From Thioalkalivibrio sp. XN8 (GTDB lineage Bacteria; Pseudomonadota; Gammaproteobacteria; Steroidobacterales; XN24), in assembly GCF_011058255.1 (NCBI RefSeq), contig NZ_JAALFH010000008.1:1-64000 (forward strand): 64,000 bases of DNA. Reading direction: 5' to 3'. The first letter of the stretch is position 1; each line of letters starts with the position of its first letter. The notes beneath the pieces were generated by a model. It ran no database searches. It had not been told where the DNA came from and worked only from the letters and a program-made list of their open reading frames with translations. A program made the translations under genes and the position numbers. Positions 1-64,000 of the stretch are shown one piece after another.

Positions 1-1043
1 CGCGCGCCCAGCGCGCCGAAGGCGAGCCGCCCGCGGCGGCCCGAGACCTTGCCGCCGAAGTCGATGTCGACGGGATTGCCGGCCTCGTCGAGGCCGATGC
101 GGCGAGAGAAGAAGGGCAGCGGCGACTGGCCGAGGCCGGCAAAGCGGAACAGCGCCGTATCCTGCAGGAAGAACTCGCGCTTCTCGGGAAAGAACAGGGG
201 GAAGCGCGTCAGGTTGACGCGCTGCTCGTCGACCTCGGCCTCGGCGAAGTCGGTGTTGATGGTCAGCGCCGCGGTGATCGCCGGCGTGACCTGGTAGAAC
301 ACGTCGAGGCCCGGCGTCAACTCGGTGTCGCTGCCGGCGCCCTCGTGGTCGCGGGTTCCGCGCAGCGCCAGGTAAGGCTCCAGCCGCACGCCCAGACCGG
401 GGGCGACGACCGGGACACCGGCCAGGGGCATGGTGTCGGCGAGCGAGCTGATCGGCGTCTCCCGCAGGCCGCCGGCGAGGCGCACCCGCTCGTTGGCGCG
501 CGCGATCCGCCGTTCCACGTTCACGCCCCAGCGTGTCGCCTGCGGCTCGACCGACAGGGTGGTGAAGGGAATGGCGATTTCCACGGTCCAGCCGGCCTCG
601 TGCAGCCGCGCCGCCGCGCGCCAGCGCCCGTCCCAGTCGAAATCCTCGCCCCGGCCCTCGAAGATCATGGCGTCACTGCGCGCGCCCAGCGGGTTGACGC
701 GAAACAGGTAGCCCTCGCGGGTCCGGCCGTGCGGGTCGAGCACCACCGTGACGTGGTCGTCGAAGAACAGCTCGCTGTCGCGCTGCAGCTGCCGCGCCAC
801 GATGCCCTCCGGCGCGTCGTCGAAGGCCGCGACGGCGATGAAGAGGTGCGCGTCGTCGTAAGCCAGCCGCACGACCGTGCGCTGGCTGCCGGGCGCGCCC
901 GGCACCGGCTGGCTCTGGCGCAGGTCGTCCAGCGCCGCGGCGCGCTGCCAGGCCGCCTCGTCCAGCACGCCATCGAGGCGGATGCGCTCGTCGGCGGCGA
1001 GGCCTGTCAGCACGGCGGCGATGCCCGCGAGATGAATCATCAT
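1..1043 (-). CDS. CBM9-like / DUF5916 outer-membrane protein (partial)
   Basis: The gene runs off the left edge, so only the first ~347 residues are seen. The N-terminal half reads as a CBM9-like carbohydrate-binding domain (LDGVLDEAAWQRA near residue 20, then FFDDHVTVVLDPHGR). The second half begins the DUF5916 region, which in this family is an outer-membrane beta barrel (NTDFAEAEVDEQ, FFPEKREFFLQ). The start chosen is the ATG at 1043, whose ATGA overlaps the stop of the upstream PepSY gene and implies translational coupling. Its place at the end of an iron-uptake operon suggests a role at the outer membrane, but the ligand is unknown. The alternative in-frame ATG at 1040 would change the protein by one residue. 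Confidence 0.85.
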   Translation of the reverse strand, partial: MMIHLAGIAAVLTGLAADERIRLDGVLDEAAWQRAAALDDLRQSQPVPGAPGSQRTVVRLAYDDAHLFIAVAAFDDAPEGIVARQLQRDSELFFDDHVTVVLDPHGRTREGYLFRVNPLGARSDAMIFEGRGEDFDWDGRWRAAARLHEAGWTVEIAIPFTTLSVEPQATRWGVNVERRIARANERVRLAGGLRETPISSLADTMPLAGVPVVAPGLGVRLEPYLALRGTRDHEGAGSDTELTPGLDVFYQVTPAITAALTINTDFAEAEVDEQRVNLTRFPLFFPEKREFFLQDTALFRFAGLGQSPLPFFSRRIGLDEAGNPVDIDFGGKVSGRRGRLAFGALGA

Positions 1044-2350
1044 CGAATCCTGCCGAGCAGCCAGAACCAGCCGCCGATGATAGCGAAGGTCGCCAGCAGC
1101 CAGGCGAGCATGAACCAGCGCACCCCGGGGGCCAGGTCCGGGCGGTGCGCGACGCCATCCACGGTGTAGCCGTAGACGGCCGCCTGGTCGAGCCCGGCCC
1201 AGGTAGCCAGCGCCAACAGCCCCGCCGAGGCCGCCAGCGCCGGCGTCATGATCCGCCAGCGGTAGCGCTGGTCGGAGTCGCGGAGCAGGCGCCCGGCGTG
1301 CAGCCAGGCGCCGGTGAGGATCAGCCCGCTCAGCATGAGGCCGAACAGGAACCACAGCGACTTGGTCCACAAGCCGCCGAAATCGCCGAAGTGCAGCGGG
1401 TCGGCGGTCTCCGACCAGCGCCAGTACAGCGGCAGGCGGCCGGCCGACTGGTCGTACAGGACGGCGCCGGCCCGCAGGTCGAGATGCAGCTGGTTGGCGC
1501 GGTCGCGCACCAGCAGGTGCCCGGCCTGGCCCTCCAGGTAGAGCGCGCCCTCGTGATAGAAGGCGTAGCCGAGCTGGCGGATCTCCAGGTCCGGGCGCGC
1601 CGCGCGCGCCTGTTCGAGCAGCGTCGCCAGCGGCAGCGGGTCGCCCGCCTCCGCCGCCGGGGCAGGGATCTGGCGCACGGCCGCATCCCCGACGCCGGCG
1701 TGGCTGAACTTGCCGTCGATGGCGTCCACCCGCAGCAGCTCGAAACCGTACCAGACGCTGGTCAGGCCGATCAGCAGCACGAAGGGCAGCGACCACAGCC
1801 CGGTGGTCCGGTGCAGCCCGCTCCAGTAGCCGTGGCCGCGGCCGCGGGGCATGAAGAAAAAGCGCCGCCACCAGCGCCGGTAGAAGAACAGCGCCGAGAC
1901 CATCGACAGCAGCAGGAACAGGGCGAACACCGACACCACGTAGATGCCGATCGAGCCCATGAAGAAGGACATGTGGAGGTTGCGCAGGAAGCGGTGCAGG
2001 GTGTAGGTGCTGGTGTCGCCGAGGACGGCGGCGCGGTAGGGATCGACGTAGACGAAGCGCGCCTGGCCGCGCGCGTCGAAGATGTGCGCGACCGCCGCGC
2101 TGCGGGCGTAGCGCGGGGCCTCGAGGCCGCTGATCTCCGCCCCCGGGCGCGATGCGCGCACGGCCTCCTCCCATTCCTTCCAGCCGGTCCGGTTCTCGGC
2201 CGGCGACACGCGCGCTTGGGGGGTGACCAGCCAGTCGAGCTCGTGCGCGAACACCGCGAAGGTGCCGCTCCAGCAGATCACGAACAGCACCAGCCCGGCG
2301 GCCACGCCGGTGCAGCTGTGCACCAGGAAGAACAGCCGCGAGCGCTTCAC
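1040..2350 (-). CDS. PepSY-associated transmembrane protein
   Basis: This 436-residue inner-membrane protein of the PepSY_TM family is typically found beside TonB-dependent siderophore receptors and is thought to act as a ferric-siderophore reductase or periplasmic partner. It has an N-terminal membrane segment (residues ~8-35), a periplasmic PepSY-like part, HRFLRNLHMSFF before the second membrane segment, GLHRTTGLW before the third, and two more membrane helices near the C-terminus. It lies 67 bases downstream of the TonB receptor and overlaps the next gene by 4 bases. The role is inferred from family and operon, and the substrate is not known. Confidence 0.88.
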   Translation of the reverse strand: MKRSRLFFLVHSCTGVAAGLVLFVICWSGTFAVFAHELDWLVTPQARVSPAENRTGWKEWEEAVRASRPGAEISGLEAPRYARSAAVAHIFDARGQARFVYVDPYRAAVLGDTSTYTLHRFLRNLHMSFFMGSIGIYVVSVFALFLLLSMVSALFFYRRWWRRFFFMPRGRGHGYWSGLHRTTGLWSLPFVLLIGLTSVWYGFELLRVDAIDGKFSHAGVGDAAVRQIPAPAAEAGDPLPLATLLEQARAARPDLEIRQLGYAFYHEGALYLEGQAGHLLVRDRANQLHLDLRAGAVLYDQSAGRLPLYWRWSETADPLHFGDFGGLWTKSLWFLFGLMLSGLILTGAWLHAGRLLRDSDQRYRWRIMTPALAASAGLLALATWAGLDQAAVYGYTVDGVAHRPDLAPGVRWFMLAWLLATFAIIGGWFWLLGRIR

Positions 2351-2365
2351 GACCGGAAACGAAGC

Positions 2366-2389
2366 AGGCGCGGCCCGAAAGCCGCGCCT
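2366..2389 (-). promoter_or_regulatory. intercistronic hairpin
   Basis: GGCGCGGC and GCCGCGCC form a perfect 8-bp stem around a 6-base loop, extended by one A-T pair. It sits in the 67-base gap between the TonB receptor stop and the PepSY start. No proper T-run follows on either strand, so it looks more like an mRNA-stabilising or attenuating hairpin than a full terminator. Confidence 0.45.
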
Positions 2390-2417
2390 TCATTGGCAAC
2401 TCCGGCCGGTCTCACCA

Positions 2418-4850
2418 TCAGAGCTTCATGTCGAGCCGCAGGTAGACCGTGCGCGGGGCGCCGGCAAAGGCGATGCCTTCGCCGAACCCGCTGACGTAGT
2501 ACTCCTCGTCGAGCAGGTTGCGCACGCCGCCCTGCAGCGCCATGGGCATCCCGCCGGCCGCGAAGCTGTAGTTGAGCGCCAGGTCCATCGTGGTGTAGCT
2601 GGGCAGGGTGACGGTGTTGCGGCCGCCGGTGAAACGCTTGCCCTCGTAGAACACGCCCCCGCCCGCTTCGAGGCGGCCCGAGGCGCGCTCGAACAGGGTG
2701 TAGTTGAGCCAGATGCTGGCCTCGTGCTCCGGTACGTTGGGCAGGCGGTTGCCCTGGTTGCCGTTATTGTCTTCCGTGATCTCGTTGTCGAGGTAGGCGT
2801 AGCTGGCCGCGATGCGGGTGCGCGGCGAGAGCTGCCCACTGAGCCCGGCTTCGAAGCCGCGCGAGCGGGCTTCGCCGATCTGCTCGTCGAGCAGTGTGTC
2901 CGGGTTGACTGTGACCAGGTTCTCCTGGACCAGTTCGTAAACGGCGACCGTCGCTGACAGCGCGCCCCCGAAGAAGTCGTGCTTGTAGCCGGCCTCGAGC
3001 TGGCTCGCCTCCAGCGGGTCGCGATTCGCCTCGTCGAAGCTGAAGGACTGCTCGAAGGAGGAGCTGTACGTGAGATAGAACGAAGACGCCGGCGTGAGCT
3101 TGTACAGCACGCCCAGGCGCGGGTCGACGCTGTCCGGGTTCTCCTCGAAGGTGAAGAAAGGGTCCTCGTAAACGTAGTCGAGCTCGGTGTACCGCAGCCC
3201 GGCGAGCAGCTTGAGCTGCTCGGTCGCCCACACCTCGGCCTGGGTGTAGAAGCCATAGGTGTCGGTGGTGTCGGTGGCCGACGCGAACAGCGAGATACCC
3301 GGGTCGTTCTGCGGCGGCAGCGCCACGCCGGTGTCCGGGTCGAGCACGTTGACGAAATCGAAGTTGGTGATGTTGCCGAAGCCCGGCGGCGTGTGCTTGA
3401 ACTCGGTCTGGCGGATGTCGGCGCCGAACAGCAGCCGCCAGTCGGTCGCGCCCCAGGCGAATTCGTGGATCACGTTCGCCTCGTACTGCAGGTCGGTGGA
3501 TTCGTAGCTGCGCAGGCTGACGCTGCGGCGCACGGTGTCGTCGGCGGCGACCTGCTGGCCCAGGCTGCCGAAGGGTCGCAGCGCGAAGGACAGGTGATCG
3601 GTGAGGTGCCAGGTCAGCGCGCTGTCGATGCGCGTCGCGTCGGAGAGCTGGTAGGTGCCGCGCAGCTCAGCGCTGTAGTCCTCGGTCAGCTTCTCGTTGT
3701 CGGCGCTGCCGAGCTGGGCGTCGAGCGGAATGCGCGCGTCAGGGCGGCCGTTGCGCGTCGGGATGCCGAACAGGAAGCTCTCGTCGTTCCTGAGGTAACT
3801 CAGGTCCAGGTCGAGGCGCAGCCGGTCGCCGGCGCCAAGGTAGGACAGCGACGGCGCGATGAAGAACTGCTCGCGGTCGGTGGTGTCGACGAAGGTGTCG
3901 CCGCCTTCGGCCGAGGCGATGAAGCGGTACAGCAGCTGGTCGCTGGCGCCGACCGGGCCGGTGAAGTCGACGCTGCCGAAGCCCTCGGCGCCGCTGCCCG
4001 AGGCCACGGCGCTGGCGCCGACCGAGAGCGAGGCCGCGGCTTCCGCCTGCGGGCGCTTGGTCTGGACGTTGACGAAGCCACCGGGGGCGAGGTCGCCGTA
4101 GAGCACCGAGAACGGCCCCTTCAGCACTTCCACGCTCTCGACGTTGGCCAGGCTGAGCGGGCCGGTGGAGCGCCGCTGCACGCCGTTGACCCGGATCAGC
4201 AGCGAGTTGAAGCCGCGAATGGAGAAGGATTCCTGCACCGAGACATTGGCGGCGTTGGCGCCGGCGCCCACGCCGGCGACGTTGCGCAGGGCTTCTTCGA
4301 CCGTGCGCGCATTCTGGTCGCGGATCACCGCCTCAGTAACCACGGCGACCGAGGCGGGCGTCTCCACCAGCGGCGCATCCGTCTTCATGGCGGAACTGAT
4401 CCATTCCGCGCGGTAACCGCTGTTGCGCGAGGGCCGCCAGCCTTCCACGCGGATGGCGTCGACCATCATCGGCCCGGCGGGCGCGGCCGCGAGCACCAAG
4501 GTGTCGGGACCGGTGAAGCGGTACACGATCCCGCTGTCGGCCAGCAGCATGCGCAGCGCGAGCTCGGGGGTGAACTGCCCCTGCAGCGCCGGGGCCTGCT
4601 TGCCGGCGACCAGGCCGGGGGGGTAGGACAGGTTGAGGTTCGCCTCGCTGGCCAGCCGGGTCAGCGACTGCTCCAACGGCCCGGCCGGGATGGAGAAAGA
4701 CTGTGCGCCGGCCGCGGCGGCCGGCTGCGCGGGGGCGTCCTGGGCCGGGGCGGACGCCGGCAGGGCCAGGGCGGCGAGCACGGCGAGGGCCGCGGCGGCC
4801 GCCAGGCCGGCGCGAGATGCGGAGGAAGAGGCGTGATGGTTGACTTGCAT
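2418..4850 (-). CDS. TonB-dependent siderophore receptor with STN signalling domain
   Basis: This outer-membrane receptor for a ferric siderophore-like ligand is energised by TonB and doubles as the signal sensor for the adjacent sigma/anti-sigma pair. The start at 4850 gives a clean signal peptide (MQVNHHASS, alanine/leucine core, APAQDAPAQ); an ATG at 4898 would add 16 residues before it. After the signal comes an STN domain (FSIPAGPLEQSLTRLASEAN to the TLVLAA strand). It is followed by a plug domain (IRDQNARTVEEALRNVAGV, SFSIRGFN, VEVLKGPFSVLYGDLAPGG) and a beta barrel ending in YLRLDMKL, with a terminal aromatic/hydrophobic strand. About 810 residues is normal for FpvA/FhuE-type receptors. 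The ligand cannot be assigned. Confidence 0.93.
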   Translation of the reverse strand: MQVNHHASSSASRAGLAAAAALAVLAALALPASAPAQDAPAQPAAAAGAQSFSIPAGPLEQSLTRLASEANLNLSYPPGLVAGKQAPALQGQFTPELALRMLLADSGIVYRFTGPDTLVLAAAPAGPMMVDAIRVEGWRPSRNSGYRAEWISSAMKTDAPLVETPASVAVVTEAVIRDQNARTVEEALRNVAGVGAGANAANVSVQESFSIRGFNSLLIRVNGVQRRSTGPLSLANVESVEVLKGPFSVLYGDLAPGGFVNVQTKRPQAEAAASLSVGASAVASGSGAEGFGSVDFTGPVGASDQLLYRFIASAEGGDTFVDTTDREQFFIAPSLSYLGAGDRLRLDLDLSYLRNDESFLFGIPTRNGRPDARIPLDAQLGSADNEKLTEDYSAELRGTYQLSDATRIDSALTWHLTDHLSFALRPFGSLGQQVAADDTVRRSVSLRSYESTDLQYEANVIHEFAWGATDWRLLFGADIRQTEFKHTPPGFGNITNFDFVNVLDPDTGVALPPQNDPGISLFASATDTTDTYGFYTQAEVWATEQLKLLAGLRYTELDYVYEDPFFTFEENPDSVDPRLGVLYKLTPASSFYLTYSSSFEQSFSFDEANRDPLEASQLEAGYKHDFFGGALSATVAVYELVQENLVTVNPDTLLDEQIGEARSRGFEAGLSGQLSPRTRIAASYAYLDNEITEDNNGNQGNRLPNVPEHEASIWLNYTLFERASGRLEAGGGVFYEGKRFTGGRNTVTLPSYTTMDLALNYSFAAGGMPMALQGGVRNLLDEEYYVSGFGEGIAFAGAPRTVYLRLDMKL

Positions 4851-4877
4851 GGTTCCGGTATCCAGTAGCTGATGAAT

Positions 4878-4890
4878 GCCAATAATTGGC
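4878..4890. promoter_or_regulatory. inverted repeat upstream of receptor gene
   Basis: GCCAAT-A-ATTGGC is a perfect 13-base palindrome. It sits inside a looser outer pair, GAATGC/GCATTC, that spans 4874-4900 just upstream of the receptor start. It is AT-rich compared with its surroundings and in the right place for an operator or promoter element, but it does not match a Fur box and its binding protein is unknown. Confidence 0.35.
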
Positions 4891-4907
4891 GTTTGCATTC
4901 ACCTATG

Positions 4908-4921
4908 CCGGACGAGTCCGG
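4908..4921. other. short GC-rich hairpin between fecR-like and receptor genes
   Basis: CCGGAC-GA-GTCCGG is a perfect 6-bp stem 23 bases after the fecR-like stop. The T-run lies before the stem in the direction of transcription, so it is not a canonical terminator. It may reduce read-through between the regulatory genes and the receptor. Confidence 0.35.
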
Positions 4922-4943
4922 AAAAAGGGACAGGGCCGCGCGT

Positions 4944-5912
4944 TCAGCGCACGGTGACGGTGACCCAGAACGGAGCGCGGCGCTCGACCCGCACCGGCAG
5001 GGTCTCGCCGAGCAGGTCGAGAATGCGGTCGGTGTCCTCCAGCTGGAATACCCCCGACAGCCGCAGGTCCGCCACCGCCGGGTCGCAGCGCAGGACGCCG
5101 GGCCGGTAGCGGGCCAGCTCCGCCACGAAATCGCCCAGGCGCTGGTTCCTGCTGACCAGCTGCCCCCGAGTCCAGGCCGAGGCGCCGGTGTCGTGGGCTG
5201 CGGCCGGGAACACCCGCAGGCGGTCGAAGGCCAGCGTGTTACCCGCTTCCAGGCGGTGCGCCGGCCCGCCCGCGCCCGGCTGGACCGCGACTGCGTCGGC
5301 GAACACGCTGACGCCGGTGCGCCCGTCGCCGGTCTCGCGGACGCTGAACCGGGTGCCGAGGGCGCGGATCGTGCCGTGCGCCGTTTCGACCAGGAGGGCA
5401 CGGGGGTCGGACTTGCTCCCGGCGGCGGTCGCGACCAGGATCTCGCCCTCGACCAGCACCAGCCGGCGCTCCTTGTCGGACCAGGCCAGCCGCACGGCCG
5501 AAGCCGTGTTCAGCGTGAGCCGGCTGCCGTCCGGCAGCGTCACGTCCTCCCGTTCGCCGGTGGCGGTGCGATAGTCGGCGTGCCAGCCGGGCGCCTGCAG
5601 CCAGGCGGCGTAGCCCGCCGGGGCCGCGACCGCGAGGATCGCCAGCGATTTCAGCACCGAGCGGCGGTCCAGCCGGTGGCGCCCCAGCACCTCCGCACCA
5701 AGGCCGGGGGGGACGTCCCGCAGCATGCGCTGCAACTCGAGCGCAGCCTGCCAGGCCTGCTCGTGGGCCGCGCTGCGTCGCCGCCAGGCCTCCAGTTGCG
5801 CCGCCTCATCGGCGTCGAGGGCGCGCTGCCGGGCAAGGGCCAGCCACCCGGCGGCCTCGTCCAGGATCGGGGGCGATACCGCGGCGTCGCTTACAGCAGC
5901 GCTGCGAGACAT
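4944..5912 (-). CDS. FecR-family anti-sigma / sigma regulator
   Basis: This 322-residue inner-membrane regulator is predicted to hold the adjacent ECF sigma factor and to relay the receptor's STN signal across the membrane. It has a cytoplasmic N-terminal DUF4880-like part (EAAGWLALARQRALDADEAA), a single membrane segment around residues 85-105 (SLAILAVAAPAGYAAWL), and a periplasmic FecR domain (REDVTLPDGSRLTLNTAS, VETAHGTIRALGTRFSV). A C-terminal secretin/STN-like tail follows (DRILDLLGETLPVRVE). Its start lies 22 bases inside the sigma-factor gene, as is usual for fecI-fecR pairs. Confidence 0.92.
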   Translation of the reverse strand: MSRSAAVSDAAVSPPILDEAAGWLALARQRALDADEAAQLEAWRRRSAAHEQAWQAALELQRMLRDVPPGLGAEVLGRHRLDRRSVLKSLAILAVAAPAGYAAWLQAPGWHADYRTATGEREDVTLPDGSRLTLNTASAVRLAWSDKERRLVLVEGEILVATAAGSKSDPRALLVETAHGTIRALGTRFSVRETGDGRTGVSVFADAVAVQPGAGGPAHRLEAGNTLAFDRLRVFPAAAHDTGASAWTRGQLVSRNQRLGDFVAELARYRPGVLRCDPAVADLRLSGVFQLEDTDRILDLLGETLPVRVERRAPFWVTVTVR

Positions 5913-6415
5913 TGCCGGTAAGCCTGTTGCATGTAGCGCTTCACGGTGCGCTCGGACACGCCCATGCGCCGGCCGATGGCGGCGTAGCCGAGCCCGTCGA
6001 GCTGGGACAGCAGGAAGGCCCGGCGGACCGGCGCCGACAGCCGGTCGAGGAGCTTGTCGATGCGGTCCAGGGTCTCGAGCAGGATCTCGCGCTCCTCGGC
6101 GGACAGCGCGGTGGGGTCGGGCCGGGCCGAGAGCGCGTCGAGGAAGGCTCGCTCCAGGTCACGCCGGCGCAGGTGATCCACCAGCAGGCCGCCCGCGATG
6201 ACGCGCAGGAAGGCGCGCGGCTGGCGCAGCGGCGAGCGCTGCAGCTCCTCACGCCGGGCCACGACCCGGACAAAGGTGTCCTGGGCCAGGTCGGCGGCGG
6301 CGTCCGGGCAGCCCAGGCGCGACTGCAGCCAGTGACGCAGCCAGCCGTGGTGGTCGACGTAGACGCGCTCGAGTACGCCGGAAGGGTTTTTCAGGGAAGC
6401 CGCGCGGGTGTTCAT
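5891..6415 (-). CDS. FecI-type ECF RNA polymerase sigma factor
   Basis: This 174-residue ECF sigma factor presumably directs transcription of the receptor operon when the receptor binds its ligand. Region 2 is seen at CPDAAADLAQDTFVRVV (residues ~35-52), and the region 4 helix-turn-helix at LGYAAIGRRMGVSERTVKRY near the C-terminus. Length and FecR partner match the iron-starvation sigma group. A Fur-box-like sequence 16 bases upstream of the start suggests iron repression. Confidence 0.93.
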   Translation of the reverse strand: MNTRAASLKNPSGVLERVYVDHHGWLRHWLQSRLGCPDAAADLAQDTFVRVVARREELQRSPLRQPRAFLRVIAGGLLVDHLRRRDLERAFLDALSARPDPTALSAEEREILLETLDRIDKLLDRLSAPVRRAFLLSQLDGLGYAAIGRRMGVSERTVKRYMQQAYRQCLAALL

Positions 6416-6430
6416 GAGCAGCTATTAATA

Positions 6431-6449
6431 CAAACAAGAATCATTTGCA
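6431..6449 (-). promoter_or_regulatory. putative Fur box
   Basis: Read on the minus strand the site is TGCAAATGATTCTTGTTTG, close to the GCAAATGATAATCATTTGC form of the Fur operator, with a good left half and a weaker right half. It lies 16-34 bases before the ATG of the FecI-type sigma gene, in a short AT-rich patch of otherwise GC-rich DNA. The context of a FecI/FecR/receptor operon makes Fur control likely. Confidence 0.62.
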
Positions 6450-6528
6450 TCTTAGCGCGGCCCGGTTCGGGCTGTCGATAGTAGAAGCCACTATCAATTG
6501 GGGCCGGCGGACAGGCCCTCGCTCCGGC

Positions 6529-7374
6529 CTACCCCCAGAGCATGCCCACCAGCCGGTCCCCGACCGCGGGCGCGGTCCAGTAGGCGGCGTGGGCGGTGAG
6601 CCAGCGGGTGCGGGTGCGCACATGGTGGCCCTGCAGCAGCCAGCCGGCGGCGTCGGTGTGGTCGCGGTAGCGGCGCTCGACCGGGCTCTCGGACTCGGTG
6701 CACACCATGCACTCGCCGAACACGCGGCCGGTCACGACCGGGTCGTGGCGGCTGAAGAAGTTGTGCCAGGGGAAGCGCTCGCAGTCGGAGGGCACCGGGC
6801 GGAGCGGGATGCGCGGGAAGACGTGCAGCCCGAAGAGCCTGAAGTCCAGCCCCAGCGGGCTGCCGAGCGTGACCAGGCCCTGCGTCGCCCAGAGGCGGCG
6901 GTCGTCGCCGGCGAAATGCTGCGGCGACTCCTCGAGCAGCTCGTTGACCGCCTGCAGGGCGTAGACCGTGCCGAGGCTGTGGGCCACCACCAGCACGCGG
7001 TGGCCGGCGGCGTGCGACTCGAGGATCGACGCCTTCAGGCCGGCGCGGACCGCGGCCGCCGTGCTGCCGTCGGCCACGCCGAGCAGCACGTCGCCGACCA
7101 GGTCCACCGCCGTGGCCAGCGCGAAGCCCGCCAGCGGACGGCCGCGGGCGATGGCCAGCGAGACCAGCTTCCCGAGCTGTACCGTCGGGTGGCGGTCCTT
7201 GGTGGACTCGTAGACGTACTGGCGGACCTCGAAGTCCTCGGCGATGTTGCGGGCGGCGAGGGCGGTCGCGACCAGCTGCCGGATCTTCTTCTCCGCCTTG
7301 ACCTGGCTGGCGCGGCCGCGCTGCGCGCCGTGGACGACGAGGAGGTGGGGCGGCTGGTTCAGGTCCACGGCCAT
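6529..7374 (-). CDS. alpha/beta-fold hydrolase, lipase-like
   Basis: This 281-residue predicted cytoplasmic serine hydrolase has the nucleophile elbow VAHSLGT (Ser133), an oxyanion-side HGAQRG near residue 15, and a C-terminal stretch (SRHDPVVTGRVFGE, YRDHTDAAGWL) that supplies likely Asp and His residues. The layout resembles the lipase-like PGAP1/DUF676 hydrolases. There is no signal peptide. It is transcribed in the same direction as the downstream sigma gene but 113 bases away, with the Fur box between, so it is probably independent. The substrate is unknown. Confidence 0.75.
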   Translation of the reverse strand: MAVDLNQPPHLLVVHGAQRGRASQVKAEKKIRQLVATALAARNIAEDFEVRQYVYESTKDRHPTVQLGKLVSLAIARGRPLAGFALATAVDLVGDVLLGVADGSTAAAVRAGLKASILESHAAGHRVLVVAHSLGTVYALQAVNELLEESPQHFAGDDRRLWATQGLVTLGSPLGLDFRLFGLHVFPRIPLRPVPSDCERFPWHNFFSRHDPVVTGRVFGECMVCTESESPVERRYRDHTDAAGWLLQGHHVRTRTRWLTAHAAYWTAPAVGDRLVGMLWG

Positions 7375-7423
7375 GAGGGGAGTTTATAGTGTGCGGGCAC
7401 CCGCAACGAACGAGCCGCCCGCC

Positions 7424-7897
7424 ATGACCCCCCTCCCCACCGCAGAATCCGTCTGGGACTACCCGCGCCCGCCGCGCATCGAGCGCATCGACTGGCCGCT
7501 GAAGGTCGAAGACACCGGCATGGTCATCGCGGCGACAACGAACGGCATCCGGGTGCTCGAGACCTCGCATCCGCCGTGTTTCTACTTCCCGCCGGGAGAC
7601 GTGGATTTCTCCCGGCTCGAGCCCAGCCCCACGCGCACCTTCTGCGAGTGGAAAGGCCAGGCGCGCTACTGGCACCTGCGCACCGAGAGCGGGCTGGTGC
7701 GGGACGCCTGCTGGGCCTACCCGGACCCGGTGGACGAGCGGATCCGCGATCACGTCTCGTTCTACGCCGGGCGGGTCGAGGCCTGCTACGTGGCCGGCGA
7801 GCGCGTGCAGCCGCAGGAAGGCGACTTCTACGGCGGCTGGATTACCTCCTGGGTGAAGGGGCCGTTCAAGGGCGGGCCCGGGACGCGGGGCTGGTAG
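7424..7897 (+). CDS. DUF427 domain protein
   Basis: This 157-residue protein belongs to the DUF427 family, recognised by WDYPRPPRIE, FYFPPGDVDFSRL, FCEWKGQARYW and the C-terminal DFYGGWITSWVKGPFKG. The family is cytoplasmic, common in bacteria and fungi, and has no settled function. The ATG at 7424 is the start that gives a family-length protein; upstream codons in the frame lie in the intergenic promoter. It is 6 bases before the SDR/DUF2867 gene, so the two are likely co-transcribed. Confidence 0.88.
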   Translation: MTPLPTAESVWDYPRPPRIERIDWPLKVEDTGMVIAATTNGIRVLETSHPPCFYFPPGDVDFSRLEPSPTRTFCEWKGQARYWHLRTESGLVRDACWAYPDPVDERIRDHVSFYAGRVEACYVAGERVQPQEGDFYGGWITSWVKGPFKGGPGTRGW

Positions 7898-7903
7898 GCG
7901 GCG

Positions 7904-9349
7904 ATGAACGACAGGCGAGTCGCCGTGGTGCTCGGGGCGAGCGGCTACATGGGTTCCAACCTGGCGCCGGCGCTGGCCGCGGCCGGCTGGCAGGTGCGGG
8001 CGGTGGCGCGCAACAAGGCCGTGCTCGAGGCCCGCGAATGGCCGGGCGTGGAGTGCTGGTCGGCGGACGTGCTGAAGCCCGAGACGCTCGCGCCCGTGCT
8101 CGAGGGCGCGGACGTCGTCTACTACCTCGTGCACATGATGTGGACCGGCAGCGACTTCGTGCCGGTCGAGCGCCGTGCGGCGGAGAACGCGCGCAAGGCC
8201 TGCGAGGCCGCCGGGGTGCGGCGGATCGTGTATCTCGGCGGCATCATGCCGAAGGAGAAGCGCTCCCAGCACATGGAGGGCCGGCGGGTGGTCGGGGACA
8301 CGCTGCGCGAGGGTTCGATCCAGGTCATCGAGCTGCAGGCGGCGATGATCGTCGGCCCCGGGTCAGCGGCCTTCGAGGTCATCCGCGACCTGGTCAACCA
8401 CCTGCCGTTCATGATCACGCCGAAGTGGGTGCGCCGGCGCTCGACGCCGATCGCGCTCGAGAACGTGCTCACCTACACCATCGCCGCGGCGGACCTGCCC
8501 TTCGAGGGCCACCGCACGCTGGAGATCGCCGGGCCGGACGTCCTGACCTACCAGGAGATCATGAACATCTACGGCGAGTTCGTCGGCAAGAAGCCGATCG
8601 TGCTCCCCGTGCCGGTGCTGACGCCGAAGCTCTCCAGCTACTGGCTGTATTTCGTCACCTCCGTCCCGCCGACCACGGCCATGTCGCTGGTCGAAGGGCT
8701 GGCGCACGACTACGTCGCCGAAGACCACGAGATGCGCGAGCTGGTGCCCCAGCGGCTGCTCACCTTCCGCGAGTCCATCGCCGCGACGCTGGAGGCGGAG
8801 AAGAACCGCCAGGCGCCGGCCCGCTGGGTCGAGGGCTCGATCGCCTGCCGCGACTGGAACCCCAAGTACTCCTTCTACGCCAAGAAGTTCTGCGGGGAGA
8901 AGGAGACCACTGCGTCGCGCGAGGCCCTGTTCGAGGTGCTGCAGCAGTTCGGCCGGGATGGGGATTTCTTCTCGTATCGTCCGTTGTGGTGGCTGCGCCG
9001 CGCCTTCGACTGGCTGATCGGCGGGCCGAGCTTCCGCACCGGCCGGCGCGACCCGGAGACGCTGCGCATGGGCGACATCGTGGACGGCTGGCGCGTGCTC
9101 GGCCTGAAGCCGAACGAGCGGCTTACCCTGTCGATGCTGATGCGCGCGCCCGGCTCAGGCCTGCAGGAGTTCAACATCCGCGAGCGCGACGGCAAGCGCA
9201 TGGTCGAGCTCTGTTCCTACTGGCACCCGGCCGGGTTCTGGGGGCTCTTGTACTGGTACGGCCACCTGCCGCTGTACAGCCCGCTGGTCAACGGGGCGGT
9301 GGCGGAGATCGCGAGGAGGGCGGAGGCGCTGGAGCGCGCTTCATTATAG
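7904..9349 (+). CDS. SDR-family NAD(P)-binding protein with DUF2867 C-terminus
   Basis: This 481-residue protein starts with a Rossmann fold (GASGYMG at residues 11-17) of the atypical SDR/NmrA group and YYLVHMMWTGSDF after the fourth strand. Its C-terminal ~150 residues are DUF2867-like (GDFFSYRPLWWLRRAFDWL, WRVLGLKPNERLTLSMLMRA). The family is thought to contain oxidoreductases or NAD(P)H sensors; the substrate is unknown. It lies six bases after the DUF427 gene. Confidence 0.88.
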   Translation: MNDRRVAVVLGASGYMGSNLAPALAAAGWQVRAVARNKAVLEAREWPGVECWSADVLKPETLAPVLEGADVVYYLVHMMWTGSDFVPVERRAAENARKACEAAGVRRIVYLGGIMPKEKRSQHMEGRRVVGDTLREGSIQVIELQAAMIVGPGSAAFEVIRDLVNHLPFMITPKWVRRRSTPIALENVLTYTIAAADLPFEGHRTLEIAGPDVLTYQEIMNIYGEFVGKKPIVLPVPVLTPKLSSYWLYFVTSVPPTTAMSLVEGLAHDYVAEDHEMRELVPQRLLTFRESIAATLEAEKNRQAPARWVEGSIACRDWNPKYSFYAKKFCGEKETTASREALFEVLQQFGRDGDFFSYRPLWWLRRAFDWLIGGPSFRTGRRDPETLRMGDIVDGWRVLGLKPNERLTLSMLMRAPGSGLQEFNIRERDGKRMVELCSYWHPAGFWGLLYWYGHLPLYSPLVNGAVAEIARRAEALERASL

Positions 9350-9359
9350 ACTTCGGCCC

Positions 9360-9608
9360 ATGAGCGCCGATGCTTTGAGCAAGTTACGTTCTGATGCGCT
9401 TTCGCTTCCGGAGGCGGAACGCGCTGAACTTGCGTGCACCTTGGTCAAGAGCCTGGATTCGCCGGCCGATCCCGATGCAGGCGAGGCTTGGGAGCGGGAG
9501 GTCGCACGCCGCCTCGCCGAGATCGATTCGGGTACGGCGAAGCTGTTGGATCGCAGCGAGTTCAACAGGCTTATGCAGGCGCGTATTCCGGCGGGGCCAG
9601 GAGGCTGA
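9360..9608 (+). CDS. addiction-module antitoxin (TIGR02574-like)
   Basis: This 82-residue acidic/helical protein has the typical start of the short antitoxins that accompany RelE/ParE toxins (LRSDALSLPEAERAELACTLVKSL) and the usual tail (GTAKLLDRSEFNRLMQARI). The antitoxin looks complete, but its toxin is reduced to a C-terminal fragment immediately downstream, so this is an orphan or decaying module. Confidence 0.82.
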   Translation: MSADALSKLRSDALSLPEAERAELACTLVKSLDSPADPDAGEAWEREVARRLAEIDSGTAKLLDRSEFNRLMQARIPAGPGG

Positions 9609-9721
9609 TTCTCAGGCGCTTTCCGTATGACGTCGTTGTGCGAGAGCAAGACGACGAGATTCTGGTTGTCGCGGTGGCGCACCAATCTCGACGCCCGGGT
9701 TACTGGCGGGATCGTAGTTAA
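9599..9721 (+). pseudogene. RelE/ParE toxin remnant (C-terminal third only)
   Basis: The frame starting near 9599 encodes RRLILRRFPYDVVV, then EILVVAVAHQSRRPGYW and a stop. This is the characteristic last ~40 residues of RelE/ParE toxins. The N-terminal ~55-60 residues are absent: the reading frame upstream is antitoxin sequence in another frame. A single internal deletion joining the antitoxin end to the toxin end explains the arrangement, and no toxin activity is expected. Confidence 0.75.
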
Positions 9722-9736
9722 TACGCGAGCAGATCA

Positions 9737-11122
9737 TTAGCCTTGGCCGTCCGGGCAGGGCCCTGGCGGGCGAAGCCCATCCAGCAACCGCACCATGGCC
9801 CCATAGTCCGGCGGCTTGCCGTCCCACTTGCAGCGGAACGTCTCCGCGGAGACGCCGTCGCGCTGATTGCCGGCGGCGAGCAGCGCCAACGGATCGCCGG
9901 TTAGGACCAGCGGCCGCGGCACGTCGGGGATGCGTTCGCCGTCCGGGCGCGTGAACACCAGCGCACCGTCGTCGGTGACGCGCAGTCCGTAGCCGCCCTC
10001 GTGCAGCAGCCGGTGATGCGCGCTGCAGAGCTCCACCAGGTTCGACAGCCTGGTCTCGCCGCCGTCGGCCCAGTGATGCACATGGTGCGCATCGACGTGG
10101 CGCGTGTGCGTGCAGCCCGGGAAGCGGCAGCCGCGATCGCGCAGCCGCAACGCCCGCCGGATCGCCGGCGGCACGGCGCGCGTCTTGCGCCCCACCGACA
10201 GGATCTCTTCGCCGTCGTGCAGCACCGGCACCAGCCCGGCTTCGCAGCCGAGCCGGCGGACGGTCTCCTCGGCCAGCGCCGGGGCGTCGGGATCCGGCAC
10301 CGGGCCATCCGCGTCGCGCCTTAGGTCGAGGTGCACGTGGACTTGGTATTTCTCGGCAAGCGATCGCGGCCGGCCGTCCGGATCGAGATAGGACTCCGCG
10401 ACCCGAACCAGCGCGTCGGCCTGGCGCGCGCAGCGCGTCTCCGCCGAGACGTCCTCGTCGGGGTGCGCGGGCGGCTCGTCCCAGAACGAGGGCGGCGTCT
10501 CCGCGGAGACGTCATCTTCCCGGTCGCCGCCTTCGAGGGAGGCCTTCGCCGCGTCGATGGCCCGCAACACCACCGCCGCCTGCTCGGCCGGCAGGCGGAT
10601 GCGGAACGACACCATGCCGTCGTCCTCTTCCCATGAAGTGAAGGAGCGCTCGCGGTGCTGGCTCATGGCCGCGGCGTTCTCCCCGTGGCGGCGGTAGAGG
10701 CGGGCGAACTTCTCCAGCTGCGAAGCCGTGGAATGCTGCGCCCACATCAGCAGGGTCGCCTCGTTCCCCGGCGTGGCGACGCGGATCACGGCGCGCAGCT
10801 GGGCGAAGGAGAGCCGGCCGGCGCGGAACGCCTCGCGGATCTGAGGGAGGCCCGGCAACGCGCGGGCGACGCGGAACCGTTCCCGCGCCGCGCCGAGTGA
10901 ATAGCCGCAACGCCATTGCAGCCAGTGCGCCGCCGTCGGCCAGCCGCTCCAGCCCTCGAGCTCGTCGAACTCGCGCAGCATCTCGATGAGCCGGTAATTG
11001 GCGGCGTTGATGTGGGCGGCCAGCGAGGCGATCTCGCCCTCGAGCTCGGCCGCGCGGGCCTGGCGGGCAAAGCCCTCGGGGTTCAGCGCGGGGCCAGGTT
11101 GGCGGTGGTCTGCGTGGGACAT
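9737..11122 (-). CDS. DUF222-HNH endonuclease (13E12-type)
   Basis: This 461-residue protein has an N-terminal helical DUF222 domain (residues ~30-260) and a C-terminal HNH nuclease domain. CRFPGCTHT at 332-340 supplies two cysteines, followed by HVDAHHVHHWADGGET and LVELCSAHHRLLHEGG at 363-377. Three insertions encoding VSAET (205-209, 225-229, 424-428) are not part of the fold and are each made by a 16-bp palindromic DNA unit. A LexA-type box 15-36 bases before the ATG predicts SOS control. The nucleolytic target is unknown. Confidence 0.9.
   Translation of the reverse strand: MSHADHRQPGPALNPEGFARQARAAELEGEIASLAAHINAANYRLIEMLREFDELEGWSGWPTAAHWLQWRCGYSLGAARERFRVARALPGLPQIREAFRAGRLSFAQLRAVIRVATPGNEATLLMWAQHSTASQLEKFARLYRRHGENAAAMSQHRERSFTSWEEDDGMVSFRIRLPAEQAAVVLRAIDAAKASLEGGDREDDVSAETPPSFWDEPPAHPDEDVSAETRCARQADALVRVAESYLDPDGRPRSLAEKYQVHVHLDLRRDADGPVPDPDAPALAEETVRRLGCEAGLVPVLHDGEEILSVGRKTRAVPPAIRRALRLRDRGCRFPGCTHTRHVDAHHVHHWADGGETRLSNLVELCSAHHRLLHEGGYGLRVTDDGALVFTRPDGERIPDVPRPLVLTGDPLALLAAGNQRDGVSAETFRCKWDGKPPDYGAMVRLLDGLRPPGPCPDGQG
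9839..9854. repeat. palindromic unit encoding VSAET (copy 3)
   Basis: CGTCTCCGCGGAGACG is a perfect 16-bp palindrome inside the DUF222-HNH gene, read in frame as (D/G)-V-S-A-E-T. Two further copies occur upstream in the same gene and same frame. Confidence 0.75.
10436..10451. repeat. palindromic unit encoding VSAET (copy 2)
   Basis: CGTCTCCGCCGAGACG differs from the perfect palindrome by one base, a silent change in the Ala codon. It lies in the linker between the DUF222 core and the HNH half, 46 bases from the next copy. Confidence 0.72.
10496..10511. repeat. palindromic unit encoding VSAET (copy 1)
   Basis: CGTCTCCGCGGAGACG is identical to the copy at 9839 and in the same reading frame, in the acidic/proline-rich linker of the DUF222-HNH protein. 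Confidence 0.75.
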
Positions 11123-11136
11123 TGCGGCGCTCCCGG

Positions 11137-11158
11137 ATACTGTTCAGACATACAGTAT
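11137..11158 (-). promoter_or_regulatory. LexA (SOS) box
   Basis: ATACTGT-N8-ACAGTAT has perfect 7-base arms and contains the CTGT-N8-ACAG core of the gammaproteobacterial LexA operator with the flanking TA bases. It sits 15-36 bases before the DUF222-HNH start codon. The other flank leads, after 137 bases, to the divergent antitoxin gene. Confidence 0.8.
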
Positions 11159-11295
11159 TGTTGCGCGGAGGCCGTTGAATCGCAATCGGTTATTTCTATG
11201 GGTTTGGTCGAGAAAGTCCCAGTTTCGCCGTGACCGGTGGTTCGTCGTAACATGCGGGGTATCGAATCTCGCCCCGCACGCGCCGGAGGAAGAAG

Positions 11296-11523
11296 ATGTC
11301 TTCGTTGCTGAAGGACCTCGAAAAATCTGCCCGGGCCCTGAGTCCCGAGGATCGGGCCAGGCTCGCCGAGTCATTGCTTGAGTCCCTGCACCTGCCTGTT
11401 GTTGAGGTGGAGGCGCAATGGGCCCGGGAGATCGAGAACCGCGTTGCTGCATTCGACAGGGGCGAGTTGCCCGACTACGCGGCTGAGGATGTGTTTGCTG
11501 AAGCGCGGCGTCTGACTCGTTGA
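11296..11523 (+). CDS. addiction-module antitoxin (TIGR02574-like)
   Basis: This 75-residue antitoxin of the same family as the one at 9360 has LLKDLEKSARALSPEDRA and LAESLLESLHLP at the start and AEDVFAEARRLTR at the end. It has a strong ribosome-binding site (GGAGGAAGAAG). Its 3' end overlaps the truncated toxin frame by 4 bases, the normal antitoxin-toxin layout. Confidence 0.85.
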   Translation: MSSLLKDLEKSARALSPEDRARLAESLLESLHLPVVEVEAQWAREIENRVAAFDRGELPDYAAEDVFAEARRLTR

Positions 11524-11723
11524 AACGAGCTCGCTTCGTTGGCCAGGCGAGTGACGAATACCTGGCGCAGACCAGCCGATATGTTGCGGAGCAGAAGGAA
11601 CTCGGAACTCGTTTCGTTGTTGCAGTCGAAGCGGGAGTGGCCCGCGCTGTTGCTTTCCCCCGAAGCGGATCCCCAGGGCCCCCTAAAACCCCTTCCGCGC
11701 CACCTTCTCGTGGGTCTCGTTGA
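11520..11723 (+). pseudogene. RelE/ParE toxin remnant (N-terminal part only)
   Basis: The first ~53 residues are typical of a RelE/ParE toxin (KRARFVGQASDEYLAQTSRY, FPRSGSPG). Family resemblance then stops and the frame runs into 14 unrelated residues that overlap the end of the opposite-strand YciI gene. The missing C-terminal half carries the toxin core, so the product should be inactive. The break is near base 11680. Confidence 0.75.
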
Positions 11724-12156
11724 CGAGCATCAGGGCGGCCGAGCCGTAGTACGCGTGGTACTCGGCGATCATCTCGCCGTGGATGACGACCGGGTCGGTG
11801 GCGACGAGCGATGCGGCCTCCTCGGGATCGTCGACCGCCAGGATGAACAGGCCGCGCCAGCCGTCCACGCCGTCGAGCGGGCCCGCCAAAGCTAACTTAC
11901 CTTCCGCCGCGAGCCGCTGCATGTTGGCGAAGTGGCCGCGGAACATCTCGTCGCGGGCCGCGCCGGCGGGCACCGGCGTGGGGCCGGTCTTCAGGATCAC
12001 CAGCACGTACTGGCGCATGCCGTAGTCGTCCGCGCCGAGCGTCTCGGCCAGCGCCGCGTCGAAGGCCGGGCTCGCCGGGGCGGCAGCATCTTCCGCGAGC
12101 GCGCTGCCGGCCAGCAGCAGCAATGCGGCGAGGGCCGTGAGTCGGATTGCTTTCAT
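11683..12156 (-). CDS. YciI-like protein with signal peptide
   Basis: This 157-residue protein has an N-terminal signal peptide (ALAALLLLAGSALAEDAA) followed by a YciI-like dimeric ferredoxin-fold domain (RQYVLVILKTGPTPV, GHFANMQRLAAEGKLALAGP, FILAVDDPEEAASLVATDPV). YciI proteins are small and of uncertain enzymatic role; export is unusual. It follows the HTH regulator by one base and is probably co-transcribed with it. Confidence 0.85.
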   Translation of the reverse strand: MKAIRLTALAALLLLAGSALAEDAAAPASPAFDAALAETLGADDYGMRQYVLVILKTGPTPVPAGAARDEMFRGHFANMQRLAAEGKLALAGPLDGVDGWRGLFILAVDDPEEAASLVATDPVVIHGEMIAEYHAYYGSAALMLVNETHEKVARKGF

Positions 12157-12157
12157 G

Positions 12158-12538
12158 TCATGGCCTCCAATTGCCTACGTTGACCCCGAACTCCACCTTG
12201 AAATCCGTGGCGTGGACCTTGGGGACGAGCCGGTGTTGCTTCCGGGCGAGCGATACGATGCCGTAGCCCTCGAGCATCTTGAGCGTCCGGGAGAGATTGC
12301 TCTTCTTGCGACCCGAGAGCTGCTCCAGCTCGGCAAGGGATTGCGGGTTCTCTGCAGCGATGAGGCGCAGCAGCTCCTGGTTGTCGGGACTCAGGGCCTC
12401 GGCCATGGACCGCAGGGATTCGAACCATACCTTCGGCTCGCCGGAACCGGGCTTGTACTCTCCACGGGCGATCGCCATCGTGCGCCGGATGTAGTCGTCG
12501 CGCGAGATGATGCCGACATTGATGACGCTGGGTTTCAT
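12158..12538 (-). CDS. MarR-like HTH regulator (HVO_A0114 family)
   Basis: This 126-residue predicted DNA-binding protein has a winged-helix core at LSPDNQELLRLIAAENPQSL and LEQLSGRKKSNLSRTLKMLE (residues ~48-92), then a wing LARKQHRLVPKVHATDFKV. Members often sit next to small toxin-like genes; here the next gene is a secreted YciI protein. An inverted repeat 12-30 bases upstream is a likely autoregulatory operator. Confidence 0.82.
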   Translation of the reverse strand: MKPSVINVGIISRDDYIRRTMAIARGEYKPGSGEPKVWFESLRSMAEALSPDNQELLRLIAAENPQSLAELEQLSGRKKSNLSRTLKMLEGYGIVSLARKQHRLVPKVHATDFKVEFGVNVGNWRP

Positions 12539-12549
12539 TGCTAGTAGTC

Positions 12550-12568
12550 GTTATCACCTGAAGATAAC
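12550..12568 (-). promoter_or_regulatory. operator-like inverted repeat of HTH regulator
   Basis: GTTATC-N7-GATAAC is a perfect inverted repeat in the immediate upstream region of the HTH gene. It overlaps where the promoter should lie and is suited to binding a dimeric winged-helix protein. Confidence 0.5.
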
Positions 12569-12719
12569 CGGAGCGTATCATCGGTGAGCTGCTGTCCCAA
12601 GTATTTACCCCGAGAATCAACAGATATCGGGCGTTCCGACGGCAATCGTGCCCCACTAGACTGAAACCATGATGATGTTCCGTCCCAACCACTGTAGCGG
12701 CGCCATCAGTGCGGCCGAC

Positions 12720-12748
12720 TTGTTGCGTGATGCGCAACGCCGTACAAT
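12720..12748 (+). promoter_or_regulatory. higBA promoter and operator
   Basis: TTGTTG (12720-12725), 17 bases, then TACAAT (12743-12748) form a good sigma-70 promoter. Its spacer carries the palindrome GTTGCG-TGATG-CGCAAC (12722-12738), a likely HigA operator. The predicted transcription start falls on or next to the GTG start of higB at 12755, so the mRNA may be leaderless. Confidence 0.6.
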
Positions 12749-12754
12749 CGCGCC

Positions 12755-13033
12755 GTGATCCAGTCCTTCCGACACAAGGGACTGCGCAGGTTTTTCGAGC
12801 TCGGCAGCCTGGCCGGCATCAGGCCGCACCACGCGAGGCGGCTAAGGATGCTGCTGGCAGCACTGGATACGGCACAGGTTATCGGCGACACGGATATTCC
12901 CGGTTTCCGCCTCCATCCGCTTAAAGGCGATGCGCGCGGGCGGTGGTCGATCTGGGTCGACGGCAACTGGAGACTGACATTCGCGTTCCGGGACGGACAT
13001 GCCTACGTCCTGGATTACGAGGACTACCACTGA
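12755..13033 (+). CDS. higB: HigB-type toxin
   Basis: This 92-residue RelE-superfamily mRNA interferase of the HigB type has FRHKGLRRFFELGS at the start, PGFRLHPLKGDARGRWSIWV in the core, and WRLTFAFRDGHAYVLDYEDYH at the end. This matches the full family length. The start is a GTG. The stop overlaps the antitoxin ATG by one base, giving the toxin-before-antitoxin order typical of higBA. Nothing suggests inactivation. Confidence 0.93.
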   Translation: MIQSFRHKGLRRFFELGSLAGIRPHHARRLRMLLAALDTAQVIGDTDIPGFRLHPLKGDARGRWSIWVDGNWRLTFAFRDGHAYVLDYEDYH

Positions 13034-13326
13034 TGGCCATGCACAACCCTCCGCATCCCGGCGAGTTCATCACCGAGGTCTACCTCGCTCCCCACGGAAT
13101 GAGCGGGAGAGAGCTGGCTGCGCGGCTCGGCGTGGCGCCCTCGACGCTGAGCCGGGTGCTTGCCGGCGCCAGCGGGGTAAGTCCCGAGATGGCGCTGCGG
13201 TTGTCCAAGTGTCTCGGGCGCACGCCGGAGAGCTGGCTGGCCATGCAGTGCGCCTATGACCTGTGGCATGCCCGCCGGGAGACGGACCTGCGAAAGGTCG
13301 AGCGGGTGAGCCTGACACAGGCATGA
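13033..13326 (+). CDS. higA: HigA-type antitoxin
   Basis: This 97-residue HTH_3 antitoxin starts MHNPPHPGEFI, the HigA hallmark. A helix-turn-helix follows (SGRELAARLGVAPSTLSRVL, residues ~25-44), then MALRLSKCLGRTPESWLAMQ and a C-terminal toxin-neutralising helix. ATG at 13033 overlaps the higB stop; ATG at 13039 is an alternative. It presumably represses its own promoter through the upstream palindrome. Confidence 0.93.
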   Translation: MAMHNPPHPGEFITEVYLAPHGMSGRELAARLGVAPSTLSRVLAGASGVSPEMALRLSKCLGRTPESWLAMQCAYDLWHARRETDLRKVERVSLTQA

Positions 13327-13356
13327 ACCGGACGGGGCGGTTGCGCGACCCCGCCC

Positions 13357-15423
13357 CTACAACTGCTTCGCAATCACCCGGGCGATGTAGTCGCCCCAGC
13401 CGACGGGGGCGGCCTCGGTCCACTCGGTGGAGCGGGCGAAGTCGACGTCGAACAGCTCGCGCTCGAGGGCCTCGACGAAGCGCGGGTCGGAGGTGGCGAG
13501 GTTGGTTTCCTGGTTGATGCGCAGGCTGAGCTTGTCGAAGTTGGCGGAGCCGATGATGGCCCAGTCGTCGTAGAGCGCGGCCTTGGCGTGGGTCATGCCG
13601 GGGTAGACGAACACGCGCACGCCGTTGCTGATGAGCATGTGCGCGGCGACCAGGTTGGCGCTGTTCATGATCTTCGAGTCGCCTTCGGCGGGGAGGATCA
13701 TGCGCACGTCGACGCCGCGGCGGCGCGCGCGGATGAGCTCGGCCAGCACCTGGCTGTCGGCGACGTAGGGTTGCTGGATGTAGATGCGTGACTGCGCGGC
13801 GCGCATGGCGGCGAGCTGGGCGCGCAGCACCTGGGGGTCGCCGGTGCGCGTGTACAGGGGGCGCAGGTCCATGTAGGCGGGATCCTGCGCCGGCCCGGCA
13901 TGGCGCTCCGGCCGCAGCGCCCTGAGGGCGAAGGCGAAATCGCCGCCGGCGCCGGTGTGCGCCCAGCGCTTCTCGAAGTCCTTGTCGAGGCGGCCGACGA
14001 TCGGCCCGCGCACCTCGACCATGAGGTCGTGCCAGTCGTAGCGGTATTCGCCGCCGATGTTCATGCCGCCGACGAAGGCCCGCGCGCGGTCGATCACAAT
14101 GACCTTGGTGTGGTCCGAGGTGAACCACGGGTTCTCCACCACGCGCACCTCGACGTTGGAGTCGCGGCGCAGGTAGTCGACGATGGAGTGCGCCGCGCCG
14201 TTGCGCGTCTCATGGGCCAGCTCGCCCGGCGCGTGGCCGGCCGCGAGGGTGCCGAGCCGGTCCACCAGCACCCGCACCTTGATGTCCTGCGAGCGGGCCT
14301 TGAGTAGGTCGGCGACGCGCAGCGCGTAATCATCGCGGTCGAAGATGTAGACCCGGATGTCGATGCTGCGTTGCGCCTCCTGCACCGCCTGCAGCAGGGT
14401 CTCGAAGAACGCCTCGCCGTCGATCAACAGCTCCATGCTGCCGCGATAGCGGTCGCGCCCGACCAGCTTGTCCAGCGCCTTTTCCCAAGCCACCACGTCC
14501 ATCGGCGCCGCGCCCGAGACCGGCGGGATGTCGCCGTTCGGAGGGGGCGCCATGGGCAGCGCGGCCAGGCCGGACTGCGCGGTGGTCCAGAACAGGCGGT
14601 TGGCGAAGGTGAAGGGCTGCTGCGCCACGGTGAGGACGTGACCCTGCACGCTGACCGAGCCGAGCACCCGCAGCGAGAAGTCGAGCTGCTCGTGCGGCGC
14701 GTCCGCGCGCGGCATGGGGGCGATGAACACCGACTGGCGCCGGGCGAAGTCGAACAGCACGAAACTGCTGCCGAGCTCGTCCTCGGCGACCGCAAAGAGC
14801 GCCAGGGCCGCCGGCTCGCCCGCGGCCTCGAGCTGCGCCTGGAGGAAGTCCGCGGCCGCCGCGGAAAAGGCTTCCTCGCTGACGCGCCGCCCGATGCGCA
14901 GGCCGGCCGGCCCGTCGGCGAGGGGGTGAACCCGCAGCGCCCCGTCCGGCGCGCGGTGCACTACGAAATCGGCGCGACGGATCGCCACCAGCGTGGCCTC
15001 GCCGGCCGCGGCCGGGGCAAACTGCTCCAGCAGCGCCGTGACCAGCGCCCGCCAACGCGGATAGCCGAACAGCGCCACCGGCTCCCAGTCCCTGGCGAGC
15101 TCCGCCGGCGTCGCCGGCAGCGGCGTCTCGATGTCCATCACCGCCATGCGCAGGTGGTGGCCCGCCTCGTCCGAGCCCGGCGGCGACCAGGCCGCGACCA
15201 GGCCGGCCTCGCCCTCGTCGAAGTCGTAGCGGATCAGCAGGTGGCCGTCGCGGTAGAAGGCGCCGGCCGGCTGCAGCGAGACCAGCGCCTGGACGTCGGC
15301 TACCGCGCCCTCCGGCGGACCGGAAGACGTGCAGGCTGGCAGGGTGAGCGCGAGGAGAAGGAGGCAGGCGGCCGCGGGGCGGGTTCGCAGCGGGGTGTTT
15401 GCCACGGGCGGGTTGAAGGGCAT
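13357..15423 (-). CDS. phospholipase D-family lipoprotein
   Basis: This 688-residue protein has a lipoprotein-type signal (AAACLLLLALTLPACTSSG, lipobox LPAC). A ~290-residue N-terminal region without a recognised domain is followed by two PLD catalytic repeats. HKD motifs are HTKVIVID (residues 438-445, followed by GGMNIGGEYRYDW) and HAKAALYD (612-619, followed by GSANFDKLSLRINQE). It is a cardiolipin synthase-like phosphatidyltransferase or phosphodiesterase, probably attached to the outer membrane facing the periplasm. It is transcribed towards higBA and appears monocistronic. Confidence 0.9.
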   Translation of the reverse strand: MPFNPPVANTPLRTRPAAACLLLLALTLPACTSSGPPEGAVADVQALVSLQPAGAFYRDGHLLIRYDFDEGEAGLVAAWSPPGSDEAGHHLRMAVMDIETPLPATPAELARDWEPVALFGYPRWRALVTALLEQFAPAAAGEATLVAIRRADFVVHRAPDGALRVHPLADGPAGLRIGRRVSEEAFSAAAADFLQAQLEAAGEPAALALFAVAEDELGSSFVLFDFARRQSVFIAPMPRADAPHEQLDFSLRVLGSVSVQGHVLTVAQQPFTFANRLFWTTAQSGLAALPMAPPPNGDIPPVSGAAPMDVVAWEKALDKLVGRDRYRGSMELLIDGEAFFETLLQAVQEAQRSIDIRVYIFDRDDYALRVADLLKARSQDIKVRVLVDRLGTLAAGHAPGELAHETRNGAAHSIVDYLRRDSNVEVRVVENPWFTSDHTKVIVIDRARAFVGGMNIGGEYRYDWHDLMVEVRGPIVGRLDKDFEKRWAHTGAGGDFAFALRALRPERHAGPAQDPAYMDLRPLYTRTGDPQVLRAQLAAMRAAQSRIYIQQPYVADSQVLAELIRARRRGVDVRMILPAEGDSKIMNSANLVAAHMLISNGVRVFVYPGMTHAKAALYDDWAIIGSANFDKLSLRINQETNLATSDPRFVEALERELFDVDFARSTEWTEAAPVGWGDYIARVIAKQL

Positions 15424-15459
15424 GAGGAGAGTGTAGGTGGGTTATTGGGGTTGCGGGAG

Positions 15460-15486
15460 GGGCGGGCTCACGCCCTGAGCCCGCCC
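15460..15486. other. GC-rich hairpin between divergent genes
   Basis: GGGCGGGCTCA-CGCCC-TGAGCCCGCCC is a perfect 11-bp inverted repeat. It lies between the divergent starts of the PLD gene and the HD-domain fragment and has no T-run, so it is not a terminator. It may be an isolated REP-like unit. Confidence 0.45.
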
Positions 15487-15535
15487 GCTCGTAAACTGGC
15501 AGCGTCCACCCCGGACTGACTCCGAGAGGACTCCC

Positions 15536-15697
15536 ATGCTGACGACCAAGATCGAGGCCGCGTTCGTTTACGCGGCCATCGCCCACGCGGGCCAGTGCCG
15601 CAAGGGCAGGCGGATTCCCTTCCTCTCCCACCTGATGGCCGTCGCAGGCCAGCGCCGGGTCAAGTGCGTATTGAGTCAAGGTCCGATATTGGGCTAG
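15536..15697 (+). pseudogene. truncated HD-domain phosphohydrolase
   Basis: A 53-codon frame with a good ribosome-binding site (GAGAGGA) starts MLTTKIEAAFVYAAIAHAGQ and continues KGRRIPFLSHLMAVA. This is the opening of RelA/SpoT-like HD phosphohydrolases, which normally run to ~180 residues. After about base 15645 the resemblance and the high G+C both end, and the frame stops 50 bases later. The break marks the left edge of the low-GC island. Confidence 0.72.
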
Positions 15698-15706
15698 AAA
15701 GCCCAA
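15689..15706. other. hairpin at island left edge
   Basis: TTGGGCT-AGAA-AGCCCAA is a perfect 7-bp stem directly after the junction, overlapping the stop codon of the HD fragment. It has no T-run on either strand. It may be part of the end of the inserted element. Confidence 0.4.
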
Positions 15707-15739
15707 AAAGCGCCGGGATCCAGAGGCTATGGATGCGTA

Positions 15740-16660
15740 ATGGACAATAGCGACGACCGAATACGAAGGGCCGCGTTTGATCATGTCCGCCGCCTTGCCG
15801 AGCTCAAGCAGCATTTATCCGCCGCTGATCTCAAGCCTGGCTTTATCTTCGACGGTGAGCGGATTCCGCTGGTTAATCCGCAGCGTGGCATCTTCAAGCC
15901 CAAACAGATGCAGTACCTCCTGTCGATCAAGACCGTATTCCCGAGGCCAGGGAACCGCGTTTGGTACGACGACCAGCGCGAGGTCCACAGGCAGATATAC
16001 GAAGGCGACGAGTTGGTCGATTACGCCTTCATGGGGACGAATCCAGACGCTGCTGACAATCGTTGGCTGCGGGAAGCCTACGAATGGCAAATTCCGATCA
16101 TCTACTTCCTCGGCGTCGCGCCCGGTCTCTACGAGGCTATCTTTCCGGTGTTCGTGATGGGATGGGACGCCAACACATTAAAGGCACGGATTGGTTTTGG
16201 TGTTTCGGATAACGACGTCTGGACGCCACCGGAGAACACCGCAGAGCGTCGATATGCGCTGCGGGAAGTGAAGCAACGCCTACATCAAGCTTCATTTAGA
16301 GAGGCTGTGATCACGGCCTACAAGGGTCGCTGTGCCTTGTCCGGACTGCCCGAGTCCAGGCTACTGGATGCCGCTCACATCATTGCGGATAAGCACGAGC
16401 ATCTTGGCCAGCCAGTCGTGCCAAACGGGATCCCGCTTTCGAAACTCCACCATGCAGCTTTTGATGCACAATTGATCGGTATCGATCCGGACTTCGCGGT
16501 ACACATATCAGAGAGGCTGCTCTCGCAAAGCGATGGACCGATCTTAGAGGCGTTGAAGCAACTAAGTGGGTCTCAGTTGCGGTTGCCCTCTAGAAAGGCC
16601 GATTGGCCAGATCAAGAGCGGTTGGCTCTAAGATTTGCGCGCTTTTTAGGTGCGGCATGA
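15740..16660 (+). CDS. HNH restriction endonuclease with SRA-like N-terminal domain
   Basis: This 306-residue predicted nuclease has an N-terminal half (GFIFDGERIPLVNPQRGIF, residues ~34-52; KPKQMQYLLSIKTVFP; DYAFMGTNPDA; YFLGVAPGLYEAIFPVFVMG) matching the SRA-like reader fold found in ScoMcrA/SRA-HNH proteins. The C-terminal half is an HNH_2 nuclease (RCALSGLPESRLLDAAHIIA, VPNGIPLSKLHHAAFDAQLI). Such proteins are thought to be modification-dependent (type IV-like) restriction enzymes. It is the first gene of the island and stands alone, without a methylase. Confidence 0.82.
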   Translation: MDNSDDRIRRAAFDHVRRLAELKQHLSAADLKPGFIFDGERIPLVNPQRGIFKPKQMQYLLSIKTVFPRPGNRVWYDDQREVHRQIYEGDELVDYAFMGTNPDAADNRWLREAYEWQIPIIYFLGVAPGLYEAIFPVFVMGWDANTLKARIGFGVSDNDVWTPPENTAERRYALREVKQRLHQASFREAVITAYKGRCALSGLPESRLLDAAHIIADKHEHLGQPVVPNGIPLSKLHHAAFDAQLIGIDPDFAVHISERLLSQSDGPILEALKQLSGSQLRLPSRKADWPDQERLALRFARFLGAA

Positions 16661-16706
16661 TTCGCTTATCTAGCCAAACTCGGTCATTAGGGATTGGGGT
16701 ACCACA

Positions 16707-16820
16707 ATGCTCTTTATTCGATCGACTGTAGTCGGGCTTGCGATTCTCCAGTTCCTTCGGGCGGTAGTCTGGATACCCCCGGGAGGTGTCTGGAAGCAGT
16801 GGAACGAGGTACGGACATGA
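16707..16820 (+). CDS. small hydrophobic peptide overlapping the TIR gene
   Basis: The 37-codon ORF begins MLFIRSTVVGLAILQFLRAV and continues VWIPPGGVW. The hydrophobic N-terminal half could form one membrane helix, and the tail is amphipathic. GGGGT lies 7 bases before the ATG, and its stop overlaps the TIR ATG as ATGA, a sign of translational coupling. No family is recognised. It may be a small membrane partner of the TIR protein, a leader peptide, or a fortuitous frame. Confidence 0.4.
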   Translation: MLFIRSTVVGLAILQFLRAVVWIPPGGVWKQWNEVRT

Positions 16821-17908
16821 CCGAGTTCGCGCTTCCCTCTAAGCTCATTCCGGCCTTCCGGCGCTTACGGCAACATTACCAGCGCCGCGCCGAATCCGAG
16901 CTTTGTGCGCTGATAGAGGCGAGTAGCATCTTCGCCAAAACTGGTACTGACTATGACCCATGGGATGGTGGCACGTACGGTCATGACGTTTATATTTTCC
17001 TTCCCGAGGAGATGCTTGGTCTCCTTGATTTGGATGAGCAAGCAGCGATGCAAGATCGCATTCAAGAAGATCTAAGAAAGGCCACCCCAGAGGTCGAAAA
17101 CGAATATGTCAGGGCCGTGTATATCAATGCCCGATACGAATCAGACCCTAACGTTCAGCAGTCGACGCCCTTTTCAATCGAGCCGATAGCTCGCCCTCAG
17201 GACGTCGGGTTGTGGAAGGCCAACGCTCTACGACTGTTCATAAGCCACCGAGATGAGGATAAGTTGGCTGCACGATCGCTAGCTAATGCTCTAGAGGCAT
17301 ATGGCGTCTCCGCCTTTGTTGCGCACGACGCAATCAAGCCCATGAAGGAGTGGCAGAAAGAGATACTCAATGGCCTGGCTACGATGGAAGTAATGTTGGT
17401 CCTTCTGAGCGATCGCTTTCACGAAAGCGTATGGACCAACCAAGAGGTTGGGTTCGCGCTCGGTCGCGGCATTCCGATCATTTGCCTGAAAATCGGAAAC
17501 CTAAACCCAAAAGGGTTTCTCAGTGCCCATCAAGCAATGAAACGGAAACCCGAAGAGCTCGAATTGGCTGCATCGGACATCCTAAAGTCACTATTAGGGG
17601 AGGTTAGGCAAGCTGGGCGGGTCAAGGAGGTGCTAATCGAAGCCTTTATCAGCTCTGGTAGCTACCATGATGCGATTGCCAACTTGAAGCGGCTAACCGA
17701 GACCACAGATAAGCTGACAGAGAGCGATTTCGACCTTATCGCGAAAGGGTATGCAGAAAACGATCAGTTACATACCTGTGTAGGTATACACAACCGTCGT
17801 AACTGGTTTAAGAGATACCTAGAGAGTGCAACTGGTAAAGAACTTGAATTCAATGGAAAGCAGATTCTGGAGTCGTCTAGAGGGTTCGACGATGATATTC
17901 CGCTCTAG
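16817..17908 (+). CDS. TIR-domain defence effector
   Basis: This 363-residue soluble protein has a ~130-residue N-terminal domain of unknown type, a TIR domain at residues ~137-262, and a helical C-terminal tail. TIR landmarks are LFISHRDEDK (139-149), AFVAHDAIKPMKEWQKEI, and WTNQEVGFALGRGIPII, with Glu210 in the position of the NAD-cleaving glutamate. The start at 16817 has GAGGT six bases upstream. Bacterial TIR proteins usually cleave or rearrange NAD after phage sensing, and the island context supports a defence role. The sensor is not evident unless it is the N-terminal domain. Confidence 0.85.
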   Translation: MTEFALPSKLIPAFRRLRQHYQRRAESELCALIEASSIFAKTGTDYDPWDGGTYGHDVYIFLPEEMLGLLDLDEQAAMQDRIQEDLRKATPEVENEYVRAVYINARYESDPNVQQSTPFSIEPIARPQDVGLWKANALRLFISHRDEDKLAARSLANALEAYGVSAFVAHDAIKPMKEWQKEILNGLATMEVMLVLLSDRFHESVWTNQEVGFALGRGIPIICLKIGNLNPKGFLSAHQAMKRKPEELELAASDILKSLLGEVRQAGRVKEVLIEAFISSGSYHDAIANLKRLTETTDKLTESDFDLIAKGYAENDQLHTCVGIHNRRNWFKRYLESATGKELEFNGKQILESSRGFDDDIPL

Positions 17909-18088
17909 AAGAGCCGATATAGGTTTGTTGGGGATATCGGCCGCTTTCGCTGACCAGGTATTGCTCAGGACGCTGAATCTAATCGTCGCTTTTCTCTTCG
18001 AGCGTTCTTCGTGGTCGATTTACCGGCCGTTCAAATCCGCCCAGTGTGCTGGTGTCGCGCGTCAATGAATGTGCCGTAACCACTGATC
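17909..18088. other. intergenic stretch, nothing recognised
   Basis: The 180 bases between the TIR gene and the hsdR fossil are mid-GC. I see no convincing gene, repeat or terminator here. The only open frame continues from the TIR gene's alternative frame without family resemblance. Confidence 0.5.
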
Positions 18089-18238
18089 ATGACCCCGGAA
18101 CAAGAAGCCAGAGTTGAGGTTGACCGGCTACCCCAGCTCGCCGGCTGGTCCGCATTGAATGCTTCGGACGCGAACATTCACGCGTCGCGCGGCGTGGCGA
18201 TCCGCGAATGCCCCGTCATGCGCGATGTCAAAGGCTAG
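18089..18238 (+). pseudogene. hsdR fossil (N-terminus of a different type I restriction subunit)
   Basis: A 49-codon frame begins MTPEQEARVEVDRLPQLAGW and continues ASRGVAIRE(C)P before a stop. This resembles the start of EcoKI-group or DEAD-box HsdR proteins (TPEQxAR.xID...AGW...GRGVAxRE). It is not related to the complete hsdR at 22311, which is of the EcoR124 type. Everything downstream of the nuclease motif is missing, so it looks like the stub of an older type I system replaced by the present one. Confidence 0.6.
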
Positions 18239-18372
18239 GCCCCAGCACCCGCATCATCAGCCGTGCGAAACTGAGAAATTAGTAAAGAATGCACAATTCA
18301 AGCAGGGCTGTTGAAGGCTCTGACCCCTATGTTCCAATGACAGGTTAGAAGTGTTTAAACGGGATTTATGTG
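18239..18372 (+). promoter_or_regulatory. upstream region of hsd operon
   Basis: These 134 relatively AT-rich bases precede hsdM and must contain its promoter. No clear -35/-10 pair or operator could be chosen by eye. The ribosome-binding site before hsdM (GGGAT) is weak. Confidence 0.4.
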
Positions 18373-19938
18373 ATGACAAGCACCCAACAACGCGCCGCCC
18401 TGCAACGCCAGATCTGGCAAATCGCCAACGATGTCCGCGGCGCGGTTGATGGATGGGATTTCAAGCAATACGTCCTCGGCGCGCTGTTTTACCGTTTCAT
18501 CAGCGAGAACTTCATTGACTACATCACCGGGGGCGATGAGTCTGTGGATTACGCCGCAATGGATGATGACGACAAAAACATTGCGGCCGCAAAAGAAGAT
18601 GCCATCAGGACCAAGGGCTACTTCATCTACCCCAGCCAGTTGTTTTTCAACGTGGCCGCCAGTGCCAACACCAACGAGAGCCTGAACACTGATCTGGCCG
18701 CTATCTTTACCGCCATTGAAGCGTCTGCCAGCGGCTACCCTTCGGAACAAGACATCAAAGGCCTGTTTGCTGACTTCGATACCACCAGCAGTCGGCTCGG
18801 CAACACGGTCAAAGACAAGAACGCACGCTTAGCCGCTGTTCTCAAAGGCGTGGCGGGGCTGGACTTTGGCAGCTTCGATGCCAGCCACATCGACCTGTTT
18901 GGTGACACCTACGAGTTTCTCATCTCCAACTACGCCGCCAACGCTGGTAAATCGGGCGGTGAGTTTTTCACCCCGCCGCACGTGTCGCGCCTGATCGCGC
19001 AGCTCGCCATGCACAAGCAGACCAGCGTCAACAAGATCTACGACCCGGCCTGTGGCTCAGGCTCGCTGCTGCTGCAAGCCAAAAAGCAGTTTGACGCGCA
19101 CACCATCGAAGAGGGCTTCTTCGGGCAGGAAATCAACCACACCACCTACAATCTGGCGCGGATGAACATGTTCTTGCACAACATCAACTACGACAAGTTC
19201 AACATCCAGCTCGGCAACACCCTGATCGAACCGCAATTTGGCGACGACAAACCCTTCGACGCCATCGTCTCCAATCCGCCGTACTCGGTAAAGTGGGTCG
19301 GCAGCGACGACCCCACGCTGATCAATGACGACCGCTTTGCTCCGGCCGGTGTGCTCGCCCCCAAATCCAAGGCAGACTTTGCCTTTGTGCTGCACGCGCT
19401 CAGCTACCTTTCAGCGAAAGGCCGCGCCGCCATCGTCTGCTTCCCCGGCATCTTCTACCGGGGCGGGGCGGAGCAGAAGATTCGCCAGTACCTGGTGGAC
19501 AACAATTATGTCGAAACGGTGATTTCTCTTGCGCCAAACCTGTTCTTCGGTACCACCATCGCCGTGAACATTTTGGTGCTGTCGAAACACAAGACCGACA
19601 CCAACATCCAATTCATTGACGCCAGCGGTCCGGACTACTTCAAGAAGGAAACCAATAACAACGTGCTGCTGGACACGCACATCGAACAGATCCTGAAGGT
19701 GTTCGACAGCAAAGCGAACGTGGATCACTTCGCCCAGTCCGTGCCGTTAGAGAAAGTGGCCGGCAACGACTACAACCTGTCCGTCAGTAGCTATGTCGAA
19801 GCCAAGGACAACCGCGAAGTGGTGGATATTGCCCAGCTCAATGCCGAGCTGAAATCCACAGTCGCCAAGATCGACAAGCTACGTAAAGACATTGACGCCA
19901 TCGTGGGCGAGATCGAAGGGGAGGAGCAGGAGGCGTGA
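18373..19938 (+). CDS. hsdM: type I restriction-modification methyltransferase subunit HsdM
   Basis: This 521-residue N6-adenine methyltransferase subunit has an HsdM_N helical domain (residues ~8-150). SAM-binding motif I is [10 protein letters not shown] (224-233), and the catalytic NPPY is at 301-304. The C-terminal coiled region ([20 protein letters not shown]) contacts HsdS. Length and sequence fit the type IC (EcoR124/EcoprrI) group. ATG at 18373 or the adjoining GTG at 18370 could be the start. The stop overlaps hsdS. Confidence 0.95.
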
Positions 19939-21071
19939 GCAGCCTGAACTTTATGGACAAATTGCTAGATGGAGTCGCGGTAGAGTGGAAGGTGCTGGGG
20001 ACTGTTATTAAATTAGAAAAAGGCAGGCAGAGAAATAAGGATTTACTATCTGAGAATGGACTTTATCCTGCATATAACGGGGGCATTTCTCATTCCGGAT
20101 TCACCGACACTTACAACTTCACTGAAAACAAAACCATAGTGAGCCAAGGTGGAGCATCAGCGGGCTATGTCAATTTCGTTACTTCAAAATTCTACGCTAA
20201 TGCGCACTGTTATGTCGTGCTGCCGAACGCTGAAGTGGTTGAAAATAGATATGTTTATCATTTGTTGAAGCTGAATCAGGAAAAGCTAACTAACAAACAG
20301 CACGGCGCTGGTATACCAGCATTGCGAACTAGTGAAATTTTGGACATCCCTATCGCCATCCCATGTCCAGGTAACCCTTCAAAATCACGAGAAATCCAGG
20401 CCGAAATCGTCCGCATTCTGGACACCTTCACCGAACTGACCGCCGAACTGACCGCCGAACTGACCGCCCGCAAGAAGCAATACAACCACTACCGCGACCA
20501 GTTGTTGAGTTTTGAAGGGGGCCGCGTGGAGTGGAAGACTCTGGGCGAGCTCGCCGAGAATCTTGATTCCAAGCGTAAGCCAATTACGAGCAATCAACGG
20601 GATCCGGGCGACATTCCATACTATGGCGCCTCAGGAATCGTAGATTATGTCAAGGACTATCTCTTTGACGGAGACTTCTTGCTGGTCTCCGAAGATGGAG
20701 CCAATTTGTTAGCGCGAAATACGCCAATCGCTTTCAGCATCAGCGGGAAAAGCTGGGTGAACAATCATGCTCATGTACTGAGATTCGAGACATATGATGA
20801 GCGAAAGTACGTTGAATATTATTTAAACAGCATTGACCTAACTCCCTACATTTCGGGCGCAGCACAGCCAAAGCTGAACAAAAAGAATCTGGAGAGTATT
20901 CGCATCCCGGACCCCTCAACCGACGAGAAGAAGCGAATTGTTGGCATCTTGGATAAGTTCGACACTCTGACCAACTCCATCACCGAAGGTCTGCCCCGCG
21001 AAATCGAACTGCGCCAGAAGCAATACACCTATTACCGCGATCTGCTATTGAGCTTCCCAAAGCCGGAATAG
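19935..21071 (+). CDS. hsdS: type I specificity subunit HsdS
   Basis: This 378-residue DNA-recognition subunit has two target-recognition domains (residues ~10-155 and ~195-335), each followed by a conserved helical segment ([16 protein letters not shown] and [16 protein letters not shown]). The central linker has three tandem copies of Glu-Leu-Thr-Ala (167-178). In EcoR124-type enzymes the number of such repeats fixes the length of the spacer between the two half-sites. The GTG start overlaps the hsdM stop and has a strong GGAGGAGCAGGAG site. The two TRDs are more AT-rich than the linker, as is usual for exchanged TRDs. Confidence 0.94.
20433..20468 (+). repeat. triple 12-bp tandem repeat in hsdS linker
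   Basis: Three exact copies of gaactgaccgcc (20433-20444, 20445-20456, 20457-20468) encode ELTA x3 in the central linker of HsdS. Identical 12-mers in tandem are prone to slippage, and gain or loss of a copy keeps the frame. Confidence 0.92.
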
Positions 21072-21084
21072 ACCGGGGCCTAAG

Positions 21085-22308
21085 ATGAGCACGACGCTGA
21101 CCGATATCGCCCAGCAGTTAAAAGATGCCAACAAGAAGGTGCAGCTGATCTATGCCTTCAACGGCATGGGTAAAACACGTCTGTCGCGGGCGTTCAAGCA
21201 GCTCATTGCACCGAGGGGTGATCGCGATTACCCCGACGATGAGGTTGACGTTCCGGAGCTGTCGCGCAACAAGATTCTCTACTACAACGCCTTCACAGAA
21301 GACTTATTCTATTGGGACAACGACTTGGCACGGGATGCCGAGCCCAGGCTGAGAATTCAGCCGAACACGTTCACGGATTGGGTGCTGATAGAACAAGGTC
21401 AGGACCAGAACATCATCTCAACGTTTCAGCGCTACACCAACGACAAGCTCACGCCGCGCTTCAATGAAGAGCGACCGGAAACGGATCAGGACGGCAAAGA
21501 GATCGTGATAAAGGCCTTTTCGGAAGTCACCTTCTCGATGGAGCGCGGTGACGACACGCGCATGGGAAACCTGAAGATCTCCAAGGGTGAAGAGAGCAAC
21601 TTCGTCTGGAGCATTTTCTACACTTTGCTTGATCAAGTCATTGGCGTGCTCAATGTGCCGGAGCCCGGTGAACGAGAAACCAACGTGTTCGATCAGTTGG
21701 GATACGTGTTCATTGACGACCCGGTGAGTTCGCTGGACGAGAACCATCTGATTCAGCTGGCCGTCGACCTGGCGCAGTTGATCAAATCTAGCCAGTCTGA
21801 AGTCAAGTTCATCATCACCACGCACAATCCGCTTTTTTACAATGTGGTGCACAACGAGTTGAACAGCGACGATGGCAGCTACAAAAAGAAGAGCTTCGAA
21901 AAGTACCGGCTGACGATGCATGGGGATGGCACCTGTCAGCTGATTCCCCAGCCCAATGATTCGCCGTTCTCGTATCACCTCTACCTGAAGGCAGAGCTGG
22001 AAAAGGCCATTGCAAGCGGCCAGGTCAGCAAATACCACTTCAACTTCTTGCGGAACATTCTGGAGAAAACCTCTACGTTCCTTGGCTACAAAAAGTGGGG
22101 TGATTTGTTGCCGAGGACCGACCATGGCCGAACCAATCCGTACGAGGCCAGAATCATCAACATCTCCAGCCATTCAAAGCACGCAGGTGAAGAGGTGGTC
22201 GAGCTCACAGAAGACGACAAGCGGGTGTTGGGTTACTTGGTGAAAGAGTTCAATAAGACCTACCACTTTCAGCAGAATGAAAGCTCGGACAAGGCGAACA
22301 AGAAATAA
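21085..22308 (+). CDS. prrC: PrrC anticodon nuclease
   Basis: This 407-residue protein closely follows E. coli PrrC as I know it: an ABC-type ATPase head and a C-terminal tRNA-cleaving domain. Seen are [20 protein letters not shown] (Walker A, 19-38), [19 protein letters not shown] (63-81), signature KISKGEES (164-171), Walker [16 protein letters not shown] (207-221) and the switch His in [11 protein letters not shown] (H247). The nuclease triad is R323 and E327 (RNILEKT) with H363 (ISSHS). It sits between hsdS and hsdR exactly as in the EcoprrI locus, where the type I enzyme keeps PrrC silent until phage interferes. The known reaction is tRNA-Lys anticodon-loop cleavage. Confidence 0.93.
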
Positions 22309-22310
22309 GC

Positions 22311-25300
22311 ATGCACGACTACAAGACCATTGCCGAGTCCAGAAATTTCATCGTTCTGGACAAGTACAGCAAGGAATGGCAAGTCCATGAGAACTACCAG
22401 AGCGAAGGCGATCTGGAGCGCGAGTTCATTCAGGATCTGGTGAATCAGGGCTATGAGGCTCCGCAGGGGCTGAACACGCCTGAAGCCATGCTGGTCAATG
22501 TGCGTGAGCAGCTGCAAACACTGAATGACGTGGCGTTTGAAGATGGCGAGTGGCTGCGTTTTGTCGAGACCTGGCTGGACAAGCCCAGCGATGGCATCGT
22601 CGAGAAGACCCGCAAGATTCACGATGACTACGTTCATGACTTTGTCTTTGACGATGGGCATATCCAGAATATTTATCTAATGGATAAGAGGAACATCGCC
22701 CGTAACAAAGTGCAGGTGATCAAGCAGTTCGAGCAGACCGGCAGTCACGCGAATCGGTACGACGTCACAATCCTGGTCAATGGTTTGCCGCTGGTGCAGG
22801 TGGAATTGAAGAAGCGCGGCGTGGCGATTCGCGAGGCCTTCAATCAGGTGCACCGCTACAGCAAGGAGAGCTTCAACAGCGAGCACTCTCTGTTCAAGTA
22901 TTTGCAGCTGTTCGTGGTCTCCAACGGCACCGACAGCCGTTATTTTGCGAATACCACGCAGCGCAACAAGAACAGCTTCGACTTCACCATGAATTGGGCG
23001 AAGGCCGACAACAGCCTGATCAAGGATCTGAAGGATTTCACAGCCACCTTCTTCCAAAAGCACACGCTACTTAATGTGCTTCTACACTATTCGGTGTTTG
23101 ACAGCAGTAACACATTGCTGATCATGCGCCCGTATCAGATCGCCGCGACCGAACGCATTCTTTGGAAGATCAACAGCGCGTATCAGGCGAAGAATTGGAG
23201 CAACACCGAAAGCGGTGGGTTCGTCTGGCACACCACAGGCTCGGGCAAGACCCTCACCAGCTTCAAGGCGGCACGCCTAGCCACCGAGCTAGATTTTATC
23301 GAAAAGGTGTTCTTCGTGGTGGACCGCAAGGATCTGGATTACCAGACCATGAAGGAATACCAGCGCTTCTCACCGGACAGTGTGAATGGGTCGGACAGCA
23401 CCGCGGGGCTGAAGCGTAACCTGGACAAGGATGACAACAAGATCATCGTCACGACCATCCAGAAGCTGAACAACCTGATGAAGAGCGAGAGCGACTTGCC
23501 GGTCTACGGACAGCAAGTGGTGGTCATTTTTGACGAGTGCCACCGCAGCCAGTTCGGTGAAGCGCAGAAGAACCTGAAGAAGAAGTTCAAGAAGTTCTAC
23601 CAGTTCGGCTTTACCGGCACGCCGATTTTCCCTGAGAACGCTCTCGGCGCTGACACCACCGCCAGCGTGTTCGGCCGTGAGCTGCATTCGTACGTGATCA
23701 CCGATGCCATTCGCGATGAGAAGGTGCTGAAGTTCAAGGTCGACTACAACGATGTGCGCCCGCAGTTCAAGGCCATCGAAACTGAGCAGGATGAGAAAAA
23801 GCTAAGCGCGGCGGAGAATAAGCAAGCCTTGCTGCACCCTGACCGCATCCGCGAGATCACGCAATACATTCTGAACAACTTCCGGCAGAAAACCCACCGC
23901 CTGCAGGCAGGCAACAAGGGCTTCAACGCCATGTTCGCGGTCAGCAGCGTGGATGCCGCCAAGCTGTATTACGAGTCCTTCAAGACGCTACAGAAGGGTA
24001 GCGACAAGTCTTTACGGGTGGCGACCATTTTCTCGTTTGCCGCTAACGAGGAGCAGGACGCGGTCGGCGACATTCAGGACGAGAGCTTTGATGTCTCTGC
24101 CATGAACAGCAGCGCCAAGGAGTTTCTGAGCGCGGCGATTGCGGACTACAACGCGCTATTCAAGACCAACTTCAGCGTGGACAGCAACGGCTTCCAAAAC
24201 TATTACCGTGATCTGGCCAAGCAGGTGAAAGCCAAGGAGATCGACCTGCTGATCGTGGTGGGCATGTTCCTAACCGGCTTTGATGCGCCCAGGCTGAATA
24301 CGTTGTTCGTGGACAAGAACCTGCGATACCACGGGCTGATTCAGGCGTATTCGCGAACCAACCGTATTTTTGACGCCACCAAGACCTTCGGCAATATCGT
24401 CACCTTTCGCGACCTGGAGCAGGCGACCATCGCCGCCATCACCTTGTTCGGCGACAAGAACACCAAAAACGTTGTGCTGGAGAAGAGCTACAAGGAATAC
24501 ATGGAAGGCTTCACCGATGTGGCCACTGGTGAGGCACGACGTGGTTTCGTGGACGTTGTGAAGGAGCTTGAGCAGCGCTTTCCTGACCCCGCTGCCATTG
24601 AAAAGGAAGCGGACAAGAACGCCTTCGCCAAGCTGTTTGGTGAGTATTTGCGCGTTGAGAACGTGCTGCAGAATTACGACGAGTTTGCCAGCCTCAAGGC
24701 TTTGCAAGATCTCGACACGAACGATGCGACGGCGGTTGAGGCCTTCAAGGCCAAGCACTACCTGGACGATGACGCATTGGCCGCCTTGAAAGATATTCAC
24801 ATTCCCTCTGAGCGGAAGATTCAGGACTACCGCTCAACCTACAACGACGTTCGCGACTGGTTGCGTCGGCAGAAGGATTCTGCCGACAAAGATAAATCGA
24901 CAATCGACTGGGATGACGTTGTCTTTGAGGTAGACCTGCTCACGTCCCAGGAAATCAACCTTGACTATATTCTGGAGCTGATTTTCGAGCACAACAAGAA
25001 GACAAAGAGCAAAGCAGAGCTAGTGGACGAAGTACGCCGGGTGATTCGCGCAAGCCTGGGCAACCGGGCCAAGGAAAGCCTGGTCGTTGATTTCATCAAT
25101 CAGACGGATTTGGACGAGATCGGCGACAAGGCCAGCGTGATCGAAGCCTTCTTTATCTTTGCACAAGCAGTACAACAGCGTGAAGCGCAAGAATTGATCG
25201 ACGCCGAAAACCTGAATGCCGAGGCGGCTAGACACTATATCGCCAGCTCACTCAAGCGCGAGTATGCCAGTGACAGTGGTACAGAACTCAACGCTGCCTT

Positions 25301-25409
25301 GCCAAAGATGAGCCCGCTTAACCCGCAATACCTGACCAAAAAGCAGACGGTGTTCCAGAAAATCGCCGCGTTCGTCGAGAAGTTTAAGGGCGTGGGCGGA
25401 CATGTCTAA
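22311..25409 (+). CDS. hsdR: type I restriction subunit HsdR (EcoR124 type)
   Basis: This 1032-residue motor-nuclease subunit has a PD-(D/E)XK nuclease with D151 ([10 protein letters not shown]) and E165-x-K167 (VQVELKKRG), the same numbering as reported for EcoR124I. The helicase domains start with HTTGSGKT (307-314), DECH (408-411) and FGFTGTPIF, followed by a long C-terminal helical domain. Its full length matches EcoR124I HsdR. It starts two bases after prrC, so the four genes hsdM-hsdS-prrC-hsdR form one operon. No inactivating change was found. Confidence 0.95.
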
Positions 25410-25650
25410 TCTAAGTAATCCAGGTTTAGACCCGGCCAAGCTGCGCCGCCTGCTGGTGGACCTGATCGACAAGCCTTTGGACTTGATGGAGCACTACGTG
25501 CCGGTTGCATGGATTAAGACGGTGCCGCTGGAGTAGGCCATCAAGGAGAAAGGCTTCTTCGGTAACCAGAACAGTGTCGCTAAGCCGAAGGCAATGAAGT
25601 GGGTGCATAACATGGAGCGCCTTAAGAGTCGCTTCGGGATTAAGGACTAG
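25402..25650 (+). pseudogene. small ORF interrupted by an in-frame TAG
   Basis: An ATG overlapping the end of hsdR by 8 bases opens [20 protein letters not shown] and VAWIKTVPLE. TAG at 25534-25536 then interrupts the frame, which continues without further stops for 37 codons (AIKEKGFFGNQNSVAKPKAM, KWVHNMERLKSRFGIKD) to TAG at 25648. The downstream half has protein-like composition and conserved-looking residues, so one substitution in a Lys, Glu or Gln codon probably broke an ~82-residue gene. I do not recognise the family. Confidence 0.5.
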
Positions 25651-25664
25651 GTTAGGAGCCCCGT

Positions 25665-26456
25665 ATGACGGAAGCTCCGGCCGCCAAAATTTCTCGGTTG
25701 CTCATCCAGCGTGGCCGCAAGCTGTTTCGCGGGCCTTCTCAGAATCTAGAATCCACCGGCAACGCCAACGCCGATCGCATGGTGAACGACCTGGATCGGC
25801 AGCCTCATGCGTTCGTCATCGCTTGCATCATGAGCCGCCAGATGCGAGCGGAGCGCTGCTGGATTATCCCTTACGAGTTCAAGCATCGAGTTGGGACGTT
25901 CGATATGAAACGGCTGCGCCGTCTCAGCGATGCCGAGGTCCTCGACGCGTTCTCCAGGCCAACACCGCTGCACCGATACAACGCGGAGATGGCACGGAAC
26001 TTCCAGTTCGCTATTCAACTGATTGCTGCCAAATATCGAGGCGATGCATCGCGCATCTGGGCCAATGAGCCCTCTAGCGCCGAGCTCGTCTATCGCTTTC
26101 TTGAATTCCGCGGGGTCGGGCCGAAGATCGCCACCATGGCAGCGAACATCCTAGCCAGACAATTCAAGGTGCCGCTTCGGGATTACTACTCCATAGACGT
26201 GTCCGCGGATGTCCACGTGAAACGCGTTTTCGAGCGATTGGGCTTGGTTGGGCCCAATGCTGATGTGAATCAGGTAATTTTCCGGGCGCGGAGTCTAAGC
26301 CCCGAATTCCCGGGATTGCTGGACTTCCCAGCGTGGGAGATCGGGCGGCACTGGTGCAGGCCGAGACGCTCGGATTGCGCAAGCTGTTATATGCGGAAGG
26401 TTTGTCCTACGGCGGCTTCCGGGTCATTGGACACGGGCGTGGTTCGAATGGATTAG
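25665..26456 (+). CDS. endonuclease III-like DNA glycosylase with Fe-S cluster
   Basis: This 263-residue HhH-GPD-superfamily protein has a helix-hairpin-helix (FRGVGPKIATMAANI, residues 148-162) that places Lys154 at the catalytic lysine of endonuclease III, and Asp182 in SIDVSADVHVKRV at the catalytic aspartate. C231, C238, C241 and C247 give the C-x6-C-x2-C-x5-C pattern of the [4Fe-4S] loop. It is more divergent than housekeeping Nth and sits within the defence island, so it may act on modified or phage DNA; that is inference. It starts 14 bases after the interrupted ORF. Confidence 0.8.
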   Translation: MTEAPAAKISRLLIQRGRKLFRGPSQNLESTGNANADRMVNDLDRQPHAFVIACIMSRQMRAERCWIIPYEFKHRVGTFDMKRLRRLSDAEVLDAFSRPTPLHRYNAEMARNFQFAIQLIAAKYRGDASRIWANEPSSAELVYRFLEFRGVGPKIATMAANILARQFKVPLRDYYSIDVSADVHVKRVFERLGLVGPNADVNQVIFRARSLSPEFPGLLDFPAWEIGRHWCRPRRSDCASCYMRKVCPTAASGSLDTGVVRMD

Positions 26457-26489
26457 CGGCCTTCACGGACTCGAAAGGGATTGTCAGAA

Positions 26490-27278
26490 ATGCGTTCACC
26501 GCTCAAAAGAAAGCCTCTCCGCAATCCCGGTGACTCGGTCCGTAAGGAGATGGACAAGCTCGTCAACGAGAAAGTCCTTTCCGACTACTTCATTGCCATG
26601 TTCATGGTTCTGCTCGCCGGCTTGGAGTGGTTTCGCTGGTATACGGACATGCGGCCCCAACCGGTGATCTACACCGTTGTAGCGATCATCGTGGCTGGCG
26701 TTGCCTTCAATCGTATCCGCAGAAACTTCAAGAGATTCAGAGCATTGAAGTTAGGCCAAGAAGGCGAAGCCGCCGTTGGGCAGTTTCTTGAATCGCTACG
26801 GAATCGTGGCGCTTCCGTCCTCCATGACTTCCCTGGCGAGGGCTTCAATGTAGACCACATCGTGATCCACGAGAGCGGCGTCTACCTGATCGAAACCAAG
26901 ACCTTCTCGAAACCAGATCGTGGCGAACCCTTGATTACTTTCGATGGCGAGCGCGTGCTGGTGCTCGGCAGGGAGCCTGATCGGAATCCGGTTATCCAGG
27001 CGCGAGCCTCCGCGAGGTGGCTAAGCGAGTTGATTCAGGAGCTTACCGGGAAGAGGGTTGCCGTTCGGCCTGTCGTCGTTTTCCCAGGGTAGTTCATTCA
27101 GCCGACTGCGGAGGCCAAGTCGAGTGACGTGTGGGCCCTGAACCCAAAGGCATTGCCGGCGTTTATCGATAGCAGTCGAAGCCAGATGGCCGACGCGGAC
27201 GTGCACTCGCTCGCGGCGCATCTTTCTCGCTACGCGCGCGCCGAGCTTGGCCGTAGCGGAAAGCGCGGTGGTCACTAG
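26490..27278 (+). pseudogene. NERD-domain nuclease-like gene interrupted by TAG
   Basis: The frame encodes two membrane segments (residues ~33-75, ending RIRRNFKRFRALKLGQEGE) and a NERD nuclease-related domain (FLESLRNRGASVLHDFPGEG, VDHIVIHESGVYLIETKTFS). TAG at 27090-27092 interrupts at VVVFPG*FIQPTAEAK, where relatives normally have Trp. The frame continues with DVWALNPKALPAFIDSSRSQ and HLSRYARAEL to TAG at 27276. A single TGG-to-TAG change explains it. The conserved D..ETK core lies before the stop, so a truncated product is conceivable. The ATG at 26490 is preferred, with AAAGGGA nine bases upstream. Confidence 0.78.
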
Positions 27279-27406
27279 TCTCGCCGCCTGAACCGTGGAA
27301 AAGTTACTCGGTCCCGAAAGCTCCATTTGAAGCGGGCGGACGGTTATATTTTTCGATAGTCTGAGCAGGCCCTGCCCGCCTGCCAGGATCGCGGAGTGAC
27401 GAGAAT

Positions 27407-28414
27407 ATGCGCGAAATAAGCTACATGCTGTTGGTTAGTTCGATTGTATCGGGACACGCTATTGCTCAGGTCCCGGACCTTTCAGGACTGGACTTGGACA
27501 CCCGTACGTCGATCCAACTGGCGTGTGCTCGTGCAAAGGTAGAGGGGCCGACTGTATATCGCGACTGCATCGTCAATCAACTAGAGAGTATCGAGGGCAT
27601 GGATCCTTTGCCTGACGTCTCTGGGCTTGATCTGGATACCCGTACGTCTATTGAACTGGCTTGTGCCCGTGCGAAGACGGAGGGCCCAGCTACATATCGC
27701 GCCTGTGTCGGTCGCGAGTTGGAGAGCATTGAGGGTATGGACACTTCGCCTGATCTCTCCGGGCTCGATTTGGACACGCGTGGGTCGATTGAACTCGCTT
27801 GTGCTCGCGCCAAGGTAGAGGGGCCGGCGGCGTATCGCCAATGCGTGCGCCGCCACTTCGAAAGCGTCTCCGAAACGGAAGACACTTCGGGGCTATCGGA
27901 GCTTGAGCCGACTTTGCCCGGGGCAGAGGAAGGAGTTTCGGCCAACGGCTCATGGGAATTGAGTACGGAGGGCACTGGGACAGCATTCGAGAGCCGCTGG
28001 GCGACGACCTCTGCACTCCCCGATGAATCGAGCGCCGAATCAGAGCTTGCCTTCGTGGGCATCAACGCCTACGAGGGGAGTCCTGAGCTATTCATCGGCG
28101 ATCCGTACTCCACTGCGGAAGTCTTGCTGTCTGCGATGGTGGGAGAAGAGATTGAGTGTGCCTTCGGAAACTGGGGGCTTGCGGTCGATCGAGAGGAATT
28201 TCCAATTGCCGATACGTCAAGATCTACGGATAACTCGGCGACGTTTCTGCACCCGCGGGATGAGAGGGGATTCTGGCGTGCTTTCGCTGGTGGGTCGCGA
28301 TTGGCCGTTCAGGTGGAAAGGACCTGCTACGGTGACATGGATGTAATCACGATGGTTTACTCGCTTTCGGGATCTCAAGCTGCAGTCCAGTTCGTTTTGA
28401 ATCGAGAGCCGTAG
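27407..28414 (+). CDS. secreted protein with three 46-residue cysteine repeats
   Basis: This 335-residue protein has a signal peptide ending SGHAIA-Q. Residues 23-160 are three tandem repeats of 46 residues, each of the form PDLSGLDLDTRTSI-x-LACARAK-x-EGP-x-x-YR-x-C, with two cysteines per unit that probably pair. The C-terminal half (residues ~190-335) is an unrecognised, probably beta-rich domain ending SGSQAAVQFVLNREP. Composition is intermediate between island and backbone. The function is unknown; the repeat type is reminiscent of short Cys modules in exported bacterial proteins. Confidence 0.72.
   Translation: MREISYMLLVSSIVSGHAIAQVPDLSGLDLDTRTSIQLACARAKVEGPTVYRDCIVNQLESIEGMDPLPDVSGLDLDTRTSIELACARAKTEGPATYRACVGRELESIEGMDTSPDLSGLDLDTRGSIELACARAKVEGPAAYRQCVRRHFESVSETEDTSGLSELEPTLPGAEEGVSANGSWELSTEGTGTAFESRWATTSALPDESSAESELAFVGINAYEGSPELFIGDPYSTAEVLLSAMVGEEIECAFGNWGLAVDREEFPIADTSRSTDNSATFLHPRDERGFWRAFAGGSRLAVQVERTCYGDMDVITMVYSLSGSQAAVQFVLNREP
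27473..27886 (+). repeat. three tandem 138-bp coding repeats
   Basis: Units 27473-27610, 27611-27748 and 27749-27886 encode 46 residues each. Units 1 and 2 are nearly identical in protein sequence over their first 24 residues, and unit 3 is diverged at its end. Confidence 0.85.
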
Positions 28415-28527
28415 GAGTAGTTCATAGCACTGGACTACCCCCACAGCACACCAACTGCTAGTTTCCCCCGAAGCCCGATCCCCATGCTGGGCCTTGAACC
28501 GCAACACGCCGACCGGAGGAATGCAGC
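28415..28527. other. intergenic, possible island right edge
   Basis: Composition rises back to the backbone level across these 113 bases. The start of the next gene has a good GGAGGAATGCAGC ribosome-binding region. No attachment-site duplicate of the left edge was found. Confidence 0.4.
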
Positions 28528-29742
28528 ATGGACAACCCAGCCCGCCGGCAGCTACTGAAATTTCTCGCCGCCAGTCCCCTGCTGTACTGCACCGCGGCCG
28601 GCCGCCTCTTGGCTGAGGAATCCCTCGACGCCCTCGAGCTGCCCGACCACCTCATCAAGTCGCCGGCCGATGCGCTCGACGTGTTCGACTTCCACGCGGT
28701 CGCGAAGCACAACCTGCCGCCGGCCCACTACGGTTACCTCGCCACCGGCACCGACGGCAACGAGACGCTGACCGCCAACCGGCGCGCATTCGAGCAGGTC
28801 TACCTGCGGCCGATGCGCATGGTGGACACCAGCCGGGTCAGCCTCGAGACCATGCTACTCGGCGAGTCGCTCTCATCGCCGATCGTGCTGGCCCCGGTCG
28901 GTAGCCAGGGCGCGTTCCACCCCGACGCGGAGCTCGCCACGGCGCGGGCGGCCCGGGCGCAGGGCCACCTGCAGCTCCTGTCGAACGTGGCGACGACGCC
29001 GATCGAGGACGTGATCGCCGCGCGCGGCGAGCCGGTCTGGTTCCAGCTCTATCCGACCAACCAGTGGTCCACCGCCCAGATGATGCTGGAGCGGGCCGAG
29101 CGGGCCGGGGCCCGCGTGGTCGTGCTCACCATCGACCTCCACTCCGGCAGCAACCGCGTGCTGCTGGGCCAGCACGAGCGCATCGATGACCGCGACTGCT
29201 CGACCTGCCACGGCACGTACAGCGTCGAGGACTTCCTGCGCCTGAACCCGATGTACCAGGGCTCGCAGGTTACGTACGCCGATTTCGGCACCGCCGACAT
29301 GACCTGGGACTACCTCGAGCGGATCCGCCGGGCCAGCTCGATGAAGATCGTGGTCAAGGGCATCGTCACGCGCGAGGATGCGGCCGGCGCGGTCGAGGCG
29401 GGGGCCGACGCGGTCTACGTCTCCAACCACGGCGGCCGCGCCGAGGCCAGCGGCTGGGGCGCGCTGGAGAGCCTGCCCGAGGTGGTGGAGGCTGTGAACG
29501 GTCGCGTCCCGGTCATGATCGACAGCGGGTTCCGCCGCGGCACCGACATCTTCAAGGCCCTCGCCCTGGGTGCGGATGCGGTGTGCATCGGCCGGCCCTA
29601 TATCTGGGGCCTGGCGGCCTTCGGCCAGGCGGGCGTCGAGAAGGTGCTGGAGATGCTGCGGGCGGAGCTGGCGATGGTGATGGGGCAGGTGGGCGCGGCC
29701 TCGATTGCGGATATCAGCGGCCGGCATGTGGGGATGCGGTAG
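28528..29742 (+). CDS. FMN-dependent alpha-hydroxy-acid oxidizing protein
   Basis: This 404-residue TIM-barrel enzyme of the lactate/glycolate oxidase and LldD family has an N-terminal Tat-like leader (RRQLLKFLAASPLLY). FMN and substrate motifs seen are LAPVGSQGAFHPDAE, WFQLYP, IVVKGIVTREDA and the catalytic-His motif VSNHGGRA. These are followed by DSGFRRGTDIFKALALGADA and CIGRPYIWGLAAFGQ. Relatives usually have Gln where this one has Ala after HGGR, so substrate preference may differ. The leader suggests export or membrane attachment, which is unusual for this family. Confidence 0.9.
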   Translation: MDNPARRQLLKFLAASPLLYCTAAGRLLAEESLDALELPDHLIKSPADALDVFDFHAVAKHNLPPAHYGYLATGTDGNETLTANRRAFEQVYLRPMRMVDTSRVSLETMLLGESLSSPIVLAPVGSQGAFHPDAELATARAARAQGHLQLLSNVATTPIEDVIAARGEPVWFQLYPTNQWSTAQMMLERAERAGARVVVLTIDLHSGSNRVLLGQHERIDDRDCSTCHGTYSVEDFLRLNPMYQGSQVTYADFGTADMTWDYLERIRRASSMKIVVKGIVTREDAAGAVEAGADAVYVSNHGGRAEASGWGALESLPEVVEAVNGRVPVMIDSGFRRGTDIFKALALGADAVCIGRPYIWGLAAFGQAGVEKVLEMLRAELAMVMGQVGAASIADISGRHVGMR

Positions 29743-29763
29743 GGAGAGTGACTCGAACGGCGC

Positions 29764-29847
29764 GTGCTGCGCAAAGCTGAGCTAATATCGGCGTGGGATC
29801 GAGCGCAGGCGGGTCAGCGTCTTACGCGGATTGCGCCGCTGGAGTAA
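29764..29847 (+). pseudogene. DUF4160 C-terminal remnant
   Basis: Twenty-seven codons read LRKAELISAWDRAQAGQRL then TRIAPLE and a stop. This matches the end of DUF4160 proteins (W...A..G..L.RI.PL), which normally precede DUF2442 genes as here. The rest of the gene is missing between this stub and the preceding oxidase gene. Confidence 0.5.
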
Positions 29848-29851
29848 CGGT

Positions 29852-30097
29852 ATGCTGACAAGAATCATTGCAGCCAGGTATCTGGGCGGTCATACGGTCT
29901 GGCTTCGGTTCAACGACGGGCTCGAAGGACCGGTCGACCTGTCCGCAGAACTCTCTGGCGAGGTGTTCGAGCCGCTACGCGACGAGGCTTATTTCGCTCG
30001 GGTCGAGCTCCACCCGGAGCTGCATACGCTGGTTTGGCCCAATGGTGCCGATTTCGCCCCCGAGTTCCTGCGCGAGAAGCTGCTGGTTGCTGCCTGA
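29852..30097 (+). CDS. DUF2442 protein
   Basis: This 81-residue protein of the DUF2442 family has LTRIIAARYLGGHTVWLRF, SGEVFEPLRDEAYF and a C-terminal WPNGADFAPEFL. DUF2442 genes are usually paired with DUF4160 genes in a putative toxin-antitoxin-like unit; here the partner is only a remnant four bases upstream. The start at 29852 has GGAG at a good distance. Confidence 0.85.
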   Translation: MLTRIIAARYLGGHTVWLRFNDGLEGPVDLSAELSGEVFEPLRDEAYFARVELHPELHTLVWPNGADFAPEFLREKLLVAA

Positions 30098-30127
30098 GCA
30101 GGGCTGACAAGCTTCTGGAGGCCTGGG

Positions 30128-30430
30128 ATGAGTTCTTCAGCCGAGCAGATCGATAGGCCACGCGCCGTGTCAGTCAGCAGCTCCGATGACGAGCTGACCG
30201 TCGTGTTAAGTGACGGCCGGACGATCTCTGTTCCCCTGGCGTGGTATCCGCGCCTGGAGCACGCGACGAGTGAAGAGCGGCAGGACTGGGAGCTGATCGG
30301 ACACGGCACCGGCATCCATTGGCCAGCGGTCGATGAGGATATCAGCGTCGATTCGCTGCTTCGCGGCCTGCCGTCCAACGAGTCCCAGGCGTCCCTGCGC
30401 CGGTGGCTGGCGGGACGCGTTTCCGGTTAA
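30128..30430 (+). CDS. DUF2442 protein, second copy
   Basis: This 100-residue protein is of the longer DUF2442 subgroup (DELTVVLSDGRTISVPLAWY, LEHATSEERQDWELIGHGTG, IHWPAVDEDISVDSLLRG). Thirty bases separate it from the first DUF2442 gene, to which it is only distantly similar. No partner gene is adjacent. The function is unknown. Confidence 0.87.
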   Translation: MSSSAEQIDRPRAVSVSSSDDELTVVLSDGRTISVPLAWYPRLEHATSEERQDWELIGHGTGIHWPAVDEDISVDSLLRGLPSNESQASLRRWLAGRVSG

Positions 30431-30537
30431 ACGCCTCGGATTCTGACGCTGGAGCTTGGCAACAGGTGCTTGAGAGTGGTCACCCTCGAGGATAGAGTGG
30501 CTATCCACAACGCTTTCCCCGACCGGGGGTTCCGGCC

Positions 30538-30756
30538 ATGAAGCTGAGCTACCACGCCGAGACGGATTCACTGTACATCGACCTTTCAGATCGGCCGAGC
30601 GCTGAGAGCCGTGAGATCTCCGAGGGCGTAGTGCTCGATTATGATTCAGACGGGCAGCTGGTCGGGATCGATATCGACAATGCTTCGGCGAAAGTCGACC
30701 TGGGCAGGCTTGTATTGAGCCGTTTGCCCGGGAAGGTGGAAACTGCGGTCGCCTGA
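30538..30756 (+). CDS. DUF2283 protein
   Basis: This 72-residue protein has the complete DUF2283 pattern: KLSYHAETDSLYIDLSDRPS, SREISEGVVLDYDSDGQLVG, and IDIDNASAKVDL. Members are common beside toxin-antitoxin genes and may be antitoxin-like, but no role is established. It is the last of three small genes in the same direction. Confidence 0.88.
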   Translation: MKLSYHAETDSLYIDLSDRPSAESREISEGVVLDYDSDGQLVGIDIDNASAKVDLGRLVLSRLPGKVETAVA

Positions 30757-30787
30757 TATGGCGTCTTAAGGTCGCCGCTTAACGCCC

Positions 30788-32503
30788 TCAGCGCCGCTCC
30801 GGCGTCACAAACCGCTTGAAGAAATCCCCCACCGACACGGTCACCAGGTCGGTCAACTCGCCGGCGTCAAAGAACGAACCACGGCAGGAACCGCACTGCT
30901 CGAACCAGATGTGCGGTTGTTCGGGGTCGACCATGCGATGCATCGGGCCGGCGCAGCGCGGGCAGCGGTAGTTGTCGACCCGGTTCTGTGTCTTGCCGGT
31001 CTTGATGTCGCCGATGTCGAGCGCAGCCGCCGCCTCTTTCGTGCGCAGCTTGCTGAGCTCGCCGGCGTCGAACCACAGGCCGTGACAGGAGAAACACCGA
31101 TCGACCTCGGTGTTGTCGATCATCACCTGTTCCATGTCGGCGCGGCACTTGGGGCAGCGCATCGCGCCGGAAAAATACATGCCGGACCCGCCGGCGCCCA
31201 TGCCCACGGTGTAACTCGGCGCCCGCTTGCGGCCGGTTTGTTCTGCCGGCCGGTGCCGATGGAACAGGGTGATGAAGATCATCGTGACGGTGATGGCGCC
31301 AAGCAGCAGGTAGGCTTCGACGTACGAGGTCTGCTCGGCAATCATGCCGTAGCTCTTCGAGCCGGCTGAGGCGCCGAGATTGGCCACCGACATGTAGATG
31401 GCAAACTGGGTGGCGGAATTCGCGCTGGAGCAGATGGCCATGGCCAGCGCGATCATGCACACCATGGTCACGGGCCCGAGCAACACCCAGGCGGCCAGCA
31501 TCACCCTGACGTAGGTCGTGTTCTCCCACAGGAACTGCGTCTGGGCGAGCAGGATGGCGTGGATGGCGACGAGCGAGACCGTCAGTATCAGCATGCGCTT
31601 GGCGCCGAAGCGATCGATCATGGGCCCCAGCGCCAGCGCCACGGCTGCACCCGCCAGCCCCATCACCGCAACAAGTTGTGACCATTCCGGCGTCGTGAAG
31701 CCGAACAGGTTGATGGCGGCGATAGGCATCAGGGCGTGACCGTAGCCGCTGATGAAACCGTCGAACAGCATGATCGCCATCAGGATAAGGCTGACCCGGG
31801 ACCACAGCACCGCGTTCAGCCCCTTGAAAACGTCCGCGAACGAAGCGGCCGCACGCCGCTCAGACATCGCGGCGCCGGTACTCCACGGCAGGCGACGCTC
31901 GCCGCGATGCTCCACGGTCATCATGAAGCCGAGCAGGAAAACGGCCTGGACGACGGCCGCGACAAGCGCGGTAACGCCCATGCCGAAGGTGACCAGCATC
32001 ATTCCGCTGACCGCCGAAGTCACGGCCCAGCCGATGGCCTTGCCGAACACCATGAAGCCGTTCAGGCGGCCCTGCTCATCGACCGGCGTGACCTCGATCG
32101 CCAGGCCGTCGACGGCGACATCCTGCGTCGCCGCGAACACGTTGATAAGGAGGCCGAGCACCGTCAGCAGGCCGACCTGCTCGACCGGGTTGTCGACGAG
32201 GACGAGACCGAAGAACGACAGCGTCATGCCGAGTTGTGCGCCCAGCACCCAGGGTCGCCGCCGGCCCATCGCCAGGAACTGGTAGCGGTCCATCAGCGGC
32301 CCGGACAACAGCTTGAAGGCCCAGGGCAGGATGATGACGGCGAGGAAAGTGGCGATCTGGCCGGCCCCGACCCCCTGGCTCGCCAGCCAGGCGGGCACGG
32401 CGATGTTCATCAGCCCGTAGGGAATGCCCTGCGCAAAATACATGGATGAGCCGGCGGCATAGCGCATGCGCGAGCTTTCCGCGAGAACCCAGTTGATTGT
32501 CAT
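30788..32503 (-). CDS. AmpG-like MFS transporter fused to two zinc ribbons
   Basis: This 571-residue protein has a twelve-helix MFS transporter of the AmpG/SLC33-like type (MYFAQGIPYGLMNIAVPAWL, MDRYQFLAMGRRRPWVLGAQ, AATQDVAVDGLAIEVTP). It is followed from residue ~450 by two TFIIB-type zinc ribbons. These are CPKCRADMEQ with CFSCHGLWFDAGEL, and CPRCAGPMHR with CGSCRGSFFDAGEL. The start at 32503 follows AGGA and begins at the first transporter helix. AmpG relatives import anhydromuropeptides; whether this one does is unknown. The fusion is unusual. Confidence 0.85.
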   Translation of the reverse strand: MTINWVLAESSRMRYAAGSSMYFAQGIPYGLMNIAVPAWLASQGVGAGQIATFLAVIILPWAFKLLSGPLMDRYQFLAMGRRRPWVLGAQLGMTLSFFGLVLVDNPVEQVGLLTVLGLLINVFAATQDVAVDGLAIEVTPVDEQGRLNGFMVFGKAIGWAVTSAVSGMMLVTFGMGVTALVAAVVQAVFLLGFMMTVEHRGERRLPWSTGAAMSERRAAASFADVFKGLNAVLWSRVSLILMAIMLFDGFISGYGHALMPIAAINLFGFTTPEWSQLVAVMGLAGAAVALALGPMIDRFGAKRMLILTVSLVAIHAILLAQTQFLWENTTYVRVMLAAWVLLGPVTMVCMIALAMAICSSANSATQFAIYMSVANLGASAGSKSYGMIAEQTSYVEAYLLLGAITVTMIFITLFHRHRPAEQTGRKRAPSYTVGMGAGGSGMYFSGAMRCPKCRADMEQVMIDNTEVDRCFSCHGLWFDAGELSKLRTKEAAAALDIGDIKTGKTQNRVDNYRCPRCAGPMHRMVDPEQPHIWFEQCGSCRGSFFDAGELTDLVTVSVGDFFKRFVTPERR

Positions 32504-32679
32504 TTTTGTTGTCCTGAGCGAGGCGAGCGGGGATGTTACCGCGGCGGCTGCAGTACTGCACCAATCGGCATCCAGGCTCATCCCCTGAGCCCGCCGCCCC
32601 GGATACTGGGCTCGTCACCCGGACGTGACGGGCCTTGCGCCGGGGCCATGGAAGGCCCGCTGCCGCCACGGAGGATGAC

Positions 32680-33342
32680 GTGAAGCTTGCCCTCGACCAC
32701 GCCTCGCTCAAGGCCCACCAGCGCGCCCACCGCGCCGACTGGCCGCAGCCGCTCGCCCTGCGCGTACACCGTGCCCTGAGCTGGCTGTACCGGGCCGAGC
32801 AGGAGCCGGAGGACCATGACGCCCGGTTCATCTTCCTGTGGCTGGCCTTCAACGCCGCCTACGCCCAGGAATTCCCCAACCGGCGCGAGTTCTCCGAGAC
32901 GCGCCTGCTGCTCCAGTTTCTCAGCCGGCTGATCGACGCGGACCGCGACAACCTGCTGTACGAGCTGGTGTGGACCCGTTACCCGTCGTCCATCCGCCTG
33001 CTGATCGACAACCGCTATGTCTACCAGCCCTACTGGGACTACGTGAACGGCTACCTCACCGAGGCGGAGTGGCAGGAGCGCTTCGACCGCAGCCGCGCCT
33101 CGGCGCGCCGGGCGCTGGGCGAGGGGCGCACCAAGAAGCTGTTCGCCGCGACCTTCGAGCGGCTCTACGTGCTGCGCAACCAGGTGCTGCACGGCGGCGC
33201 CACCTGGAATAGCCGCATCAACCGCGACCAGATCCGCGACGGCGCCAACATCCTCGGCGACGTCGTGCCGATCGTCATCCACCTGATGATGGAGCACGCC
33301 TACAGCGTGTGGGGCGAGGCGTGTTATCCGGTGGTGGACTGA
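32680..33342 (+). CDS. HEPN-like protein
   Basis: This 220-residue helical protein has the HEPN RNase-type R-x4-H motif as RNQVLH (residues 166-171), followed by GG and a helix. FIFLWLAFNAAYAQEF (50-65) resembles the start of Apea/MAE-type HEPN domains. The GTG at 32680 is chosen because of GGAGGA just upstream. HEPN proteins are often toxins or defence RNases; no antitoxin partner is adjacent. The role is not established. Confidence 0.65.
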   Translation: MKLALDHASLKAHQRAHRADWPQPLALRVHRALSWLYRAEQEPEDHDARFIFLWLAFNAAYAQEFPNRREFSETRLLLQFLSRLIDADRDNLLYELVWTRYPSSIRLLIDNRYVYQPYWDYVNGYLTEAEWQERFDRSRASARRALGEGRTKKLFAATFERLYVLRNQVLHGGATWNSRINRDQIRDGANILGDVVPIVIHLMMEHAYSVWGEACYPVVD

Positions 33343-33453
33343 GGCGCGGTATCAGTTCAGGCCGCGAGCATTGACCTGATCAGGCCACACCAGGTTTGAG
33401 AACCACTGCCATTGAGTCCATGCTGGGGCTCAAAGGAGCCAGCCACCGTATTC

Positions 33454-34335
33454 ATGTTTATCCGTATCGGTTTCGAGATCACCATCGAGTGCGCGCGCCC
33501 GACGCCGCTGTTGCTGGCGCTGTTGCCGCATCCGAGCTATGGCGGGCGGGTGATCGGGTCTGAAGAGGTCCGCACCGATCTTGCGGTGCCGCAGGAAGAG
33601 TATCTCGATGAGTTCGCCAATCGCCGGGTGCGCATGGTCGCGCCGCCCGGGCGGACGACGCTGTGGTCCGACTGCATAGTCGAGAATGACGGCCAGCCGG
33701 ACCCCTTCGACTGGAACGCGCGCCAGCACCCGGTTGCCGAGCTGCCGCCGGACACGCTGCGCTACCTGACCCCGAGCCGCTACTGCAACAGCGACGAGCT
33801 GGTCGACCTGGCGTGGGGCCTGTTTGGCGCGACGCCGGAGGGCTGGGCGCGGGTCCAGGCGATCTGCAACTGGGTGCAGAGCCAGCTCACCTTCGGCTAC
33901 CCCTTCGGTCGTCCGGACAAGACCGCGACCGACGCGGCGCGCGAACGCACCGGCGTGTGTCGCGATTTCGCCCACCTGGCGGTGGCGCTGTGCCGCGCCA
34001 TGAACATCCCGGCGCGCTATGCCAGCGGCTATCTCGGCGATATCGGGGTCCCGGACAGCGGCCCCGGCGATTTTTCCGCCTGGTTCGAGGCCTATCTCGA
34101 GAACCGCTGGTTCACCTTCGATGCGCGCCACAACACGCCGCGGATCGGCCGGGTGCTGGTGGTGCGCGGCCGCGATGCGGCAGACGGGGCGATGATGACG
34201 TCCTTCGGCAATTACGATTTGAAGGTTTTTCGGGTATGGACCGACGAAGTCGCCGGCACCACGTCCGACACCGAGCGCCTGGCCCTGCTGGAGCGGCTGC
34301 CGGATGCGCCGGCGCTGACCCTGGCGCCGACGTAG
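33454..34335 (+). CDS. transglutaminase-like cysteine protease-fold protein
   Basis: This 293-residue cytoplasmic protein of the transglutaminase-like (COG1305) group has catalytic Cys169 in RERTGVCRDFAHLAVALC and an Asp in WFTFDARHN. The stretch DFSAWFEAYL has Ser208 where the classical catalytic His (HAW) is found. My recollection is that this occurs in a sub-branch of the family, perhaps using another His. The N-terminal ~110 residues form the usual beta-rich leader domain. The ribosome-binding site (AAAGGAG) is rather far, at ~15 bases. Confidence 0.82.
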   Translation: MFIRIGFEITIECARPTPLLLALLPHPSYGGRVIGSEEVRTDLAVPQEEYLDEFANRRVRMVAPPGRTTLWSDCIVENDGQPDPFDWNARQHPVAELPPDTLRYLTPSRYCNSDELVDLAWGLFGATPEGWARVQAICNWVQSQLTFGYPFGRPDKTATDAARERTGVCRDFAHLAVALCRAMNIPARYASGYLGDIGVPDSGPGDFSAWFEAYLENRWFTFDARHNTPRIGRVLVVRGRDAADGAMMTSFGNYDLKVFRVWTDEVAGTTSDTERLALLERLPDAPALTLAPT

Positions 34336-34380
34336 GGAGATCGGTGGCGGGTCATGCCGGCGCGGCCACGGCGGCGCCAA

Positions 34381-34409
34381 TTGTTGCCGGCAGCACGGTG
34401 TCCTACAAT
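34381..34409 (+). promoter_or_regulatory. promoter of RHH/PIN module
   Basis: TTGTTG (34381-34386), 17 bases, and TACAAT (34404-34409) form a good sigma-70 promoter with the same two hexamers and spacing as the higBA promoter. The predicted start of transcription falls at ~34416, next to the ATG at 34417. An ATGT-ATG-ACAT repeat overlaps it. Leaderless, autoregulated transcription is likely. Confidence 0.6.
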
Positions 34410-34416
34410 GTATGAC

Positions 34417-34638
34417 ATGAAATCGTCAGCCCTCACTATTCGTCTTGATCCGGATCTTGAGCGCCTGGTTGCGCGGGTAGCGAAGCGCACCGGGCGCAGC
34501 CGCAGCGAGGTCGTTCGTGACGCGGTTCGTCGCCAGCTCGCACTGGCCGAGTTCCAGGACCTGCGTCGCCGCGTCATGCCCCTGGCGGAGGCGCGCGGCT
34601 ACCTGACTGACGAGGACGTGTTCAAAGACGTGTCGTGA
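34417..34638 (+). CDS. ribbon-helix-helix antitoxin
   Basis: This 73-residue CopG/Arc-type protein has the DNA-binding strand SALTIRLDPDLERLVAR followed by the helix pair TGRSRSEVVRDAVRRQL, and a C-terminal toxin-binding tail (LTDEDVFKDVS). The start at 34417 is preferred over 34408 because of promoter placement. Its stop overlaps the PIN toxin start by 4 bases. Confidence 0.87.
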   Translation: MKSSALTIRLDPDLERLVARVAKRTGRSRSEVVRDAVRRQLALAEFQDLRRRVMPLAEARGYLTDEDVFKDVS

Positions 34639-35063
34639 AGGTCGCTTTCGACACTAACGTGCTCGTGAGCGCTTTTGCCACGCGCGGCTTGTGCGCCGAT
34701 CTTTTCAACCTGGTGCTCGCCGAGCACGAGCTGGTCCTTGGGGTCACGGTGCTGGCTGAGTCTCAACGGGTGCTGCGCCAGAAGATGCGAATCCCGGTGG
34801 AAACCATCGGGGAGCTCATTGCCTTCCTGCGCCGGGAGGCGGTGGTAGTTGGCAAGACCCCTGCATTGCCGCTGCTGATCCGGGACGTTTCCGACGGACT
34901 GGTCCTGGCGGAGGCGGTTGCGGGTGGCGCCGAGGCGCTGGTGACCGGCGACCAGGACCTTCTTTCCATCGCGGCCGACGCGCCCATCGAGATCCTGTCA
35001 CCGCGAGGGTTGTGGTTACGGCTCACGGCTGAAGCAGGGCGCCCGCGCAGAACGCGTACCTGA
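34635..35063 (+). CDS. PIN-domain toxin
   Basis: This 142-residue predicted ribonuclease of the COG1569-like PIN family has acidic residues at KVAFDTNVLVSAF (first Asp), a central Glu in VLAESQRVLRQ, and VSDGLVLAEAVAGGAEALVT with GDQDLLSI supplying the remaining Asp residues. The active site looks intact. The GTG start overlaps the antitoxin stop. It is a full module of the RHH-PIN type. Confidence 0.88.
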   Translation: MKVAFDTNVLVSAFATRGLCADLFNLVLAEHELVLGVTVLAESQRVLRQKMRIPVETIGELIAFLRREAVVVGKTPALPLLIRDVSDGLVLAEAVAGGAEALVTGDQDLLSIAADAPIEILSPRGLWLRLTAEAGRPRRTRT

Positions 35064-35082
35064 CCCCGGTTACACTTCGCCC

Positions 35083-35889
35083 ATGGACCACCAGTTCCAA
35101 CACGCGCTCACCGTCCGCCGCCTGAACCCAGACCACCCCTTGCGCTGGCTGCGGGCGGGCTGGGCCGACTTCCGGCGGACCTGGCCGGTCGGGCTGGCGC
35201 ACGGCGCGGCGGTCGTGCTGTTCGCGGTGCTGGTCCTGCTCGTCGCGGGCAACGACTTCTGGCTGCTGGCCGGCGCCTTCAGCGGGTTCCTCCTGGTGGC
35301 GCCGGTGATCGCGGTCGGGCTGTATGCCGTCAGCCGGGAGCTCGAGGCGGGGCGGCCGGGCGGCTTCAGGACGGTCTACGACGCCTGGATGAGCTGGCGC
35401 GGGGTGCCGCGGCACGACTGGCGGCTGGTGATTTTCGGCTGCCTGCTGGCGCTGGCCGGCACCGGCTGGGTGCTGACCTCGGCGGCGCTGATCACGGCGC
35501 TGTCGCCCGAGCCGATCAACAGCCCGGTGGACTTCCTGCGCTACGTCGTCGCCTCGCGCGAGCACTACCTGTTCGAGTTGTGGCTGATGGTCGGTGCGTT
35601 CATGGCCGCGCCGGTGTTCGCCTCCAGCGTCATCACCCTGCCGCTGCTGCTGGACAGGCAGGTCACGGTGCTGCAGGCGGTCACGGCAAGCTGGCTGGTG
35701 GTACTCAGGAACCCCGGGGTGATGGCGCTGTGGGCCGGGGTGCTCGCGGGGCTGTCGGTGGCCGGGCTGGCCGTGGCGCTTCTCGGCAGCCTGGTGGTGG
35801 TGCCGCTGCTGGGGTATGCCAGCTGGCATGCCTACCGCGACACGCTGGATGTCGCCAACCTGCCGGAGCGAGCGCGGAGGGCGCCGTGA
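35083..35889 (+). CDS. DUF2189 membrane protein
   Basis: This 268-residue inner-membrane protein has about six predicted helices. It matches DUF2189 by the N-terminal VRRLNPDHPLRWLRAGWADF, the loop SRELEAGRPGGFRTVYDAW, and the C-terminal GYASWHAYRDTLD. The function is unknown. Its stop overlaps the following DUF2788 gene by 4 bases, so the two are coupled. Confidence 0.87.
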   Translation: MDHQFQHALTVRRLNPDHPLRWLRAGWADFRRTWPVGLAHGAAVVLFAVLVLLVAGNDFWLLAGAFSGFLLVAPVIAVGLYAVSRELEAGRPGGFRTVYDAWMSWRGVPRHDWRLVIFGCLLALAGTGWVLTSAALITALSPEPINSPVDFLRYVVASREHYLFELWLMVGAFMAAPVFASSVITLPLLLDRQVTVLQAVTASWLVVLRNPGVMALWAGVLAGLSVAGLAVALLGSLVVVPLLGYASWHAYRDTLDVANLPERARRAP

Positions 35890-36110
35890 ACGCCGCCGAG
35901 CTGTTCGGCTTCACCGAGCAGCAGATCTCCTGGTTCGGCCTGACCTTCGGGCTGACGGCCTTCATGCTCTACATGCTGTTCATCATCGGCCAGATCGCCT
36001 ACCAGTCGAAGGCCGGGCTGTTCGGCACCTTCGTGCTGTTCCTGGTGCTGGCGCTGGGCATGCTGGGCTTCGTCATGAAGCTGCTGATCCAGTGGATCCT
36101 GGACATTTGA
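35886..36110 (+). CDS. DUF2788 small membrane protein
   Basis: This 74-residue protein has two membrane helices (FGLTFGLTAFMLYMLFIIGQ; LFGTFVLFLVLALGMLGFVM) separated by a short Lys loop, as in the DUF2788 family. The GTG start overlaps the DUF2189 stop. The function is unknown; it may form a complex with DUF2189. Confidence 0.85.
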   Translation: MNAAELFGFTEQQISWFGLTFGLTAFMLYMLFIIGQIAYQSKAGLFGTFVLFLVLALGMLGFVMKLLIQWILDI

Positions 36111-36130
36111 AGCATTTGTCGAGCAGGTCG

Positions 36131-36448
36131 CTACGCTGCAGCCGCATGCAGCCTCACCCCGAGCGCTTTCGCGACTTTCAGGACCGTCGCCAAGCTAGGG
36201 TTTCCGTTCTCACTCAACGCCTTGTAGAGGCTCTCCCGACTTAAACCGGATTCTCTAGCCACAGCGGACATGCCCTTCGCACGAGCCAGGTCGCCTAGAG
36301 CGCGCGCGATTCCCTGGGCGTCGTCCGGCGCTTCCTCGAGCCAGGCATCGAGGTAAGCGGCCATCTCCGCAGGTGTGCGGAGTTGGTCGGCGACGTCGTA
36401 TGCAACCGTCTTGATGGGTGCCTTGGGTTTGTGCGATGAGCGCTTCAT
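36131..36448 (-). CDS. HTH antidote of RelE-type addiction module (TIGR02684-like)
   Basis: This 105-residue antitoxin has YDVADQLRTPAEMAAYLDAW at the front and EAPDDAQGIARALGDLARAK in the middle. A helix-turn-helix follows (GMSAVARESGLSRESLYKAL), then PSLATVLKVAKALGVRL. It is the second gene of the pair, its ATG overlapping the toxin stop. It probably binds the promoter ahead of the toxin gene. Confidence 0.9.
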   Translation of the reverse strand: MKRSSHKPKAPIKTVAYDVADQLRTPAEMAAYLDAWLEEAPDDAQGIARALGDLARAKGMSAVARESGLSRESLYKALSENGNPSLATVLKVAKALGVRLHAAAA

Positions 36449-36765
36449 GAGTCGTCGAGTTCCAGTTGATCTGCCATTCGAATAGCCGTTTCGATGTCCC
36501 GTTTCTGACTCGATTTGTCTCCGCCTGTCAGCAAGACGATCAGCTCGGATCGGATCTCCGAGTAATAGACGCGGTACCCCGGTCCGAAATCGATCTTGAG
36601 CTCCCAAACCCGAGCTGACAGGCGCTTGTGTTTGCCCGGGTTGCCGTGGGCGAGTCGGTCGATCCGCATCTGGATGCGTGCTCGCCCACCCAGGTCCTTC
36701 AGTCGATTTATCCAGTCAAGGAAGGTCTGCGTCGCTCGAAGCCGTTTAGGCGGAGTGTATCCCAT
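36445..36765 (-). CDS. RelE-type addiction-module killer protein (TIGR02683-like)
   Basis: This 106-residue HigB/RelE-superfamily toxin has TQTFLDWINRLKDLGGRARI, QMRIDRLAHGNPGKHKRLSA, VWELKIDFGPGYRVYYSE and LTGGDKSSQKRDIETA. Its full length and conserved basic residues suggest activity. A TTGACA hexamer lies 24-29 bases before the ATG on the coding strand, but no good -10 was identified. Confidence 0.9.
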   Translation of the reverse strand: MGYTPPKRLRATQTFLDWINRLKDLGGRARIQMRIDRLAHGNPGKHKRLSARVWELKIDFGPGYRVYYSEIRSELIVLLTGGDKSSQKRDIETAIRMADQLELDDS

Positions 36766-36873
36766 GGGCTACAGTAAATGTCAAGCGGATAGTGCAGCCC
36801 ATTGGAGAGAATTACAGGCCCAATTTCCTTATGAGTTTCCGTGGGTTTTGACTGGATAACCGCCTGCGGCAAG

Positions 36874-37404
36874 ATGGGGCTCATGGTTGCTCCCGCCTCT
36901 CCCCGAGTACGCCACCAGCGCCACGGCGCCGGCTGGTACAGCCTCGAGACCGAGATCGTGTTGCCGGTGGCGCCGGCGGAGGTGTTTCCTTTCTTCTGCG
37001 ACGTCCACAACCTCGAGCGGATCACTCCGCCGGAGCTGCGGTTCCGGGTGCTGACGCCCGGGCGGGTCGAGATTCGGGAGGGCACGCTGATCGACTATCG
37101 GCTGGCGTTCGAGCTGATCCCGCAGGACCCGGCACGCCCGGAATACCGCCAGGGCCAGGCACTCGGTCCGGAACACAGGCACTGGTTCCGCGCCAGGTTC
37201 TACCAGCAATACCGACTGTTCTTTCGCTACCAGGCGAAGGCCCGAGTGATCGTCTATGCGTGGGTCAACGACGCGGACACGCGGCGGGCCTACGGGAGCG
37301 CGACCGACGCATATCGCGTTTTTCGGCGCATGATCGAGAGCGGGAATCCGCCGGACAGCTGGGACGAGCTCCTCAAGACGGCGCGAGAAATTACCCCGTC
37401 CTAG
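36874..37404 (+). CDS. SRPBCC / YhaV-toxin chimera
   Basis: The 176-residue product joins two unrelated halves in frame. The first ~75 residues (SLETEIVLPVAPAEVFPFFC, VLTPGRVEIREGTLIDYRL) are the N-terminal half of an SRPBCC/polyketide-cyclase-like protein. From about base 37105 the sequence becomes the C-terminal two-thirds of a YhaV-type toxin (FELIPQDPARPEYRQG, GPEHRHWFRARFYQQYRLFF, VIVYAWVNDADTRRAYGS, GNPPDSWDELL). Both normal partners are missing: no SRPBCC C-terminus and no PrlF antitoxin. It may be a decayed junction or a functional fusion. The start is uncertain (ATG 36874 or 36883). Confidence 0.8.
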   Translation: MGLMVAPASPRVRHQRHGAGWYSLETEIVLPVAPAEVFPFFCDVHNLERITPPELRFRVLTPGRVEIREGTLIDYRLAFELIPQDPARPEYRQGQALGPEHRHWFRARFYQQYRLFFRYQAKARVIVYAWVNDADTRRAYGSATDAYRVFRRMIESGNPPDSWDELLKTAREITPS

Positions 37405-37835
37405 TCATCTATCCCCGGCGCACCGCGTTTCTGCTTCACCTCGCCACGCTGGCGCTTCTCGGTGAGCCGCTTCTGCTTCGCGCGGGCGCTCGGCCTGGTC
37501 GGGACGCGCTTGCGCGGCGTGCGGCTGGCCTGCTCGATCAGCGCGGCCAGGCGGATACGGGCGTCGGCCCGGTTCCGGTGCTGGCTGCGGTGGCTGCGGG
37601 CCTCGATGGTGATCACGCCGGCGGAGTCGGCGCGGCTGCCGGCGAGCTTGAGCAGCCGCGCCTTGACGGCGTCGCTGATGAAGGTCGAGGCCGGCACGTC
37701 GAAGCGCAGCTGGACGCCGGACTCGGTGCGGTTCACATGCTGCCCGCCCGGCCCGCCGGTGAGGATGAACTTCTCGGCGAGCTCTTGCTCTGGCGGCAGG
37801 AAGGCCGGCCGGTCCGGTTGCGAAGGTGTGGTCAT
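37401..37835 (-). CDS. arfB: peptidyl-tRNA hydrolase ArfB (ribosome rescue)
   Basis: This 144-residue release-factor-like protein frees stalled ribosomes. The catalytic loop GGPGGQHVNRTES follows FLPPEQELAEKFILT at the N-terminus. Next come QLRFDVPAS and SHRSQHRNRADARIRLAALI, and the tail is basic (RPSARAKQKRLTEKRQRGEV) as needed to enter the mRNA channel. ATG at 37835 gives the family length. It is convergent with the chimera gene, overlapping it by four bases. Confidence 0.93.
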   Translation of the reverse strand: MTTPSQPDRPAFLPPEQELAEKFILTGGPGGQHVNRTESGVQLRFDVPASTFISDAVKARLLKLAGSRADSAGVITIEARSHRSQHRNRADARIRLAALIEQASRTPRKRVPTRPSARAKQKRLTEKRQRGEVKQKRGAPGIDD

Positions 37836-37878
37836 GTCGATGTTATTCTGCAGCCTGGCTCGAAAATGGAAAACCGGC

Positions 37879-38385
37879 GTGAACCCGACCCCTCGCAGGA
37901 CACCCGCCACCCAGCTCCTCGGCCTCGTCTTCTGGCTCGCCCTGGCCTATATCACCGCTGCGATCGGGGCCATCGCCTCGGTCAACGCGCCGGAGTTCTA
38001 CGGCCAGCTGATGCAGCCCACCTGGGCGCCGCCGGCCTGGCTGTTCGGCCCGGTGTGGACCACCCTGTTCACCATGATGGGCATCGCGGCCTGGCTGGTG
38101 TGGCGCTCGGCGCCGCTGGAGGCGACCCGCGGCACGCTGGCGCTGTTCATCGTCCATCTCGCGGTGAATGCGCTGTGGAGCTGGCTGTTTTTCGCCTGGA
38201 ACCTCGGCTTCTGGGCGTTCGTCGAGCTGCTGCTGCTGTGGGCGCTGATCGTCACCCTCGTCTTCGCTTTCTGGCGCTTCAGCCGCGTCGCGGCCGTGCT
38301 GCTGGTGCCCTATCTCGCCTGGGTCAGTTTCGCCGGCGCGCTGAACTTCTGGCTGTGGCGGAACAATGCGGGGCTGCTGGGCTAG
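37879..38385 (+). CDS. tspO: TspO/MBR-family membrane protein
   Basis: This 168-residue five-helix membrane protein of the tryptophan-rich sensory protein family binds porphyrins or cholesterol-like ligands. Conserved segments are YGQLMQPTWAPPAWLFGPVW, NALWSWLFFAWNLGFWAFVE and SFAGALNFWLW. GTG at 37879 is the best start, because upstream codons run into the arfB control region. The stop overlaps that of the opposite-strand gene at a CTAG. Confidence 0.9.
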   Translation: MNPTPRRTPATQLLGLVFWLALAYITAAIGAIASVNAPEFYGQLMQPTWAPPAWLFGPVWTTLFTMMGIAAWLVWRSAPLEATRGTLALFIVHLAVNALWSWLFFAWNLGFWAFVELLLLWALIVTLVFAFWRFSRVAAVLLVPYLAWVSFAGALNFWLWRNNAGLLG

Positions 38386-38990
38386 CGGCGCGCGGCCGGC
38401 CTGCCCACCGCGTCCACCAGCAACACCCACTGCAGGACGGTCGTCGCCACCGCGATCTTCACCCAGCCGTCGAAGCCCTCGCCGAGGCGGAAGAACACCA
38501 CGGCCACCGGCAGCAGCGCGACGGCCAGGGCCAGCGGCTTGTAGTTGAGCTGCTGCCAGCCGAACAGCGGCACCTGGTGGCCGAAGCGCGTCTCGTGGAC
38601 GACCAGCCAGGCGGCCAGCCCGAGGAACACGGCGAAGGGGACCACCAGCCACCAGAAGGACAGGGTGAGGCCCCAGGTAGCGAAGGAGATTTCGCCGCCG
38701 GCCAGCAGGGTGCCGTATAGCGCCAGGGCGAACAGGACGCCGTGCCAGGCGAGCAGCCAGCCGTGGAACAGCGGCCGCAGCCGGCCGCGGCCCTCGAGGT
38801 AGAACGCGCCGAGCGCGACCAGGGCGACCAGCGGCGGCAGCCAGGCGTCGCCGGCCATGCCCTTGCCGCCGACGCCGAAGATCCGCCAGTCGGAGATCTC
38901 GGGCTTGAGGACCAGCCGCATGGTGGTGGTCCAGAAGAAGGTCGTGGTCAGCAGCGTCCAGATGAGGACGATGTTGCGGAGCTGGGTCAT
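38382..38990 (-). CDS. multi-pass membrane protein, unknown
   Basis: This 202-residue protein has about six hydrophobic segments (LIWTLLTTTFFWTTTMRLVL; WLPPLVALVALGAFYLEG; LLAWHGVLFALALYGTLLAG; WWLVVPFAVFLGLAAWLV; PLALAVALLPVAVVFF). It is not matched to a family. It is convergent with tspO. The start MTQLRN at 38990 is preferred, since the longer frame runs into a palindromic repeat at 39004. Confidence 0.65.
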   Translation of the reverse strand: MTQLRNIVLIWTLLTTTFFWTTTMRLVLKPEISDWRIFGVGGKGMAGDAWLPPLVALVALGAFYLEGRGRLRPLFHGWLLAWHGVLFALALYGTLLAGGEISFATWGLTLSFWWLVVPFAVFLGLAAWLVVHETRFGHQVPLFGWQQLNYKPLALAVALLPVAVVFFRLGEGFDGWVKIAVATTVLQWVLLVDAVGRPAARR

Positions 38991-39003
38991 CTCGCTTCCC
39001 CCC

Positions 39004-39020
39004 GTGGGGACTGTCCCCAC
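39004..39020. repeat. palindromic repeat, short form
   Basis: GTGGGGAC-T-GTCCCCAC is a perfect 17-base palindrome upstream of the membrane protein gene. It belongs to the same family as copies at 40956, 46351 and 57961. Confidence 0.75.
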
Positions 39021-39122
39021 CGGAACGATTGCAAATTCTCGATGCCGCGTCCATCCGGTGCCCTGCGCTAAGCTATCGGCCAGGCTTCAGGTGCAGGCGA
39101 CGGGTGTCGCCAGGAGACCCGG

Positions 39123-40361
39123 ATGAACTCGGAGAACATGCTCGGCGGGCGGCGCAAGATGGCGGCGATCCTGGTGGTGCTGCTGACCGTCGCGGTCTCG
39201 TGGTCCGGCTGGATCGACCGCAAGACCGAGGCCTACGTGGACGACGCCACGGTCCAGGCGCTGGCGGCCTTCGCCACGGCTCGCCTGCTGAATGCCGTCA
39301 TCTCCATGGCCCAGTCGGTCGAGGTCGGGCAGTCCTCCGGCCTCGGCGTGAAGCTCGAATCGAGCATCCGGCCGCTGGAGCTGCTCGACCCGGTCAACGA
39401 CCTCGTCGAGCAGTACTCGACGGTGATGCAGTTCGCGGTCGGCTCGCTGGTGACCCAGAAGCTGCTGATCGAGATCGTCTCCACCCGGTTCTTCAGGATC
39501 CTGCTGACGGTGTTCGGCGTCGTGGTCGTCGCCAGCCTGTTCGTCGCCGGCGGGCGCTACGCCCTCATCCCGCTCAAGCTGTTCGCGCTGGCCGCCTTGC
39601 TGCGCTTTCTGTTCGTGCTGGTGCTGGCCGGCAATGCGCTGGTCGACCAGGCCTTCGTCAGCCCCCGCACCCAGGAAAACATGCAACGGCTGGAGGTGTT
39701 GTCGGCGGAGGTCGAAGCGAAGCTGATGACCGCGACCCTGACCGAAACCGAGCAGGGCCGGCTGGAGAGCGAGCTCGAGGCGCTCGGGGCGCAGCGCGAG
39801 GCGCTGGCCGGGGAGCTGGGGCAGCTGCGCGCGGCCGAGGCGGATGCGCGGGCGGGGCTGGCCGAGGCGCAGCAGGCGCTGGAGGCCATCGAGTCGCAGA
39901 TGACCATGAGCGAGGTCCTCAATCCCTTCGCGCGCAACCCCGAGCACCAGGCGGCGAAGCTGGCGCTGCAGGAGCAGGAGCAGGCCGTGGCGGCCGCCAT
40001 CCGCGCCCGCTCGCGCGCCGAGGCGCAGCTGGCGGACGTCGAGGCCCGGCTCGCCGCCACCGCGGCGACGCTGGCCGGCGAAGAGGAGGAGGGCTGGTGG
40101 ACCCGGATGTCCGGCAAGGTGAAGGCCCTGGTGGACGTGGAGCGCTACGAGGAGATCGTCGAGCGCATCAAGAACATCGTGCCGAACGTGCTCAACCTGA
40201 TGGCGCTGTTCGTGTTCCAGACGCTGCTGATGCCGCTGGTGTTCCTCTACCTGCTGCTGCGCGGTTTTCGCGCCATCTGGGGCGTGGATTTCCGCGACCG
40301 GGTCGAGACCGAGCTGGCGCGCATCCGCGCCGAGCTGCGCCTGCGCGGGCGGGGGGAGTGA
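39123..40361 (+). CDS. membrane protein with central coiled coil, unknown
   Basis: This 412-residue protein has an N-terminal membrane segment (MAAILVVLLTVAVSWSGWI), two more near residues 122-175, and a long alanine/glutamate-rich coiled coil (residues ~185-325). It ends with a final hydrophobic hairpin (LMALFVFQTLLMPLVFLYLL). The coiled coil is probably cytoplasmic or periplasmic between membrane anchors. No family is recognised. It stands alone between a repeat-containing gap and the convergent HIRAN gene. Confidence 0.7.
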   Translation: MNSENMLGGRRKMAAILVVLLTVAVSWSGWIDRKTEAYVDDATVQALAAFATARLLNAVISMAQSVEVGQSSGLGVKLESSIRPLELLDPVNDLVEQYSTVMQFAVGSLVTQKLLIEIVSTRFFRILLTVFGVVVVASLFVAGGRYALIPLKLFALAALLRFLFVLVLAGNALVDQAFVSPRTQENMQRLEVLSAEVEAKLMTATLTETEQGRLESELEALGAQREALAGELGQLRAAEADARAGLAEAQQALEAIESQMTMSEVLNPFARNPEHQAAKLALQEQEQAVAAAIRARSRAEAQLADVEARLAATAATLAGEEEEGWWTRMSGKVKALVDVERYEEIVERIKNIVPNVLNLMALFVFQTLLMPLVFLYLLLRGFRAIWGVDFRDRVETELARIRAELRLRGRGE

Positions 40362-40368
40362 GGGGCGC

Positions 40369-40773
40369 TCAGGTCCCGGGCAGGTAGAGCGAGACGCCGA
40401 CCCGCACGGCTTCCCAGCGGTCGCCGCCCGGATCCACGGCGATGATCCGGCCCCGCAGTTCCGCGCCCTGCTCCAGCAGGCGGACCAGCGGGCGGTTCTC
40501 GCTGCGCGGCACATAACCCACGCGTTGGCCCAGCGCCTCGATGCGGATGGCCTGCGGGTCGTGCGGGTTGTCGGGCTCGCGCACCAGGCGCACGGGATCG
40601 CCGGCGCGCAGCCGGTCGAGCAGGTTCGGGCCGTCGTAGTAGCGGAAGCCGGCGACCGGGAACACGCTGAAATCCACCTCCGCCGTGCGCGCGGGGGCGA
40701 GGGCCGGCGCGCCCGCGAAAGGCACGGCCAGCAGCTGCCTGAGGAAATCCCGGCGTGGCAGGAACGATGGCAT
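40369..40773 (-). CDS. exported HIRAN-domain protein
   Basis: This 134-residue protein has an N-terminal Tat-like leader (PRRDFLRQLLAVPFAGAPAL) followed by a HIRAN domain (residues ~35-130: FSVFPVAGFRYYDG, LVREPDNPHDPQAIRIE, VGYVPRSENRPLVRLLEQG). HIRAN domains bind DNA ends in helicases, so an exported stand-alone form suggests another ligand. The function is unknown. Confidence 0.8.
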   Translation of the reverse strand: MPSFLPRRDFLRQLLAVPFAGAPALAPARTAEVDFSVFPVAGFRYYDGPNLLDRLRAGDPVRLVREPDNPHDPQAIRIEALGQRVGYVPRSENRPLVRLLEQGAELRGRIIAVDPGGDRWEAVRVGVSLYLPGT

Positions 40774-40842
40774 GTCTGGCTCCTCCGTGCTGCGGCTTTC
40801 CCTGCCGCCTTGTTGTGGGGGCCAGCGTACGAGGCGGGGGGC

Positions 40843-41256
40843 TCAGGGGATGAGCCCGGCGTCACAGTCTGCGAGGAATTTTCCGGGGTCTAGGACGGCG
40901 GCGCCGCGCTTGCGGGCGCGGCGGGCGAGCTTGATGTCACGCGTGACGACGACAGGGACCGGTCCTGGGGACTGTCCCCAGGACCGGTCCTTAAGCGCGG
41001 CAAGGATGGCGCGGTCGGCCCGCTGGTCGCCGTCCCCGCCCGGGTAGACGACTTCGACCTGCTCCGACCGGCGCTCGGCATGGGCCGCGCCGCCGTCGAA
41101 GTAGATGCGGACCTCGGCGCCTGCCCCCGTGAACACCCCGACGAGATATTCCACCAGCGCCTCGCGGGCCGCCGTCCCGGGATGGCCGCCCACCAGTTCG
41201 GCCGCGAAGCGGGCGCGGGCGGCGTAGAGCAGGTTATGGCCGTCGACCAGGATCAT
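40843..41256 (-). CDS. NYN-domain (YacP-like) ribonuclease
   Basis: This 137-residue PIN-like nuclease has ILVDGHNLLYAARARF at the N-terminus (catalytic Asp), IYFDGG in the middle, RADRAILAAL and TRDIKLARRARKRGA at the end. Residues 90-100 are encoded by a 35-bp perfect palindrome inserted in frame just before the PVVVTRD strand, where relatives have a short loop. The start may be ATG 41256 or GTG 41265. Confidence 0.82.
   Translation of the reverse strand: MILVDGHNLLYAARARFAAELVGGHPGTAAREALVEYLVGVFTGAGAEVRIYFDGGAAHAERRSEQVEVVYPGGDGDQRADRAILAALKDRSWGQSPGPVPVVVTRDIKLARRARKRGAAVLDPGKFLADCDAGLIP
40956..40990. repeat. palindromic repeat inside a coding sequence
   Basis: This is a perfect 35-base palindrome: GGACCGGTCC, TGGGGAC, central T, then the complement of both modules. 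It lies entirely within the NYN gene and encodes the loop at residues ~90-100. It shares both modules with the copy at 57961. Confidence 0.88.
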
Positions 41257-41360
41257 CTTTTTCACAAATTCAGAACCGTCCTGAAATATCCACTGGGTAC
41301 AAATGCCACTCTCTCGAATAACCCCAACAAGCACTGCCGCCAGGAGTAGAGCATCCCCCG

Positions 41361-43217
41361 ATGCACGACCACGATAACGAAGTTTCCAATCCCTCGAAGA
41401 ACCGCCCGTTCCGGGACGTCCTCGAGGTCAGCTTGTCGCGCCGCAAAATGCTCATGGGCAGCCTGGCCACGGCCGCCACCGCCTACGTCGCCACGTCGTC
41501 CGTGGCGTTGGCCGGCAACAAGGGCTGGAAGTACGGCAAGGGCGGCAAGAGCAAGGAGCTGATCGGCTTCAAGCCGGTCACCATCGCCGAAGCCAACGAC
41601 GTCGGCGGCAAGGTGCCCCTGATCTCGCCCGACTACCAGTACCAGACCCTGATTTCCTGGGGCGAGAAGGTCAACCCCCGCTCGCCGGTGCAGCCGTACA
41701 ACGGCGAGCCGGAGCGGCGCCCGAAGGCCGACGAGCAGGCCGAGCTGATCGGCATCGGCCATGACGGCATGACGCTGTTCCCCGTCGGCAAGCGCAACAG
41801 GGCCGGCATGCTCTGCATCAACCACGAGTTCGGCAGGAACTCTCACGTCCTCGGCAAGCCGTTCCCCGAGAGCCTCGAGGACGTCCGCGTGTCGCAGCAC
41901 GCCCACGGCGTCTCCGTGGTGGCCCTGGCCAAGATCCGCGGCAGGTGGCGCCAGGTCTGGAGCCGCAACGCGCGCCGCATCCACGTCAACACGCCGGTCG
42001 AATTCAGCGGCCCGGCGGCGGGCCACCCGCTGCTGCAGACGCCGGCGGGCAACCCGACCCTCGGCACGGTCAACAATTGTTCCAATGGCGAGACGCCCTG
42101 GGGCACCTACCTGACCTGCGAAGAGAACTTCAACGGCTACTTCGGCGCGAGTGATCCCAACTGGGCCCCGACTGACGAGCAAGCCCGCTACGGCTTCACC
42201 AACGTCGGGTTCGGTTACGGCTGGCACGTGTACGACGAGCGCTTCGACCTCTCCGATCCCAACTACAAGAACGAAGACAATCGCTTCGGCTGGGTGGTCG
42301 AGATCGATCCGCGCAACGGTCGCAGGATCCCGGTGAAGCGCACCGCGCTGGGCCGCTTCAAGCACGAGGGCGCCGAGGTCGTGGTCGGCAAGGGCGGCCG
42401 CCTGGTGGTCTACATGGGCGACGACCAGAGCTTCGACTACATCTACAAGTTCGTCTCCGACGGCAACTGGAAGTCCATGCGCGCCCGCGGCATGAATCCG
42501 CTGGACCACGGCAAGCTCTACGTGGCGAAGTTCAAGGATGACGGCACCGGCGACTGGCTGGAGCTGACCATCGACAACCCGGTGCTGGCGGCCCGGTTCA
42601 AGGACCAGGCCGAAGTCCTGGTCTATACGCGACTCGCCGCCGACCTGCTCGGCGCGACGCCGATGGACCGGCCGGAGTGGGCCAGCGTGGCGCCGAACGG
42701 CGATGTCTACTGCACGCTGACCAACAACCGCGACCGCACCGAGGCCGATGCCGCCAACCCGCTGGCGCCGAACCCCGATGGCCACATCATCCGCTGGCGC
42801 GACGACCATCGCCATGTCGGCACCCGGTTCGTCTGGGACATCTACCTCATCGCCCAGGACACCCATGGCGAAGGCGACGAGCGCAACTTCTCGGATCCGG
42901 ACGGCATCTGGGTCGATCCGGACGGCCGTGTGTTCATCCAGACCGACGGCGGCCAGAAGGCCGGGCTGCAAAACCAGATGGTGGTGGCCGATCCCGACGG
43001 CATTGACATCCGCCGCCTGTTTGTCGGCGTGAGCGGTGATGAGATCACTGGTATCGCCTATACGCCAGACCGGCGCACGATGTTCATCAACACCCAGCAT
43101 CCCGGCAACGGTGATCCCACGCGGACCAATTTCCCGGCCGCGCCGGACGGCGTGACGATCCCGCGGGACACCACTTTCGTGATCACAAGGAAGGACGGCG
43201 GCATGATCGGCTCGTAG
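41361..43217 (+). CDS. phoX: PhoX-family phosphatase, Tat-exported
   Basis: This 618-residue calcium/iron-dependent alkaline phosphatase-like protein (PhoX/DUF839) has a Tat signal (SLSRRKMLMGSLATAATAYV). Conserved regions include LCINHEFGRNSHVLGKPFPE, VNNCSNGETPWGTYLTCEEN, EIDPRNGRRIPVKRTALGRF, YMGDDQSFDYIYKFVSD, DGIWVDPDGRVFIQTDGGQK and MFINTQHPG. It is predicted to release phosphate from esters in the periplasm. It is monocistronic, with a strong terminator just downstream. Confidence 0.92.
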   Translation: MHDHDNEVSNPSKNRPFRDVLEVSLSRRKMLMGSLATAATAYVATSSVALAGNKGWKYGKGGKSKELIGFKPVTIAEANDVGGKVPLISPDYQYQTLISWGEKVNPRSPVQPYNGEPERRPKADEQAELIGIGHDGMTLFPVGKRNRAGMLCINHEFGRNSHVLGKPFPESLEDVRVSQHAHGVSVVALAKIRGRWRQVWSRNARRIHVNTPVEFSGPAAGHPLLQTPAGNPTLGTVNNCSNGETPWGTYLTCEENFNGYFGASDPNWAPTDEQARYGFTNVGFGYGWHVYDERFDLSDPNYKNEDNRFGWVVEIDPRNGRRIPVKRTALGRFKHEGAEVVVGKGGRLVVYMGDDQSFDYIYKFVSDGNWKSMRARGMNPLDHGKLYVAKFKDDGTGDWLELTIDNPVLAARFKDQAEVLVYTRLAADLLGATPMDRPEWASVAPNGDVYCTLTNNRDRTEADAANPLAPNPDGHIIRWRDDHRHVGTRFVWDIYLIAQDTHGEGDERNFSDPDGIWVDPDGRVFIQTDGGQKAGLQNQMVVADPDGIDIRRLFVGVSGDEITGIAYTPDRRTMFINTQHPGNGDPTRTNFPAAPDGVTIPRDTTFVITRKDGGMIGS

Positions 43218-43243
43218 CCGCCAATCGCAGGACGCGTCCCCCC

Positions 43244-43276
43244 GAGGCCCCGGCACCCGCCGGGGCCTCACTTTTT
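43244..43276 (+). terminator. Rho-independent terminator after phoX
   Basis: An 11-bp perfect stem (GAGGCCCCGGC / GCCGGGGCCTC) with an ACCC loop is followed by AC and five T residues, starting 27 bases after the stop codon. Confidence 0.92.
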
Positions 43277-43306
43277 CGCGGCCCCGGCAGGGTGTAGGCT
43301 GCGGCG

Positions 43307-43900
43307 ATGCTGCTGTTCTTCGACGTCGAGACCACCGGCCTCCCCAGCCGGCGCAACGCCACCTACCGCGAGGTGGACGCCTGGCCGCGCATCGTCTCGA
43401 TCAGCTGGGCCGTGGCCGCCGGCCCGGGCGAGGTCGCGGCCCACCGCAGCGCCGTCATCCAGCCCGACGGCTTCACCATCCCCTGGGGCGCCGAGCAGGT
43501 GCACGGCATCAGCACCGCCCACGCGCTGCAGTTCGGCCGGCCGCTCAACGACGTGCTGCGCGAACTCGCCGAGGATCTGGAGACGCACGTGCCGTTCCGG
43601 CTGGTGGCGCACAACATGGACTTCGACCGCAACGTGCTGTTCTCGGAGCTGGTGCGTGCGGGCCGCATGCCGCCGGCGCCGGAGCTGCTGCGTTCGCTGG
43701 GCGCGCTGCCGACCGTCTGCACCATGCTGTCCTCGGTCGAGGTCTGCCGCCTGCCCGGCCGCTACGGCGACTACAAGTGGCCGCGACTGGCGGAACTCCA
43801 CGAGCATCTCTTCGGCGAGGGTTTCGCCGGCGCGCATGACGCGGCCGCCGACGTGCTGGCCTGTGTGCGCTGTTACTTCGCGCTGCGCGGGGAAGGCTGA
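43307..43900 (+). CDS. DnaQ-like 3'-5' exonuclease
   Basis: This 197-residue DEDDh exonuclease has motif I FFDVETTGLP, motif II VAHNMDFDRNVLFSEL, and motif III with HDAAADVLACVR near the C-terminus. It resembles the epsilon-like proofreading or RNase T group without other domains. It starts 30 bases after the terminator. Confidence 0.9.
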   Translation: MLLFFDVETTGLPSRRNATYREVDAWPRIVSISWAVAAGPGEVAAHRSAVIQPDGFTIPWGAEQVHGISTAHALQFGRPLNDVLRELAEDLETHVPFRLVAHNMDFDRNVLFSELVRAGRMPPAPELLRSLGALPTVCTMLSSVEVCRLPGRYGDYKWPRLAELHEHLFGEGFAGAHDAAADVLACVRCYFALRGEG

Positions 43901-43934
43901 GTTTCTTTACTTGCCCGCGACAAATGCTACCTTG

Positions 43935-43962
43935 TGTGTATCACCCAGGCGATCTATACACA
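43935..43962 (+). promoter_or_regulatory. putative VapB operator
   Basis: TGTGTAT and ATACACA form an inverted repeat 14 bases apart. The site lies 15-42 bases before the vapB ATG in a short AT-rich stretch, consistent with an autoregulatory site. Confidence 0.5.
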
Positions 43963-43976
43963 TTAAAGGCCCGCGC

Positions 43977-44168
43977 ATGAGAACCAATATCGTGATCGAC
44001 GACAAGCTGATGGCCGAAGCACTGCGGGTGTCGGGCGCGCGCAGCAAGCGGGAGGTGGTAGAGCTGGGGTTGAAGACCCTGGTCCAGCTCAAGCGCCAGG
44101 AGCGCATTCGCGGCCTCCGCGGCAAGCTGCGCTGGACGGGTGACCTCGAGGCCATGAGAACGGACTGA
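43977..44168 (+). CDS. vapB: VapB-type antitoxin
   Basis: This 63-residue ribbon-helix-helix antitoxin of the VapB (type II) group has RTNIVIDDKLMAEALRVSGA at the N-terminus, SKREVVELGLKTLVQLKRQ, and LRGKLRWTGDLEAMR as the toxin-binding tail. Its stop overlaps the vapC ATG by one base. Confidence 0.93.
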   Translation: MRTNIVIDDKLMAEALRVSGARSKREVVELGLKTLVQLKRQERIRGLRGKLRWTGDLEAMRTD

Positions 44169-44557
44169 TGGTGCTGGTCGATACCAGCGTCTGGATCGAT
44201 TACTTCAACGGCGCGCCGACGCGGGCAGCTGACGTGCTGGATGGCCTGCTGGGGACGGAGCCCGTCGCCGTCGGTGACCTGATCCTGGTCGAGGTCCTGC
44301 AGGGCTTCCGGCGCGATCGCGACTACCGTGTTGCGCGTGAGCTCCTCGAAGGGTTGCCGGTGTTTGAGCTGCTGGATCGCAATCGCGCGCCGAGGGTGGC
44401 CGACAACTACCGGGCGCTGCGCAAGCGGGGCGTCACCGTCCGCAAGACGACCGACGCGGTGATCGCGAGCTTCTGTATTGCCGAGGCCCTGCCGCTGCTG
44501 TACGCGGACCGGGATTTCGACCCCTTCGTCGAGTTCCTCGGGCTGAAGCGCGCCTGA
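44168..44557 (+). CDS. vapC: VapC-type PIN toxin
   Basis: This 129-residue PIN ribonuclease has MVLVDTSVWIDYFNG (first Asp), a Glu in LILVEVLQGFR, RKTTDAVIASFCI and ADRDFDPFVEFLG supplying the remaining acids. It has full family length and all active-site positions. It forms an intact VapBC module. Confidence 0.93.
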   Translation: MVLVDTSVWIDYFNGAPTRAADVLDGLLGTEPVAVGDLILVEVLQGFRRDRDYRVARELLEGLPVFELLDRNRAPRVADNYRALRKRGVTVRKTTDAVIASFCIAEALPLLYADRDFDPFVEFLGLKRA

Positions 44558-44564
44558 ACCTGTT

Positions 44565-45080
44565 TCAGCCGCCGAACCTCCAGCTCGCCCGCAGCGCCAC
44601 CGCGCTGCCGCTCAGGCTCACCGCAAAGCCGAGACGCCGCCGCTCCCAGCCCAGCGCAGGGACGACGGTGACGCCGACACCCAGCGCGTTGTTCAGGGGC
44701 AGCTGGTCCTCGTGCGGTTCCTTGTAGCCGTGCACCAGGCCGAGGCTCACGGCCCAGAACAACTCCCCGCCCCAGGCCGGCTTCCAGTCCCACTCCAGGC
44801 CGTAATAGATGGTCTGCGAGAACTGGCCGTAGGAGTTGTCGAACACCGCCGCGCCGAAGTGGCTGCGGTCGGCGTTCCAGAACACGTGGCGCGGGGTAAT
44901 GAACTCGGCGGCGACGACGTGGTTCCAGTCGACGAAGTCATCGTCGTTGGTGACATGGAACACGCGCGGCGTGTAGGCGACCCGGAAGCGGTCCTCCTCG
45001 CCGAACCACGCGGGCCGCGCCCCGGCTGCCGGTGCGGCGAGGAGCAGGACGAGGGCGAGGCAGGCGAGGCGGTGCGACAT
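44565..45080 (-). CDS. exported beta-barrel-like protein, unknown
   Basis: This 171-residue protein has a signal peptide (LACLALVLLLAAPAAGARPA) and alternating aromatic strands (FNADRS-like turns, FSQTIYYGLEWDWKPAW, GELFWAVSLGLVHGY), ending ALRASWRFGG. The final aromatic strand is typical of small outer-membrane barrels. The family is not recognised. It is convergent with vapC. Confidence 0.65.
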   Translation of the reverse strand: MSHRLACLALVLLLAAPAAGARPAWFGEEDRFRVAYTPRVFHVTNDDDFVDWNHVVAAEFITPRHVFWNADRSHFGAAVFDNSYGQFSQTIYYGLEWDWKPAWGGELFWAVSLGLVHGYKEPHEDQLPLNNALGVGVTVVPALGWERRRLGFAVSLSGSAVALRASWRFGG

Positions 45081-45264
45081 GTGGGATTCCCCGGGGACCT
45101 GTCGGCGCTTTCGTCGGGCCGGGCCGCGTGGATTTCGTCCGCTTGGGGGGCATCCCCGGCGGCGGGCCGTGCATTTGCGCCCGACCGGCATGGATAACCG
45201 CTCTTCCCCGCGGCGGTTCGCGCCGCAACTATGGGATCCGGTACTGGAGCTGCCGGTGGACGAT

Positions 45265-45286
45265 GTGTACACTTAAACGTGTACAC
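45265..45286 (+). promoter_or_regulatory. operator of Phd/PIN module
   Basis: Two copies of the 8-base palindrome GTGTACAC (45265-45272 and 45279-45286) are separated by TTAAAC, which together form a larger inverted repeat. It lies 16-37 bases before the antitoxin start and is a likely autoregulatory operator. Confidence 0.68.
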
Positions 45287-45301
45287 CTTTGGGGATCGGC
45301 G

Positions 45302-45538
45302 ATGACCATGGTGAATGTGCGCGAAACTCGCGAGCGGTTGTCCCGCCTCCTCGACGCCGTGGCGGCGGGTGAGGAAGTGGTGATCATGCGCCACGGGCGG
45401 CCGGTGGCGCGGCTGGTGCCGGCCGGGCGGGGGGAGATCGCCTTCCAGTCGCGCGAGGCATTGCGCGCCGCTCTCCCGCCGATGCAAAGACCGGCTGCCG
45501 CGGAGGCCCGGGCCGGCCGCGACGAGGAGCGCTACTGA
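45302..45538 (+). CDS. Phd/YefM-type antitoxin
   Basis: This 78-residue antitoxin has the Phd/YefM N-terminal fold (VNVRETRERLSRLLDAVAAG, EEVVIMRHGRPVARLVPAG) and a disordered toxin-binding tail. The start at 45302 (or ATG 45308) gives the family length. The PIN toxin starts immediately after its stop. Confidence 0.9.
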   Translation: MTMVNVRETRERLSRLLDAVAAGEEVVIMRHGRPVARLVPAGRGEIAFQSREALRAALPPMQRPAAAEARAGRDEERY

Positions 45539-45994
45539 GTGCTTTACCTCGATACGAGCGCGCTGTTGCCGTTCTACCGCGAGGAGGCGACCAGCGCGGT
45601 GGTGGAGAGGTTGTTGCTGGCGCAACGGGAGCCCGTGCTGCTCAGCCGGTTGAGCGAGCTCGAGGTGGCCTCGGCACTGGCTCGCTGGATGCGCCTGAGA
45701 GAACTCGACGAGGGGCAGGCCGGGCAGATCGAGAACGCGTTTCGCGAAGATGTTCGCGCGGGTCGTTTCCAGGTGGTGGAGCCTGGCCCGGGCGACTACT
45801 CGCGCGCCCGCGAGTGGCTGCTGGCGAGGAAGACGGCCCTGCGAGTGCTGGATGCGCTGCACCTGGCTTGCGCGGTCCGGCACGAGGCGCGCCTGGTGAC
45901 GGCCGATGCGGTCATGACCGGGGCCGCCGTGTCTTTCGGCCTGCAGGTGGAGCGAATCGGGCCCGGCCGCGCCCGCAAGCCGCGCCGCCGCTAG
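45539..45994 (+). CDS. PIN-domain toxin
   Basis: This 151-residue VapC-like PIN toxin paired with a Phd antitoxin has LYLDTSALLPFYREE at the N-terminus, a Glu in LSELEVASALARW, LRVLDALHLACAVRHEARLV and TADAVM. The active-site acids are present. The start is GTG directly after the antitoxin stop. Confidence 0.9.
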   Translation: MLYLDTSALLPFYREEATSAVVERLLLAQREPVLLSRLSELEVASALARWMRLRELDEGQAGQIENAFREDVRAGRFQVVEPGPGDYSRAREWLLARKTALRVLDALHLACAVRHEARLVTADAVMTGAAVSFGLQVERIGPGRARKPRRR

Positions 45995-46305
45995 CTGAAC
46001 TGCACCCGGTCCTTGAGTTCGTCCAGGGTGAGGCCCGGCGAGGCCAGGGTGCCTTCGTCCGGCCCGCCGCCGACCACCATGCCGATGCCGGCCACCGGCG
46101 GCAGGGTGTCGAGGCGGAAGCGCCCGGGCTGGGGCTGGGAGCGGATGAAGCACTCCTCGTCGAAGAACAGCCGGTCGTCGCTGCGGGCGATTTCGTCGGA
46201 GTCGATCGTCTGGTAGCCGACCAGCTCGCGGATGGCGTCGAGCGAGGGTTCGATCTCGACCTGCTCGATGGTCTGCTGGAAGGGATTGATGAGATAGGCG
46301 TGCAT
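45991..46305 (-). CDS. DUF3846-like protein
   Basis: This 104-residue protein reads AYLINPFQQTIEQVEIEPSL, IRELVGYQTIDSDEIA, LFFDEECFIRS and a glycine-rich GIGMVVGGGPDEG. It resembles DUF3846, a small family of unknown role common in phages and mobile regions. It is convergent with the PIN toxin, with a 4-base overlap. Confidence 0.6.
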   Translation of the reverse strand: MHAYLINPFQQTIEQVEIEPSLDAIRELVGYQTIDSDEIARSDDRLFFDEECFIRSQPQPGRFRLDTLPPVAGIGMVVGGGPDEGTLASPGLTLDELKDRVQFS

Positions 46306-46350
46306 GGCTCCGTCCGGGTTGATGTTGCGCTGCACAGGATACTACGACGC

Positions 46351-46377
46351 TGGGGACTGTCCCGGGGACAGTCCCCA
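46351..46377. repeat. palindromic repeat
   Basis: TGGGGACTGTCCC-G-GGGACAGTCCCCA is a perfect 27-base palindrome in the gap between the DUF3846-like gene and ccdAB. It is made of two abutting copies of the GGGGACTGTCCC module. Confidence 0.85.
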
Positions 46378-46439
46378 AAATGCGCATGGACGATGCGGGT
46401 AGGGATGCGTATGCTGTGATGGTCTATCGCGACAAGGTG

Positions 46440-46691
46440 ATGCCGATGGCCACGGTATTCGATGCCGACGCACCGAGGAAAGCCGTCAACCTGACCGTTA
46501 ATTCGGACTTGTTGCACCGGGCCCGGGCGCTGAAGATCAACCTCTCCAGGACGCTGGAGGTGGCGCTGGTGAGCGAGATGAAAAAGCGCGAGCAGGCGGA
46601 GTGGCTGGCCGCGAACCGGGCGGCGATCGAGGGCTACAACGAGCTCGTCGAAGGCGAGGGCGTATTCAGCGACGGTCTGCGTTCTTTCTGA
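46440..46691 (+). CDS. ccdA: CcdA-type antitoxin
   Basis: This 83-residue antitoxin has APRKAVNLTVNSDLLHRARA, LKINLSRTLEVALVSE and the gyrase-poison-binding tail ANRAAIEGYNELVEGEGVFS. All are hallmarks of CcdA. The stop overlaps the ccdB ATG by one base. Confidence 0.95.
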   Translation: MPMATVFDADAPRKAVNLTVNSDLLHRARALKINLSRTLEVALVSEMKKREQAEWLAANRAAIEGYNELVEGEGVFSDGLRSF

Positions 46692-47008
46692 TGCCGCAGT
46701 TCGTGGTCTACCGCAACCCGAATCCTGCCACGCGCGACCGTTTCCCCCTTTTGCTGGACGTGCAGAACGACCTGCTGGCGGAGCTCGGGACTCGCGTGGT
46801 GGTTCCCCTGGCCCCGGCGACCCGGTTGCCGGCCCCCCCGATGACGCAGCTGACGCCGGTGCTCCGGCTCGAGGGCACGGACTACGTGATGCTCGCGCCG
46901 CAACTGGCCGGAATCCCCCGGCGCCTCCTCGGCGAAAGCGTCGCGGACCTGTCCAGCCGGCGCGATGATATTCTCGCCGCGCTCGACTTCCTCGTCACCG
47001 GCTACTGA
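46691..47008 (+). CDS. ccdB: CcdB-type toxin
   Basis: This 105-residue DNA-gyrase poison of the CcdB family has PQFVVYRNPNPATRDRFPLL, LLDVQNDLLAELGTRVVVPL, MTQLTPVLRLEGTDYVMLAP, and the C-terminal helix SSRRDDILAALDFLVTGY. It has full length, intact. Confidence 0.95.
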   Translation: MPQFVVYRNPNPATRDRFPLLLDVQNDLLAELGTRVVVPLAPATRLPAPPMTQLTPVLRLEGTDYVMLAPQLAGIPRRLLGESVADLSSRRDDILAALDFLVTGY

Positions 47009-47027
47009 CCGCTAGACTAGAGACGCC

Positions 47028-48116
47028 ATGAACCGCAGCGACCATCCCCTGTTCCAGCCTTGCCGCCTCGGCCCGCTGGAACTCCAGAACCGCATCGTGC
47101 TGGCCCCGCTGACCCGCAGCCGGGCCGAAAGCAACGTGCCCAACGCCCTGATGGCCGAGTACTACGGCCAGCGCAGCTCGGCCGGCCTGATCATCACCGA
47201 GGGCACCTCGCCGTCGCCGAACGGGCTGGGCTACCCGCGCATCCCCGGCATCTTCTCGCCGGCCCAGGTCGAGGGCTGGCGCGCCGTCACCGCGGCCGCC
47301 CATGCCGGCGGGGCGAAGATCTTCATGCAGCTGATGCACACCGGCCGCATCGGCCATCCCCGCAACCTGCCCGCCGACGCCCAGGTCCTCGCGCCCTCGG
47401 CCGTGGCGGCCCGGGGCCAGATGTATACCGACGCGGCCGGCCTGCAGCCCTTGCCGCAGCCCGAGGCCATGACCGCCGAGGACATCGCGCACGCCCAGGC
47501 CGAGTTCGTGCAGGGCGCCAGGAACGCGGTCGCGGCCGGCTGCGACGGCATCGAGCTCCACGGCGCGAACGGGTATCTCATCGAGCAGTTCTTCCGCCCG
47601 ACCTCCAACCGGCGCGAGGACGAGTACGGCGGGTCGTTCGCCAACCGCGCCCGCTTCGCACTGGAGGTTGCCGAGCGGACGGCCGCGGCCATCGGCCGCG
47701 AGCGCGTCGGCATCCGCCTGTCGCCCTTCGGCGTGTTCAACGACATGCCGCATTACGAGGCCATGGCCGCGGACTACACCGCGCTGGCCGGCGAGCTCGG
47801 CCGCCTGGGGCTGGCCTATGTCCATCTCGTCGACCACTCCGCGAGCGGCGCGCCGGAGGTGCCGGAGGCCCTGAAGCTGGCCATGGCGGAGCAGTTCGGC
47901 GGGCCGGTCATCCGCTGCGGCGGCTACACCGCGGAGCGGGCGCTGGCCGATATCGACGCCGGCAAAGCCGACCTCATCGCCGTCGGCCGCGATTTCCTCG
48001 CCAACCCCGACCTGCCGCGGCGCTGGCGCGAGGGCCTGGAGCTGAACACGCCGAATCCCGACACCTTCTACACGCCGGGGCCGCAGGGCTACACGGACTA
48101 CCCGTTCGCCGGCTGA
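47028..48116 (+). CDS. old yellow enzyme-family alkene reductase
   Basis: This 362-residue FMN-dependent NADPH:flavin oxidoreductase of the NemA/OYE type reduces activated C=C bonds. Motifs seen are IVLAPLTRSRAESNVP, IFMQLMHTGRIGHPRNLP, and the substrate-binding HGANGYLIEQFFRPTSNRR (His/Asn pair). RIRLSPFGVFN-like, GGY-TAERA and LIAVGRDFLANPDL are also present. It begins 19 bases after ccdB but is likely separate in function. Confidence 0.93.
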   Translation: MNRSDHPLFQPCRLGPLELQNRIVLAPLTRSRAESNVPNALMAEYYGQRSSAGLIITEGTSPSPNGLGYPRIPGIFSPAQVEGWRAVTAAAHAGGAKIFMQLMHTGRIGHPRNLPADAQVLAPSAVAARGQMYTDAAGLQPLPQPEAMTAEDIAHAQAEFVQGARNAVAAGCDGIELHGANGYLIEQFFRPTSNRREDEYGGSFANRARFALEVAERTAAAIGRERVGIRLSPFGVFNDMPHYEAMAADYTALAGELGRLGLAYVHLVDHSASGAPEVPEALKLAMAEQFGGPVIRCGGYTAERALADIDAGKADLIAVGRDFLANPDLPRRWREGLELNTPNPDTFYTPGPQGYTDYPFAG

Positions 48117-48129
48117 GGCCGGCGCGCGC

Positions 48130-48609
48130 TCAGAGGAAGCGCACCAGCAGGAACAGCCCGATCATGGTGAAGCCGAGCGCGATCTTCGCGGCGGTGCCGA
48201 TGACCAGCCCGAGGGTGGCGCCCCAGCCGGCGCGGCCTGCCGCCACCAGGTCGCGCCGGTCGGCGAGCTCGCCGATGAGCGCGCCGACAAACGGGCCGAG
48301 CAGCAGGCCGGCGAAGCCGAAAAAGATCCCGATCACGGCGCCGATGGCGGCGCCCGCGACGGAGCGGGGCGAGGCGCCGTAGCGTTTCGCTCCCAGCGCG
48401 CCGGCGACGAAGTCGGCCACCAGCGCCAGCACCGCCATCAGGGCCAGCGTGACGAGGGTCTTGGTCCCGACGAAGGCGAAGCCCTCCGCCGCGGCGGCAG
48501 CCAGCAGCCCGGCGAACAGCAGCACCGGGCCCGGCAGCGCCGGCAGCACCAGCCCGGCCAGCCCGACCAGGACCAGGACGACGGCCAGAATCCACAGCAG
48601 GACGGTCAT
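48130..48609 (-). CDS. DUF456 membrane protein
   Basis: This 159-residue glycine/alanine-rich inner-membrane protein of the DUF456 family has PALPGPVLLFAGLLAAAAAE, KRYGASPRSVAGAAIGAVIG, FGFAGLLLGPFVGALIGEL and ATLGLVIGTAAKIALGF. The family function is unknown. It is convergent with the OYE gene. Confidence 0.9.
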   Translation of the reverse strand: MTVLLWILAVVLVLVGLAGLVLPALPGPVLLFAGLLAAAAAEGFAFVGTKTLVTLALMAVLALVADFVAGALGAKRYGASPRSVAGAAIGAVIGIFFGFAGLLLGPFVGALIGELADRRDLVAAGRAGWGATLGLVIGTAAKIALGFTMIGLFLLVRFL

Positions 48610-48634
48610 GCCGTCATGATACCCAGCGCCGGCT

Positions 48635-49381
48635 TCAACGGTAATCGGGGTTGGGATGGTCGAAGCGGCAGCCGGCCTCCCATGCGCTGCGCTGGTTGCC
48701 GTGGGCCGGGATGCCGCCGGCCTGCCGCAGCAGGCGCGCCAGGTGCATCAGGTTCCAGGCCATGAAGGTCGTGTTGCGCTGGGTGAAATCGTTCTCCGGG
48801 CCGCCGGAGCCCTCGTCGGCGTAGGAGGCGCCGGGCCCCGCCTCGCCGATCCAGCCGCAGTCGGCCTGCGGCGGGATGGTGTAGCCGAGGTGCTGGAGCG
48901 CGTAGAGCACGGTCATGCCGCAGTGCTTGACGCCGTCCTCGTTGCCCGTGACGACACAGCCGCCGACGCGCCCGTAGAAGGCGTACTGGCCCTGGTCGTT
49001 GAGCTTGCCGGACTCGCTGTAGAGCCGCTCGATCAGCCGCCGGCACACGGAGCTCTCCTCGCCGAGCCAGATCGGCGTGCCCACCACCAGGATGTCGGCC
49101 GCCATCACTTTCGCGCTCAGCTGCGGCCAGTCGTCGCGCTCGAAACCGTGCTCCGTCATGTCGGGGTACACCCCCGGCGCCAGCTCGTAGTCGACCGGGC
49201 GCAGCACCTCGGTGGCGATGTCGTTGGCGGCCATGATCTCGCGCGCGACCCCGATCAGGGCCTCGGTGTGCGACAGGGTGCCGCTGGGCTTCAGGGTGCA
49301 GTTCAAAAAGAGCGCGGACAGGCCGGCGAAATCGTAGTCGTGCTCCGCGCACAGCGCGCGCTGGCGGTCGTTCAGGCTCAT
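48635..49381 (-). CDS. flavodoxin-family NAD(P)H-dependent oxidoreductase-like protein
   Basis: This 248-residue flavodoxin-fold protein has SALFLNCTLKPSG at the first strand, an FMN-loop region ILVVGTPIWLGEESSVCRRL, and GGCVVTGNEDGVKHCGMTVL. It resembles iron-sulfur flavoprotein-like or NADPH-dependent FMN reductases. The partner is unknown. It is divergent from the hydrolase-OsmC gene and 25 bases upstream of DUF456. Confidence 0.85.
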   Translation of the reverse strand: MSLNDRQRALCAEHDYDFAGLSALFLNCTLKPSGTLSHTEALIGVAREIMAANDIATEVLRPVDYELAPGVYPDMTEHGFERDDWPQLSAKVMAADILVVGTPIWLGEESSVCRRLIERLYSESGKLNDQGQYAFYGRVGGCVVTGNEDGVKHCGMTVLYALQHLGYTIPPQADCGWIGEAGPGASYADEGSGGPENDFTQRNTTFMAWNLMHLARLLRQAGGIPAHGNQRSAWEAGCRFDHPNPDYR

Positions 49382-49483
49382 GTCGTGCCTCCCTGTCAGT
49401 CTTGTCGCAAACGGTTCCAGCCTTCACCCTAGTCCCCGGGCCGGCAGATTGCACACCGGCGAACGCGCGACAGGAGAGACCGG

Positions 49484-50686
49484 ATGGACAAGCTTCGCTT
49501 CGAGAACCGCCACGGCATCCAGCTCACGGGCACGCTGGAGCTGCCGCCCGGCGGCGAGTGGCGCGCGACCGCCCTGTTCGCGCACTGCTTCACCTGCTCG
49601 CGCAACATCCGGGCGGCCCGCGACGTGACCCGCGCGCTGGCCCGGGCGGGCTTCGCGGTGCTGCGCTTCGACTTCACCGGCCTCGGCGAAAGCGAGGGCG
49701 AGTTCGCCGACACCAGTTTCGCCAGCAACCTGGACGATCTCGAGGACGCGGCCCGCTGGCTGGCCGGGCACTACGCGCCGCCGCAGCTGCTGGTGGGCCA
49801 TTCGCTGGGCGGCACGGCCGTCCTCGCGGTCGCCGAGCGGCTCGAGAGCGTGCGCGCCGTGGCCACGCTGGGCGCCCCGGCGTCCCCGGAGCACGTGCTC
49901 AGGCAATTCGGCTCCGGCCTGGAACAAATCGAGGAGGAGGGCAGCGCCGAGGTGGAGCTGGCCGGGCGCAGTTTCCGCGTGCGGCGGGATTTCGTCGCGG
50001 ACGCGCGCCGGCACCCGCTGGGCGAACGCCTGGCGCGGCTGCGGCGGGCCCTGCTGGTGCTGCATTCGCCCGTCGATGCCGTGGTCCCGGTCGGCGAGGC
50101 GCAGAAGATCTTCGTCGCCGCGAAACACCCGAAGAGTTTCGTCAGCCTGGACGATGCCGACCACCTGTTGTCGCGCTCCGAGCACTCGACCTATGCCGGC
50201 AACGTGATCGCGGCCTGGGCCGCCCGCTTCCTGGAACTGCCGGCGCCCGAGCCGGCGCCCGGGGCGCGGGTCCGCGGGCTGACGGCCGACGGCTTCCTGG
50301 GCAGCGTGCAGGCCGGCCCGCATGCGCTGGTCACCGACGAGCCGGCCGACAAGGGCGGCCGGGACCTGGGGCCGGACCCCTACCAGTTCCTGGCCGCGGC
50401 CCTGGGCAGCTGCACGGTCATGACGCTCAATATGTACGCCCGCCACAAGAAGCTGCCGGTCACCCGGGTGAGCTGCGAGGTCACGCACCGGCGCGTCCAC
50501 GCGGAGGACTGCGCGGACTGCGAGCAGCGCGACGGCCACATCCACGAGCTCAGCCGCGTGATCGCGATCGAAGGCGAGCTGGAACCGGCGCAGCGCGAGC
50601 GCATGCTCCAGATCGCCGACCGCTGCCCCGTGCACCGGACGCTGGAGGGCGAGATCAAGATCCGCTCGGAGCTGGCCGAGCCCTAG
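49484..50686 (+). CDS. bifunctional alpha/beta hydrolase-OsmC protein
   Basis: This 400-residue fusion has residues ~1-255 as an alpha/beta hydrolase (HCFTCSRN, RFDFTGLGESEGEF, nucleophile in VGHSLGGTAVLA with Ser107, DADHLLSRSEH with the catalytic His). Residues ~265-400 are an OsmC-like peroxidase domain with redox cysteines in AALGSCTVMTLNMYA and ADRCPVHRTLEGEI. This is a known natural fusion, probably handling lipid or organic hydroperoxides. It overlaps the next gene's end by 4 bases on the opposite strand. Confidence 0.93.
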   Translation: MDKLRFENRHGIQLTGTLELPPGGEWRATALFAHCFTCSRNIRAARDVTRALARAGFAVLRFDFTGLGESEGEFADTSFASNLDDLEDAARWLAGHYAPPQLLVGHSLGGTAVLAVAERLESVRAVATLGAPASPEHVLRQFGSGLEQIEEEGSAEVELAGRSFRVRRDFVADARRHPLGERLARLRRALLVLHSPVDAVVPVGEAQKIFVAAKHPKSFVSLDDADHLLSRSEHSTYAGNVIAAWAARFLELPAPEPAPGARVRGLTADGFLGSVQAGPHALVTDEPADKGGRDLGPDPYQFLAAALGSCTVMTLNMYARHKKLPVTRVSCEVTHRRVHAEDCADCEQRDGHIHELSRVIAIEGELEPAQRERMLQIADRCPVHRTLEGEIKIRSELAEP

Positions 50687-51474
50687 CTGTTGCGCCAGTA
50701 GGTGGCCAGGCGGTCGGCGGTTGCCGTGAGCGGGTCGCGGTGTTCCATTTGCGCCAGCCAGTGCGCCGGAATGGCGTCGACGCCGTAGAGGGCGCCCAGC
50801 AGTTGTCCGGCCACCGCGGCGGCCGCGTCGGCCCCGCCGTGGCGCCTGGCGACGAGGGTGAGGCCCGCGGCGAACGAGCCCGACACCAGCGCCCCGTAGG
50901 CCGCGATTGCCAGCGCATTCCCGGGGGCGCTCGCGCCCAGCTCCCTGGTGGCCTGGTCCGGGTCGATGCCGGCCCGGGCATAGGACTCCGCGCGGTTCAG
51001 TGCCACCAGGACCGGCTCATGATCCGGATAGCGCGCCAGCAGGTGGCGGGCGATCGCCAGCGCGCCCGGCAGCGAAATCCCGTCCGCCAGCGCGGCGACC
51101 ATGGCCGCGAGGGCGCCGGCGCCGAGCCGCGGGCCGGGCTGGTCGTCGGCGCTCGCGGCCAGCTCCGCGGCGAGGTCGAAGGCGGGGCGGATGGAGAACG
51201 CGCCGTCGGGGCGCCACATGAACAGACCCACGGGCGCCGCGCTGGCCAGGGCGTCGCCGGCGGCCGGCCCGGCCCGGCGCAGGCAGGCCTGGCGCACCGA
51301 CTGCACCAGGCAGGCGCTGCCGAGCTCGTCGCTGTCGTCCCAGCCAAGCAGCAGGCCCTCGGCTGTCGCCAGGGTCATCCAGCCGGCATCGCCGTTCGCG
51401 CCGGCCTGGCCCAGCATGGCGCCCGCCGCCCCGCCCAGCAGGCAACCACGGAACCGCTTGCGGATGGCATCCAT
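50683..51474 (-). CDS. degenerate ADP-ribosylglycohydrolase-fold protein
   Basis: This ~263-residue all-helical protein has the frame of DraG/ARH proteins: RFRGCLLGGAAGAMLGQAG at the start and VAGQLLGALYGVDAIPAHW near the end. The metal-binding acids are lost. The usual TDDT stretch is replaced by WMTLATAEGL, and the late GGDxDT motif reads GGADAAAA. It is therefore probably not a hydrolase of ADP-ribose. ATG at 51474 or GTG at 51480 may be the start. It lies seven bases downstream of a small unknown gene. Confidence 0.72.
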   Translation of the reverse strand: MDAIRKRFRGCLLGGAAGAMLGQAGANGDAGWMTLATAEGLLLGWDDSDELGSACLVQSVRQACLRRAGPAAGDALASAAPVGLFMWRPDGAFSIRPAFDLAAELAASADDQPGPRLGAGALAAMVAALADGISLPGALAIARHLLARYPDHEPVLVALNRAESYARAGIDPDQATRELGASAPGNALAIAAYGALVSGSFAAGLTLVARRHGGADAAAAVAGQLLGALYGVDAIPAHWLAQMEHRDPLTATADRLATYWRNS

Positions 51475-51481
51475 GCTCACC

Positions 51482-51775
51482 TCACTGGCTGTAGAGTTCG
51501 CAGGGCACCCCGGTGGCGATCAGTACCGCGCGCAGGTCGGAGACCGCCAACGCGTTGCCGCCAAAGAAGTTCTCGAGCAGGCTGAGCAGCGCGGCGTCCT
51601 TCGCTGCCGCGGGCACCCGCAGCCAGTATTCCTGCTCGGCCGGACCGGCGGTCTGCGCTTCGACGGGGAGTTCTTCCCGGCCGACCAGCAGCAGGTCGCC
51701 CTCGGTGGTGATCCGGGCCTCGATCGAGACGCCATGGCCGTCGGCTTTGCGAACGAGTTCTACCACGTAGTTCAT
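51482..51775 (-). CDS. small protein, unknown
   Basis: This 97-residue acidic protein reads NYVVELVRKADGHGVSIEAR, EYWLRVPAAAKDAALLSLLE and NFFGGNALAVSDLRAVLIA. The first half looks beta-rich and the second helical. I do not recognise a family. The tight spacing to the degenerate glycohydrolase gene (7 bases) suggests an operon and a shared role. Confidence 0.65.
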   Translation of the reverse strand: MNYVVELVRKADGHGVSIEARITTEGDLLLVGREELPVEAQTAGPAEQEYWLRVPAAAKDAALLSLLENFFGGNALAVSDLRAVLIATGVPCELYSQ

Positions 51776-51899
51776 CTTGGCCCTCCCTGCCGGCCATGGG
51801 AATTATGAACCATATATGAAGAAAAAAGGATATTAGAGGACTCCGTATTAACCGGGGTCGGCGTCGCGGGGCGGCGGGGCGGCGGAGTACCATGGGGGC

Positions 51900-53342
51900 A
51901 TGTTCGCCTTCACCCACAGCTACCAGGCGTTGCCCGAGCGCTGTTACGCGCGGCTCGGACCGGTGCCCGTGGCGGCGCCGCGGCTCGTCGCCTTCAACCA
52001 TGCCCTGGCGGACGAGCTCGGCGCGGCCGGCGCGCCGGACGAGGCCGTGCTGGCGCGCTGGTTCGGCGGCAACGAGCTGCCGGCCGGGGCGGCGCCGATG
52101 GCGCTGGCCTACGCCGGGCACCAGTTCGGCCACTTCGTGCCGCAGCTCGGCGACGGGCGCGCGCTGCTGCTCGGAGAGGTCGCCGGCCCGGGCGGGCGCC
52201 GGCGCGACGTCCAGCTGAAGGGTTCCGGGCGGACACCGTTCTCGCGTGGCGGCGACGGGCGCTCCGCGCTGGGCCCGGTGTTGCGCGAGTACCTGGTGAG
52301 CGAGGCCATGCACGCGCTCGGCATCCCGACCACGCGGGCGCTGGCGGCCGTGACCACCGGCGAGCCGGTGTTCCGGGAGACCGCGCTGCCGGGGGCGGTG
52401 TTCACCCGCGTGGCGGCGAGCCACATCCGGGTCGGCACCTTCCAGTATTTCGCCGCGCGCGAGGACGGCGAGGCCCTGCGGGCGCTGGCCGACCACGCCA
52501 TCGCCCGGCATTACCCGGCCGCGAGCGCGGCGGAGGCGCCGTACCTGGCGCTGCTCGAGGCGGTGGTCGAGGCGCAGGCGGCGCTGGTGGCCCGCTGGCT
52601 CGGCATCGGCTTCATCCACGGCGTGATGAACACCGACAACACGGCGATCTCGGGCGAGACCATCGACTACGGCCCCTGCGCCTTCATGGACGCCTACGAC
52701 CCGGCGACGGTGTTCAGCTCCATCGACCGGCACGGGCGCTACGCCTACGCGAACCAGCCGCCGATCGCCCAGTGGAACCTGGCGCGGCTGGCCGAGGCGC
52801 TGCTGCCGCTGGTGGACGAAGAGCCGGCGGCGGCGGTGGAGCGCGTGACGCCGGTAGTGCGCGAGTTCGCGTCCCGCTTCGAGCGGCACTGGCTGGCGGT
52901 GATGCGGGCGAAGCTCGGGCTGGCCGCGGCGGAGGAGGGCGACGCCGGGCTGGCGCAGACCCTGCTGGACGCCATGCAGGCCGCGGGGATGGACTTCACC
53001 CGGACCTTCCGGCAGCTGGCGGACGCGGCGGCGGGCGCCGAAGCCGCCGGCCTCGAGCCGCTCGGGACCTGGCTGGCCGACTGGCGCGCAAGGCTGGCCC
53101 GCGACCCGCAGGCGCCGGCGGAGCGGGCCGCCGCGATGCGCCGCGCCAACCCGGCCGTGATCCCGCGCAACTACCGGGTCGAGGAGGCGCTCGCCGCGGC
53201 GGTGGAGCGCGAGGATTTCGGGCCGTTCGAGCGCCTGCGCGGCATGCTGGCGCAGCCGTATGCGTCAGACGCGGCCGCCGAGGCCTTCCTCGCGCCGCCG
53301 GCGGCGCCGGACCCCGGCTACCGGACCTTCTGCGGCACCTGA
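51900..53342 (+). CDS. selO: protein adenylyltransferase SelO (YdiU)
   Basis: This 480-residue pseudokinase transfers AMP to proteins. SelO motifs seen are YAGHQFGHFVPQLGDGRALL, KGSGRTPFSRGGDGRSALGP, LREYLVSEAMHALGIPTTRA, RVAASHIRVGTFQYF, GFIHGVMNTDNTAISGETID and FMDAYDP. The chain ends with FCGT, a Cys where some homologues carry selenocysteine or a CSS tail. The N-terminal mitochondrial part is absent, as in bacteria. It is monocistronic. Confidence 0.95.
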   Translation: MFAFTHSYQALPERCYARLGPVPVAAPRLVAFNHALADELGAAGAPDEAVLARWFGGNELPAGAAPMALAYAGHQFGHFVPQLGDGRALLLGEVAGPGGRRRDVQLKGSGRTPFSRGGDGRSALGPVLREYLVSEAMHALGIPTTRALAAVTTGEPVFRETALPGAVFTRVAASHIRVGTFQYFAAREDGEALRALADHAIARHYPAASAAEAPYLALLEAVVEAQAALVARWLGIGFIHGVMNTDNTAISGETIDYGPCAFMDAYDPATVFSSIDRHGRYAYANQPPIAQWNLARLAEALLPLVDEEPAAAVERVTPVVREFASRFERHWLAVMRAKLGLAAAEEGDAGLAQTLLDAMQAAGMDFTRTFRQLADAAAGAEAAGLEPLGTWLADWRARLARDPQAPAERAAAMRRANPAVIPRNYRVEEALAAAVEREDFGPFERLRGMLAQPYASDAAAEAFLAPPAAPDPGYRTFCGT

Positions 53343-53344
53343 GC

Positions 53345-53758
53345 TCAGGCCTCGGGATCGTCGATGTGCGCTTTCTCGGCCAGGGCGAGCACGTCGGAGA
53401 CGATGTCGTTCATGGTCACGATGCCGATCATGTCGTCGCCGTCGAGCACCAGCAGGCGCTGCACCTTTTGCGACACCATCAGGCGCGCCACGTACTTCAC
53501 GTCCAGGCTCGGCGGCACGGAGATCATCGGCTTGCTGCAGACGTCGTAGACGTTGATCAGGTCGATGTCGCCTTCCTCGGCGACGATGGTGCGCAGGATG
53601 GCGGCGTAGGTGACGATGCCGAAGGCATCGCGCTCATCGCGCCGCTCCACCACCAGCGACTTGACCTTGTTGGCCTTCATCTTCGCCATCGCCTCGCGCA
53701 GGTTCGCCAGCGGCGAGATGGTGGCCACGTTGGTCTGCATGATGTCCTTGACGAGCAT
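53345..53758 (-). CDS. CBS-domain-pair protein
   Basis: This 137-residue stand-alone CBS pair has VKDIMQTNVATISPLANLRE, VKSLVVERRDERDAFGIVTY, CSKPMISVPPSLDVKYVARL and RLLVLDGDDMIGIVTMNDIV. CBS pairs bind adenine nucleotides. It follows the P-II gene in the same direction 19 bases away, so it probably helps regulate the DUF1538 transporter. Confidence 0.92.
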   Translation of the reverse strand: MLVKDIMQTNVATISPLANLREAMAKMKANKVKSLVVERRDERDAFGIVTYAAILRTIVAEEGDIDLINVYDVCSKPMISVPPSLDVKYVARLMVSQKVQRLLVLDGDDMIGIVTMNDIVSDVLALAEKAHIDDPEA

Positions 53759-53777
53759 GTGGTCTCTCCTGGCCCGC

Positions 53778-54125
53778 TCAGATCTCTTCGCGGATCTGTT
53801 CCGCGAAGCTCTCGATCTGCCGCGTGTCGATGCCGGCGATGTGCTCCAGCGGCAGGGTGAAAACGACGCCCTTGGAACTGGTCTTCAACTCGAGCTCTTC
53901 GGCGATGCTTTTCATGATGCTGACCGAGAGTTTCTTCTCGACCACGCAGAACAGCACGGTCTGGCTGCCCTGGTACGTCAGGCCGAAGAAAGTCTTCCGT
54001 TCCTCGGCGCCGACCCCGCGCGCGCTCAGGATGGTCATGCCGGCGGCGCCGGCCTTGCGCGCGGCCTCGATGGCCTTTTCCTCCAGGTCCTCGGCCACGA
54101 TGGCCACCAGTGCAGCAAATTTCAT
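53778..54125 (-). CDS. P-II-like signalling protein
   Basis: This 115-residue ferredoxin-fold P-II family protein has FAALVAIVAEDLEEKAIEAA, a T-loop-like GVGAEERKTFFGLTYQGSQ, VVEKKLSVSIMKSIAEELEL, and a C-terminal segment IDTRQIESFAEQIREEI. The T-loop is shorter than in GlnB and lacks its uridylylated Tyr context. Its ATG overlaps the DUF1538 stop by 4 bases (ATGA), implying it binds and gates that transporter. Confidence 0.87.
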   Translation of the reverse strand: MKFAALVAIVAEDLEEKAIEAARKAGAAGMTILSARGVGAEERKTFFGLTYQGSQTVLFCVVEKKLSVSIMKSIAEELELKTSSKGVVFTLPLEHIAGIDTRQIESFAEQIREEI

Positions 54126-55639
54126 GCGGAGACTCCCCTGCGCCTGGCGACGAAATCGACCAGGATGGCGTAAGCCATGACGGATATTATCGGAAAGATG
54201 GAAGCGAAGGCGATCAGGCCGAAGCCGTCGATCATCACATTGCGGCCTTCGATGTTGGTGGCCAGGCCGATCCCCAGCGCCGTCACCAGCGGCACCGTGA
54301 CCTCGGAGGTCGTGACGCCGCCGAGGTCGTAGGCGAGCGGCACGATGTACTTCGGCGCGATGGCGGTCAGCGCGATCACCACGGCATAGCCCCCCATGAT
54401 GTAGTAGTGGATCGGGTCGCCGGTGATGATCCGGTGCACGCCGATGGTAATGCCGACGGCGACGCCCACGGCCACCAGCAGGCGGATGACATTCGCCTGC
54501 AGCCGCCCCTGGGCGGCCCGCTCGGCCTGGCCCCCGATGGCGATCAGGGCGGGTTCGGCCAGGGTGGTGGCGAAGCCGATGGCGAAGGCGAACACGTACA
54601 CGGGCACCCAGCCGTCCAGGGCGATGAGCTGCTCGGCCATGCTCCGGCCGACGGGAAAGAGGCCGAGCTTGAGCCCGACCACGAAGGCGTAGAGGCCGAC
54701 GATCACCAGGGCGAAGCCGATCGCGACCTGGCGGACGTGCGCCAGCGGCCGGCGGATGACGGCGTACTGGAAGAACAGGATCACCGCGATGATCGGCAGC
54801 ACGTCCCGCACCATCAGCGCCAGGTCCCTGAGCATGCCGAGCAGGAAGCTCCCCATCGTCACGGTCACGATGTCCCCGATGTCGTCGGACGCTGCCGCCG
54901 TCGCCAGCGGCTCGCTCATCGGCTGGGTCTCGCCGAAGCCGTACACCCAGATGCCGTAGAGCTGGACCGAGATCATCGGGACCATCACCGCCAGGCCGAC
55001 CAGGCCGAAGCCGTGCGCCAGCGGGTTGCGTCCTCGTACGGCCATGGCCAGGCCGATGCCCAGCGCCGCGATGAGCGGCACCGTGACGATGTTGGTGGTG
55101 ACGCCGCCGGAGTCGTAGGCCAGCCCGACGATCTCCTCGGGAGCAAAGAAGGTGACGATGACCACCGTGATGTAGCCGATGATCATGTACCAGTGCAGGC
55201 TGTGGCCCAGCAGGGTGCGCACGATGCCCAGCGACACCACGGCGCCGACCGAGGTCGCAACCAGCAGCCGCAGGGTCCAGCCGTTGATCCGCCCGGCGCT
55301 GATGATCTCCGCCTGGGTCGCCACCGCGATCAGCGCCGGCTCGGCGATGACCGCCGCGAAACCCAGGCAGAAGCCGAAAATCATCAACAGCGGCAGCGAA
55401 CCCTTGCGGGCGAACTCGTCCGACAGGGTGTTGCCGATCGGGAAGATGCCGAGCTCGAGGCCCTGCAGGAACAGCGCGATGCCGAGCACCACCACGGCGA
55501 GGCCGAAGGTGATCCCGAGCCAGCCCTCCGGCACCTGGCGGATCACCAGCGCCTGGAAGACGCCGACGACGATGATGATGGGCAGCAGGTTGCGGAAGGA
55601 GTGCGCCAGCAGGTCGAGGAAGTCCTTGAACTGAGTCAC
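54122..55639 (-). CDS. DUF1538 membrane transporter-like protein
   Basis: This 505-residue polytopic protein has an internal duplication. The first half contains GLELGIFPIGNTLSDEFARK and AEPALIAVATQAEII; the second contains GLKLGLFPVGRSMAEQLIAL and AEPALIAIGGQAERAAQG. Each half also has a Ser/Gly-rich GLAYDSGGVTTNIVTVPLI or LAYDLGGVTTSEVTVPLV stretch. It matches DUF1538, a family found with P-II and CBS proteins. The substrate is unknown. GTG at 55639 after GGGAG is the best start. Confidence 0.88.
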   Translation of the reverse strand: MTQFKDFLDLLAHSFRNLLPIIIVVGVFQALVIRQVPEGWLGITFGLAVVVLGIALFLQGLELGIFPIGNTLSDEFARKGSLPLLMIFGFCLGFAAVIAEPALIAVATQAEIISAGRINGWTLRLLVATSVGAVVSLGIVRTLLGHSLHWYMIIGYITVVIVTFFAPEEIVGLAYDSGGVTTNIVTVPLIAALGIGLAMAVRGRNPLAHGFGLVGLAVMVPMISVQLYGIWVYGFGETQPMSEPLATAAASDDIGDIVTVTMGSFLLGMLRDLALMVRDVLPIIAVILFFQYAVIRRPLAHVRQVAIGFALVIVGLYAFVVGLKLGLFPVGRSMAEQLIALDGWVPVYVFAFAIGFATTLAEPALIAIGGQAERAAQGRLQANVIRLLVAVGVAVGITIGVHRIITGDPIHYYIMGGYAVVIALTAIAPKYIVPLAYDLGGVTTSEVTVPLVTALGIGLATNIEGRNVMIDGFGLIAFASIFPIISVMAYAILVDFVARRRGVSA

Positions 55640-55698
55640 TGCCGCTCCCTGAGTGCACGTGGCCCGCCGGGAGCAAAGATACCATGCCGGCGCCGGCG

Positions 55699-55854
55699 TC
55701 AGGTGTCGTACATATTCACGAACAGCAGCACCAGCCCGAGCCGCATGGTGTACTGGAACGCGGCCTGGAGGCTCACGAGGTTGTGTGTCGCGTACAGCAG
55801 GCACAGCAGCGCGCCGAAGATGACCAGCAGGATCTTCAGGTATCGAATCGCCAT
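55699..55854 (-). CDS. 51-residue membrane protein (DUF2165-like N-terminus)
   Basis: The frame encodes AIRYLKILLVIFGALLCLLY and LQAAFQYTMRLGLVLLFVNM, two hydrophobic segments. The start resembles DUF2165 proteins, which are about three times longer, so this may be a truncated or independent small membrane protein. It lies just upstream of the DUF1538 operon in the same direction. Confidence 0.5.
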   Translation of the reverse strand: MAIRYLKILLVIFGALLCLLYATHNLVSLQAAFQYTMRLGLVLLFVNMYDT

Positions 55855-55993
55855 CGCAGTCTCCCCCTGTCGGCATTTTCCCCCGGCTGGATGAAAGCGC
55901 ATTGCAGCATGCATCGCATGCTGCAGCGCACTGGCCAGCCGTTGCGCAGAAGCGCAAAAAACGGAGTACAGTCGGCCGCCAGGGGGAACAGAC

Positions 55994-56569
55994 ATGACCG
56001 ACCTCGAAAAGGCTGTCGCGACCCAGCTCGCGAACATCGAAAAACGCACCGGCCGCAGCCTTCACGACCTGGCGCAAATGCTGCGCGCCAGCGGGCTGGC
56101 GAAACACGGCGAGCAGGTGGCGCTGCTGAAGCGCGAATTCGGCATGGGCCACGGCGACGCGAACCTGCTCGCGCACCACGTGCGCAAGCTCGATGCTGCG
56201 GCCGCGGGGCAGGCCGGGCCGGCCACGCCGGCCGCCGCCGTGGACGCGCTCTACAGCGGCAACAAGGCGCACCTGCGGCCGGTCCACGACCGGCTGATGA
56301 AGGCCATCCGGGGTTTCGGCGACTTCGAGGAAGCGCCCAAGAAGACCTACGTCAGCCTGCGGCGCAAGAAGCAGTTCGCCATGATCGGCCCGGCGACCAA
56401 CACCCAGGTCGAGGTCGGCATAAACCTGAAAGACGTCGAGCCCACCGGCGGCCTGGTGGCGTTGCCGCCGAAGAGCATGTGCGATTACAAGATCCGGCTC
56501 GACAGCGCCGGCGACGTCACGCCCGAACTCCTGTCCTGGGTGCGGAAGGCCTACGACGCTGCGGGTTGA
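55994..56569 (+). CDS. DUF4287 + DUF5655 protein
   Basis: This 191-residue protein has an N-terminal DUF4287 helical domain (NIEKRTGRSLHDLAQMLRAS, KREFGMGHGDANLLAHHV) and a C-terminal DUF5655 domain (VHDRLMKAIRGFGDFEEAPK, YVSLRRKKQFAMIGPATNTQ, PELLSWVRKAYDAAG). The combination is common in bacteria, but the function is unknown. It is divergent from the small membrane gene. Confidence 0.9.
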   Translation: MTDLEKAVATQLANIEKRTGRSLHDLAQMLRASGLAKHGEQVALLKREFGMGHGDANLLAHHVRKLDAAAAGQAGPATPAAAVDALYSGNKAHLRPVHDRLMKAIRGFGDFEEAPKKTYVSLRRKKQFAMIGPATNTQVEVGINLKDVEPTGGLVALPPKSMCDYKIRLDSAGDVTPELLSWVRKAYDAAG

Positions 56570-56678
56570 TCAGCGACTGCCCCGGATGCCGAAGATGGCC
56601 AGCAGCAGGCCGAGCACCACGCCCGCCCCGCCGCCTACGAAGTAGTAGGTCGTCTGGCCGCTGAAGCGGCCGTGCCGC

Positions 56679-57275
56679 TCAAGCGCCGGCGAGCACGAAG
56701 CGCAGCGGCTGCTGTGCCCACTCTTCGGCGTAGCCGACCCCGATGCGCGGGGTCGCTACGATGCGGTCGGGCGGCACCCGCCGGCCGCGCTCGATGAACA
56801 GCGCCTCCCCGGTGACCAGGTCGGCATGGTCCAGCGCCCGGTCGATGGCCAGCGCCTGCGCCAGGCGGGCGGGACCGGAACAGAGATCGCGCGGCTCGAG
56901 CCGCACCGCCGGGATGCGGCCGGCGCGGCGGGCGCGCATGAACTCCAGCCCCTCGAGCGGCTCCAGCCCGCGCAGCAGCACCGCTTCCGGCGCCCCGGGC
57001 CGTCGCGCCACCACGTTCATGCAGTAGTGCATGCCGTAGATGAAGTACACGTAGGCGTGTCCGGCCGGCCCCCACATGGCGGCGTTCCGCGGCGTATGCC
57101 GGCCGCCGTAGCTGTGCGCGGCCTTGTCCTCGACGCCCAGGTAGGCCTCGGTTTCGATGATGCGCCCGGCCAGGCGGGTCCCGTCGTCGAGCACGCGCAC
57201 CAGCACCTGGCCGAGCAGGGCGCGGGCCAGGGTCGTGGCGTCGCGCTGGTAGAACTTGCGGGACAGGCGGGTCAC
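56679..57275 (-). CDS. DNA-3-methyladenine glycosylase (AAG/MPG family)
   Basis: This 198-residue base-excision enzyme removes alkylated purines. Family motifs are RALLGQVLVRVLDDGTRLAG, IETEAYLGVEDKAAHSYGGR, HAYVYFIYGMHYCMNVVARR, EAVLLRGLEPLEG, and RIGVGYAEEWAQQPLRFVL. The catalytic Glu of ETEAY is present. It is a full-length bacterial form. Confidence 0.94.
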   Translation of the reverse strand: MTRLSRKFYQRDATTLARALLGQVLVRVLDDGTRLAGRIIETEAYLGVEDKAAHSYGGRHTPRNAAMWGPAGHAYVYFIYGMHYCMNVVARRPGAPEAVLLRGLEPLEGLEFMRARRAGRIPAVRLEPRDLCSGPARLAQALAIDRALDHADLVTGEALFIERGRRVPPDRIVATPRIGVGYAEEWAQQPLRFVLAGA

Positions 57276-57315
57276 GGGCGTATGCTAATCCCCTCGTTGC
57301 AGCAGGGGATAGCGG

Positions 57316-57957
57316 ATGTCGCAGCAAGCGCCGAAGAGCATCTCATGGATGGTGGCGGCGGCCCTGGTCGTGGCCGCGCCGGCGGCGACAGCGGCCGAGT
57401 CGCGCCTCGAGGTCGGCGCCTTCGGCGCCTGGCGCCTTGGCGGCGAGTTCACGGCGGGCGCCGACACGCCCGCGGAGCGCGAGGTGGACCTGGAAGAGAG
57501 CGGCAGCTGGGGACTGTCCCTCGGCCTGTACCGGGACCCGGACTCCTTCTACGAGTTTCTTTATTCGCGCCAGTCGACCCGGCTGGACCGGGGTGATTTC
57601 GGGCCCGGCGCGCCCGGCATCTCGGCCGAGTATTACCACGTCGGCGGCACGCTGCTGTTCGGCGACGAGCCGCGCTACCGCTCCTTCGTGTCGCTGACCA
57701 TCGGCGCGGGGCGTTTCAAGGCGGACGGCTTCGGCGCCGAAACCGACCTGTCGGTCAGCCTCGGGACCGGCCTGCGGGTGCCGGTGACCGAGCGCCTCGC
57801 CATCGATTTCGGGGTGCGCGGCTATTTGACCTTCATCGACCAGGACACCCGGCTGTTCTGCACCAGCATCGGCGGGCAGGGCGGCTGCCTGCTGGAGTCG
57901 AGCGGCAGCAGCGTGTTCCAGGCCGAGGCGAGCGCGGGCTTCCGCTGGCGGTTCTGA
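57316..57957 (+). CDS. outer-membrane beta-barrel protein
   Basis: This 213-residue protein has a signal peptide (VAAALVVAAPAATAAES) and an OmpW/OMP_b-brl-like 8-strand pattern (YEFLYSRQSTRLD, YYHVGGTLLFGDEPRYRSFV, GTGLRVPVTERLAIDFGVRG). It ends AEASAGFRWRF, a terminal Phe for BAM recognition. The ligand is unknown. Confidence 0.82.
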   Translation: MSQQAPKSISWMVAAALVVAAPAATAAESRLEVGAFGAWRLGGEFTAGADTPAEREVDLEESGSWGLSLGLYRDPDSFYEFLYSRQSTRLDRGDFGPGAPGISAEYYHVGGTLLFGDEPRYRSFVSLTIGAGRFKADGFGAETDLSVSLGTGLRVPVTERLAIDFGVRGYLTFIDQDTRLFCTSIGGQGGCLLESSGSSVFQAEASAGFRWRF

Positions 57958-57960
57958 CTC

Positions 57961-58015
57961 GGGACCGGTCCTGGGGACTGTCCCCAGGACGGGGACAGTC
58001 CCCAGGACCGGTCCC
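57961..58015. repeat. long palindromic repeat (25-bp arms)
   Basis: The left arm 57961-57985 and right arm 57991-58015 are perfect inverted copies around AGGAC. Each arm carries the GGACCGGTCC and GGGGACTGTCCCC modules. It lies between the convergent outer-membrane protein and rsmE genes, where it could also act as a bidirectional stop signal. Confidence 0.9.
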
Positions 58016-58018
58016 TGA

Positions 58019-58753
58019 TCAGCCCAGGTCGCCGAAGCAGGCCTGCAGCAGGGCGACCCCGGTCAGCGCCGCGGTCTCGGTGCGCAGGATGCGCGGCCCG
58101 AGCCGGATGCCGCGGTAGCCGGCCGCCCGTGCGGCCTTGCGTTCACGCTCGTCCAGCCCGCCCTCGGGTCCCACCAGCAGGCACAGTGGCCCCGGCGGCC
58201 GGCCCAGGGATCCCGGCCCGCCGTCGGCCTCGGGCTCCAGCAGCACGCCGGTGGCGCCGGCATGTGCCGACAGCGCCGCCGGCACCGGCAGCGGCGGCAG
58301 GATGTCGGGCAGGGTGTTGCGGCCGCACTGTTCGCAGGCGCTGATGGCGATGGCCCGCCAGTGCTCGATCTTCGGCGCCACTTTCGCCGGATCCAGCTTC
58401 ACCACGGAGCGGGCCGTGAGCACCGGGCGGATGGCGCTGACGCCGAGCTCGGTGGCCTTGCGCACCACCCAGTCCATGCGCTCGTTGCGGCACACGCCCT
58501 GCAGCAGCACCAGCTCCAGCGGCGACTCGCGGTCGGCCTCGCGGCGCGCGCCGACCGAGACCGCCACGCTGCGGCGGGTGGCCTCGACGATCTCGCCCGC
58601 GAATTCGGGACCGCTGCCGTCGAACAGGGTCACCGGCTCGCCGGCGCGCGCTCGCAACACCCGGCCCAGGTGCGCGGCGGCCTCGCCTTCCAGGACCAGG
58701 CGCTGGCCCGTGGCGAGGGGGTCGTGGACGAAGATCCTTGGCGTGCGTGACAT
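58019..58753 (-). CDS. rsmE: 16S rRNA (uracil1498-N3)-methyltransferase RsmE
   Basis: This 244-residue SPOUT-fold methyltransferase has an N-terminal PUA-like part (PRIFVHDPLATGQRLVLEGE, HLGRVLRARAGEPVTLFDG) and a SPOUT domain with the knot motifs LLVGPEGGLDERERKAARAA and RIRLGPRILRTETAAL-like sequence (seen as GIRLGPRILRTETAALTG). It overlaps the end of bioA by one base and is the last gene of argE-bioA-rsmE. Confidence 0.94.
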   Translation of the reverse strand: MSRTPRIFVHDPLATGQRLVLEGEAAAHLGRVLRARAGEPVTLFDGSGPEFAGEIVEATRRSVAVSVGARREADRESPLELVLLQGVCRNERMDWVVRKATELGVSAIRPVLTARSVVKLDPAKVAPKIEHWRAIAISACEQCGRNTLPDILPPLPVPAALSAHAGATGVLLEPEADGGPGSLGRPPGPLCLLVGPEGGLDERERKAARAAGYRGIRLGPRILRTETAALTGVALLQACFGDLG

Positions 58754-60120
58754 CACGCCTCCCGCGTGGCGTGGTGAATGCCGTCGATGGCGCCGCGGGT
58801 CATCCGGGCGATCTCTTCCTCGTCCACCACGTAGGGCGGCATGAAATAGACCACGTGACCGAGCGGCCGCAGCAGCAGGTTGTGCCGGAGGCCGTACTCG
58901 TAGACCCGGATGCCGCGGCGTTCCTGCCAGGGGTAAGGGTCGCGCGTGTTGCGGTCCCGGACCATCTCGATGGCCAGGATCATGCCGTGCTGGCGGATGT
59001 CGCCGACATGCGCATGGTCCTCGAGCTCCGCCACGCCGGCGCGCATCTGCGCCGCGCGCGCGACGTTCTGCTCCAGCACGTCGCTGGCCGCGAACAGGTC
59101 CAGGGTCGCCAGCGCCGCCGCGCAGGCCACCGGGTTGCCGGTGTAGCTGTGGGAGTGGAGAAACGCGCGCAGGGTCGCGTACTCGTCGTAAAAGGCGCCG
59201 TAGACCTCGTCGGTGGTGAGCACCACCGACAGCGGCAGGAAGCCGCCGGTCAGGCCCTTCGACAGGCACATGAAGTCCGGCGCGATGCCGGCCTGCTCGC
59301 AGGCGAACATGGTGCCGGTGCGGCCGAAGCCGGTGGCGATCTCGTCGGCGATCAGGTGCACCCGGTGGCGGTCGCAGATGGCCCGCAGCTCGGCGAGGTA
59401 GGCCGGGTCGTGCATGCGCATGTAGCCGGCGCACTGCACCAGCGGCTCGATGATCACCGCGCAGACTTCGCCGGCGTGCCGCTCCAGCAGCGCCTCGAGC
59501 TCGCCCGCGCGCCGGCGCGCGAACGCCGCCGGCGATTCTCCGGCCTCGCGCAGGTAGGCGTCGGGGGAGGGCGCCAGCAGGCACTCCATCAGCAGCGGCT
59601 GGTAGGTCTCCTTGTACAGCGCGACGTCGCCCACCGCGAGCGCGCCGAGCGTCTCGCCGTGGTAGCTGTTCTCCAGCGCGACGAAGCGCTTGCGCTGCGG
59701 CTCGCCGCGATTGAGCCAGTAATGGAAGCTCATCTTCAGCGCGACCTCGACGGCCGAGGAGCCGTTGTCGGCATAGAAGCAGCGAGTCAGCCCCTCGGGC
59801 GTGACGCCGACGAGGCGCTCGGACAGCTCCACCACCGGCTCGTGGGTGAAGCCGGCCAGCATCACGTGCTCGAGCGACTCGACCTGGCGGCGCACCGCGT
59901 TGGCGATCACCGGGTTGGCGTGGCCGAACAGGTTGACCCACCAGGAACTGATGCAGTCGAGGTAGCGGCGGCCGTTGAAATCCTCCAGCCAGGCGCCGGC
60001 GCCGCGCCGGATCGGGACCAGCGGCAGCCACTCGTGGTCCTTCATCTGCGTGCAGGGATGCCAGACGCAGGCCAGGTCGCGCGCCACCAGCCCGGCGTTG
60101 GCGTCGCGGCGCGCGCTCAT
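58753..60120 (-). CDS. bioA: adenosylmethionine-8-amino-7-oxononanoate aminotransferase BioA
   Basis: This 455-residue PLP enzyme of biotin synthesis uses S-adenosylmethionine as amino donor. Seen are VWHPCTQMKDHEWLPLVPI, CISSWWVNLFGHANPVI, FYADNGSSAVEVALKMSFHY, NSYHGETLGALAVGD, LIADEIATGFGRTGTMFACE and the PLP lysine in LSKGLTGGFLPLSVVLT. Its ATG overlaps the argE stop (ATGA). Confidence 0.95.
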   Translation of the reverse strand: MSARRDANAGLVARDLACVWHPCTQMKDHEWLPLVPIRRGAGAWLEDFNGRRYLDCISSWWVNLFGHANPVIANAVRRQVESLEHVMLAGFTHEPVVELSERLVGVTPEGLTRCFYADNGSSAVEVALKMSFHYWLNRGEPQRKRFVALENSYHGETLGALAVGDVALYKETYQPLLMECLLAPSPDAYLREAGESPAAFARRRAGELEALLERHAGEVCAVIIEPLVQCAGYMRMHDPAYLAELRAICDRHRVHLIADEIATGFGRTGTMFACEQAGIAPDFMCLSKGLTGGFLPLSVVLTTDEVYGAFYDEYATLRAFLHSHSYTGNPVACAAALATLDLFAASDVLEQNVARAAQMRAGVAELEDHAHVGDIRQHGMILAIEMVRDRNTRDPYPWQERRGIRVYEYGLRHNLLLRPLGHVVYFMPPYVVDEEEIARMTRGAIDGIHHATREA

Positions 60121-61277
60121 GCCGCCTGGCTGCAGAACTGGCGGACCAGCTGCTCCAGCACGTCCACGGCGCGGTAGGCCTCGGCCACGCTGATGGACTC
60201 GTCCGGCTGGTGCGCCACGGCGATGTCGCCGGGACCGCAGATCACCACTTCCATGTCCAGCTGCTGGAACAGCGGCCCCTCGGTGCCGAAATTGACCGCG
60301 CCGCAACTGTGGCCGGAGGCATGCTCGCAGGCCTGCGCCAGGGCCTTTTCGGCGCCGGGGGCCAGCGGGTCGAGGCCGTCGAACAGGACGGTGAAACTGA
60401 GCTCGAAGCCGCTGCCCTCCAGCGCGCGCGCCACCGCCGCGCGCAGGTCCCGCCGCAGCGAGTCGCAGCGCATTCCCGGCACCAGCCGCAGGTCCACGTC
60501 CAGCTCGCAGCTGGCGCAGATGCGGTTCGGGTTGTCGCCGCCGCGGATGGCGCCGATGTTCAGCGTCGGGCCGGGCACCGGGAAGTGCGCGGCCGGGAAC
60601 TCCTCGGCGCGGCCGTCGATGAAGGCGTGCAGGGCGCCGATCGCGGCCATCGCGCCGTCGATGGCGTTGAGCCCGGCGGCCGGGTCGCTGGCATGGCCGC
60701 TGCGGCCCTCGATGCGGATCCGCTCCAGCAGCACGCCCTTGTGCCGGTTGACGGGCCGCAGGCGGGTGGGTTCGCCGATCACGGCCCGCGCGCCCAGCGG
60801 CTCGCCCTCGGCCACCAGCGCCTTCGCCCCGCCCATCCCGCTTTCCTCGTCGGCGGTGCCGACGATCACCAGCGGCCGGCCGAGCTTCTCGAGATTGATG
60901 CGGGCGGCGGCATGCGCGGCGCAGGCGAGGAAGGACTTCATGTCGGCGCTGCCCAGCCCGTACAGCCGGCCGTTGTGCACCTCCCCCGCGAAGGGGTCGC
61001 GGGTCCAGCGGGCCGCGTCATAGGGCACGGTGTCGGTGTGGCCCGACAGCACCAGGCCGTCCTCGCCCGGCCCGCTGCGCGCCACCAGGTTGTACTTGCC
61101 CTCGAGGCCGGGCACGGGCATCAGCCCGACCTCGAAGCCGAGCGGCTCGAGCCAGTCGGCCAGCAGTTCGCTGACCGCGCGGTTGCTCTGGTCGTGGGCG
61201 GCCTGCAGGCTGCTGACCGAGGGGGTGGCCACCAGCCGGCGCATCATGTCCTGGAGATTGGGAAGTGTCTTGCTCAT
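60117..61277 (-). CDS. argE: acetylornithine deacetylase ArgE
   Basis: This 386-residue M20-family zinc hydrolase of arginine synthesis has VLSGHTDTVPYDAARWTRDP, YGLGSADMKSFLACAAHA, VGTADEESGMGGAKALV (catalytic Glu pair), GEPTRLRPVNRHKG and SGHASDPAAGLNAIDGAMA. The metal ligands His, Asp, Glu and Asp are present. The start MSKTLPNLQ is at 61277. It is the first gene of the argE-bioA-rsmE unit and divergent from ampD. Confidence 0.94.
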   Translation of the reverse strand: MSKTLPNLQDMMRRLVATPSVSSLQAAHDQSNRAVSELLADWLEPLGFEVGLMPVPGLEGKYNLVARSGPGEDGLVLSGHTDTVPYDAARWTRDPFAGEVHNGRLYGLGSADMKSFLACAAHAAARINLEKLGRPLVIVGTADEESGMGGAKALVAEGEPLGARAVIGEPTRLRPVNRHKGVLLERIRIEGRSGHASDPAAGLNAIDGAMAAIGALHAFIDGRAEEFPAAHFPVPGPTLNIGAIRGGDNPNRICASCELDVDLRLVPGMRCDSLRRDLRAAVARALEGSGFELSFTVLFDGLDPLAPGAEKALAQACEHASGHSCGAVNFGTEGPLFQQLDMEVVICGPGDIAVAHQPDESISVAEAYRAVDVLEQLVRQFCSQAA

Positions 61278-61342
61278 GCCGCGCATGATCCGGGTGCGCC
61301 GCCACGGGTGCAAGCGCGCCCGCGCCGGTGCAGACTGTCGCC

Positions 61343-61954
61343 ATGGCGAAGCGCAAACCGAGGCCCCGGTTCACCATCGACCGCGCCAGCGGCCTGCTGG
61401 CGGCGGCCCGCCAGGTGCCGTCGCCGAACCACAACGACCGGCCGGCCGGCGCCACGCTGGACCTCATCGTGGTGCACAACATCAGCCTGCCGCCGGGCGA
61501 GTTCGGCGGCCCCTGGATCGACGCGCTGTTCACCAACCAGCTGAATCCCCGGGCGCATCCCTATTTCACCTCGGTCGCGCCGCTGCAGGTCTCCGCTCAC
61601 CTGCTGATCCGCCGCGACGGCGAGCTCGTCCAGTACGTCCCTTTTCATCGCCGCGCCTGGCACGCCGGGGCGTCGAGCTGGCAGGGGCGCGAGAACTGCA
61701 ACGACTTCTCGGTGGGCATCGAGCTCGAGGGCACCGACGACGGCGCCTATACCACGGCCCAGTACCGGCGCCTGGCGGTGGCGATCCGGGCGCTGTGCCG
61801 GACCTACCCGACCCTGGCGCCGGAGCGGCTGGCCGGCCACAGCGACATCGCGCCCGGACGCAAGACCGACCCTGGGCCGTCCTTCGACTGGGACCGCCTG
61901 CGGCGCTGGCTCAAGCCGCGCCGGTATAATCGACGGCGCAAGGGGGCAGCATGA
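61343..61954 (+). CDS. ampD: 1,6-anhydro-N-acetylmuramyl-L-alanine amidase AmpD
   Basis: This 203-residue cytoplasmic zinc amidase of peptidoglycan recycling has zinc ligands His in LIVVHNISLPPGEFGG, His in RAWHAGASSWQGRENCND, and Asp in HSDIAPGRKTDPGPSFDW. FSVGIELEGTD is the central strand. It overlaps ampE by 4 bases, the usual ampDE arrangement. Confidence 0.95.
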   Translation: MAKRKPRPRFTIDRASGLLAAARQVPSPNHNDRPAGATLDLIVVHNISLPPGEFGGPWIDALFTNQLNPRAHPYFTSVAPLQVSAHLLIRRDGELVQYVPFHRRAWHAGASSWQGRENCNDFSVGIELEGTDDGAYTTAQYRRLAVAIRALCRTYPTLAPERLAGHSDIAPGRKTDPGPSFDWDRLRRWLKPRRYNRRRKGAA

Positions 61955-62823
61955 ACCTGATCGCGCTGATACTCGGACTGGTGCTGGAGCGGGCGGCGAC
62001 CCGGCTGCTGCACCTCCGCTCGCTGCACTGGCTGGACCGCTGGTTCCGCTTCGGCGCCGCCCGCATGCGGGCCGTGCCCCCGGCGCTGGCCTACCCGGTC
62101 TGCATCCTGGTCGTGCTGCTGCCGGCGCTGCCGGTGGCCTGGGTCGCCTGGGCCTTCCACGACGTGCTCGCCGGGCTGCCCTACATTGCTTTCGCCACCG
62201 CGGTGCTGTTCTTCAGCCTCGGGCCGCGGGACCTGCTGGCCCAGGTGGACGACTGGCTGGAGGCCCGCGCACGCGGCGACGACGCCGCGGCCGAGGGCCT
62301 GGCGCGGGAGATCTGGGAGAGCGATGGCGAGGCGACCCGCGATGCCCACGAGCGCCGCCTCGAGGCCGCCATCCTGGTCCAGGCAAACCACCGGATCTTC
62401 GGCGTGGTGTTCTGGTTCATGCTGCTGGGCCCGGCCGGGGCCTGGGCCTACCGGGTCGCCGACCTGTTCCGCCGGCACGTGCATACCACCGGGCAGGGCG
62501 GCGCGGCCACGCGGGCCGGCGAGCGCATCTTCGGCCTCGTGACCTGGCTGCCGGCCCGGGCGCTGGCCCTGTCCTACGCGGTGGCGGGCAGCTTCGACGA
62601 CGCCTTCGAGGAGTGGCGCGCCTATTACCAGCGCACCTCGGCCGGCTTTTTCCGGGTCAGCGAGAACATCGTCGCGGCGGCGGGCATCGGCGCCATCCGC
62701 CGCCGCTGCCCGGCGCCGGGCAGCGTGGACGCCGTGGAGGCCACCCGCGGACTGGTGCGCCGGGCGCTCTATATCTGGATCACGCTCATCGCCGTGCTGA
62801 CGCTGGTCGGCTGGATGCCGTGA
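61951..62823 (+). CDS. ampE: AmpE regulatory membrane protein
   Basis: This 290-residue membrane protein is coupled to ampD and has four hydrophobic regions (VCILVVLLPALPVAWVAWAF; IAFATAVLFFSLGPRDL; IFGVVFWFMLLGPAGAWAY; ALYIWITLIAVLTLVGW). Conserved AmpE stretches include QANHRIFGVVFWFMLLGP and GERIFGLVTWLPARALAL. It is thought to sense or modulate beta-lactamase signalling. Confidence 0.93.
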   Translation: MNLIALILGLVLERAATRLLHLRSLHWLDRWFRFGAARMRAVPPALAYPVCILVVLLPALPVAWVAWAFHDVLAGLPYIAFATAVLFFSLGPRDLLAQVDDWLEARARGDDAAAEGLAREIWESDGEATRDAHERRLEAAILVQANHRIFGVVFWFMLLGPAGAWAYRVADLFRRHVHTTGQGGAATRAGERIFGLVTWLPARALALSYAVAGSFDDAFEEWRAYYQRTSAGFFRVSENIVAAAGIGAIRRRCPAPGSVDAVEATRGLVRRALYIWITLIAVLTLVGWMP

Positions 62824-63671
62824 CCGGCCGGCGACGCTGGCCGGCGCTGGTCCTCGCGCTGGCACCGCTGATCGTGACCTGGTCGCCCGGCGCGGCGGCC
62901 GCGGCCGAGCCGCCGCCGGCGCAGCGCATCGTCACCCTCGCGCCCCACCTGGCCGAGCTGGTGCATGCCGCGGGCGCCGGCGAGCGCCTGGTCGGCGTCA
63001 GCGACTGGAGCGACTATCCGCCTGGCGCGGCGGCCCTGCCGCGGGTCGGCAGCGCCTTCCAGGTCGACCTCGAGACCCTGGTGGGGCTGGCGCCCGACCT
63101 GGTGCTCGGCTGGGAGGGCGGCAATCCCGCGCGGGTGTTGCGCCAGGTCGAAGGACAGGGCTTTAGGCTGGTGACCTTCGGCGTCGAGACGCTGGCCGAC
63201 ATCGGGGCGCAGCTCGAGGCCATCGGGCGCCTGGCGGGGACCTCCGAGGCGGCGGCGGCTGCCGCCGCCGGCTATCGCGCGGAACTGGCCAAGTTGCGGG
63301 CCGAACAGGCCGGCAAGGCCGAGCTGCGGGTCTTCTACCAGGTGTCGTGGCGACCGCTCTACACGGTCGGCGGCCGCCAGGTGATCAGCCAGGTGATCAG
63401 CCTGTGCCGGGGGCGGAATATCTTCGGCGACCAGGCGGTGCTGGCGCCGGCCGTCGGCCTGGAGGCCGTGGTGGCGCGTGATCCCGAGGTGATTCTCGCG
63501 GCGGAGCGGCAGGCCGCCGAGCTGGCGGAGTGGCGCCGCTGGAGCGGCGTGGCGGCGGTCGCCGGCGGCCACCTCTATACCGTGCCCGGCGACCTGCTGG
63601 CGCGGCCCTCGCCGCGGATCCTGGACGGTGCGCGGGCGGTCTGTGCCGCGCTGGACCAGGCCCGGCCCTAG
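62820..63671 (+). CDS. btuF: BtuF-like cobalamin-binding periplasmic protein
   Basis: This 283-residue ABC-type substrate-binding protein has a signal peptide (LVLALAPLIVTWSPGAAAA), then IVTLAPHLAELVHAAGAGER, GVSDWSDYPPGAAALPRVGS and VDLETLVGLAPDLVLGWEGG, typical of BtuF. VFYQVSWRPLYTVGGRQVIS lies in the second lobe. The GTG start overlaps the ampE stop. The adjacent cobalamin adenosyltransferase gene supports a role in B12 uptake. No BtuCD genes are in the window. Confidence 0.9.
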   Translation: MTGRRRWPALVLALAPLIVTWSPGAAAAAEPPPAQRIVTLAPHLAELVHAAGAGERLVGVSDWSDYPPGAAALPRVGSAFQVDLETLVGLAPDLVLGWEGGNPARVLRQVEGQGFRLVTFGVETLADIGAQLEAIGRLAGTSEAAAAAAAGYRAELAKLRAEQAGKAELRVFYQVSWRPLYTVGGRQVISQVISLCRGRNIFGDQAVLAPAVGLEAVVARDPEVILAAERQAAELAEWRRWSGVAAVAGGHLYTVPGDLLARPSPRILDGARAVCAALDQARP

Positions 63672-64000
63672 TCCCGGTTCAGGCCCTTTTGCCAGAGCAC
63701 TTCCGAGCCCTGCTCATGGCGGGCGATGACCCGCGCCAGCACGAACAGCAGGTCGGACAGCCGGTTGAGGTAGCGCGACGCCTCCGGGTTGACGTCGTCG
63801 CGCTGCGCCAGCGTCCAGACGCGCCGTTCGGCCCGCCGGGTCACGGTGCGGGCGAGATGGCAGGCCGCGGCCCCCGGGCCGCCGCCGGGCAGGATGAAAT
63901 CCTTCAGTGGCGGCAGCGGCTCGTTGAAGTCGTCCAGCTCGCGCTCCAGCCGGGCCACGTAAGCCGGCGTGATGGCGGTGTAGCCGGGAATGCAGAGCTC
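63668..64000 (-). CDS. cob(I)yrinic acid a,c-diamide adenosyltransferase, PduO type (partial)
   Basis: Only the C-terminal ~110 residues are in the window; the gene enters from the right edge. ARLERELDDFNEPLPPLKDF, ILPGGGPGAAACHLARTVTR and SRYLNRLSDLLFVLARVIAR are diagnostic of PduO-type ATP:cob(I)alamin adenosyltransferases. The R-x3-RR-AER region forms the trimer active site. It converges with btuF with a 4-base overlap. Confidence 0.93.
   Translation of the reverse strand, partial: ELCIPGYTAITPAYVARLERELDDFNEPLPPLKDFILPGGGPGAAACHLARTVTRRAERRVWTLAQRDDVNPEASRYLNRLSDLLFVLARVIARHEQGSEVLWQKGLNRD

Follow-up and report, generated by a model that had tools for sequence, protein, structure and literature searches.

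PrrC is the well-known 'guardian' of restriction, and most of the work on it that we consulted concerns the E. coli protein of the EcoprrI locus (prrABCD). The residue numbers of E. coli PrrC (D222, D287, R320, E324 and H356) are published, D287 is reported to contact the modified wobble base, and the recognition stretch is described as shared by part of the PrrC family and no more, with a note that substrates may vary (PMC3014915). PrrC has been placed in the HEPN nuclease superfamily (PMC3710099). In K. quasipneumoniae, PrrC170, which shares 35% identity with EcoPrrC, has been shown to cleave tRNA-Lys and to restrict phages T1 and T7 (PMC11555353). RloC joins an ABC-ATPase to an Arg-X3-Glu...His triad (PMC2610378); it contains an extended coiled coil bearing a CXXC zinc hook, and its linkage to restriction genes is rare. 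In type IC restriction enzymes, gap length changes through a repeat in the HsdS spacer, and in type I enzymes HsdS target-recognition domains are exchanged as specificity modules recombined into a conserved chassis (PMC3874165).

We analysed a PrrC locus of Thioalkalivibrio sp. XN8 that lies in a 64,000-nucleotide stretch of contig NZ_JAALFH010000008.1 (positions 1 to 64,000; hereafter the window). The locus has the same gene order, protein size, ATPase motifs and catalytic triad as E. coli EcoprrI/PrrC, from which it differs in the form of its recognition segment and in insertions and deletions in the ATPase half. With PrrC170 it shares the PrrC family and a type I restriction partner, whereas the PrrC170 operon is reported to run R-S-PrrC-M (PMC11555353) and that of the window hsdM-hsdS-prrC-hsdR; a K. 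quasipneumoniae plasmid protein used as a proxy for PrrC170 is about 33% identical to the window protein. Unlike RloC, the window PrrC is a restriction-linked protein of 407 residues, and it lacks the zinc-hook (CXXC) coiled-coil insert. That PrrC serves bacteria as a back-up defence was already known; what our sequence comparisons suggest as new is that its nuclease half behaves as an exchangeable cassette.

A PrrC gene within a type IC restriction operon

Four closely spaced open frames on the forward strand make up the operon: hsdM (18370–19938, 522 aa), hsdS (19935–21071, 378 aa), prrC (21085–22308, 407 aa) and hsdR (22311–25409, 1032 aa), with a 4-nt overlap between hsdM and hsdS, a 13-nt gap between hsdS and prrC, and a 2-nt gap between prrC and hsdR. 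The partner genes retain recognisable motifs. HsdM, the DNA methyltransferase subunit, matched TIGR00497 (646.6 bits), N6_Mtase and HsdM_N and carries DPACGSG at 225 and NPPY at 302; the specificity subunit HsdS matched Methylase_S; and HsdR, the restriction/translocase subunit, matched TIGR00348 (690.4 bits), ends in an EcoR124_C domain (E 1e-71), and has HTTGSGKT at 307, DECH at 408 and D151..E165-L-K167. A 12-nt tandem repeat in hsdS (20436–20467) encodes part of the central spacer. It resembles the type IC spacer repeat and looks as would be expected of a type IC spacer able to change length. The EcoR124-type HsdR C terminus, the TIGR00497 match of HsdM and the HsdS spacer repeat are all features of type IC, and prrC is linked to this operon, bearing out the original prediction of an hsdM-hsdS-prrC-hsdR order like that of EcoprrI; all four genes are intact.

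The 407-codon prrC frame has no internal stop, and its product matched the PADLOC PrrC model PDLC02360 over residues 3–405 (E 1.1e-149, 496.6 bits), the single match to that model in the whole host genome. AAA_13 was the sole Pfam family above its cut-off, and NCBIfam gave no match at E 0.001. The protein is predicted to consist of an ABC-ATPase head reaching to about residue 294 and a helical nuclease domain from about residue 295. We aligned it with PrrC proteins from 107 other loci on viral contigs and plasmids, in one relative and in GTDB genomes (108 rows, including a few near-copies). The signature SKGEE, the Walker B/D-loop DDPVSSLD and the switch residue H247 were all conserved. The Walker A motif of the window protein, AFNGMGKT, lacks the usual first glycine, a position occupied by alanine in 105 of the 108 rows; this is a family-wide trait, and we rejected the idea that the motif is degenerate. 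R323, E327 and H363 (codons within 22051–22173) were invariant (108/108) and aligned with R320, E324 and H356 of a 396-aa E. coli plasmid PrrC (locus L024, 53% identical to the window protein), in which D222, D287 and the three triad residues all stand at their published positions. The predicted retention of the ATPase motifs and of the nuclease triad in an intact PrrC was thus upheld, and the C-terminal half did not belong to a different ABC-ATPase family. Residues 71–81 form a near-invariant block, which we guess to be the 15-residue N-terminal 'PrrC box'. The protein contains one cysteine and therefore no CXXC zinc hook.

An AlphaFold2 model of medium confidence (pLDDT 72.2, pTM 0.67) gave an ABC head resembling those of Rad50 and SMC proteins (Foldseek; Z up to 12.1 over 239 residues). 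The C-terminal part is helical in the model, and the fold search barely covered the nuclease half; neither phmmer nor a profile search returned a solved PrrC structure, and none was named among the fold matches listed. Judged from its sequence, the window gene is a functional-looking PrrC.

By analogy with E. coli EcoprrI/PrrC, the type IC enzyme HsdMSR would provide the first defence and would keep PrrC latent. A phage that inhibits or perturbs HsdMSR on DNA would unmask PrrC, whose NTP-driven ATPase head would release a metal-independent HEPN-type nuclease domain, and the freed nuclease would cut a tRNA in its anticodon loop, stopping translation. The latency, trigger and cleavage ascribed here to the window protein are modelled on the E. 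coli system. We consider this reading very probable, together with exchange of the nuclease half within the family, of which the window carries the form called class B below; its substrate may be a tRNA with a Lys-like anticodon loop.

Probable separate histories of the chassis and the nuclease half

The E. coli tRNA-recognition peptide (residues 284–294, KYGDSNKSFSY) is absent from the window protein, in which the aligned codons 289–297 (21949–21975) encode QPNDSPFSY, two residues shorter and sharing D292, S293 and the FSY end. We call the shorter, 'NDSPFSYH'-like form class B; it was found in 77 of the 108 rows, the window among them, in a sample biased towards this class. The 'GDSNKSFSYH'-like form, class A, was found in 26 rows, and in the remaining rows the segment was of intermediate length (four) or of neither form (one). 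Class was assigned by segment length, which placed locus L062 in class A; it was later relabelled 'other' because its C-domain groups with class B, leaving 25 class A rows. E. coli PrrC is counted as class A on the basis of L024, which agrees with the published protein in length and residue numbering.

Class A and class B loci differed in the nuclease half and hardly elsewhere. Across 79 loci (15 of class A; L062 not counted as A, and the long-branched L012 and L020 left out), Fst between the classes was 0.027 for PrrC 1–200 (PrrC-N; permutation maximum 0.030), 0.027 for HsdM (maximum 0.051) and 0.035 for HsdR, just over its permutation maximum of 0.034, and 0.385 for PrrC 301–400 (PrrC-C, which excludes the recognition segment; maximum 0.059). 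In a profile along the operon, Fst stayed at or below 0.10 throughout HsdM, PrrC 1–200 and HsdR, climbed from about PrrC residue 211, reached 0.28–0.56 over residues 271–400 and fell again at HsdR residue 1. Clustering of the 108 rows at 45% identity put 105 N-halves into one cluster and divided the C-halves between two clusters, one of 80 and one of 25, leaving three rows ungrouped. Identity between the C-domains of the two classes was 32–60% (median 41%, L062 counted as A), and the nuclease half was the most divergent of seven segments, with a mean divergence of 0.47 against 0.14–0.31.

Trees of the separate parts disagreed in the same way. On trees of 81 loci (L062 not counted as A), the fewest class changes required were 11 for PrrC-N, 14 for HsdM and 10 for HsdR, and one for PrrC-C; with 93 rows and L062 labelled A, the HsdR tree needed 16 changes and the PrrC tree two. 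With the same labelling, approximately unbiased (AU) tests rejected class A as a single clade on HsdR (93 rows; log-likelihood 956 lower, p 6e-74) and on PrrC 1–200 (82 rows; 200 lower, p 8e-6). We left out of the trees two near-copies (L009 of L008, and L019 of L018), the divergent L023, L029 and L030, and rows with a 3-residue gap, as well as loci with insufficient HsdM or HsdR from trees needing them. Support was weak for many branches (40 of 79 left open on the 200-column PrrC-N tree, 37 of 77 on the 100-column PrrC-C tree).

Pairwise distances agreed with the trees. Over 82 loci, HsdM and HsdR distances were well correlated (r 0.81), and those of PrrC less so with either HsdM (0.56) or HsdR (0.52), because the ATPase half follows HsdM (0.64 over 80 loci) and the nuclease half does so much less (0.28). 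PrrC-N and PrrC-C differed by at least 0.25 in 556 of 3,321 pairs, whereas HsdM and HsdR did so in none. Among 18 class A loci (L062 included), the nearest neighbour was also of class A in 7 cases for HsdM, 9 for PrrC-N, 9 for HsdR and 17 for PrrC-C; for the 64 class B loci the same-class counts were 53, 56, 53 and 64, respectively.

Since the GTDB loci analysed were the 80 of 458 most similar to the window protein, a choice that under-samples class A, we repeated the comparison on the viral-contig loci, for which every relative found had been returned. Of these 20 loci, 16 were usable, 10 of them class A (L062 again not counted as A, and L017 dropped for insufficient HsdM or HsdR). This unranked sample agreed with the ranked one, with Fst of 0.003 for PrrC-N, −0.029 for HsdR and 0.285 for PrrC-C, the last matched by none of 500 shuffles. 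The chassis trees nevertheless keep some class signal. With L062 labelled A, the PrrC-N tree needed 11 changes, against 16.5 for shuffled labels (none of 500 as low), the HsdR tree 11 (0 of 500) and the HsdM tree 14 (about 20 of 500), so that exchange of the nuclease half appears frequent but not free.

Individual operons display the same discordance. A strict mosaic rule singled out 10 of 82 loci, and one of these, L102, was mapped on DNA: up to about codon 200 of prrC it resembles class A locus L011 (0.77–0.93), from about codon 200 to about 380 it resembles class B locus L049 (0.80–0.95), and in hsdR its similarity turns back towards L011, the switch lying near Walker B and the return at the prrC/hsdR junction. 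The window operon is itself discordant between HsdR and the nuclease half. Its HsdR is nearest to those of L050 and L005 (0.91), whose nuclease halves are at 0.57, and its nuclease half is nearest to that of Photorhabdus (L041, 0.86), in which HsdR is at 0.82 and the ATPase half at 0.71. The segment of the window that corresponds to the cassette (21685–22308) starts near Walker B, at about codon 201, and ends with the stop codon of prrC; its edges are approximate and taken from relatives through the Fst profile, the half-gene trees and the L102 mosaic.

Together, these comparisons well support the view that the nuclease half is an exchangeable cassette in PrrC-bearing type IC operons. A chassis made up of HsdM, HsdR and, for the most part, the ATPase half of PrrC would have one history and the nuclease half another. 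Recombination would swap the nuclease half, with breakpoints near Walker B and near the start of hsdR, and this half would exist in at least two discrete types, the window carrying class B and E. coli PrrC class A. The ATPase half thus seems to belong with the Hsd chassis and the nuclease half to be the replaceable part; a division of labour in which the head senses and the tail kills would fit this pattern. Exchange of HsdS target-recognition domains offers a parallel, except that the module exchanged in PrrC is an effector that cuts RNA and is encoded by the adjacent gene. In the PrrC literature that we searched, in which older papers are incompletely covered and an earlier report is possible, we found no description of exchange of the nuclease half (PMC2610378, PMC3014915, PMC3710099, PMC3874165, PMC9296519, PMC10264068, PMC11555353 and PMC12707154).

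Two observations concern the hsdR end of the cassette. In four pairs of close operons, DNA similarity falls across roughly the first 300 nt of hsdR (22311–22610 in the window), as it does over the end of prrC, and this dip does not follow PrrC class. Coupling of the HsdR N terminus to PrrC, by joint exchange or through a contact site, was considered and rejected (partial Mantel r 0.05 and 0.02, p 0.19 and 0.34; class Fst there ≤0.10).

Candidate tRNA targets and alternative readings

The original prediction had named tRNA-Lys as the target, and this can no longer be treated as settled: the window carries the class B segment and not the KYGDSNKSFSY of E. coli. As its segment is not of the E. 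coli form, and the recognition stretch is reported to be conserved in part of the PrrC family, in which substrates may vary (PMC3014915), naming tRNA-Lys as the target of the window protein is a guess. The aspartate corresponding to the wobble-contacting D287 of E. coli is retained (D292), and the likeliest substrate would therefore be a tRNA with a Lys-like anticodon loop.

What the exchange means for targeting can be read in two main ways. The window gene may be an ordinary PrrC whose target is tRNA-Lys, just as in E. coli, with a neutral difference in the segment and with classes that are old lineages of one enzyme sharing one target, a reading to which we give not quite an even chance. Conservation of the wobble-contact aspartate in 107 of the 108 rows speaks for it, as does the reported cleavage of tRNA-Lys by PrrC170 at 35% identity to EcoPrrC (PMC11555353), and our K. 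quasipneumoniae plasmid proxy, 32% identical to E. coli PrrC, has a short segment, PEEGDTPFFHH. Old lineages would, however, give both halves of the protein the same history, and the two halves differ; this discordance argues against the lineage part of the reading and not against a shared tRNA target.

Alternatively, class B proteins, that of the window included, may act on a tRNA other than tRNA-Lys, or may cut tRNA-Lys at a different site or in a different modification state, so that each cassette exchange would re-aim the effector, a possibility that we regard as somewhat doubtful. Replacement of E. coli peptide 284–294 by a form two residues shorter would fit it, as would the reported variation of the recognition sequence and possibly of substrates among PrrC proteins (PMC3014915), and the frequent exchange of exactly the nuclease half suggests selection on that half. 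Against it stand the conserved aspartate and the reported cleavage of tRNA-Lys by both PrrC170 and E. coli PrrC despite their low identity (PMC11555353). The stronger form of our proposal, in which the tRNA-cutting half is exchanged in the manner of HsdS DNA-recognition domains and the exchanged types differ in the tRNA that they cut (or in its modified or phage-altered form), is accordingly advanced as tentative.

Two further readings fared worse. A degenerate or silent prrC, kept through its linkage to hsdR, is quite unlikely given the full-length frame, the invariant catalytic residues and the tight operon spacing. Unequal rates in place of recombination, with the nuclease half evolving fast in an arms race and the chassis genes slowly, might account for the high divergence of the nuclease half, but such rates cannot yield nuclease halves that are 93–98% identical beside ATPase halves at 67% (L102 compared with L049 and L050), together with 87% ATPase and 42% nuclease identity in the same gene (L102 compared with L011) and a DNA profile that switches and then turns back at hsdR, and we consider this explanation very unlikely.

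If the nuclease half is indeed a plug-in cassette, PrrC diversity could be understood as an arms race over which tRNAs are targeted, in which phage tRNAs and tRNA-repair enzymes would be the expected counter-moves. Should the exchanged types also differ in target, the operon would be a chassis with two independently re-aimable parts, one directing the DNA cut and the other the tRNA cut made when restriction fails. Exchanging natural halves within one chassis would be a simple means of finding out what determines the choice of tRNA, and the window prrC is a clean representative of class B, the form common in our class B-biased sample.

Occurrence and genomic setting

PrrC is sporadic in the host's order and widespread globally. 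Searched with the window protein, the GTDB species genomes yielded 479 stretches, of which 458 encode a relative, and the named loci (the best 80 of these 458 together with those from other sources) come from Pseudomonadota, Bacillota, Thermodesulfobacteriota, Bacteroidota, Chloroflexota and further phyla. Relatives were present in 113 of 72,556 plasmid records. We scanned IMG/VR and found 20 PrrC loci on contigs that this collection labels viral; a second scan with E. coli PrrC gave 20 loci, every one on a contig of the first scan. A phage origin of PrrC was considered and discarded, as none of 50,697 phage records gave a match. In a search for near copies, the L024 gene was found at 99% identity or more in 6 of 5,426 E. 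coli genomes. Within the host's order, 5 of 147 genomes matched the PrrC model, two of them over most of its length (the host and a divergent copy in G052), and HsdR matches at E 1e-60 or better occurred in 3 of 147, namely the host itself and two others with 37 and 40% identity. The original description of an intact PrrC as uncommon therefore fails as a general statement and holds locally, for the host's order.

Operon structure was largely shared among the 107 other loci. The complete M-S-prrC-R order was found in 91; of the rest, at least L004, L013 and L057 are broken by a contig end. The next gene after prrC was hsdR in 104 of 107 loci, within 100 nt in 89 of these 104 and at a distance of 161–3,933 nt in 15, so the tight prrC/hsdR junction is not universal. 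In L016 (2801–4997) and L102 (3830–5996), hsdM frames of more than 700 aa lie immediately 5' of prrC and no separate hsdS was found; these are possible hsdM-hsdS fusions, or hsdS may be truncated.

The operon was also predicted to sit in high-GC DNA, which is true of the rest of the window and not of the operon itself, a low-GC insert: in 2-kb windows, GC is 0.50–0.58 between 16 and 28 kb and 0.63–0.75 elsewhere. Marker genes lent the predicted gammaproteobacterial host no decisive support: the draft genome gave neither a 16S rRNA match nor a WhiB match (a Corynebacterium control was positive for WhiB), and its GroEL, among the best 15 matches, was nearest to enterobacterial plasmid copies, at 66%. 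In both congeners (G001 and G002), DNA that matches the left flank, which in the window extends to about 15.7 kb, abuts different low-GC DNA. On one contig of G002 the two flanks are about 23 kb apart, separated by about 5 kb of higher-GC DNA and then a low-GC block with a Dpd-type cluster; in G001 the left flank is accompanied by a DNA methyltransferase and by restriction enzymes of types II and IV. The site (15700–28500 in the window; L140, L141 and L142 are its congener counterparts) looks like a variable defence site, with the PrrC operon an apparent acquisition in a low-GC island.

A conserved stretch of about 48 nt marks the left edge of the island (15663–15713), where the window copy contains a perfect hairpin, TTGGGCT AGAA AGCCCAA. 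The stretch recurs in the islands of both congeners (L141, 8428–8475; L142, 11032–11079 and 17249–17297), with two copies in one of them, and an HNH gene begins about 30 nt past it in the window and about 400 nt past one of the copies in G001. The conserved stretch may have a regulatory role, or it may be an insertion element. The window HNH gene (15740–16660), just upstream of the operon, is weakly similar to phosphorothioate-dependent restriction enzymes, below the model cut-off, and is followed by a TIR-domain gene with weak Thoeris-like matches (16694–17908). A 335-aa open reading frame at 27407–28414, which gave no Pfam, NCBIfam or PADLOC match at E 0.001, contains three 100-nt repeats at 138-nt spacing (27473–27848). 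A divergent PrrC lies between hsdS and hsdM on an IncC and an IncA plasmid (L029 and L144), and in L144 TrlF-like and RNA-binding-domain genes are annotated upstream of it.
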